Assembly: GCA_013286325.1 (NCBI GenBank)
Contig: JABDFZ010000026.1
Span: 1 to 33,732 of the forward strand
Direction: 5' to 3'
Source: Bacteroidota bacterium
Lineage (GTDB): Bacteria > Bacteroidota > Bacteroidia > Sphingobacteriales > Sphingobacteriaceae
Length of the DNA stretch: 33,732 nt
In this document: one piece after another, positions 1 to 33,732 of the stretch
How positions within the stretch are numbered: the stretch's first letter is position 1
How the letters are laid out: each line of letters begins with the position of its first letter
Made by a program: the position numbers and the translations under genes
Notes under the pieces: model-generated
Seen by the model: the letters and a program-made list of their open reading frames with translations, nothing else
What the model was told of the DNA's origin: nothing
The model's database searches: none

Positions 1-110
1 AAGGCTTTCATGCCATCGGCGGCAGCTTTTTTGTATAGCTTGGAGATGTCGGCAGCACCGTCGAGTAATGAAAATTGAGTATGAACGTGTAAGTGCGAAA
101 AATCAGGCAT
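1..110 (-). CDS. dnaE: DNA polymerase III alpha subunit, N-terminal fragment (cut by window edge)
   Basis: The minus strand from an ATG at 110 reads 36 codons without a stop to the window edge. The peptide starts MPDFSHLHVHTQFSLLDGAA, the start of the PHP domain of replicative DnaE; HxH near residues 8-10 is the PHP metal-binding signature. DnaE is the catalytic subunit of the replicative polymerase and this is its extreme N-terminus; the rest lies outside the window. A -7 box TAACTTTG sits about 30 nt upstream. The identification rests on a short but very characteristic motif. Confidence 0.9.
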   Translation of the reverse strand, partial: MPDFSHLHVHTQFSLLDGAADISKLYKKAAADGMKA

Positions 111-139
111 CGTCTATTCTTTTCCTTTAATGAAGATAC

Positions 140-147
140 CAAAGTTA
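140..147 (-). promoter_or_regulatory. Probable dnaE promoter, -7 box
   Basis: Minus strand TAACTTTG matches the Bacteroidota -7 consensus TAnnTTTG and would start transcription about 24 nt before the dnaE ATG. No clear -33 TTG is visible; that region is occupied by the repeat arm at 151-183. Confidence 0.55.
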
Positions 148-150
148 CGT

Positions 151-183
151 AATTTCGGAAGTCGGATTTTCTATTTCGGATTT
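151..183. repeat. Left arm of a heptad-phased inverted repeat
   Basis: 33 nt built of 7-nt units around TCGGA. Its reverse complement matches 676-708 at 29 of 33 positions. The pair brackets the small secreted-protein gene 237-620. The arm also overlaps the expected -33 region of dnaE. Confidence 0.75.
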
Positions 184-236
184 AATGTTGATAATTTTTT
201 GATTGTCAATAAGTAAAAATTTGATCCATGTATAGA

Positions 237-620
237 TTATTGTTTATCCAATTCAGCTGCTTTTTCTCTGGCAATCTTTGCAGCTGTTCTTAATAAAATT
301 GCTTTGATTAATTTATCTCCGTCATTGTTTACTCTTGCGTCCACATCATCAAAGGTATCTTTATGCCCCATGTAGCCACCAAGTAAATTATTGTACTGTT
401 TTACCACCGTATCTTTAGATAGCGAATTACCTTTAGCCAATTTAATATTAGCCTTTAACTTAGTTACGTCGGCATAGACTTTTTTATAATCAGGACTTTT
501 ATAGGCTAAGTCAAGACATTCTTTTTGAAGCTGTTCACTGGTTTTACTTTGTGACTGAGCTTTTACACTTAATGATACCAGGACCAAGGCAAGAAACAGG
601 ATATTTTTCATTTTTAACAT
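237..620 (-). CDS. Small secreted protein of unknown function
   Basis: 127 residues from the ATG at 620. The start MLKMKNILFLALVLVSLSVK is a signal peptide, with cleavage expected after the AQ that follows. The ATG at 611 (MKN) is equally possible; an ATG at 641 adds a poor N-terminus and is less likely. The mature part, about 105 residues, is polar, Lys/Asp rich and predicted helical, with no cysteine pair, lipobox or motif I recognise. It lies between dpp4 (upstream, same strand) and dnaE, enclosed by a 33-nt inverted repeat (151-183 and 676-708). Function unknown; a periplasmic or secreted location is inferred from the signal peptide. Confidence 0.75.
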   Translation of the reverse strand: MLKMKNILFLALVLVSLSVKAQSQSKTSEQLQKECLDLAYKSPDYKKVYADVTKLKANIKLAKGNSLSKDTVVKQYNNLLGGYMGHKDTFDDVDARVNNDGDKLIKAILLRTAAKIAREKAAELDKQ

Positions 621-675
621 TTTATTTACTATAAAGTGCACCTATACAAGAAATTTTCTTTTTAACCAGACAAAA

Positions 676-708
676 AATTCCGAAATCGAACATCCGACTT
701 CCGAAATC
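676..708. repeat. Right arm of a heptad-phased inverted repeat
   Basis: Inverted partner of 151-183 (29 of 33 positions). It ends two bases before the stop codon of the dipeptidyl peptidase gene. The 7-nt phasing is visible as repeated TCCGA cores. Confidence 0.75.
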
Positions 709-710
709 AA

Positions 711-2963
711 TTATTTCCCATTCAAATTCGGCAATTCGCTCTTCCCTTTCAAATTCTTCTCTAAAAACTGGAAGCTCACATTCTGGATCAGCAAATAGCT
801 TTGCCAGTTATAGGCAGCTCCATGCGCTCCCGGAGGGTAGATACGTAATTCGGCATCTTTGCCGGCATTGGTTAAGGCAGTTAACAGTTGCATGGTATTT
901 GCCGGGTGTACGTTATCATCACTCATGGAGTGGATGAGCAATAAATGATCTTTCAGGTTTTTGGCATAAGTCATATCCGAGCTGGCTTTATAGCCCTCTT
1001 CATTTTCAGGCAAAGGCGCCATGTAACGTTCGGTATAAACGTCATCATACAAACGCCAGTCGGTAACAGGTGAGTTGGCTATACCTACTTTAAATACGCC
1101 GGGATGGGTCAATAGTGTGTAAGTGGTACTGTAGCCGCCATAGCTGGTGCCCATAATTGCCATGTTGTCTGCATCAACAATGCCCTTTTTAACCAGGTAT
1201 TGGGCAGTTTCAACAAAATCGCTGCTCTCCAGCTTACCCAGTTGCTTATAAACAGATTTCATAAAGGCGCTGCCATAATTGGCTATTCCTCTGTTATTTA
1301 CATTGGCAACTACATACCCGTTTTGAGCAAGCCACTGTGCCCAGGTATTAGTAGTAAAATTATCAAATATATCGTGTGATTCCGGACCACCATAAACCGT
1401 CATCACCAGCGGGTATTTTTTAGTTGGGTCGTAATTAAATGGCTTTATATAATAGCCATCAAGCTTTACACCGTCGCTGTTTGTGAACTGAAAATGTTCC
1501 TCGGGCGAGTAAGCATGCGTTTTTATAAACTCACTTACTCCCTGGTTATCTTCCAGCATTTTAAGCACCCTGCCTTTATCATCACTTAAAGCCACATGCC
1601 ATGGCGTAGTTACATTGCTGTAATTGTCTAAAAAATACCTGGTATTGGGCGACATGTTTATGTCGTGGTAACCGCTCACGGTAGATAGTCGCTTCTTATT
1701 TCCCCCGTCAAAATTAACTGTCCAAAGCTCCTGGTTTAGCCCGCCTGTTTCTGCCGATAGGTAATAGATCTTTTTTGCCTCTGCGTCTATGCCTGTAACC
1801 TTTATCATATCCCAATCACCTTTTGTCACCTGGTTTAACAGTTTACCATCATACCCATAGCGGTAAATATGATAATATCCTGAACGATCAGACACCCAGA
1901 AAAACTCTTTCGATTTCTCGGGGAAGTAGATCATATCATTTACATTGGTATAAAAGTTAAAGATGGCAACCCAGGTTTTGTTCTGCTCTTCCAACACTAC
2001 ATGGTGTTCGCCAGTTTTTATGTTGAAGAAGTACAGTTTCATGTGGTTTTGGGCGCGGTTAAGCGTCATCAGGGCGATAACATCCGGGGTGCTGGTCCAG
2101 TAAATACGCGTGATATAAAAATCACCTGTTTCATCCGGAGTAAGCCAAACCTTTTTTCCTGATTCCACATCTACCACCCCAATTTTAACTGATGGATTTG
2201 CATCGCCAACCTGCGGGATGGATATATGGATATTATCAGGATGACCACCTTCATAGTTGGTCATCTGAAAATCAGGAACTTTGCGCTCATCAAATTGCCA
2301 AAAGGCCATGTATTTATTATCAGGCGACCAGTTCCATGCCTGTGCCTGACCAAATTCTTCTTCATAAACCCAATCATAATGACCGTTAAAGGTGCCGTGC
2401 TCATCGGTTTGGTCGTTAGTTAACTGTGTTTCTTTTGCTGTAGCAAAGTTGTAAACGTACATATTGCCGCCACGCTCAATACCTACCTTTGAGCCATCAG
2501 GCGATAATTCTGCCGAGCGCGCATCTTTAGCTGCTTGCTTTAACTGCTTACCTGCAAGATCATAAATATAATAATCGGATACACCTGAACGGCGATAAAT
2601 TGGCCTGAAATTGGTTTTGAAAACCAAATGCTTTGAATCATGCGACCATTGGAACGATTCGTAATTGAAAGCACTGTCAGAGCCTGGAAACTTAAGGCCT
2701 TTGTTGGTGAACACCAGCTCATCCTTTTGCGTTTTGGCATCCATAGAACGGATCTCATCATTATTGATAAAAGAGTATTTGTTGCCGCCGTCTGTCCAGT
2801 TAACACTTTGCGGACCGGGGTTACCGTACAGCTTTCCGCCTGATTGCAAGGCATCCTCCAAACTTGCATATCCCGGCTTGGTTTGCGCCATTATGGTAAA
2901 TGGCAATAACAGGCATATCGCAAGGGAACAAACTAAACTGGTGCGCATAAATTTATATTTCAT
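711..2963 (-). CDS. Dipeptidyl peptidase IV (S9B serine peptidase), exported
   Basis: 750 residues, the usual length of bacterial DPP IV. It removes Xaa-Pro (or Xaa-Ala) dipeptides from peptide N-termini, probably in the periplasm or at the cell surface. The signal peptide runs to about residue 27 (ends in MAQ). An N-terminal beta-propeller carries the double-Glu motif DWVYEEE (about 197-203) that binds the substrate amino terminus. A C-terminal alpha/beta-hydrolase domain has YGGPESH as the oxyanion region and nucleophile motif GTSYGGY (Ser607); Asp682 (SMSDDNVH) and His714 (GAHG) complete the triad. All catalytic residues are present. An internal ATG at 2948 (MRTSL) is an alternative start. 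It is divergent from the thioesterase gene, with a heptad hairpin between them. Confidence 0.95.
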   Translation of the reverse strand: MKYKFMRTSLVCSLAICLLLPFTIMAQTKPGYASLEDALQSGGKLYGNPGPQSVNWTDGGNKYSFINNDEIRSMDAKTQKDELVFTNKGLKFPGSDSAFNYESFQWSHDSKHLVFKTNFRPIYRRSGVSDYYIYDLAGKQLKQAAKDARSAELSPDGSKVGIERGGNMYVYNFATAKETQLTNDQTDEHGTFNGHYDWVYEEEFGQAQAWNWSPDNKYMAFWQFDERKVPDFQMTNYEGGHPDNIHISIPQVGDANPSVKIGVVDVESGKKVWLTPDETGDFYITRIYWTSTPDVIALMTLNRAQNHMKLYFFNIKTGEHHVVLEEQNKTWVAIFNFYTNVNDMIYFPEKSKEFFWVSDRSGYYHIYRYGYDGKLLNQVTKGDWDMIKVTGIDAEAKKIYYLSAETGGLNQELWTVNFDGGNKKRLSTVSGYHDINMSPNTRYFLDNYSNVTTPWHVALSDDKGRVLKMLEDNQGVSEFIKTHAYSPEEHFQFTNSDGVKLDGYYIKPFNYDPTKKYPLVMTVYGGPESHDIFDNFTTNTWAQWLAQNGYVVANVNNRGIANYGSAFMKSVYKQLGKLESSDFVETAQYLVKKGIVDADNMAIMGTSYGGYSTTYTLLTHPGVFKVGIANSPVTDWRLYDDVYTERYMAPLPENEEGYKASSDMTYAKNLKDHLLLIHSMSDDNVHPANTMQLLTALTNAGKDAELRIYPPGAHGAAYNWQSYLLIQNVSFQFLEKNLKGKSELPNLNGK

Positions 2964-2988
2964 AAAATGGTTTGTTTTTTCTGAATGG

Positions 2989-3019
2989 CTAAGCTAATTG
3001 AATTGGGGGAATTTGGCAA
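2989..3019 (-). promoter_or_regulatory. Possible promoter of the DPP IV gene
   Basis: Minus strand TTG (3019-3017), 20 nt spacer, then TAGCTTAG (2996-2989), an imperfect match to TTTG/TAnnTTTG. A transcript would start about 20 nt before the ATG at 2963. Confidence 0.35.
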
Positions 3020-3020
3020 T

Positions 3021-3120
3021 AGAGGCCAGAGATTAGAGATCAGAGGTTAGGTCTTGATTAATTCTAGCTAATTTTCAAACGTTTTCCCTCCTAATCTCTG
3101 GTCTCCAGCCTCTAATCTCT
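3021..3120. repeat. Heptad-phased hairpin between divergent genes
   Basis: Arm 3021-3050 is four 7-nt units of the form GAGRNYA; arm 3091-3120 is the inverted counterpart. They match at 22 of 30 positions and all eight differences are transitions. The 40-nt loop is unremarkable. The element fills the space between the two divergent promoters. A lone arm with the same unit recurs at 9188-9210. Confidence 0.8.
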
Positions 3121-3132
3121 GCTTCAAAACCG

Positions 3133-3140
3133 TACATTTG
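3133..3140 (+). promoter_or_regulatory. -7 box TACATTTG of the thioesterase gene
   Basis: A perfect TAnnTTTG match that ends only 4 nt before the ATG at 3145. If used, the mRNA starts at or next to the first codon (leaderless), or translation begins at the internal ATG 3181. Confidence 0.55.
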
Positions 3141-3144
3141 TACC

Positions 3145-3669
3145 ATGAAAGGGAAATCGCCTAAAGAATCGCATACTATAATGAACGAACTGGTATTACC
3201 AAATGATACCAATACACTTAACAATTTAATGGGCGGGCGTTTATTGCACTGGATGGATATTGCAGCGGCTATATCGGCACAAAAACATTGCAATCGGATT
3301 GTAGTAACTGCCTCTGTCGATAATGTTTCCTTTAAACATTCTATTAAACTGGGTGATGTAGTAACTATTGAAGCAAAAGTTTCAAGGTCATTCACTACCT
3401 CGGTAGAGGTAAGGCTTGATGTTTGGGCAGAGAATATCCCATCAGGTACCCGGGTTAAAAGCAATGAGGCATATTATACTTTTGTAGCACTCGACCAAAA
3501 TGGCCGCACCATTCCTGTACCTGAATTACTACCTGAGACTATTGAGGATATGGTTTTATTTGAAGGCGCGCTTCGCCGCCGCCAGCTGCGCCTTATACTT
3601 GCAGGTAAAATGAAACCGGATGATGCTACTGAACTAAAAGCTTTATTTTTTGGAGAGAATCACGCATAA
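3145..3669 (+). CDS. Acyl-CoA thioesterase (hotdog fold)
   Basis: 174 residues. Motif LPNDTNTLNNLMGGRLLHWM followed by DIAAAISA (about 17-44) is the hotdog helix region of the BACH/YciA-type acyl-CoA thioesterases, and the VTASVDNVSF strand and FVALDQNGR strand are also typical. The family hydrolyses fatty acyl-CoA to free acid and CoA in the cytosol. One hotdog domain is present, so it would act as an oligomer. The C-terminal 40 residues (EGALRRRQLR onward) form a charged helical tail. The first ATG is kept because homologues usually contain the KxPKES segment, although the -7 box lies only 4 nt upstream; ATG 3181 (MNELV) is the alternative. It ends 14 nt before a dispersed repeat element. 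Confidence 0.9.
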   Translation: MKGKSPKESHTIMNELVLPNDTNTLNNLMGGRLLHWMDIAAAISAQKHCNRIVVTASVDNVSFKHSIKLGDVVTIEAKVSRSFTTSVEVRLDVWAENIPSGTRVKSNEAYYTFVALDQNGRTIPVPELLPETIEDMVLFEGALRRRQLRLILAGKMKPDDATELKALFFGENHA

Positions 3670-3683
3670 GCTTAATTAAGTTT

Positions 3684-3890
3684 ACGTGTTTAGCGATTAG
3701 AATTTTAGAACACTTAATGTGTGTTTTATAAAAATTTTTGTCATTTCGAACGACAGAGAGAAATCTTCTACAGCTAACATTGACGCTATACAAACAAGCC
3801 GACCTACATGTTGCAGAAGATTTCTCCTCGTTCCTCGTTCGAAATGACATTAAGATTCGATTTGGTCAAAGCCTATCTTTTAATAATTCA
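3684..3890. repeat. Dispersed inverted-repeat element, copy 1 (convergent intergenic)
   Basis: Related to 20092-20302. The core 3739-3849 has ends TGTCATTTCGAACGA in inverted orientation, with longer imperfect arms of 35-39 nt. Similarity to copy 2 extends outside the core (a CGTTTAGCGATTA-like start and a TATCTTTTAATA end). No coding capacity. Like copy 2 it sits between convergent genes. The 302-nt gap 3670-3971 holds this element and the hairpin at 3924-3943. Confidence 0.85.
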
Positions 3891-3923
3891 ATTAACTATA
3901 GATAGGCAAGTGTGAAAGCAAAT

Positions 3924-3943
3924 CGTCTGTGAGGACACAGACG
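3924..3943 (-). terminator. Hairpin downstream of the GHL10-like gene, possible terminator
   Basis: 8-bp perfect stem CGTCTGTG/CACAGACG with a 4-nt loop. On the minus strand it is followed by ATTTGCTTT, a weak T-rich tail. It lies 28 nt past the stop codon of the 3972-5054 gene. Confidence 0.5.
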
Positions 3944-3971
3944 ACGGTTAAATGGAATGACAAGTTTATAA

Positions 3972-5054
3972 TTACGTATGCGCTACAGTAGTTTCGCTTC
4001 GTAAAATATCAAGCACCTGCGGAGTAACATTTCCAAAAAAGGATACACCAGAGGCTCCGTTTTTTAACGCGATCTGGATCCCTTGTCTTATCTCATCATC
4101 ATTTTTAAAATCAGATAAATAAAGGCCTGCATACAACGGGAAAGAGCCTGCCAAAAAATGGATGCCCTCGGCAACCGCATTGCCTATCCAGGTCACTTTT
4201 TCTTTATAAAACCCATGATAGATCATCGGGCACACACCATCAAGTTTAAAGTTTGTCCAGTCTTGCCTTACATTACGGCGGGCAACTTCAGGGGTGGGAA
4301 ATACCGCTGCTGTAATTAATTTTTTATGCTGATGGGCTATTGCCGATAAACTGTTAACCACCCTGGCTATGTTATTATACCTGAACAAACGCCATGAAAG
4401 GCTGGCTTCAGGATATTGAATATCAGCCAGATCAGTTTCGTATTGCTCCTTAAATTTAGCACGGCAAACTTCGCAGTAGCAATAATCATATTCTGGCAGT
4501 TCCTTTGTTTGTTCAATTTTGTAATTGCCCCACAGGTTTACAGGCAATACCACATCGCAATAACGCACATAATCCAAATGGATGCCATCTACATAATCCT
4601 TGCTTAAAATATCAGTTACCTGTTGCTCCAAATATTGCTGCACTTCGGGGCGCGATGGGCACAGCCAGCGGTAATAATTTACATACGGTGGCTTATCCGC
4701 ACACGAATCTCCATTCCGGTTTTTGCTATACCATTCAGGATGTGTGGCTAAAAGTTCGGCACGGTTAAAAGTCCAGATCCAGCGATGAGCTTCCAATCCG
4801 TGGGCTTTTGCCGCACGAAAATGTCTTTCGCTGTCGGCTTCAAAAAATATCCCTGTTATTCCACCGGCTTTAAAAGCCGTATAACGGGTTTTCAGATCAT
4901 CATCCGTATCTTTCTGATTGGGGTTTGTCCACACCCAATTTTTAAGTTTATTATGCTTTTTACTTGCTTTAATAGCTGCAGATTCGCCATTTAAAGGCAA
5001 TTGAGATGCTACGCCAACTAACAGGCTGGCTTTTAAAAAGTCCCGTTTATTCAT
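3972..5054 (-). CDS. GHL10-like (DUF187-type) putative glycoside hydrolase, exported
   Basis: 360 residues. The N-terminus MNKRDFLKASLLVGVASQ resembles a Tat signal with KR in place of RR. The rest reads as one TIM barrel of the GHL10/'family 10 glycosylhydrolase-like' group: WVW near 40-42, WIWTFNRAELL near 92-102, the hallmark DGIHLDYVRY at 156-165, and the C-x-C-x-x-C-x-x-KF segment (192-201) typical of this group. These enzymes are thought to act on polysaccharides, but substrate and reaction are mostly unproven. The stop codon of the CBM9-like gene is separated from this ATG by one base, so the two genes are translationally linked. Family placement is firm; substrate unknown. Confidence 0.82.
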   Translation of the reverse strand: MNKRDFLKASLLVGVASQLPLNGESAAIKASKKHNKLKNWVWTNPNQKDTDDDLKTRYTAFKAGGITGIFFEADSERHFRAAKAHGLEAHRWIWTFNRAELLATHPEWYSKNRNGDSCADKPPYVNYYRWLCPSRPEVQQYLEQQVTDILSKDYVDGIHLDYVRYCDVVLPVNLWGNYKIEQTKELPEYDYCYCEVCRAKFKEQYETDLADIQYPEASLSWRLFRYNNIARVVNSLSAIAHQHKKLITAAVFPTPEVARRNVRQDWTNFKLDGVCPMIYHGFYKEKVTWIGNAVAEGIHFLAGSFPLYAGLYLSDFKNDDEIRQGIQIALKNGASGVSFFGNVTPQVLDILRSETTVAHT

Positions 5055-5055
5055 T

Positions 5056-6165
5056 TCAGTTATTATTTAGCTGGCCTATCAATCCTTCCTGATTTATTGT
5101 CCAGGTAATGTGATCTGCTTCATCAGTTATAGTTGCCATAAATTGATGCGCAGTAGCTTCAATTTGCAGGTTATTTGCCCGTCCGTTTATAGTTACTTTG
5201 CTCCCGAGGTTAAATTTATCTACCGATTGCGCATATTCACTATGCTGACCGCGCCATTCCCTTTGCTTGTAATAGATCAGCCATAAATACTGTTTTTGCA
5301 ATTCGGCATAGGGCAAGGCGAATACAGCATTATTATCATTCTTTTTGCTGAATTGTACGTACCCCCAGCGTTCAGGGAAATGCATATTTATTAGCCCTTG
5401 TGGCGACCATACCCAGTTATGCTCGGGCAATGTGCGGCCGGTACTGTCTTTTAGTTTTACATATTTACCATCAACAGCTTTGGTATCCCACTCCACCCGC
5501 GAAATGTTTAAGCGCCATACTGCCCCTTCTCTTGGCGTTGAGCGATAGCCTGAACCGAGAGCCTTAAAGGGAATGGAAACTTCCAGTGTCCAGCCTTTAT
5601 CTACATCCGAAGGATCATTTAACGTACCCTGAACCTTAACTGCTGATCGCATGCCTTTTGCATCCCAGTTACCCATAGGGTTGCCGTTGTTACGATAAGG
5701 TTTATTCAAATACAGGTCGAAAATGGTGTTTATGGCATTATATTCTAACTCAAAATATTCATGTGTTGTTCCGTTAGGGTCGATAAAAAATTCCAGGTCG
5801 TTTTCATGAAAAACAATATCATCCCGGTGCTTAAAGTAAGCCCATACATTAGGATCCATGATCCGTCCGGCTATATACAGACAGCTATCGTCCCAAAGCA
5901 TTTTTACATTTGTTTGCAGTGGCGGCTTGGGTTTTCTGTCACCTTCAATATCTACAAAATCATCTGTCCACCGGGCTTGCTGCCATGCGGCATCATTTAA
6001 ATCGCCGTCGATAACAGGTGGTGTTTTTGTATAATTAACGATGTACCCTTTGGGGATTGTGAATAAATTTTCTAAACCTTTAAATGGTGACTGTGCAACA
6101 ACACTTAAAGGGCCGAGCAGCATAAGCCCGGCAATAATTGCTTTAGGAGATAGATGTTTATACAT
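5056..6165 (-). CDS. CBM9-like carbohydrate-binding protein, exported
   Basis: 369 residues with a signal peptide ending near residue 25 (VVAQS). After it, PPVIDGDLNDAAWQQARW (about 49-66) and LWDDSCLYIAGRIMDPNVWA (about 89-108) are the opening strands of the carbohydrate-binding family 9-like domain, followed by NDLEFFIDPNG and WTLEVSIPFKALG. The domain extends to about residue 265 (WGYVQFS); the last 100 residues are a less conserved tail. No catalytic domain is seen. It lies 10 nt after the EVE gene and 1 nt before the GHL10-like gene, suggesting a role in binding the glycan that the hydrolase acts on (inference). Confidence 0.85.
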   Translation of the reverse strand: MYKHLSPKAIIAGLMLLGPLSVVAQSPFKGLENLFTIPKGYIVNYTKTPPVIDGDLNDAAWQQARWTDDFVDIEGDRKPKPPLQTNVKMLWDDSCLYIAGRIMDPNVWAYFKHRDDIVFHENDLEFFIDPNGTTHEYFELEYNAINTIFDLYLNKPYRNNGNPMGNWDAKGMRSAVKVQGTLNDPSDVDKGWTLEVSIPFKALGSGYRSTPREGAVWRLNISRVEWDTKAVDGKYVKLKDSTGRTLPEHNWVWSPQGLINMHFPERWGYVQFSKKNDNNAVFALPYAELQKQYLWLIYYKQREWRGQHSEYAQSVDKFNLGSKVTINGRANNLQIEATAHQFMATITDEADHITWTINQEGLIGQLNNN

Positions 6166-6175
6166 GTTTTTGCTT

Positions 6176-6583
6176 TTATTTGCTGCCTAATTGAACAATG
6201 TGATCAAATTCCTCACGTTTAAGGCCCATTACTGATAGCCTTCCCTGGCGCACAAGGTGAATATCCTTTAAAAACTCATCAGCTTTTATCTGTTCCAGGG
6301 TAACCGGGGTTTTCAGGCTCTCAACAGGTACAAGATCAACTACAATCCAGTTTGGGTCGCTGGTGGTTGGGTCCTGGTAAAACTCTTTGGCAACTTTGGC
6401 AATGCCTACTACTTCTTTACCCTCGTTGCTGTGGTAGAACAGTACAGGGTCGCCCTCCTTCATTTCACGTAAATTATTACGTGCCTGGTAATTGCGTACG
6501 CCATCCCAAAAGGTGCGCCCTTCTTTATTAAATTTTTCCCAACTGTATTTTTCTGGTTCCGATTTTACAAGCCAATATTGCAT
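6176..6583 (-). CDS. EVE-domain protein (THYN1-like)
   Basis: 135 residues, essentially one EVE domain: MQYWLVKSEPEKYSW at the start, WDGVRNYQARNNLREM, GDPVLFYHSN, and VGIAKV. EVE domains share the PUA-like fold and bind modified bases in RNA or DNA in the cases studied. The start is ATG 6583: the upstream TTG at 6601 lies inside the -7 box TACATTTG and would precede the transcript start. It is the first gene of the run EVE - CBM9-like - GHL10-like (gaps 10 and 1 nt). A functional tie to glycan use is not obvious and may be only operon sharing. Confidence 0.92.
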   Translation of the reverse strand: MQYWLVKSEPEKYSWEKFNKEGRTFWDGVRNYQARNNLREMKEGDPVLFYHSNEGKEVVGIAKVAKEFYQDPTTSDPNWIVVDLVPVESLKTPVTLEQIKADEFLKDIHLVRQGRLSVMGLKREEFDHIVQLGSK

Positions 6584-6598
6584 AACTAAGGTTTTTCC

Positions 6599-6606
6599 CA
6601 AATGTA
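6599..6606 (-). promoter_or_regulatory. -7 box TACATTTG for the EVE/CBM9/GHL10 operon
   Basis: A perfect TAnnTTTG on the minus strand, 15 nt before the ATG at 6583. It rules out the longer TTG start at 6601. No convincing -33 TTG was seen. Confidence 0.55.
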
Positions 6607-6750
6607 ATGAAAATAGGAAAATTGGAAAGAGGTTTGATGAAATGTGAATAAATGTAGTGGGTGAAAGCCTTATTTGAATTTATTAAAGAGTAAGGAAATA
6701 AGGAAATCGTTGTTGTGAGGAACGAATATCAGTTATACATCTGAACAAAA

Positions 6751-8274
6751 CTATTTCGCTGAATAAACGACATAATCATTTCCTACGCTTTTTTCTGAGA
6801 AATTGCTATATCCGGGGAAATTTTTAAAATATGCAGAAGCTTTATTCGCACCAATCGATTTTGACATTACGATATAAATTGGTCCTGCATGACCTAAATA
6901 TATGTCGAGACCCTTCTCTGCCTTTCCATGTTCAAATGTAATAATACGATTATGACTAACTTCAAGACCAAGTTCAGGGCTCAAAAATACAAATATGGCG
7001 TTGTGTTGTAATTCATCTAATTTTCTTACATAATTTAAAGTAAGCTGATCAATAGCTACCTGGGCAAAACCGGTAGTTCCATGACTGGCGTAATTTGCAT
7101 TCCTGTCAAAGCCGGTAACCATAAATTTATAACCTTTATAGGCAATAAAAAGCCACATCGCCGCCGCCAATAAAATGTACGGCCGGTTAAGCTTGCCCAG
7201 AACAAAAATAATACCGGGCGTTACAATGAGGCCGATAATACGCATATGCCTTGCCTCATAAGAAATATTTGCCTGCCTGAGAAAATTGATCCCAAAAAAC
7301 AAAATTGCTGCTACGTAAAATAAGACCATTAGTAATTTGTAGTTGGCGTTTGGAACAGATTTATAAATATGGTAAACAAGAAATATATTTATTAGGGCAA
7401 GTGCTACTATTATACCAGTTGGGTGATTGATAATGCCATTTGTCAAATCATCTATTGAAAATCCGGATAATAAAGGGGAAGCTGCCGGAAAACTAAAAGT
7501 TTCCCAGGCCAATTTCATGCCAGGCGTATCCGAAGCCGGATTTTTTCCTTTTGACAAATAAGTAGCATAAATAATTACTAGCGATAAGATCACAGGTATA
7601 CCTATACTTACGCCATTAATTATCCTGGTAACAAATTTCTTTTTGGTAGACAATCGGATCCAAAGAAACAACACCCCGGATAAATAAATCCATAGAAACG
7701 CTGATTTGCAAAAAAAACCAATTACACCAGATACCAGGACGAAAACAACCATTAGCCAATCTACTTTCGTAAAAGCAGCACATCCCAATAAAAACCATCC
7801 TAAAAAAGCGAAAATTATTATTTCGCCCCCATTATAAAAAATATAAGGTGTAAGATAGGCTTGTTGGCAGGCAATAAATGCAATGCTAATAGAAGAAACT
7901 AATGCTGTGAAGCCAACTCGTCTAAAAAAAGCATATAGTCCTGATAGACCAATTAATGAACATATAGTGACAGTTAAAGCCGCGGCTTTGCCAATAGAAA
8001 TTTTTAATAAATTGGCAAAAAAGTATGGTACAAGATATTGCCCGGGTGACCACCATGACATAAAACCGCTATTATTTTTGCTTATGTCAGTGTGATCTGG
8101 CTGGGAAATTATATTGAAAACACTTCCCATTTTCATGCTTCTTAATACATTAAATCCCCAACTGGGATCCGGGTATATAGCAGGCGGGTAAATAAAGGCT
8201 ATTATTCCATTTACTAAAGTAAATAACCCTACGAAAGTCAATATCAGTACAGGTAATTTAGGCTTTATTGACAT
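6751..8274 (-). CDS. Polytopic membrane protein, possible GT-C-type glycosyltransferase
   Basis: 507 residues with about ten hydrophobic segments, a large loop after the first segment (about 30-75, with PDPSWGFNVL and WWSPGQYLVPYFF) and a soluble C-terminal part (about 395-507). A first extracytoplasmic loop rich in D, W and P followed by many helices is the layout of GT-C/ArnT-like lipid-linked sugar transferases, but I do not see a decisive motif, so this is a suggestion. Its codons look more AT-rich than those of neighbouring genes, which could reflect transfer or only membrane composition. No same-strand partner lies close by. Confidence 0.65.
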   Translation of the reverse strand: MSIKPKLPVLILTFVGLFTLVNGIIAFIYPPAIYPDPSWGFNVLRSMKMGSVFNIISQPDHTDISKNNSGFMSWWSPGQYLVPYFFANLLKISIGKAAALTVTICSLIGLSGLYAFFRRVGFTALVSSISIAFIACQQAYLTPYIFYNGGEIIIFAFLGWFLLGCAAFTKVDWLMVVFVLVSGVIGFFCKSAFLWIYLSGVLFLWIRLSTKKKFVTRIINGVSIGIPVILSLVIIYATYLSKGKNPASDTPGMKLAWETFSFPAASPLLSGFSIDDLTNGIINHPTGIIVALALINIFLVYHIYKSVPNANYKLLMVLFYVAAILFFGINFLRQANISYEARHMRIIGLIVTPGIIFVLGKLNRPYILLAAAMWLFIAYKGYKFMVTGFDRNANYASHGTTGFAQVAIDQLTLNYVRKLDELQHNAIFVFLSPELGLEVSHNRIITFEHGKAEKGLDIYLGHAGPIYIVMSKSIGANKASAYFKNFPGYSNFSEKSVGNDYVVYSAK

Positions 8275-8440
8275 TAATATAAATGTGTTAATAATTTCAC
8301 AAAAGAAATCATTTGCAGGTGAAGCTAAATAAAAATAAATTAGGAATTATTATGATTGTTAGTCGATTTGATGAATAACATTATTTGATAGAAAATGCTT
8401 AATAAGTTTAAGAATAGTATCGTTATTTCTATTTATGTCG

Positions 8441-8481
8441 ACTCTAATCATTCAAGCGAAGGACGCTTGAATGATTAGAGT
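8441..8481. repeat. Perfect 18-bp inverted repeat with 5-nt loop
   Basis: ACTCTAATCATTCAAGCG, loop AAGGA, then the exact reverse complement, followed on the plus strand by TTT AAATG. It looks like a strong terminator hairpin, but no gene ends here: both flanking genes point away. It could end an unrecognised small transcript or act as DNA. Confidence 0.85.
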
Positions 8482-8708
8482 TTTAAATGTTCACGCCAAA
8501 ACCATTTGAGCACATACGATAGTAATGATAAAAGAGTCATTCCTTTCTCTTTTACACCAAGTCAAACTACCCTTTCCTACCCCTCTTTTCTCCAATATCC
8601 AGCAAAGTATAGCTTTAAAACAAAATTATCTTTCTCATTATCAACGCATTAAATTATTTTATAAAAAATAAATAGAACTATGTATTGCATATTACTGTAT
8701 TAAACATA

Positions 8709-8716
8709 TATCTTTG
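8709..8716 (+). promoter_or_regulatory. -7 box TATCTTTG upstream of the 8794 gene
   Basis: A perfect TAnnTTTG match with a TTG 22 nt upstream (8684-8686). The leader to the ATG at 8794 would be about 70 nt. Confidence 0.45.
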
Positions 8717-8793
8717 TGACATACAATAAGAAATAAACGCTCCAAAAAGAAATATTAACCTCTACAAGGCATTAACCTTTAACAAACAATAAA

Positions 8794-9183
8794 ATGAAAA
8801 CAAGCTTTTTTATAGCCGCTTTCTGCCTCCTTTCCCTAAGCATTTTCATTGGATGGGTAAAATTTGAAAGAAACAGCGATGATCTTTCTATTTCTGTATC
8901 CGACACCGATGATACTTTTACCTATACCTCCTCATTTAATGAGGATTACACGGGCAGAGTACAGGATTATATTAACCATAGTATAAAGCCAAACGGTCTT
9001 TTCAAATCAACACACGATTATTTTGATGTAACAACCACCCTTGCGGATAAAACAGAATTCTATGTAAAAGAGTCGCCAGGTAAACTAAAAATAGAGATCG
9101 ATAAAAAAAGAAACTCATATGCATCATACATGCGCATAAAAAAGATGTGCGAAGGCTTGAGTAATATTTTAAAAGAGCGTTGA
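8794..9183 (+). CDS. Small membrane-anchored or secreted protein, unknown
   Basis: 129 residues. Residues 1-22 (MKTSFFIAAFCLLSLSIFIG) form a hydrophobic anchor or uncleaved signal. The rest is hydrophilic: an acidic segment (about 28-50, repeated D/S/T) and a basic, helical C-terminus ending in KER. No family recognised. A repeat arm starts 5 nt after the stop codon, and the next plus-strand gene (9280) also encodes a small exported protein, so the two may be co-transcribed. Confidence 0.7.
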   Translation: MKTSFFIAAFCLLSLSIFIGWVKFERNSDDLSISVSDTDDTFTYTSSFNEDYTGRVQDYINHSIKPNGLFKSTHDYFDVTTTLADKTEFYVKESPGKLKIEIDKKRNSYASYMRIKKMCEGLSNILKER

Positions 9184-9187
9184 GGGT

Positions 9188-9210
9188 AGAGATTGGAGGC
9201 CAGCGATTAG
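9188..9210. repeat. Lone heptad-phased arm
   Basis: About three 7-nt units of the GAGATTG/GAGGCCA type, the same unit as at 3021-3120, lying just after a stop codon. No inverted partner was found nearby. Confidence 0.5.
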
Positions 9211-9279
9211 TTGGGAAAAATCGGGGAGGTCTGAAAGAGGAAATGTTCAAATACACTAATTCAATAATTATAAAAACAT

Positions 9280-9705
9280 ATGAAAAAAATCATCCTTACC
9301 CTATCCATGCTTGTTGCTTTAGGCACAGTATGCTTTGCACAATGCGATAAAAAAGTTGTGCTTACATCTTCAAAAACAGAACATTTGGACGCTGCGGGCA
9401 CTGTAATCCGCACGAATGATGAAACAGCCGAGATTGACATCACCAAAACTACGGTGGATATCAGCGTAAATGACGACCATAAAATGAATGGTACCATTAC
9501 CGATAATACCTGTAACTGGACGGTGCCTTTTAAAGAAGGCAAAAGCGTGATGCATATAAAAATGAGTAACGATAACGGCGAAGAGAAAAAAGTAACCATA
9601 ACCATTGAAGGTAAAGATGGTAAGGTTACCCTTTTATTTGAGATGGAGGGCGAGCCTGGCGATAGGGTACGAGTTGGGATTGACAAATTTGTGGAAAAGG
9701 CTTAG
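9280..9705 (+). CDS. Small secreted beta-rich protein, unknown
   Basis: 141 residues with a clear signal peptide (MKKIILTLSMLVALGTVCFA, cleavage before QCDKK). The mature 120 residues alternate short strands with T/K/D-rich turns (for example VTITIEGKDGKVTLLFEMEG), suggesting a small beta-sandwich. Two cysteines (about 22 and 86) could pair after export. I recognise no family. A terminator-like hairpin follows at 9736-9768. Confidence 0.75.
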   Translation: MKKIILTLSMLVALGTVCFAQCDKKVVLTSSKTEHLDAAGTVIRTNDETAEIDITKTTVDISVNDDHKMNGTITDNTCNWTVPFKEGKSVMHIKMSNDNGEEKKVTITIEGKDGKVTLLFEMEGEPGDRVRVGIDKFVEKA

Positions 9706-9735
9706 CCTAAATTAACCTCTAAAAACTACATTTTC

Positions 9736-9768
9736 AGACTTACGAAACTTTAAAAACTTCGTAAGTCT
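9736..9768 (+). terminator. Terminator hairpin between convergent genes
   Basis: 11-bp perfect stem AGACTTACGAA/TTCGTAAGTCT with an 11-nt A/T loop, followed by TTTCT on the plus strand. It lies 30 nt after the 9280-9705 gene. The minus-strand side has a weaker tail, so it mainly serves the plus-strand gene. Confidence 0.7.
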
Positions 9769-9776
9769 TTCTCCAT

Positions 9777-10481
9777 CTATTTAACGCCTATCACCCTACC
9801 CTTTTCATCCAATGTTTCAATAACGGGTTGGTTTTGCTTATTTATGTAGATATTCAGCCGGGGTTTTCCATTTGCGTCATTTAAAAACAGGCCAACTTCT
9901 CCGTTTGTATTTTTTCCCACAAAAAGCCTTTGATGTGTAAATCCGGCAGCCTTTAGTTTTTTAATACCATCATTAAATGCATTAGTATCTTTCAGGTTTT
10001 TTAATGAATCAAAATAAGCCAGTCGTTTTGATAAAGTAAATTCATCATTTCTGTCCCACATATTAAGCCCATAGCTTCTTACAATTTTATTGCCGTCCTT
10101 GTCCTGCTCATATTGCAGCTGCATAATCTGGTCATTTTTATATTGATCGAAAGAATAGGTCATGCTTGCAACGTTTTTATTTCCATCATAAACCAGCCCG
10201 CCATCTTCATCTCCTTCATCATTAAAAAATATCATTCCTGCGGGGCGGTCGCGGGTGGGTAAGTCTTTATTATCCATTCTGCCGGGGTGCTGCATTTCTT
10301 TGTTGCTGATTACCATCCGCAGCTTTCCGGTCTTTTCAATAATATTTATACGTTCGGCAGTAATTTCTTTATAATGGCCATTATTAAAATTCGGCATATA
10401 CACTATTAATGCCAACACCACCAGCGTTAATACGATAGCGTAGATTTTTAATATCCTAACTTGCTTGGCTAAATTTTCCAT
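9777..10481 (-). CDS. Single-pass membrane-anchored protein, conserved unknown
   Basis: 234 residues. One transmembrane helix at about 11-29 (LKIYAIVLTLVVLALIVYM), then an extracytoplasmic domain. Features such as ITAERINIIEKTGKLRMVIS, PAGMIFFNDEGDEDGGLVY and the repeated K-x-R-L-N-I and V-x-E-T-L-D-E-K-G strands match a widespread hypothetical family in which short beta repeats end in a G/D turn. No catalytic motif is visible. The ATG lies 38 nt after the holA stop, so the two probably share a transcript, but a role in replication is unlikely given the membrane anchor. Confidence 0.8.
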   Translation of the reverse strand: MENLAKQVRILKIYAIVLTLVVLALIVYMPNFNNGHYKEITAERINIIEKTGKLRMVISNKEMQHPGRMDNKDLPTRDRPAGMIFFNDEGDEDGGLVYDGNKNVASMTYSFDQYKNDQIMQLQYEQDKDGNKIVRSYGLNMWDRNDEFTLSKRLAYFDSLKNLKDTNAFNDGIKKLKAAGFTHQRLFVGKNTNGEVGLFLNDANGKPRLNIYINKQNQPVIETLDEKGRVIGVK

Positions 10482-10519
10482 GTGGGTAATAAGCTATTTA
10501 ATTCTCCTTGTAAACTGTA

Positions 10520-11542
10520 TTAATGCAAAATTTTAAATACAAGCTCTCTCATTAAGCCACCATGGTCGGTATTTGAATCAACGCCTTTGCTTTTTAAATC
10601 ATACTCTCTCAGGTAGCTTATAATTTGCATGGTTTTACCATAATTATAATTGCGGGCAGCTTGCTCGTAATCCTTTATAAAATATGGGCTGACACCCAGC
10701 TCGCGGGCAAGATTTTGCGGGGATTTATCTCTTACATAATGGTAAGTAAGCACCTTGCTGAAGTAGTTGTTCAAATTCCCTAAAACCAGTACTATGGGGT
10801 TGGCTTTGGGATTGGCTTCAAAGTAATTGATAATCTGGTTAGCTTTAAAAGCATCTTTTTTAGCCAAGGCAGTCTGCAACTCGAACACATTATATTCTTT
10901 GCTTATGCCGATGTTATCGTGAATATGTTTTAGTGTGATCTCCTGCCCTGCCTGTACATTCAGCATCAGTTTTTCGAGCTCATTAGAGATCTTCGACAGG
11001 TCATTGCCAAGATATTCAGCCAGCATTAATGAGGCTTGCTGATTTATCTTGTACCCTTTTTCGGCTATAAAACCTTCTACCCAGGCTGGTATTTTGCTAT
11101 CATATAATGATGCCGATTCGAAAATAAGCCCATTTTTTTCAATGGCTTTGTATGTTTTTTTCCGCTTATCAAATTTGCCGTACTTATAGCAAAAAACCAG
11201 GATGGTACTCGCCAATGGATTTTCAAGATAGCTTAATAATGGGTTCATTCCCTTTTTATCAGCATCATCATTTCCCCATTTCATATCCTGGGCTTCTTTA
11301 ACCAAAACCACCTGGTAATCGGCCATCATCGGGTAACGCTTGGAGGCATTGAGCACAGTCATAATATCCGTATCCTTACCATAAAGGACTGTTTGATTGA
11401 AACCTTTTTCGGCTTCGGATAACAGTTTATGCTCTATATGATCGCTAACCAGGTCAATAAAATATGGTTCCTCACCATGCAACAGGTACAGTGGTTTATA
11501 TTTTCTATTCTTAATATCTTTTATAATGTCGGCAGCATTCAT
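10520..11542 (-). CDS. holA: DNA polymerase III subunit delta
   Basis: 340 residues, standard length. The start (DIIKDIKNRKYKPLYLLHGE, then EPYFID) and the segments LVFCYKYGKFDKRKK and LAEYLGNDLSKISNELEKL identify the delta subunit of the clamp loader. It opens the beta clamp so that the loader can place it on primed DNA. The N-terminal AAA+-like fold lacks a functional P-loop, as usual for delta; a helical lid and collar domain follow to the C-terminus (LREYDLKSKGV, LVFKILH). A -7-like box TTAATTTG ends 7 nt before the ATG. The divergent neighbour is the HsdR-N-like gene, an arrangement I recall in other Bacteroidota. Confidence 0.95.
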   Translation of the reverse strand: MNAADIIKDIKNRKYKPLYLLHGEEPYFIDLVSDHIEHKLLSEAEKGFNQTVLYGKDTDIMTVLNASKRYPMMADYQVVLVKEAQDMKWGNDDADKKGMNPLLSYLENPLASTILVFCYKYGKFDKRKKTYKAIEKNGLIFESASLYDSKIPAWVEGFIAEKGYKINQQASLMLAEYLGNDLSKISNELEKLMLNVQAGQEITLKHIHDNIGISKEYNVFELQTALAKKDAFKANQIINYFEANPKANPIVLVLGNLNNYFSKVLTYHYVRDKSPQNLARELGVSPYFIKDYEQAARNYNYGKTMQIISYLREYDLKSKGVDSNTDHGGLMRELVFKILH

Positions 11543-11549
11543 CAGGGTG

Positions 11550-11557
11550 CAAATTAA
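11550..11557 (-). promoter_or_regulatory. -7-like box TTAATTTG next to the holA start
   Basis: One mismatch to TAnnTTTG, with 7 nt between box and ATG. The context TTTGCACCCTGATG closely resembles the valS start TTTGCGCCCTTATG. If real, the holA mRNA has almost no leader. Confidence 0.4.
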
Positions 11558-11565
11558 GGATTTTT

Positions 11566-11666
11566 GGTGAGTGATTGATTAGGTTAAGTGGTGAATAGTT
11601 GAAATACTATTGGATGCTTTCTTAATCACACGCAACTACTCAATGATCTACTACTCACTATTCACC
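11566..11666. repeat. Heptad-phased hairpin between holA and the HsdR-N-like gene
   Basis: Arms 11566-11601 and 11633-11666 consist of degenerate 7-nt units (TGARTAG type) in inverted orientation, with a 31-nt loop. The match is looser than at the other loci but the period is visible in both arms. It occupies a divergent promoter region. Confidence 0.65.
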
Positions 11667-11709
11667 TTAAACATTAGGATTCCCCTTATAAAATTTCCAC
11701 TTTCGCATA

Positions 11710-12168
11710 ATGGATTTGCTATTGCCGCTTAACCTGCCTCCATACCCTTTCAAAATAAGTGACCTTAAAGGGCAGTTAACCTTGTTTGATGTGATCAGGA
11801 AAAAAAATATCGTTATCACTCCCGAAGAATGGGTGCGGCAACATTTTGTACAATATCTTATCAATCAAAAAAACTACCCGAAAACACTAATAAAGCTTGA
11901 AGGCGGACATAAGCTTCACGGAATGGCCAAACGATCCGATATTGTGGTTTATAACTCATCGGGTAGGAAAATCTTATTGGTTGAGTGCAAGGCGCCTTCA
12001 GTAGTTGCTGATCAGAAAACCTTCGATCAGGTAGCCAGGTATAATATGGTTCACAAAGTTGAGTTGCTTGCTGTTACCAATGGGTTACAACATTATTATT
12101 GCCGCATCGATTTTAATAAACAGGACTATGAGTTTATAAAAGAATTGCCCGACTATAAAGAGCTATGA
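11710..12168 (+). CDS. Orphan HsdR N-terminal-like PD-(D/E)xK nuclease domain protein
   Basis: 152 residues, equal to the N-terminal nuclease domain of type I restriction subunit R and nothing more. The core is visible: RSDIVVY (Asp77), LLVECKAP (Glu92, Lys94) and the downstream QVARY (Q107-x3-Y111), which is the QxxxY motif of the HsdR nuclease. There is no helicase domain, and no HsdM or HsdS nearby, so it is not a restriction system. The catalytic residues suggest an active or DNA-binding fold. Location opposite holA hints at a link to replication or repair (inference). The 3' end overlaps the convergent histidine kinase gene by 16 nt. Confidence 0.88.
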   Translation: MDLLLPLNLPPYPFKISDLKGQLTLFDVIRKKNIVITPEEWVRQHFVQYLINQKNYPKTLIKLEGGHKLHGMAKRSDIVVYNSSGRKILLVECKAPSVVADQKTFDQVARYNMVHKVELLAVTNGLQHYYCRIDFNKQDYEFIKELPDYKEL

Positions 12169-13970
12169 CCATCAACCGTAAGCACCAGGTTTTGAATTTT
12201 CTCCATCAAATCTTCAGGTTTAAACGGTTTTGATACGTAATCATTCATTCCCGCATTTAATACCTGTTCTTCAATGTCCAGTAATGCAGTTGCCGTTAAT
12301 GCAATAATAGGAACTCCGGCTTTCCTTGCATCCGGAAGTTTTCTTATTTCCATTGCTGCATCAAAACCATTCATTACGGGCATTTGTAGGTCCATCAAAA
12401 TAATATCGAAATTATCCTCCTTAAAAACCTCAATAACGCGTTTACCATTTTCGGCAATGGTTGGTATTATATTCCATTTTGAAAGGAGCTTTTTCATCAG
12501 CAAAACATTTACGGGGTTATCTTCAGCAATAAGCATCCTCAGGCTGCTTACCCCATCTGCGTTTTGTAATAAAGAATACTTCGTGCTAACTTCGTTAGTC
12601 CGCAGTGTTGGCACCATAAATTTCATATTAAATGAAAAATCGGAACCCTCGCCAAGCTTACTGGAAACATGCATTTGTATGTTTTGCAGTTCCAGTAAAC
12701 GTTTTACAATAGCCAGCCCCATGCCTGTACCACCGTATTGACGGGTGGTGGTTATTGATTCTTGTGTAAAAGGCTCAAAAATGCTTTGCAGGTTATCCTT
12801 ATCTATCCCAATACCAGTGTCTTTTACTGTAAAGGTTATAGTTAATTTATTGCCGCGGTCTTCGTGGCAAAAGGCCTTAACATATATATTTCCTTCGCGG
12901 GTAAATTTTATAGCATTACTTATCAGGTTAAAAAGTATTTGGGTAAGCCTCGTCGGGTCGCCAAGTAATAACCTGTTATTAAGCGCAGGATCAATTTTAA
13001 GATTAAACTTCAGGCCTTTTTCTTCAGCTTTTATCATTTGTGCCCCGCAAATATTATCCAGTAATTCACCCAGGTTAAATTTGATGTTCTCAAATGTTAC
13101 TTTACCGGCTTCTATCTTATTAAAATCGAGTACATCATTTACAATTGACTGCAGGTTGTTTGCTGATGATTTCAATACATTAAGGTTTTCTCTTTGATCG
13201 GCTCTTGGGTTAGCCATTATCATCAGGTTACTCATACCAACAATAGCATTAAGCGGCGTACGAATCTCATGCGACATGGTAGCCAAAAACTCGGTTTTTA
13301 TCTGCGACGATTTTTCAGCCTTTTCAATTGCCAAAGCCAGCCTGCTATTCAGGGTTGCCTGTTCATCACTGGTTTCTTTAAGCTGTTTTATATTCTTAAA
13401 AAATGCCGTATAAAAATGACTATGAATAAAAACAATAATTATAAAATTGGCAAACATGCTGATGATGATCGTTGACTGATCAATACTTTCGGGCCTGAGC
13501 GGAATGAAATAGCTTTCATTGTATTCGAGCACATAAAATCCCATTACCGGGATAATGTTTATAAGGGAATAGGCCAAACCCCAGCTTTGACCAAGCATAT
13601 AATAACTGAATATTACTACCAGTAATATTACCTGGATGGTAATAACATCAACCTTTTGAATAACGATGAAGACATTGCTTAAATTGACAAGCGTTGCTAT
13701 AATAAGCAACGCATGCGATACGTAACGCCATTGAGGTCGGTAAGTGAGATATTTAAATAAAACAACCACACAAACCAATACAACACCAGAGGTAATTGTA
13801 AGTAAATCGAGGTGTTGAAAATAAACGCTGATGAATAACCCGGCAACCGCAACGAATACTATATAGAAGCCATAATACAGCAAACGGATACGTGCCTGAT
13901 CGAGTATGGACTGGTCATTCGAGATTATATTATTAATAGAAAAATTGAAAAAACCTGCGTCCTTACTCAT
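12153..13970 (-). CDS. Hybrid membrane histidine kinase/response regulator
   Basis: 605 residues. The N-terminal part (about 30-190) holds six hydrophobic segments with little outside the membrane. A coiled linker leads to the HisKA dimer domain with phospho-acceptor His234 (SHEIRTPLN). A complete HATPase domain follows: ISNAIKF (N box), DTGIGI, and GGTGMGLAIV (G box). A C-terminal receiver starts near 470 (LIAEDNPVN) with phospho-acceptor Asp527 (ILMDLQMP) and the conserved Lys in VSKPF. No output domain, so it would pass the signal through an Hpt protein or use the receiver for control. The signal is unknown. It overlaps the convergent HsdR-N-like gene by 16 nt. Confidence 0.93.
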   Translation of the reverse strand: MSKDAGFFNFSINNIISNDQSILDQARIRLLYYGFYIVFVAVAGLFISVYFQHLDLLTITSGVVLVCVVVLFKYLTYRPQWRYVSHALLIIATLVNLSNVFIVIQKVDVITIQVILLVVIFSYYMLGQSWGLAYSLINIIPVMGFYVLEYNESYFIPLRPESIDQSTIIISMFANFIIIVFIHSHFYTAFFKNIKQLKETSDEQATLNSRLALAIEKAEKSSQIKTEFLATMSHEIRTPLNAIVGMSNLMIMANPRADQRENLNVLKSSANNLQSIVNDVLDFNKIEAGKVTFENIKFNLGELLDNICGAQMIKAEEKGLKFNLKIDPALNNRLLLGDPTRLTQILFNLISNAIKFTREGNIYVKAFCHEDRGNKLTITFTVKDTGIGIDKDNLQSIFEPFTQESITTTRQYGGTGMGLAIVKRLLELQNIQMHVSSKLGEGSDFSFNMKFMVPTLRTNEVSTKYSLLQNADGVSSLRMLIAEDNPVNVLLMKKLLSKWNIIPTIAENGKRVIEVFKEDNFDIILMDLQMPVMNGFDAAMEIRKLPDARKAGVPIIALTATALLDIEEQVLNAGMNDYVSKPFKPEDLMEKIQNLVLTVDGHSSL

Positions 13971-14076
13971 TAAAATATCAGAGTTATCTGTTAAAGTTGC
14001 TTATAAAAAATAGGAATAGCAAGGAGAAAAAATTGGTGCCCTGCTCATAAATAATTTATCGCAAACTTATATGCAA

Positions 14077-16776
14077 TTAGCAAGCCAAAGCAGCCAGGCT
14101 ATTTTCCAGTATTTTCAGTTTAGCTTCCGCGTCAGCTTTTTTCTTTAATTCAATTTCAATTATTTCAGGCTTTGCATTGCTCATAAACCGTTCGTTCCCT
14201 AACTTTGAGTTAACCGATTTTAAAAATCCGTCTAAATACTCTTTCTCTTTTTTCAGGCGCTCACACTCAGCCAGTGGGTCTATGGTTTCATTAAGTGGCA
14301 CATAGAACTCATCCGTAGATACCATGAAACCAGCGGCTTGACTAATTTTGTCGGTAACAAAATCAAACGCGTCGATGTTCCCTAATTTGGTAATTATTAA
14401 TTCGTAATTTTTATATGGGACATTTGAATTTGCTTTTACAGAAAGTGCCAGCTTTTCTTTGGGTGGAATTTGTTTTCCGTTACGAATATTACGAACCTGG
14501 GTTATGATCTGTTTCACAATCTCAACATCGTCCAAAAGCCGTGTATTTATTTGCCCATATTTCGGTAATTGGGCAATGATGCAGCAATCAAATTCAGCAC
14601 GTTCTCCAAACAGCTCATCATGCCACAGCTCTTCCGAAATAAATGGCATAAAAGGATGAAGTATCTTTAAGATGTTTTCGAAAAATGAAATAGTTGCTGT
14701 ATATGTTTCCGCATCTATAGTTTGCTTTTCAACCCCTTGCTGATAAACCGGCTTAATCATTTCCAGATACCAGGCACAAAAGTCGTCCCATACCAGTTTG
14801 TAGGTGGTCATTAATGCTTCCGACAGGCGGAACTGATCAAAGTTGCTTTCAATTTCGGTTAAAGCCTGGTTGAACCTGCTCCCGAACCAGTCAATAGCTA
14901 CCTGGTTATTATTTGCAAGGCTTTCATCCACCTCCCAACCCTTTACCAGTTTAAAGGCATTCCAAATTTTATTGGCAAAATTCCGGCCCTGCTCGCAATA
15001 ACTTTCATCGAACATCAGGTCATTCCCGGCAGGAGAGCAAAGCAGCATCCCTACCCTAACGCCGTCGGCCCCAAACTTTTCTATCAAATCTAAAGGATCT
15101 GGCGAGTTGCCTAACGATTTTGACATCTTACGCCCGAGCTTGTCCCGAACAATCCCGGTGAGGTAAACATTCTTAAAAGGAGCTTCACCCCTAAACTCGT
15201 GTCCGGCCATTATCATCCTGGCTACCCAGAAAAACAGGATCTCGGGCGCAGTAACCAAATCATTGGTTGGATAATAGTAATTTATGTCGGCATTGTTTGG
15301 ATCTTTAAACCCATCAAATACCGATATAGGCCAAAGCCATGATGAAAACCAGGTATCAAGCACGTCTTCATCCTGAACAAGGTCTTCAAATTTGAGATCT
15401 GAGATTTGAGACTTGAGACTTTTTGCTTCTTCAAACGCTTCTTCGCGGGTTTTGGCGATCACAAACTGACCGTTTGGTAAATACCACGCTGGAATCTGTT
15501 GTCCCCACCACAGCTGACGACTAATAGTCCAGTCGTGGACATTCTCCATCCAATGGCGATAAGTATTTACAAATTTTTCGGGGATCAACTTTATATCGCC
15601 TTTCAAAACAGAATCCAAAGCAGGTTTAGCCATTTCTTCCATCTTGCAAAACCATTGCATAGAAAGTTTAGGCTCTATAGCTGCATCCGTTCTTTCCGAA
15701 AAACCAATCTGCGATTTATAGTCTTCAACCTTATCCAGGTAGCCCTCGGCTTCTAATAACGCAGCTATTTTTTTCCGGGCGGCAAAACGATCTTCACCAA
15801 CCAGTATCTGCGCTTTTTCGTTAAGTGTCCCGTCGTCGTTTAAAATATCAATAACAGGAAGGTTATGTTTTTGGCCGAGTTCATAATCATTCAAATCATG
15901 TGCAGGGGTCACTTTTAAGCAACCTGTACCAAAATCCATTGTTACATATTCATCTGTAATAATGTTAATCGCTTTATCAATCAGAGGAATGCGAACTTGG
16001 CGTCCATGTAAATCAAGATACCTAGGATCATTAGGGTTAACACAAATTGCTGCATCAGCCATTATTGTTTCTGGACGAGTTGTAGCGATGGTAAGATAGT
16101 CTTGAGTCTGAAGTCCTGAGCCTGAAGTCAAATCCTGACTCGAGACTTTAGACTCTGGACTTACGACTTTATAGCGTATATAATATAATTTCTGATTTAC
16201 TTCTTTACGAATAACTTCCTCATCACTAACTGCGGTTTTTCCTTGTGGGTCCCAGTTTACCATGCGTACACCGCGATAAATCAATCCCTTTTTATAAAGA
16301 TGTATAAACGTATCAATTACTGCTTCCGACAGATCGTCTTCCATAGTAAACCGCGTACGGTCCCAGTCGCAGGATGCACCGAGTTTTTTTAGCTGATCCA
16401 GTATGATGCCGCCGTATTTTTCTTTCCATTCCCAGGCATAGCTCAAAAACTCTTTGCGGGTTAAATCTTTCTTGCTGATACCGCGCTCTTTAAGCATAGC
16501 AACCACTTTTGCTTCGGTTGCAATGCTGGCATGGTCGGTACCAGGTACCCAACAGGCGTTTTTGCCTTTCATACGAGCACGGCGGACTAATACATCCTGT
16601 ATGGTATTGTTCAACATATGCCCCATGTGAAGCACACCAGTGACATTTGGCGGCGGGATCACTATTGTATATGGCTCGCGTTCATCAGGCACCGATTTAA
16701 AAAAATCGTGCTTTAACCAGTAACTGTACCACTTTTCTTCAGTCTCTTTGGGCAGGTATGTTTTAGAAATACTCAT
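14077..16776 (-). CDS. valS: Valyl-tRNA synthetase
   Basis: 899 residues, class I synthetase charging tRNA-Val. HIGH-type motif HMGH at 50-53 in PPPNVTGVLHMGHML, KMSKS at 550-554, an editing domain (about 195-370, with ATTRPET at 231-237), the anticodon-binding region after 610, and a C-terminal coiled-coil (about 830-895). All key motifs are intact. Odd feature: residues 206-226, between RYKVV and YLTIATTRPET, are encoded by a heptad-phased hairpin (16098-16161) and look like an in-frame insertion at the edge of the editing domain. A second phased array encodes residues about 453-462. A -7 box TAAATTTG ends 7 nt before the ATG. Confidence 0.97.
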   Translation of the reverse strand: MSISKTYLPKETEEKWYSYWLKHDFFKSVPDEREPYTIVIPPPNVTGVLHMGHMLNNTIQDVLVRRARMKGKNACWVPGTDHASIATEAKVVAMLKERGISKKDLTRKEFLSYAWEWKEKYGGIILDQLKKLGASCDWDRTRFTMEDDLSEAVIDTFIHLYKKGLIYRGVRMVNWDPQGKTAVSDEEVIRKEVNQKLYYIRYKVVSPESKVSSQDLTSGSGLQTQDYLTIATTRPETIMADAAICVNPNDPRYLDLHGRQVRIPLIDKAINIITDEYVTMDFGTGCLKVTPAHDLNDYELGQKHNLPVIDILNDDGTLNEKAQILVGEDRFAARKKIAALLEAEGYLDKVEDYKSQIGFSERTDAAIEPKLSMQWFCKMEEMAKPALDSVLKGDIKLIPEKFVNTYRHWMENVHDWTISRQLWWGQQIPAWYLPNGQFVIAKTREEAFEEAKSLKSQISDLKFEDLVQDEDVLDTWFSSWLWPISVFDGFKDPNNADINYYYPTNDLVTAPEILFFWVARMIMAGHEFRGEAPFKNVYLTGIVRDKLGRKMSKSLGNSPDPLDLIEKFGADGVRVGMLLCSPAGNDLMFDESYCEQGRNFANKIWNAFKLVKGWEVDESLANNNQVAIDWFGSRFNQALTEIESNFDQFRLSEALMTTYKLVWDDFCAWYLEMIKPVYQQGVEKQTIDAETYTATISFFENILKILHPFMPFISEELWHDELFGERAEFDCCIIAQLPKYGQINTRLLDDVEIVKQIITQVRNIRNGKQIPPKEKLALSVKANSNVPYKNYELIITKLGNIDAFDFVTDKISQAAGFMVSTDEFYVPLNETIDPLAECERLKKEKEYLDGFLKSVNSKLGNERFMSNAKPEIIEIELKKKADAEAKLKILENSLAALAC
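15391..15418. repeat. Heptad array inside valS
   Basis: Four consecutive 7-nt units of the form NNTGAGA on the plus strand, read in valS (minus) as the KSQISDLK region. The GAGAY core is shared with the intergenic hairpin at 29020-29096. No inverted partner nearby. Confidence 0.6.
16098..16161. repeat. Heptad-phased hairpin inside the valS coding region
   Basis: Five units of AGTCNNN are followed by five of NNNNGAC, giving an inverted repeat whose best arms (16098-16120 and 16139-16161) match at 18 of 23 positions. Nine heptads equal 63 nt or 21 codons, so the reading frame is kept. Confidence 0.8.
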
Positions 16777-16783
16777 AAGGGCG

Positions 16784-16791
16784 CAAATTTA
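16784..16791 (-). promoter_or_regulatory. -7 box TAAATTTG next to the valS start
   Basis: A perfect TAnnTTTG on the minus strand, 7 nt from the ATG at 16776. The mRNA leader would be only a few bases. Confidence 0.5.
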
Positions 16792-16800
16792 ATAAAAGAA

Positions 16801-16920
16801 AGTCCATAGTCGATAAACCATAGTCCATAGTTTTTTGAGGAAAACAAATCAACACGTGAAAAGAGCAAGCATTCCTCTTTTTCGTTATATCTATGAACTA
16901 TTGACCATGGTCTATTGACT
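16801..16920. repeat. Heptad-phased hairpin between valS and the M13 peptidase gene
   Basis: Arms 16801-16830 and 16891-16920, 30 nt each, matching in inverted orientation at 22 of 30 positions. Each arm is four 7-nt units of the type AGTCCAT. The loop is 60 nt. It occupies a third of the 362-nt divergent intergenic region 16777-17138; the rest is promoter sequence and unremarkable AT-rich DNA. Confidence 0.8.
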
Positions 16921-17086
16921 TCTCATTCCCTGCCACAATATTTTTACAATTAAACAGTTACCCTTATATACACTTCACAGGCTATGAAAACATTGCCATT
17001 ACACCGCTTTTTACTCGAAATGTTAAAAAGAGCGCGATCATCTTTCTTAATAAAGTGGTTTAACCGCTAATATTATCACTTGTCCG

Positions 17087-17119
17087 TTTGCAGGCATCAT
17101 CCATAATTTGCTAACTTTA
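17087..17119 (+). promoter_or_regulatory. Possible promoter of the M13 peptidase gene
   Basis: TTTG (17087-17090), 21 nt spacer, TAACTTTA (17112-17119), one mismatch to the -7 consensus. The start of transcription would be about 15 nt before the ATG at 17139. Confidence 0.45.
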
Positions 17120-17138
17120 GTTTTTAAGTAACTGACAT

Positions 17139-19217
17139 ATGATATTTAATACAAAAAACTTAATGCTGATGGGTTTGGTGTGCCTGTCGGCGGGCGCTTT
17201 TGCGCAAAACGGCAAAAAAATTAAGGATAAGCCGAAAACACCAAATATTTCCCTGGATCTCAAAAAGTATATCGACCCTGCTAACATGGATCAGTCCGTT
17301 AAGCCGGGGGATGATTTTTTTGAATATGCCAACGGCGCATGGGTGAAAAACAATGCCATCCCTGCCAAGGAGACCCGCTGGGGCAGCTTTGGTATTTTGC
17401 ATCAGGAAAATACAGACAGACTGAAAGGCATTTTGAACGAGGTAAGCAAAACCCCTGGTCAGCCAAAGGGCAGTCTGAAGCAACGGGTAGGCGATCTCTA
17501 TGCCAGTGGTATCGATAGTGTAGCAATTGAAAAACGTGGCTACGACCCGATAAAACCCGACCTTGAACGGGTATCTAAGGTAATTGATCTTGATGGTGTT
17601 GTCCGCGAAGCAATTTATGAGCGTACACATGGGGTTGGTAGTCCATTGTTTGGTTTTGGGGTTGGACAGGATTCCAAACACCCTACTGTGAATATATTAA
17701 GTTTTGGACAAGGCGGCACCAGCTTGCCTGATAGGGATAATTACCTAAAATCGGACGAGCGTACCAAAAAGATACAGGCAGCTTATAAGCAGTATATTAT
17801 AAGCCTGTTCAAGCTGACCGGTACGAGTGATGCTGACGCTGCTAAGAATGCCGAGACTATCTTCAACATTGAAACAGCTTTTGCAAAAGCCCAGTTGAGC
17901 CGCGTTGCTATGCGCGACCCCAATAAAACTTATAACAAGCTTTCGGTAAAGGATTTTGGTGCTCTTACACCGCATTTGAAATGGAATGATCTGCTGCCGC
18001 TGATGAGTATACATGGGCAGGATACTATAATTGTTTCTTCTCCTGATTTCTATAAATCAACAGATGCACTCCTTGCCTCAACCCCGGTTGATGACTGGAA
18101 AACTTACCTTACCTGGAACGTGCTGAAAGGTTCGGCATCGTCGTTAAGCTCAGCATTTGAAAAGGCAAGCTTTAATTTCAGCAGTGCGCTAAGCGGGCAA
18201 AAAGTTCAGGCTCCGCGTGATGAGCGTATGTCTAATCTGGTAGACGGTAGCTTGGGTGAATTGCTCGGTCAGATCTATGTAGAGAAGTATTTCCCGCCTG
18301 CAGCAAAAGAATCTATGTTAAAACTGGTAAATAATCTTAAAGCTACTCTTGCTGAACGCATCCAGGGCCTTGTATGGATGAGTGCAGAAACAAAGGCCCG
18401 CGCCCTTAAAAAACTGGCTGCATTTACAGTGAAGATAGGCTATCCGGATAAATGGCAAAATTATGATGGCCTGGAAATAGATCGTGATGATTATGCAGGA
18501 AACCTTCGCCGTATTTCATTGTGGCGTTATAACTATAATGTTAGCCAGCTTGGCAAACCTGTTGACAAAACCCGTTGGGGCATGAGCCCGCCAACTGTGA
18601 ACGCGTATTACAGCCCTACCAATAATGAGATCGTTTTCCCTGCCGGGATACTACAGTTCCCATTCTTTGATTTCAGAGCTGACGATGCCGTGAATTATGG
18701 CGGCATAGGCTCGGTAATAGGCCACGAAATGACTCATGGATTTGACGATCAGGGCCGGCAGTATGATGCCGACGGTACACTACGTGATTGGTGGACAAAG
18801 GATGATGCCGACAAGTTTAAATTCCGTGCCGACCAAGTAGTGAATCAATACAATCAATTCACTGTTGTTGATACCATCCATGTTAACGGGAAACTTACAC
18901 TGGGTGAAAACCTTGCAGATCTTGGCGGTTTAAATGTAGCTTATGCTGCCTTTAAGAAAACCAAAGAAGGGCATTCACAAACTAAAATTGATGGTTTTAC
19001 ACCCGACCAGCGTTTCTTCCTTTCATGGGCACAGGTTTGGAGAAGCTCGCAAAGGCCTGAATCTGCCGCACAGCGTATTTTAACAGACCCACACTCGCCT
19101 GAGCAATACCGTACCAATGCCCCTATAACCAATATTGATGCATGGTATAAGGCGTTTAATATTAAGCCGGGTGATAAAATGTATAAGAAACCTGAAGACA
19201 GAACCAAGATTTGGTAG
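17139..19217 (+). CDS. M13 family (neprilysin/PepO-like) zinc metallopeptidase, exported
   Basis: 692 residues, typical M13 length. Signal peptide ends near residue 23 (AGAFAQ). The N-terminal helical half starts with the usual SVKPGDDFFEYANGAWVK (about 55-72). The C-terminal catalytic half has NAYYSPTNNEIVFPAGILQ, the zinc motif HEMTH (His529, Glu530, His533) followed by GFDDQGRQYD, and the third ligand Glu590 in GENLADLGG. All catalytic residues are present. It cleaves oligopeptides on the amino side of hydrophobic residues, here likely in the periplasm. A terminator follows, so it seems to be monocistronic. Confidence 0.96.
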   Translation: MIFNTKNLMLMGLVCLSAGAFAQNGKKIKDKPKTPNISLDLKKYIDPANMDQSVKPGDDFFEYANGAWVKNNAIPAKETRWGSFGILHQENTDRLKGILNEVSKTPGQPKGSLKQRVGDLYASGIDSVAIEKRGYDPIKPDLERVSKVIDLDGVVREAIYERTHGVGSPLFGFGVGQDSKHPTVNILSFGQGGTSLPDRDNYLKSDERTKKIQAAYKQYIISLFKLTGTSDADAAKNAETIFNIETAFAKAQLSRVAMRDPNKTYNKLSVKDFGALTPHLKWNDLLPLMSIHGQDTIIVSSPDFYKSTDALLASTPVDDWKTYLTWNVLKGSASSLSSAFEKASFNFSSALSGQKVQAPRDERMSNLVDGSLGELLGQIYVEKYFPPAAKESMLKLVNNLKATLAERIQGLVWMSAETKARALKKLAAFTVKIGYPDKWQNYDGLEIDRDDYAGNLRRISLWRYNYNVSQLGKPVDKTRWGMSPPTVNAYYSPTNNEIVFPAGILQFPFFDFRADDAVNYGGIGSVIGHEMTHGFDDQGRQYDADGTLRDWWTKDDADKFKFRADQVVNQYNQFTVVDTIHVNGKLTLGENLADLGGLNVAYAAFKKTKEGHSQTKIDGFTPDQRFFLSWAQVWRSSQRPESAAQRILTDPHSPEQYRTNAPITNIDAWYKAFNIKPGDKMYKKPEDRTKIW

Positions 19218-19247
19218 TCCGCGTAGTTATTTAAAATGTTAAGTCGA

Positions 19248-19275
19248 AGCCTGCTGAAAAGCGGGCTTTGTTTTT
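19248..19275 (+). terminator. Rho-independent terminator after the M13 peptidase gene
   Basis: Stem AGCCTGC/GCGGGCT (7 bp with one G-T pair), loop TGAAAA, then TTGTTTTTA. It lies 30 nt past the stop codon. Confidence 0.8.
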
Positions 19276-19324
19276 ATTTCTCTATTGTATTGGTTTACTA
19301 TTAATTTATTGAATACATAAACCG

Positions 19325-19332
19325 TAAATTTG
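19325..19332 (+). promoter_or_regulatory. -7 box TAAATTTG for the 19361 gene
   Basis: A perfect TAnnTTTG. Transcription should start near 19338, leaving about 8 nt before ATG 19346 and about 22 nt before ATG 19361, which favours the second start. Confidence 0.5.
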
Positions 19333-19360
19333 CCTTATCTATTCTATGAATAATTTAAAA

Positions 19361-20086
19361 ATGAACAAATCTCTGATTTTTTCCGTCTTACTTATTAACC
19401 TGTTAATTACCAGCGCTTATGCCCAGGATAAAAAAGTAGCAGTTGTTACATTTTATGCTGTTAATCAAATTGGCTTGCCTGATTTCGGATCAGTAGCAGC
19501 GGCAGCAAGGTTAGCGAGCGATCCTGATTTTAATTTAAGACCTATGTTGAAAAAATTCCATGATCAGTTTTTCGGAGATTATTCAAAAGGCTTTCCATTT
19601 CAGTTTTTACCCGAAAGTGAAGTTTTTAATAACGAAGCCTATAAAACTTTTATTCCAGAACAGGGAAAGGTTAGTGTTAGCGATATGCTAAAAAGTAGTG
19701 GATATACTGCAATAAAAGGATACCAGGTAGTATTGCCGGTAAAAGGGGATAGTAATGAGAAGAACCTGTTAAAGATGTTTGACCAATGCGACGGCATAAT
19801 GGAGGTGTATGTAAATTTTGACCTTGAAGCAAAAGGATTTGGAGGTATGGGACTGGTTAAGGTTGATGCACATGCGACTATTGTATTATTTAACAAGAAT
19901 GGTGACAAGGTATTTTCTATAAATGAACATGCTTTGTCGAAGAATGAAGGCGCACTTATTGCCGGATTACCTTCAATTACCCCAAAAAAGATATTGCCAT
20001 TGTGCGAAAGCGCTTTGGACGAACTGATCCCGGTGTTGCAAAATGATATGCCTAAAATGGTAAAAAAGGCTAATGCAAAGTTGTAA
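19361..20086 (+). CDS. Secreted protein of unknown function
   Basis: 241 residues from ATG 19361; an in-frame ATG at 19346 adds MNNLK and cannot be excluded. Signal peptide MNKSLIFSVLLINLLITSAY, cleaved after AQ. The mature part has alternating strands and helices: KKVAVVTFYAVNQIGLPDFG at the start, a central GYQVVLPV, then DGIMEVYVNFDLEAKG and DAHATIVLFNKNGDKVFS. The pattern resembles periplasmic alpha/beta proteins in which VAVVTF opens the fold, but I recognise no named family and no catalytic motif. It is followed 6 nt later by a dispersed repeat element in a convergent gap. Confidence 0.78.
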   Translation: MNKSLIFSVLLINLLITSAYAQDKKVAVVTFYAVNQIGLPDFGSVAAAARLASDPDFNLRPMLKKFHDQFFGDYSKGFPFQFLPESEVFNNEAYKTFIPEQGKVSVSDMLKSSGYTAIKGYQVVLPVKGDSNEKNLLKMFDQCDGIMEVYVNFDLEAKGFGGMGLVKVDAHATIVLFNKNGDKVFSINEHALSKNEGALIAGLPSITPKKILPLCESALDELIPVLQNDMPKMVKKANAKL

Positions 20087-20091
20087 TTAAC

Positions 20092-20302
20092 ACGTTTAGC
20101 GATTAAAATTCCCGAAGATCTAAAAAGTATATTTTATAAAAAATGTTGTCATTTCGAACGACAGAGAGAAATCTTCTGCAGTTAACGATGGCGCCATGCA
20201 AGTAGCCGACTCACATATTGCAGAAGATTTCTCCTCGTTCCTCGTTCGAAATGACATTCGGGGTTGTTCCTTTGTTAAAGTTTATCTTTTAATAGGTTAA
20301 AC
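20092..20302. repeat. Dispersed inverted-repeat element, copy 2 (convergent intergenic)
   Basis: Homologue of 3684-3890. Core 20147-20256 with inverted ends TGTCATTTCGAACGA; the outer arms are nearly identical to copy 1, while the central 35-40 nt are diverged. It fills the whole gap between two convergent genes. No coding capacity. Confidence 0.85.
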
Positions 20303-20304
20303 AG

Positions 20305-21315
20305 CTAATTCAATTTAACAATGATCTTCCCGAATGATTTGCCGCTTTCGAGATGTTTAAATGCTTCCTGAACTTTTTCGACAGGATAAACAGAATCAAT
20401 TACAGGTTTAATATTATTAACCTCAACAGCTTTTACCAAATTTTCAAAATCCTCTTTGCTGCCAACTGAATATCCCTGCAGACGGATATAGTTCATGATA
20501 ATGAGTGAAGCATCAAAAGATAGTTTGCCGCCTGTTAAAAAGCCGATAATCCCTATGTAAGCGTGCTCTTTACACGATAGAATAGATTGAATTATAGATT
20601 CGCTTCCCCCAACATCTATCGTAAAATCCACACCTGTTCCACCATTTAAACGTTTTACATCCTTGCTCCATTCGGGGTTCTTTTTATAATTAAAAACCTG
20701 ATGAGCGCCAAGGGTTTTCAACCTATCCAGCTTTTCATCAGTGCCTGAGCTTGCAATTACTTTTGCACCTAATGCCACAGCTATTTGAAGCGCAAATAAA
20801 GATACGCCTCCGCTTCCCTGGGTTAAAACGGTTTGCCCTGCTTGTATGTGTGCATTGGAAACCAAATTTGTCCAGGCAGTTAAGCCACTTACGCTAAGGG
20901 TAGCCGCTTCTTCATCGGTAAGGTTTTCGGGTGAGGCAACCAGCGCATCCTCGGGAACAGCAACATACTCGGCAAGTGTACCGGGGGTTTGCAAGCCTAC
21001 GCGAATTGCATTTGTTTCGGGAGTTATATTTCCTGCCATCCATTTTTGTACAAAATGCAGCATTACCCTGTCGCCAGTTTTCCATTTGGTAACATCAGTC
21101 CCTACACTTTCTACAATTCCGGCACCTTCGGAAACCGGAATATGTGGTAATTTTAAATCGGGGATAATAGAACCCTTTATCATCTGCAAGTCCAGGTACT
21201 GAAGTGCAGCAGCTGTGATACGAACCAGTACTTCTCCTGATTTTATAGATGGTTTGTGTATTTCTGATAATGTTAAATTCTCAATCCCGAATTTGGTAAT
21301 CTGTACTGTTTTCAT
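20305..21315 (-). CDS. MDR-family NAD(P)-dependent oxidoreductase (quinone oxidoreductase-like)
   Basis: 336 residues. N-terminal GroES-like domain (about 1-120, with GEVLVRITAAALQYLDLQM and PVSEGAGIVESVGTDVTKWK, GDRV), then a Rossmann domain with TQGSGGVSLFALQIAVALGA (about 164-183) that binds the dinucleotide. The catalytic-zinc ligands of true alcohol dehydrogenases are absent (SEGAG where GHE is expected) and there is no structural-zinc cysteine cluster, so it belongs to the zinc-free quinone-reductase/enoyl-reductase side of the family even if automated names call it an alcohol dehydrogenase. Substrate unknown. It is 68 nt downstream of metF on the same strand, so it may be at the tail of that transcript, without known link to methionine. 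Confidence 0.88.
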   Translation of the reverse strand: MKTVQITKFGIENLTLSEIHKPSIKSGEVLVRITAAALQYLDLQMIKGSIIPDLKLPHIPVSEGAGIVESVGTDVTKWKTGDRVMLHFVQKWMAGNITPETNAIRVGLQTPGTLAEYVAVPEDALVASPENLTDEEAATLSVSGLTAWTNLVSNAHIQAGQTVLTQGSGGVSLFALQIAVALGAKVIASSGTDEKLDRLKTLGAHQVFNYKKNPEWSKDVKRLNGGTGVDFTIDVGGSESIIQSILSCKEHAYIGIIGFLTGGKLSFDASLIIMNYIRLQGYSVGSKEDFENLVKAVEVNNIKPVIDSVYPVEKVQEAFKHLESGKSFGKIIVKLN

Positions 21316-21383
21316 TTATGTTGCCTTGTGTGTATATAACAACAACTATAAAGAAGTATTTGTTAGATGCAAAACATTAATTC

Positions 21384-22337
21384 CTAGAATATCGCCTCAG
21401 CAATCTTCTTAGTTGGTCCTGGGTTACTCATGGTATAAAAATGGAGCACAGGTACACCAAAGTCCATTAATTCTTTACACTGATTGATCATCCATTCAAT
21501 GCCGGCTTCTTTCACTTCCTTTTCTGATTTGCAGGCATGCACAGCATCACTTAAGTCTTCGGGTATATCAATGTGGAATATTTTTGGCAGATTGATCAGT
21601 TGCTTTGACGAGGTAATTGGCTTTAAGCCCGGAATGATAGGCACATTGATTCCATTTTGCCTGCATTGCTTTACAAACTCAATATATTTTTGATTATCAA
21701 AAAACATCTGGGTTACAATAAACTGGGCCCCCATATCAATCTTCTGTTTCAGATATTTAAAATCTGTTTTTAGATTAGGCGCTTCAAAATGTTTTTCGGG
21801 ATAACCTGCTACACCAATACAGAAGTTGGCATTTACAACTTCATGGTCTTCATATAAATATTTACCATTATTCATATCGGCCACCTGCTGCAACAGGTCT
21901 GTAGCATAAGCATGACCACCAGGAGTAGGTATAAAAGAAGTATCGGCATGGCGTGCATCACCACGTAAAACCAGCACGTTGTCTATCCCTAAAAACTGAA
22001 GGTCTATCAGGGCATTCTCGGTCTCTTCTTTTGTAAAGCCTCCGCAGATCAGGTGAGGCACGGCATCAACTTTATACCTGTTCATGATAGCTGCACATAT
22101 AGCAACCGTTCCAGGGCGTTTCCGGTAAGCTACTTTTTCGAGCAAGCCATTATCATGCTGTTTATAGATATAGTCTTCCCTGTGATAAGTTACATCAATA
22201 AATGGTGGCTTAAACTCCATCAAAGGATCGATAGCGTCGTAAATACCCTGTATGCTTTGCCCCTTTACCGGTGGTAAAAGTTCAAAAGAGAATAGCGTTT
22301 TGCCTTTGGCGTTAGCAATATGTTCAGTTATCTTCAT
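21384..22337 (-). CDS. metF: 5,10-methylenetetrahydrofolate reductase
   Basis: 317 residues, one TIM barrel. FSFELLPPV at 17-25 holds the catalytic Glu and proline pair of the family; VLVLRGDARH, FCIGVAGYPEKH and AQFIVTQMFFD are the folate and FAD-site strands. It reduces methylene-THF to 5-methyl-THF with FAD and NAD(P)H, supplying the methyl donor for MetH. It follows metH on the same strand (gap 133 nt) with a 27-bp perfect inverted repeat in the gap, so co-expression under the SAM riboswitch is likely, though a weak internal promoter (TATTTG about 18 nt before the ATG) is possible. Confidence 0.96.
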   Translation of the reverse strand: MKITEHIANAKGKTLFSFELLPPVKGQSIQGIYDAIDPLMEFKPPFIDVTYHREDYIYKQHDNGLLEKVAYRKRPGTVAICAAIMNRYKVDAVPHLICGGFTKEETENALIDLQFLGIDNVLVLRGDARHADTSFIPTPGGHAYATDLLQQVADMNNGKYLYEDHEVVNANFCIGVAGYPEKHFEAPNLKTDFKYLKQKIDMGAQFIVTQMFFDNQKYIEFVKQCRQNGINVPIIPGLKPITSSKQLINLPKIFHIDIPEDLSDAVHACKSEKEVKEAGIEWMINQCKELMDFGVPVLHFYTMSNPGPTKKIAEAIF

Positions 22338-22380
22338 CGTGATCCTATTCGGGTCAAATATTTAGTAGTATTTATAATCT

Positions 22381-22464
22381 TGTCATTGCGAGGAACGAAG
22401 CAATCTCGAACTGTTCAGGGCGATTATGCAAAGCCATGAGATTGCTTCGTTCCTCGCAATGACA
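22381..22464. repeat. Inverted-repeat element with perfect 27-bp arms between metH and metF
   Basis: Arms 22381-22407 and 22438-22464 are exact reverse complements, with a 30-nt loop. The ends begin TGTCATTGCGAGGAACGAAG, related to the TGTCATTTCGAACGA ends of the elements at 3739 and 20147. The stem begins 6 nt after the metH stop, so a metH-metF transcript would carry a very stable hairpin. A common type of dispersed repeat in bacterial chromosomes. Confidence 0.9.
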
Positions 22465-22470
22465 AATTTT

Positions 22471-25400
22471 TTAATAATTTATGTTCGGTCCCAGCCATTT
22501 TTCCATCTCTTCCAATGGCATATTCTTCCGTATAGCATAGTCCTCAACCTGATCTTTGCTGATCTTTCCTAAACCAAAATAGCGTGCCTGCGGATGGGCA
22601 AAGTAAAAACCGCTTACAGATGCAGCCGGTGTCATGGCAAGGCTTTCGGTAAGGTGCATTTGCGCGTTATCTTCGGCTTTCAGCAATTCAAACAGCGTAG
22701 TTTTCTCCGTATGATCCGGGCATGCGGGGTAACCTGGTGCCGGGCGTATACCTTGATATTCTTCTTTAATCAGGTCATCAGTACTTAGGTGTTCTCCTTT
22801 AGAGTAACCCCAGTACTCTTTACGCACCAGTTCGTGCATTTTTTCAGCAAAAGCTTCTGCCAGTCTATCGGCAAGGGCTTTAGCCATTATACTGTTATAA
22901 TCGTCGTAATCAGCTTCAAATTTGGCGACCAGCTCGTCGCATCCAATACCGGATGTTACCGCAAATCCGCCGAAATAATCCGGAACATCACTTTCTTTTG
23001 TAGCTATAAAATCGGACAGTGCGTAATATGGATCGCCTTTAACTTTTTCAGTTTGCTGGCGTAAAGTATGGATGCGGGTTAAAAGCGTTTTACGGGTTTC
23101 ATCCGTATATAATTCAATATCATCACCCACACTGTTAGCAGGCCAGAAACCTATTACGCCATTAGCCTTTAACAGTTTTTCATCAACAATCTTTTTTAAC
23201 AATACCTGTGCATCGTCATAAAGCTTTTTGGCTTCATCGCCCACAAACTTATCTGCAAATATTTTTGGATAGCTGCCCCGTAATTCCCAGGTATGGAAAA
23301 ATGGTGTCCAATCAATGTATGGCACTAGCTCTTCAAGCGGAAAACCTTCAAAAACTTTAGTGCCTGTAAAGGTTGGTTTTGGAGCAACATCGCCATCCAG
23401 GCTGATCTGAAACTTTGCATTTCGTGCATCTTCAATGCTTGCAAAACGCTTATCCGATTTTTTATTTGCATGAGCCTCTCTGGCTTTTGCGTATTCATCT
23501 TTAATGCTTTGTATATAAGCGTCTCTATTATCCTTGCTCATCAAATTGCTGCACATAGTAACGCTTTTTGAAGCATCAATACCATGTATTACCGGGCCCG
23601 AATAATTAGGATCGATCTTCACCGCAGCATGTATGCGCGATGTAGTGGCCCCACCAACAAGCAACGGAATGGTAAACCCTTCGCGCTCCATTTCCTTGGC
23701 AAAATGAACCATTTCATCCAGCGAAGGTGTGATTAGTCCACTAAGGCCGATTATATCTACATTTTGCTTTTTAGCTTCCTCAATTATTCTTTGTGCCGGA
23801 ACCATTACACCAAGGTCAATGATTTCAAAGTTATTGCAGGCTAAAACAACACCTACAATATTTTTTCCAATGTCGTGTACATCGCCCTTCACAGTAGCCA
23901 TTAATATTTTGCCTGCGTTAGCCCTGCTTCCGCTGGAATCTTCTCCCGCGTCAATAACCCTTTGTTTTTCCAGCTCGATGAATGGCAGTAAATAAGCAAC
24001 GGCCTTTTTCATTACACGGGCAGATTTTACTACCTGCGGTAAAAACATTTTGCCGGCGCCAAACAAATCCCCCACTATATTCATACCATCCATTAACGGA
24101 CCTTCTATTACCTCGAGCGGTTTAGCATAAGCCAGTCTCGCTTCTTCCACATCATCATCAAGGTATTCAATTATACCTTTTACCAATGCGTGCGATAAAC
24201 GTTCACTAACAGTTCCTTTACGCCACTCCTCGTCCCTTACAACCTCTTTTCCTTTGCTTTTTATAGTGTCGGCAAATTCAACCAGGCGTTCGGTAGCATC
24301 CGGACGGCGGTTTAACAATACATCTTCAACAAGCTCCAATAAATTCTTCGGAATTTCTTCATAAACCTCCAGCATCCCGGCGTTTACAATACCCATATCC
24401 ATACCCGCCTTAATAGCATGGTAAAGAAAAGCTGAGTGCATTGCCTCCCGCACGGTATTGTTACCACGGAAAGAGAAGGAAATATTACTTACCCCACCGC
24501 TAACTTTGGCATATGGCAGGTTTTGTTTTATCCAGCGGGTGGCTTCAATAAAATCAACGGCATAGTTATTATGTTCCTCAAGTCCGGTGGCTACGGTTAA
24601 TATGTTTGGATCGAAAATGATATCCTGAGGAGGGAAACCTACTTCGTTCACCAAAATATCGTATGATCGTTTACAGATCTCGATACGACGCTGCAATGAA
24701 TCGGCCTGGCCGGTTTCATCAAACGCCATTACTACTGTTGCTGCGCCGTAACTTAATATTTTGCGGGCCTGTTCTTTAAACTTTTCTTCACCTTCTTTTA
24801 ATGAGATAGAGTTAACTATCCCCTTACCCTGGATGCACTTTAAACCAGCTTCAATAACCGTCCATTTGGATGAGTCGATCATGATAGGCAGTTTGGCAAT
24901 ATCAGGCTCGGAGGCTACGAGGTTTAAAAACTTAACCATCACCGCTTCCGAATCAATCATCCCCTCGTCCATGTTGATGTCAATAACCTGCGCCCCTCCT
25001 TCTACCTGCTGGCGTGCAACAGTTAAAGCAGCTTCATAATCTTCAGCTAAAATAAGCTTGGAGAATTTTGGCGAACCGGTAATATTAGTACGTTCGCCCA
25101 CATTTACAAAGATACTTTCAGGGGTTATGGTTACCGCTTCAAGTCCGCTTAAGTGCATGTTAGGCTCAAGCTGCGGGATCAGGCGCGGCGGATATTTTGC
25201 CGCTTTTTCGGCAATGCACTTAATGTGCTCTGGTGTAGTGCCACAACAGCCGCCAACAATGTTAACCAGTCCGCTTTTTATAAAATCATCAACCTGGTGG
25301 GCTGTTTCGTGTGCAGTTTCATCATATTGGCCAAACTCATTTGGTAAGCCAGCATTCGGATATGCTGATATATACACATCAGCCTTTTCGGATAATTCAG

Positions 25401-26190
25401 CAAGGTGCGGCCTCATTTCTCTAGCCCCCAAAGCACAGTTCAAACCTACAGAAAGCAAGTTGGCGTGACTCACTGAATCCCAGAAAGCCTCAACCGTCTG
25501 TCCGGACAGGGTACGGCCAGATGCATCAGTAATAGTGCCGGAGATCATGATAGCGCCTAAGCCTCTAAAAGGTGCGTAATCTTTACCTGCAGCCCTGCAC
25601 TCATTTCTATACCTGTCTATTGCAAATAGTGCTGCTTTAGCATTCAGCGTATCAAATATCGTTTCAACAATTAACAGGTCTGCACCGCCATCAACAAGGC
25701 CGCGTACCTGATCATAATAAGCTTCAGCCAGATCATCAAATGTAACAGCACGGTAACCGGGATCATTAACGTCGGGAGACAGAGAAGCCGTACGATTAGT
25801 TGGACCTATTGCCCCGGCAACAAAACGCGGCTTATTTGGTGTTTTCTTAGTGTATTCGCCGGCAACTTCACGGGCAATGCGGGCACCTTCATAGCTCAGT
25901 TCATAAGCCAGCTCTTCCAGATGATAATCAGCAAGTGAAATGCGCTGGGTGCTAAACGTATTGGTTTCAATAATATCAGCACCTGCATCCAGATATTCGG
26001 CATGAATAGCCTTAATCACATCGGGGCGAGTTATATTCAGCAGGTCGTTATTGCCCTGCAAATCAGAAGCATGGTCGCGAAAACGCTCGCCACGAAAATC
26101 CGCCTCAGACAACTGGTACCTTTGTATCATGGTACCCATTGCTCCGTCAATTACCAGTATGCGTTTCTCTAATTCTTTTCTAATATCCAT
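22471..26190 (-). CDS. metH: Cobalamin-dependent methionine synthase, full length
   Basis: 1239 residues with all four modules. Homocysteine-binding domain (1 to about 330) with zinc ligands Cys252 (GLNCALG) and Cys315/Cys316 ([10 protein letters not shown]). Pterin-binding domain (about 360-620; [23 protein letters not shown]). Cobalamin cap and binding domain (about 650-890) with the axial ligand His772 in [11 protein letters not shown]-dependent reactivation domain (about 920-1239; [15 protein letters not shown]). It transfers the methyl group of 5-methyl-THF to homocysteine. The reactivation domain is attached, unlike split versions known in some bacteria. A SAM-I riboswitch and a long hairpin precede the gene; metF follows. 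Confidence 0.98.
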
Positions 26191-26195
26191 ATTAT

Positions 26196-26312
26196 GATTT
26201 CACCGATTATTTGATGATTTCACCGATTATTTGATATGATTTACTGATTTTTTGAAAATGATTTAACTGATTTGATTTTATCAGTGCAACCATCAAATAA
26301 TCGGTGAAATCA
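26196..26312. repeat. Tandem and inverted 20-mer repeat in the metH leader
   Basis: GATTTCACCGATTATTTGAT occurs twice in direct tandem (26196-26215, 26216-26235) and once exactly inverted (26292-26311), with degenerate 10-nt units between. In the metH mRNA either direct copy can pair perfectly over 20 bp with the inverted copy; the nearer one ends 5 nt before the ATG. With the riboswitch, it makes up most of the 438-nt gene-free stretch 26191-26628. Confidence 0.9.
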
Positions 26313-26334
26313 TTAACCAATCTGTGTAATCGTC

Positions 26335-26379
26335 AAAAAAAAAGCTTATCTCGAAAAGTCGGCGTTATGTTGACTTTCG
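26335..26379 (-). promoter_or_regulatory. Candidate riboswitch expression platform (hairpin plus T9)
   Basis: Directly after the aptamer the minus strand has a stem CGAAAGTC/GACTTTTCG (one bulge, 11-nt loop), then AGATAAGC, then nine T. AGATAAGC is an exact second copy of the 3' side of aptamer stem P1 (26379-26386), so the P1 5' strand has two possible partners. This could be a termination switch; the folding choice is inference. Confidence 0.5.
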
Positions 26380-26486
26380 CTTATCTTTCCTGAAGGTTTT
26401 AACCGTTTCAAGTAGAATGTAGCACCTTGTAAGTACAGGTTGCTAAGACATCGCAGGGTCTAATCCCTCCGTCTTTCTCCATAAGC
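26379..26486 (-). promoter_or_regulatory. SAM-I (S-box) riboswitch aptamer upstream of metH
   Basis: On the minus strand the 108 nt carry the S-box landmarks in order: GCTTAT (P1), GGAGGGA, CCCT, TTAGCAACC, AGGTGCTA, TTCTAC, GAAAGATAAGC (closing P1). This is the Bacteroidota-style SAM-I aptamer. SAM binding normally lowers expression of the downstream gene, here metH and probably metF. A promoter placed so that transcription would start at the aptamer's first base lies just upstream. Confidence 0.93.
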
Positions 26487-26490
26487 AACG

Positions 26491-26521
26491 CAAAGATGCG
26501 TAATAAACAATTAATATGCAA
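26491..26521 (-). promoter_or_regulatory. Probable promoter of the metH riboswitch leader
   Basis: Minus strand TTG (26521-26519), 20 nt spacer, CATCTTTG (26498-26491), one mismatch to TAnnTTTG. Start of transcription would fall at about 26485, the edge of the aptamer, giving a leader of about 295 nt. Confidence 0.55.
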
Positions 26522-26577
26522 TAGTTGCTTTACGCGTACTTCGATTTGATAAGCATTATTAATTTTATGACATAAAA

Positions 26578-26607
26578 AAAGCTGTCCAGCTTTCGGCGGA
26601 CAGCTTT
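26578..26607 (-). terminator. Rho-independent terminator of the Bax inhibitor-1 family gene
   Basis: 10-bp perfect stem AAAGCTGTCC/GGACAGCTTT with a 10-nt loop, followed on the minus strand by a run of T. It starts 22 nt after the stop codon at 26629 and also separates that gene from the metH promoter. Confidence 0.9.
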
Positions 26608-26628
26608 TAATAAATAATTTGTTACTTA

Positions 26629-27360
26629 TTATCTTCTGCTGCCGAAAATACGCAGCATTGACATGAATAGGTTAATAAAGGTTGTATAAAGCACATAAGC
26701 GCCAATTATCACTAATTTTTTCGACTCAGCCGAACCATATTCAATACCAGCACCAATGCGTTTCAGCATTTGCATATAGTAAGCGGTAAGCCCTATCATC
26801 AGTGCTACAAATACAAAGCTTATTATGTACGATAATTGAGCACTACCCATAAAGAAGTTTACAAGGCTTACTACAAAAGCACCAATAAATATCATGTAAA
26901 GTATAGAGCCAAATTTTGTCAGATCCATTGAAGTTGTATACCCAGCCACAGCCATTATACCAAATATAAGTGCTGAACTTAAGAATACACCAAATATTGA
27001 TGATGCAGTATAAATAAGGCCAATTACACTTAAACTAACACCAATAGCTACCGCATAGGCAATAAATAATGTTAATATTGCAGTGTAAGAAAGGCGGTTA
27101 AAGCCAAAATTCATCACCAGGGCAAAAGCAAGCGGAGAAAACACAGCCACATAACCTAAACCAGTAAATCCACCCCTCACAGGATCGATTATAAGGGTCA
27201 TTAGCTCGAGGTGCGTTGCAAATTCAAAAGCAACAAAGGCAGATATACCCAGGGCCGCAAACATCCACATAAATACTTTAGCCATGTATTTGCGGGAAGC
27301 ATCAGCATCATTAATTTGTATTACGTTATCATAAACGTAGTCGGGATTATTACTTTCCAT
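26629..27360 (-). CDS. Bax inhibitor-1/YccA family membrane protein
   Basis: 243 residues. About 25 cytosolic residues, then seven hydrophobic segments and the family C-terminus INLFMSMLRIFGSRR. Other family marks are YMAKVFMWMFAALGISAF (first helix) and the GAYVLYTTFINLF segment. TMBIM/YccA proteins form pH-dependent calcium leak channels in studied cases or act on membrane protease FtsH; which applies here is not known. Promoter box TACATTTG at 27390-27383 and a clear terminator suggest an independent transcript. Confidence 0.93.
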   Translation of the reverse strand: MESNNPDYVYDNVIQINDADASRKYMAKVFMWMFAALGISAFVAFEFATHLELMTLIIDPVRGGFTGLGYVAVFSPLAFALVMNFGFNRLSYTAILTLFIAYAVAIGVSLSVIGLIYTASSIFGVFLSSALIFGIMAVAGYTTSMDLTKFGSILYMIFIGAFVVSLVNFFMGSAQLSYIISFVFVALMIGLTAYYMQMLKRIGAGIEYGSAESKKLVIIGAYVLYTTFINLFMSMLRIFGSRR

Positions 27361-27382
27361 TTTTATTTTAAAATTTATTATT

Positions 27383-27390
27383 CAAATGTA
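27383..27390 (-). promoter_or_regulatory. -7 box TACATTTG of the Bax inhibitor-1 family gene
   Basis: A perfect TAnnTTTG on the minus strand, 22 nt before the ATG at 27360. No clear -33 element. Confidence 0.5.
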
Positions 27391-27396
27391 AATATA

Positions 27397-27499
27397 GATA
27401 TGAGAATTTGGATATATGGGTTGAGATTTTTTAATACTTCATCTCCGTTTAATCCATTTCACATAATAACGCTAATATCTCAAATCTCGTACCTGATAT
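27397..27499. repeat. Degenerate heptad-phased hairpin
   Basis: Arm 27397-27431 reads as 7-nt units beginning G (GATATGA type); arm 27468-27499 is its degenerate inverted counterpart and ends at the stop codon of the 27500 gene. The period is visible but pairing is weak. Confidence 0.5.
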
Positions 27500-28066
27500 T
27501 TAATTCAGCCGTTTTGTCAGTTGTTCTTCAACTTTTTTAAATACCTGTATGGGTTTTAAGGTACGCCAGGCAAGGTCATCCAGTACCCCACCAAAATTGA
27601 TATAGTAATCGATATTGTTTCGTTTAAATTCTTCTATTACGTGGTCCCTGAAATTGATCCCGGCTATCCAGCCATCCTCCACATCCTGGAACCATTCTTC
27701 ATAATAACAATCATCCGAAGAGTGAAAATTCAGTACATTCTCCCCAATCAAAATAAAATGATTGATGCCGTTATCAACCATCAGTTCGATGATCTCGCGT
27801 TTAAGCATCATAATATCATTATTTATGGCATCGTTCCACTCGCCAATAAATTCAATAATGGAGTAACCTTTTTCATAGTCGGCAAATAACACCTTCATAT
27901 ATAAAGTGTTGGAGCCAAACGAATCCCATTGCGGATGAAGCAGGTAGTTATACACCTGTTTATCAAATTCAAACTCGTTATACTGAGTTGCATAAAACGG
28001 AGAATATTCATCCTCTGCTGCAACATAATCATCGCGCCATTTATAATATGGTTCTATCTCGTGCAT
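27500..28066 (-). CDS. Conserved acidic protein of unknown function
   Basis: 188 residues, no signal peptide or membrane segment, so cytosolic. Strongly acidic and aromatic at the start (MHEIEPYYKWRDDYVAAEDE). The middle has an alpha/beta pattern (GYSIIEFIGEWNDAI, MVDNGINHFILIGENVLNFH), followed by W-rich FQDVEDGWIAGINFRDHV and a basic C-terminal helix. I recognise no family. The ATG lies 96 nt after murQ, and the leader has GAGGGG close to a Shine-Dalgarno site, so co-transcription with murQ is plausible. Confidence 0.78.
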   Translation of the reverse strand: MHEIEPYYKWRDDYVAAEDEYSPFYATQYNEFEFDKQVYNYLLHPQWDSFGSNTLYMKVLFADYEKGYSIIEFIGEWNDAINNDIMMLKREIIELMVDNGINHFILIGENVLNFHSSDDCYYEEWFQDVEDGWIAGINFRDHVIEEFKRNNIDYYINFGGVLDDLAWRTLKPIQVFKKVEEQLTKRLN

Positions 28067-28082
28067 GTTCGCCCCTCTGAAT

Positions 28083-28098
28083 CTCCCCTAAAGGGGAG
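28083..28098. repeat. Short GC-rich hairpin in the murQ-downstream gap
   Basis: CTCCCC, loop TAAA, GGGGAG. It lies 17 nt before the 27500-28066 gene start, with no T tract on the minus strand, so not a normal terminator for murQ. Confidence 0.5.
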
Positions 28099-28129
28099 GC
28101 TGTAAATTTTATTTTTTATTAATTTCTTC

Positions 28130-28162
28130 ATCCGTACATCTGCATACTCACACATCCGCACA
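28130..28162. repeat. Lone array of 8-nt units abutting the murQ stop codon
   Basis: Four degenerate units of the form ATCYGCAC on the plus strand, ending at the murQ stop. Same style as the heptad arms but with an 8-nt period, and with no inverted partner found. Confidence 0.5.
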
Positions 28163-28969
28163 TTATTTCTCCAGGCTGTCTACCGCTTTCCTTACGCTTC
28201 CGTGTTTTTTAAGCAGATCGGCGGCCGCTTGTTCATTCAGGCCGGTTTCGCTCATTACCATGCGGGTTCCACGATCGACCAGCTTATTATTGGTCAGTTG
28301 CATATCTACCATTTTATTCCCCTTTACCCTTCCAATCTGTATCATTACGCTGGTGCTCAGCATATTCAAAACCAGTTTTTGTGCCGTTCCAGCCTTCATC
28401 CTGGTCGACCCAGTTAAAAACTCGGGACCGGTAACTACTTCAACAGGGTATTTTGCTACGGCAGCAACAGGGCTGCCACTATTGCAAACAATACAACCCG
28501 TGGTAATATTGTACTCATTTGCCTTTTTTAAGCCCCCTATAACATAAGGTGTAGTGCCTGAAGCTGCTATGCCAACCAGTACATCTTTTTCATTAATTTG
28601 AAACTCTGAAAGATCAATCCAGGCTTGTTCGGTATCATCTTCTGCAAATTCAACCGCCTTTCGTATGGCAAAGTCTCCTCCGGCTATTATGCCTACCACC
28701 ATATCGAATGGAACACCAAATGTTGGCGGGCATTCTGAAGCATCTACCACGCCTAACCTACCGCTTGTTCCTGCACCAATATAAAAAAGCCGCCCCCCCT
28801 CCTTCATTTTAGCAGCAGTTATGGTTGCCAGTTTTTCTATTTGGGGCAAGGCCTTTTCTACAGCCAACGGCACGGTCTGATCCTCTTTATTTATATTTTG
28901 AAGGATCTCCAAAACAGGCATTTGCTCCAGGTTATTATAACGCGATTCCTTTTCGGTAGTGCTTTCCAT
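28163..28969 (-). CDS. murQ: N-acetylmuramic acid 6-phosphate etherase
   Basis: 268 residues, one SIS domain. FYIGAGTSGRLGVVDASECP (62-81) is the sugar-phosphate site with catalytic Glu79; AVEFAEDD places the second acid at Glu107; GSTRMKAGTAQKLVLNMLST is the family signature. It splits MurNAc-6-phosphate into GlcNAc-6-phosphate and D-lactate, a step of peptidoglycan recycling. It is about 30 residues shorter than the E. coli protein, mainly in the C-terminal helices, with no loss of active-site motifs. A TTTATTTG box ends 6 nt before the ATG. Divergent from the S41 peptidase with a heptad hairpin between. Confidence 0.95.
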   Translation of the reverse strand: MESTTEKESRYNNLEQMPVLEILQNINKEDQTVPLAVEKALPQIEKLATITAAKMKEGGRLFYIGAGTSGRLGVVDASECPPTFGVPFDMVVGIIAGGDFAIRKAVEFAEDDTEQAWIDLSEFQINEKDVLVGIAASGTTPYVIGGLKKANEYNITTGCIVCNSGSPVAAVAKYPVEVVTGPEFLTGSTRMKAGTAQKLVLNMLSTSVMIQIGRVKGNKMVDMQLTNNKLVDRGTRMVMSETGLNEQAAADLLKKHGSVRKAVDSLEK

Positions 28970-29019
28970 TTAAGGCAAATAAATTTTTAACAAAATTCGG
29001 GAAAAATATTGAAAGATGT

Positions 29020-29096
29020 GAGATATGAGACGCGAGATACGAGATAATAAAAAATAAGACTCCGTCTCAAATCTCATATCTCACGTCTCATATCTC
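29020..29096. repeat. Heptad-phased hairpin between murQ and the S41 peptidase gene
   Basis: Arms 29020-29045 and 29071-29096 match in inverted orientation at 24 of 26 positions; both differences are C/T. Each arm is about four units of the type NNGAGAY. The loop is 25 nt. The strongest match of the heptad loci. The same core recurs in valS at 15391-15418. Confidence 0.85.
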
Positions 29097-29108
29097 CCTG
29101 TATTTAAC

Positions 29109-29116
29109 TAACTTTG
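29109..29116 (+). promoter_or_regulatory. -7 box TAACTTTG of the S41 peptidase gene
   Basis: A perfect TAnnTTTG, 16 nt before the ATG at 29133. Its -33 region would fall within the end of the heptad hairpin. Confidence 0.55.
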
Positions 29117-29132
29117 TAACTATTAGTACAAT

Positions 29133-30728
29133 ATGAAGAGGGCTGCAGGTATAATTTTCAGGACGATGGTATTGGTTTTGCTGGGTATTGCCATTGGTAT
29201 ATTTATCAGCGACCGGAATTTAATGAGCCGCAGCCTTGGCCTTACCATAGATGATAATGATAAAATATCAAGGGTTTTATCATTGGTAAAGCACAATTAT
29301 GTCGATTCTGTAAATGTCGACAGCATTGAAGGGGCAACAGTTAATGCCATGCTGCAAAACCTCGACCCACATTCGCTTTATTTACCCGAACAAAGGGCAA
29401 CTTCAATAAACGAAGGACTGTCTGGCGGTTTTACCGGAATAGGATTAGAATATCAGTTATTACGCGATACACTTGTTATCACGCAAATTTATTCAGGCGG
29501 CCCTGCAGCAGTAGCTGGCTTGAAATCGGGTGATAAAATTATAAATGTAGGCAAGAGGAAGTTTTCGGGCACGCATCTTACTGTTGAATATGTGAACAAA
29601 ACCCTGCGTGGCGAAAAAAATTCAACGCTAACCGTTGCTGTTGCCCGGCCAGGTTCATCAGTAACCAGGCAATACATTTTAAAACGGGGTTATGTAAACA
29701 CAAGCAGTCTTGATGCTTCCTACATGGTAGCTCCTGATGTTGGTTATATCAAGATCAGCAAGTTTGCATTAACCACTGATGCCGATTTCAGGGCAGCTTT
29801 AGTCAAACTAAAAACAAGCGGTATGCAAAAGCTGGTGCTCGACCTGAGGGAAAATGGTGGAGGTTATCTTAATACTGCTACCGCGCTTGCTGATGAGTTT
29901 TTAAAGAAAGACAAGCTGATTGTTTATACCAAAGGTGTACATGAAGAACGCAGGGATTATTTAGCTACTGATTCAGGCGTATTCCAGGATGGTAAATTAG
30001 CTGTAATGATTGATGAATATTCAGCCTCAGCAAGTGAAATATTAGCCGGGGCCCTGCAGGATCTTGACAGGGCTGTTATAGTTGGCCGCAGATCTTTTGG
30101 TAAAGGGCTTGTACAGCAGCAATTTCCGTTTAACGACGGATCGGCTGTTAACCTAACAATCGCCAGGTATTACACGCCTTCGGGTAGATCGATCCAGAAA
30201 TCGTACAGAGCAGGGGTTGATAGTTATCACAATGAAATAGCCGAAAGGATGCGGAAAGGGGAACTATTCTCAGCCCAAAGCAACATGGATGACAGCATTT
30301 TTAAGCGACCATCGCCCTACCGCACAGTTAGCGGCAGAAAAGTATTTAGCGGCGGTGGCATAATGCCTGATATTTTTGTGCCTGCAGACACTACAGAAAA
30401 CACCAACCTGCTCCAGCAATTAGGCGACCAGCAACTTTTTACAGCTTATACTATTGATAAATTGCAGCCAACGTTAAATAAATTCAGTTCCGCCGATGCA
30501 TTTATAAAAGAATACAAGGTGAACAATAATGACGTTGACAGCTTTATTTTATATGCCTCTCAAACTATCCGTGAAATGGACTCGCACGAGATAATGATCT
30601 CCAGGCCTACCATTAAAACAATGATAAAAGCAGCCGCCGCCCGTTTTAAATGGGGTGAGAATGCCTATTTCGAAGCCGTTAACAGCGATGATGTAACGCT
30701 TGCCAAAGCAGTTGCTGCAGTGAAATAA
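29133..30728 (+). CDS. S41 family C-terminal processing peptidase (CtpA/Prc-like)
   Basis: 531 residues. N-terminal signal anchor (about 5-26, GIIFRTMVLVLLGIAIGIFI). A PDZ domain spans about 85-175 (GGFTGIGLEY, then GGPAAVAGLKSGDKIINVG). The S41 catalytic core follows: LVLDLRENGGGYL, SASASEILAGALQD with Ser299 as nucleophile (by alignment to Prc Ser430) and Lys324 in SFGKGLVQQQ as general base. It degrades or trims periplasmic proteins from their C-termini. The last 150 residues are the family's helical tail. It ends 14 nt before the convergent PAS-protein gene. Confidence 0.95.
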   Translation: MKRAAGIIFRTMVLVLLGIAIGIFISDRNLMSRSLGLTIDDNDKISRVLSLVKHNYVDSVNVDSIEGATVNAMLQNLDPHSLYLPEQRATSINEGLSGGFTGIGLEYQLLRDTLVITQIYSGGPAAVAGLKSGDKIINVGKRKFSGTHLTVEYVNKTLRGEKNSTLTVAVARPGSSVTRQYILKRGYVNTSSLDASYMVAPDVGYIKISKFALTTDADFRAALVKLKTSGMQKLVLDLRENGGGYLNTATALADEFLKKDKLIVYTKGVHEERRDYLATDSGVFQDGKLAVMIDEYSASASEILAGALQDLDRAVIVGRRSFGKGLVQQQFPFNDGSAVNLTIARYYTPSGRSIQKSYRAGVDSYHNEIAERMRKGELFSAQSNMDDSIFKRPSPYRTVSGRKVFSGGGIMPDIFVPADTTENTNLLQQLGDQQLFTAYTIDKLQPTLNKFSSADAFIKEYKVNNNDVDSFILYASQTIREMDSHEIMISRPTIKTMIKAAAARFKWGENAYFEAVNSDDVTLAKAVAAVK

Positions 30729-30742
30729 TTACCGTACAGTAC

Positions 30743-33502
30743 TTAAATATCATGATTTGACGCGTCTTCGGCCATATCAATAATCACGTTATCTAATCGT
30801 TCCAATTCGGCTTGCAGATATTTAAGTATTTCATCATCTGATGGATTATCAGCCAGCATTGCAGCCAATCCTTTTAAGTTTGCCAGTGGGCTGCGTATCA
30901 GGTGCGATTGCTTCCAGGCCATATCCTTAATACTATTTATATGATCCTGGATCCGTTCATAAGCGGCTTTCAGGTTATCTTCCGAATTTTTCCTTTCGGT
31001 AATATCTGATAGTGCCAGCATTAAGCCAAATATTTCATTCTTATCGTTAGTTATGGGGAATAACCTTGTATAAAACCAAAGTACCAAGCCATTAGATTGC
31101 GGGTAATTAATTTCATAACTTATGTTTCGCCCTTTTAACACCTCGCCGGCATAATTTATAAATTGGGGAAATCTTTCAGGCGGAAAATAATCAGCAAGCT
31201 GGTCTCCTTTAGATGGCCTATGGTTATACTGACTATTTACAAATTTAACCGCCATCTGATTAAAGGCCATTACGTTAAGATTTTCGTCTAACAGCGCATA
31301 AGCAGTATCGGTAGTATCCATAATGGTTTTAAGGTTAGCTTCCGATTTTTTGAGTAACTCTTCAGCTTTTAAGCGTTCTGTAACATCGCTCGTTAATGAA
31401 AGCCTAACCGGTCTTCCCTCAAACACGATATCATGAGATATTAGATGAACGAAAAATATAGTCCCATCTTTTTTAATTTGTCGTATAATGCCTATATCTG
31501 TCGAATCCACCATTTCCCTCCGGAAAATCTGCAATTGTTCATCAAGTTCATCAGGCGGCCTCAATTCTTTAACGCTCATATGCAGAAGTTCATCTTTTGT
31601 GTATCCATAAAGATTTACTGCGGTCTCGTTAACAGCTATAATAGAAAGGTCATCTTTTGCAATCATCCACAAAGGCGAAGGATTGCTTTCAAAAATCAGC
31701 TTATACTTTTGCTCTGATGACCTAAGCTCTTCTTCGGCAATAAGTTTTTCGGTAACATCGGTTGTTAATACGAGCCGAACTGCCCTCCCTTCAAATATCA
31801 TATCGCTTACAACAACATTTACAAAAATTATGGTGCCATCTTTTCTAACATGTTTAACAATACCCCTGTCAGTGGGCTCGCTAACTGCAGTTTGAAAATG
31901 CAGCCGTTGTTGTTCTACATCTTCTTTTGGTCTTACTATAGAGGCGCTTGAATTTAAAAGCTCATCGCGGGTATAGCCGTACAAATTGGCTGCAGCTTCA
32001 TTAATAGCAATTATTGAAAGGTCGTCCTTTGCTACCATGCTAAGCGGCGAAGGGTTTCTTTCAAACAACAATTTATACTTTTGCTCTGATGACCGTAGTT
32101 CATCTTCGGCTTTAATACGCGATGAGATATCAATACCGGTTCCTAGCAAACAGCGCTGATTTTCGTAAATAACAGGGCTGCCCGTCAATAAAAACGGAAT
32201 ACTGGAGCCATCTTTAATTTTTGCGTGGGATTCAACAGTTGCATAGCCCTCCATGAATGTTTTTTTAATGGCATCGCTTACCTTTTTAAGGTCTTCTTCA
32301 GCTATTAAATCTTTAGTTGTTAGTTTTAATATCTCTTCTCTATTATAACCCGTTACTATTTCAAAATTTTTATTCCAGCGCAAGTATTCCTGTCGCTCAT
32401 TTATCAAATAAAATATCCCAGGCAGGCTGTTGATAATTGTTTCTGATAGTGCTTTTTCCCTTAAAATTAGTTCCCCTGCCCTCTTTCTCTCAGTAATATC
32501 GCGGGCAATAACTAAGGTTTTATTGTCGGCAAACATAGTTACCTTAATTTCAACATCTAATATTTCTCCGTCTTTGCGTATAAACCGCCGTTCTCTGGTT
32601 AAAGATTGATCGGGGCGGCGACTACCATGAATAACAGGGTCCGTTTTTAATTGGTCGGGGTCTACAATATCCTCTACATTTAATTGCAATAATTCCCGTT
32701 TCGAATACCCTGTCATTCTACAGGTACTTTCATTTACTTCGGTAAAATTACCTTTATCGTCCACGATGTATATAGCATCGGAAGCATTTTCAAGTAACGA
32801 CCGATACCTCATCTCGCTTTGTTTAATGATATCGTTACTATTTAAAATATCGCTAATTAAATGCCTTACATTTTTTATTATGTAGAACGAAAGGGAGAGG
32901 GCAATACCTATAGACGATAAAATTAACAGGAAAAATTTTCGTGAGGCGCCCTTGTATATGAGGTTGTTATTGTCGAATATTTTTTTGCCTACCTGCACCT
33001 GCAATTCCATTAACTGATTTATTTTCAACGCAAATGGTGGAGATTGCGAAGAAAACTGCTCTTTAATTAACTTATCAAGGGCCGGTATATCCTGTTTAGC
33101 CAAAATAAATTCAAGAGTTTTAAACACCTCATCATTCTGGTTCTTTATTACATCTGCTTTTTTTACCAGGAGCTTCTCCTCAGCTGTAAGATAAGTGAGT
33201 TTATAATTGTGCCAATTGGTATCGATAATCCTTTGGGCTTTCTCAACCTGTTGTTTTGCTTCACTAAATGTAATTACATGATTCTTAACATTTCCTGGTA
33301 CAGGAAGAATTCCCTCAATATAGCTGAAACGCACATTTGATAACTGCTGGATGCATAACACCCTGTCGACATATAGCGCCCGGGTATTTTCGTTCATTTT
33401 TTTCAGCTCATTGATACCATAATAGCCCAAGCCCACTAAGCTGACGGCCGTAATAAATATCAACATGTATAGCTTTGATGAAGCGCTGAATTTATTTAAC
33501 AT
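30743..33502 (-). CDS. Membrane multi-PAS signalling protein ending in a HisKA-like domain without ATPase domain
   Basis: 919 residues. Transmembrane helices at about 11-29 and 190-210 enclose a helical sensor of the four-helix-bundle MCP type (NELKKMNENTRAL onward). Five PAS domains follow (starts near 229, 350, 471, 595, 720; ITERKxxxE or DVTEKL-type C-caps). PAS3 and PAS4 are close tandem copies, similar even at DNA level. The C-terminus has a HisKA-like helix with His867 (KQSHLIRSPLANLKGL) and a second helix, and stops 52 residues later: no N, G1 or G2 box, hence no ATP-binding domain. It might be phosphorylated by or regulate another kinase (inference). No frame continuation is seen downstream, where S41 converges after 14 nt. 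Confidence 0.88.
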   Translation of the reverse strand: MLNKFSASSKLYMLIFITAVSLVGLGYYGINELKKMNENTRALYVDRVLCIQQLSNVRFSYIEGILPVPGNVKNHVITFSEAKQQVEKAQRIIDTNWHNYKLTYLTAEEKLLVKKADVIKNQNDEVFKTLEFILAKQDIPALDKLIKEQFSSQSPPFALKINQLMELQVQVGKKIFDNNNLIYKGASRKFFLLILSSIGIALSLSFYIIKNVRHLISDILNSNDIIKQSEMRYRSLLENASDAIYIVDDKGNFTEVNESTCRMTGYSKRELLQLNVEDIVDPDQLKTDPVIHGSRRPDQSLTRERRFIRKDGEILDVEIKVTMFADNKTLVIARDITERKRAGELILREKALSETIINSLPGIFYLINERQEYLRWNKNFEIVTGYNREEILKLTTKDLIAEEDLKKVSDAIKKTFMEGYATVESHAKIKDGSSIPFLLTGSPVIYENQRCLLGTGIDISSRIKAEDELRSSEQKYKLLFERNPSPLSMVAKDDLSIIAINEAAANLYGYTRDELLNSSASIVRPKEDVEQQRLHFQTAVSEPTDRGIVKHVRKDGTIIFVNVVVSDMIFEGRAVRLVLTTDVTEKLIAEEELRSSEQKYKLIFESNPSPLWMIAKDDLSIIAVNETAVNLYGYTKDELLHMSVKELRPPDELDEQLQIFRREMVDSTDIGIIRQIKKDGTIFFVHLISHDIVFEGRPVRLSLTSDVTERLKAEELLKKSEANLKTIMDTTDTAYALLDENLNVMAFNQMAVKFVNSQYNHRPSKGDQLADYFPPERFPQFINYAGEVLKGRNISYEINYPQSNGLVLWFYTRLFPITNDKNEIFGLMLALSDITERKNSEDNLKAAYERIQDHINSIKDMAWKQSHLIRSPLANLKGLAAMLADNPSDDEILKYLQAELERLDNVIIDMAEDASNHDI

Positions 33503-33732
33503 AGTATTTTATTGTACGGCTACATAATAGATTTTATTTTTTGTTCCGGGTCTGCTGCACCTTTTATAAAGCTATGATAAAAAATAGTAAAATTGAAAGG
33601 GGTTTTAATTAATGATTAATTTATAACTTAAAAAAGTGCTTAGAAGCAGATGCCATCCGCTTTAAATGTAGTGAAACCAGGTTGTTTGAGACGGTAAGCA
33701 GCTATAATGACTTTTAGCGTTAGCGAAAGCAG
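33503..33732. other. Upstream region of the PAS protein, window edge
   Basis: 230 nt, AT-rich. No clear -7 box for the PAS gene. An ATG at 33707 opens a short frame to the edge that cannot be judged. Nothing else seen. Confidence 0.4.

Follow-up and report, generated by a model that had tools for sequence, protein, structure and literature searches.

Why should a long and stable stem stand only 5 nt before the start codon of metH, in a leader that already carries a riboswitch? The window analyzed here (the whole stretch of 33,732 nt, from a bacterium of the Sphingobacteriaceae) holds, on its minus strand, promoter-like boxes, a SAM-I aptamer, a hairpin with a run of nine T residues (T9), and a repeat that ends just upstream of the ATG (Table 1). 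This order had been proposed in the initial annotation and was confirmed by the sequence and by the match to RF00162. Bacteroidota promoters have a -33/-7 box pattern, and of 56 metH leaders, 54 have an arrangement similar to that of the window on the 5' side of the aptamer. We propose, with a probability of roughly 0.7, that the stem represents a dispersed hairpin element, in a short copy that lacks an ORF, that it sits in a slot which is nearly always filled but whose occupant is often replaced, and that it is tolerated by folding on itself.

Table 1. Coordinates of the metH leader and of its surroundings in the window.
Feature	Position	Strand	Basis or remark
Promoter-like boxes, TTGC (26521-26518) and CATCTTTG (26498-26491)	26491..26521	(-)	Resemble the Bacteroidota -33/-7 pattern
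SAM-I riboswitch aptamer	26378..26487	(-)	RF00162, matched full length (model 1-108); 67.8 bits, cut-off (gathering score) 44.4; E 6e-14
Expression platform	26335..26384	(-)	ATAAGC, hairpin, second ATAAGC, T9
ATAAGC, first copy (3' strand of P1)	26384-26379	(-)	Sequence
Platform hairpin, GAAAGTC/GACTTTTC	26378-26353	(-)	Sequence
ATAAGC, second copy	26349-26344	(-)	Sequence
T9	26343-26335	(-)	Sequence
ORF-less hairpin repeat element, units TGATTNCACNGATT	26194..26332	(-)	Strongest stem 26196-26331
metH, cobalamin-dependent methionine synthase, 1239 aa	22471..26190	(-)	Five MetH domains in Pfam, all found; ATG 26190-26188, 5 nt from stem
Different hairpin repeat, GTCATTGCGAGGAACGAAGCAATC type, metH-metF gap	22369..22476	(-)	Fills the gap

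The repeat contains the 20-mer ATGATTTCACCGATTATTTG in two direct copies (26194-26213 and 26214-26233), and its perfect reverse complement once (26294-26313). These copies are as initially annotated, but that description was incomplete: further, diverged units are found in the leader (26259-26272, 26279-26292 and 26319-26332), so that each arm of the stem is formed by about three units. The repeat region folds far better than its shuffles (z -5.7; 0 of 200 shuffles). Sliding of the stem between two registers, which had also been suggested, is energetically possible, with best energies of -47.4 and -45.8 kcal/mol; the two registers are, however, unequal, the mean pairing probability being 0.89 for the inner 20-mer copy and 0.12 for the outer copy. 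With one register paired to this extent, a switch between two equal registers was ruled out.

Upstream of the repeat, the expression platform consists of a duplication of the 3' strand of P1, with ATAAGC present twice around a hairpin (26384-26344 in the window; L081-L110 and L174-L199 among the metH leaders). This block was detected in 52 of the 56 leaders. An intrinsic terminator with a T run was not found as a conserved platform, since a run of at least five T residues is present in only 19 of these 52 leaders; thus, the hairpin with T9 noted initially is present in the window, but its T run is not conserved in relatives. With an aptamer that is fully matched and located upstream of metH, the window resembles other SAM-I leaders (RF00162). 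Its platform is of the type formed by a hairpin and two copies of ATAAGC, a type that mostly lacks the T run of a terminator; SAM-I leaders from several other families of the class show instead a hairpin and then a T run (e.g. L241 and L249).

The unit that forms the stem recurs throughout the available genome (G000; 3.5 Mb, 61% complete, Mucilaginibacter-like), where 39 exact copies of the core AATCNGTGNAATCA were counted, split 19 to 20 between the two strands; the reversed core pattern, used as a control, had no copies in the same 3.5 Mb. The copies are mostly intergenic and often paired as inverted arms, and the letters between units vary among copies, although within one copy they can be mirrored (e.g. 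C2:69281-69391). A survey covering 420 kb of the genome gave 48 strong inverted repeats, counting every kind, of which 45 were intergenic; shuffled sequence gave two. As counted by eye in this survey, 21 of the 45 intergenic repeats have an end no more than about 10 nt from a predicted gene boundary, which makes a stem 5 nt from an ATG typical of this genome. Like MITEs, the repeat of the window is dispersed in many copies that lack an ORF and have inverted ends. Thus, the stem before metH is most likely one member, without an ORF, of a dispersed family of hairpin repeats and not a metH-specific regulator.

Loss of the repeat in relatives with unchanged metH control had been set beforehand as a condition bearing against a second layer of control at metH. 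We compared 56 Sphingobacteriaceae leaders, 30 from the same genus and 26 more, most of them from other genera of the family. Between the riboswitch block and the ATG of metH lie 87-169 nt in the 30 same-genus genomes, and in every one of them this space holds a hairpin repeat, of several unrelated classes; in the family as a whole the slot is filled in 53 of 56 leaders (occupancy was assigned by arm grammar, with some class labels set by eye, and the z of the fold is reported separately). Most relatives have indeed lost the repeat of the window, yet another hairpin repeat takes its place; because the lost repeat is replaced in this manner, a hairpin might have a role at metH whatever its sequence and independently of the particular element. 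An element is absent from two species with reduced genomes of 1.7-1.8 Mb (L186 and L194, genus g45), in which the empty slot reads ATAAGC-N10-ATG, and from one other. Among named strains, four of Mucilaginibacter carry four different repeat classes at metH, and the leaders of Pedobacter are filled or unfilled, some appearing empty. No such element was found before metH in most other sampled families of the class. In one genome of another family (G061), an inverted repeat with arms of the heptamer GGGTTTC lies just before the metH start codon (L254), in a leader without an aptamer match to the search pattern used.

The occupant of the slot changes often. On the metH tree, the repeat class changes 33 times, with a minimum of 6 and a mean of 34.1 for shuffled labels, and therefore carries almost no phylogenetic signal. 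Over 129 kb, two genomes (G013 and G030) share 93% identity, yet they have different repeat classes at metH; their metH-metF gap also differs, with an IVP gene in one and a GC-rich hairpin in the other. An IVP gene is found just downstream of metH in several relatives (e.g. G002, G003, G007, G010 and G011), and in the window a 7-nt-type inverted repeat, GAGATATGAGACGCGAGATACGAGAT, lies between two genes at 29020-29096.

Arms of this kind also enclose genes. Inverted repeats flank 13 of 18 PF13366 (GxxExxY) genes (p 1e-10) and 19 of 27 PF05635 (four-helix-bundle IVP) genes (p 2e-16), as compared with 0.25% of 800 random windows. This test replaced a first look for the exact motif of the window near GxxExxY genes across the class, which was mostly negative, as the arm sequence differs from one element to the next. 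Of 20 GxxExxY genes of the same genus, most of which came from unit-rich genomes, 17 scored at least 15 for flanking inverted repeats. Three of these 20 genes (L227, L235 and L237) have arms made of TGATTTCACCGATT units, which is the unit of the window's stem; the proteins of two of them (L227 and L237) were run against NCBIfam, and both matched TIGR04256, GxxExxY. Around IVP genes the arms repeat every 7 nt, examples being AGTATCAAGTAGCTAGTATCAAG and AGATGTGAGATATTAGATTTGAGA. Moreover, the copy number of the core rises with the number of PF13366 genes (rho 0.40, p 0.001; 61 genomes), and cores elsewhere in the genome are more numerous where the metH slot holds the window's repeat class (median 25 vs 11, p 0.008). 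PF13366 had no match in the window's own genome (61% complete). As judged from their sequences, longer members of the repeat family carry a GxxExxY gene, coding for a PD-(D/E)XK-like protein, between the same arms.

A second such site was found inside an RNA of the same genome. Another SAM-I riboswitch (C83:7713-7912; L112:1501-1700, minus strand) has a 100-nt insert with 7-nt-type inverted arms in the loop of P3, and its aptamer, otherwise intact, still scores 69.3 bits. Intervening sequences (IVS) of 23S rRNA sit in loops of this sort, and can carry an S23p/IVP ORF, as in Coxiella burnetii (PMC4990558). The likeness lies in the complementary ends that form a long stem, in the optional four-helix-bundle ORF in the loop (in the 7-nt-periodic class), and in the site, one where an insert can lengthen a hairpin, here the P3 loop. 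In contrast to IVS, the elements described here occupy intergenic DNA and the leaders of mRNAs, and they are numerous and fall into several arm classes; the class of the window goes with GxxExxY rather than IVP. Since the element of the window lies in an mRNA leader and not in 23S rRNA, our claim, made from sequence alone, is limited to an element that would work like an IVS. MITE and REP-type repeats are likewise short, intergenic, ORF-less versions of gene-bearing elements, with inverted arms and many copies; here, however, each copy has its own arm sequence, drawn from a common short-period grammar, and no transposase was identified. Direct repeats of the heptamer TAACTGA are found just upstream of start codons (PMC4679880), and resemble the 7-nt repeats that end a few nt from start codons; they too are present in some Bacteroidota. 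Those repeats are direct and of one word, whereas the arms here are inverted, with words that differ between loci and between species, and the unit of the window has a 20-nt period.

What, then, keeps a stem before metH? The initial annotation put forward a second control layer specific to metH, in which the exact stem, or the sliding of its register, would regulate translation, and named tolerance of the stem as the alternative. The stem does fold strongly and close to the ATG, but its unit is dispersed, its sequence is not kept in relatives, close ones included, and one register dominates; we regard this layer, which the sequence does not support, as very improbable, and dispersal together with the lack of conservation ruled it out as the main account. 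The alternative, tolerance, holds up. Mere tolerance would, nevertheless, predict more empty metH slots than were found, since the control genes are mostly unoccupied, and this counts against our explanation.

The filling of the slot may have one of two further causes. If metH needs some hairpin between the riboswitch and the AUG, as a spacer, an RNase III entry point or a translation damper, the sequence of the hairpin would be free, and selection would keep the slot filled while its occupants turn over. Such a need would fit the 30 of 30 same-genus and 53 of 56 family leaders that are filled, and also the comparison with tsaB and a CoA-binding-like gene, which were chosen as controls because their leaders are filled in the window's genome: among same-genus leaders, 53% are strongly structured (z below -3) at metH, against 10% and 17%, respectively, so that the near-constant filling is special to metH. 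The same measure shows, however, that about half of the metH stems are weak, and a strict, ungapped inverted-repeat score detects only 17 of 30 leaders, because many arms are imperfect; moreover, two reduced-genome species, one other species and, apparently, some Pedobacter strains do without an element. A captured function of this kind is conceivable, but we hold it with some doubt. Alternatively, the AT-rich DNA that follows the platform, adjoining an existing hairpin, could be a preferred target, re-invaded without benefit to the host. The random distribution of occupants on the metH tree is consistent with this, as is the presence of different elements at one place in a close pair at other sites too, and the frequent abutting of elements on gene ends elsewhere; on the other hand, a target sequence or duplication was not identified, and the control sites are re-occupied in few genomes. 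We consider a hot spot plausible, at somewhat less than even odds. The sequence fits both a preferred target and a useful hairpin at metH.

Our preferred reading, that of a tolerated copy of a dispersed element, starts from what the compared genomes display, namely the dispersal of the unit, the arms common with GxxExxY genes, and the occupancy, turnover and empty state of the slot. From these we infer that the stem carries no metH-specific signal. The elements would move between sites, and in the metH transcript the hairpin would fold on itself, thereby bringing the conserved end of the riboswitch (the second ATAAGC) to within a few nt of the AUG, as in the species with an empty slot; the element may be tolerated because folding keeps the geometry of the leader like that of an empty slot. 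Cutting of the stem by RNase III, as in the intervening sequences of 23S rRNA, is a likely further step, and an RNase III gene is present.

SAM-I riboswitches, IVS and IVP, MITE-like repeats and heptamer repeats (PMC4679880) are already known. In the literature searched, we found no link of IVP or GxxExxY genes to such repeats, which is weak evidence of absence, no account of the scatter of GxxExxY and four-helix-bundle IVP genes, and no description of matched hairpin elements with these genes or of a filled, exchanging slot at metH. Tentatively, we suggest that in the Sphingobacteriaceae, hairpin elements tolerated at the RNA level, formed by arms with or without a GxxExxY or four-helix-bundle gene, may invade mRNA leaders and even riboswitch loops and fold away or get cut out in the manner of rRNA intervening sequences, and that metH would be a landing site almost permanently filled, with its occupant swapped between unrelated families. 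Bacteroidota commonly carry GxxExxY and four-helix-bundle IVP genes, and the matched inverted repeats, together with the gene-free copies in regulatory leaders, give a testable account of their nature. The metH slot, in turn, offers a compact system in which to ask how bacteria live with stable stems adjoining start codons, and whether they put them to use.
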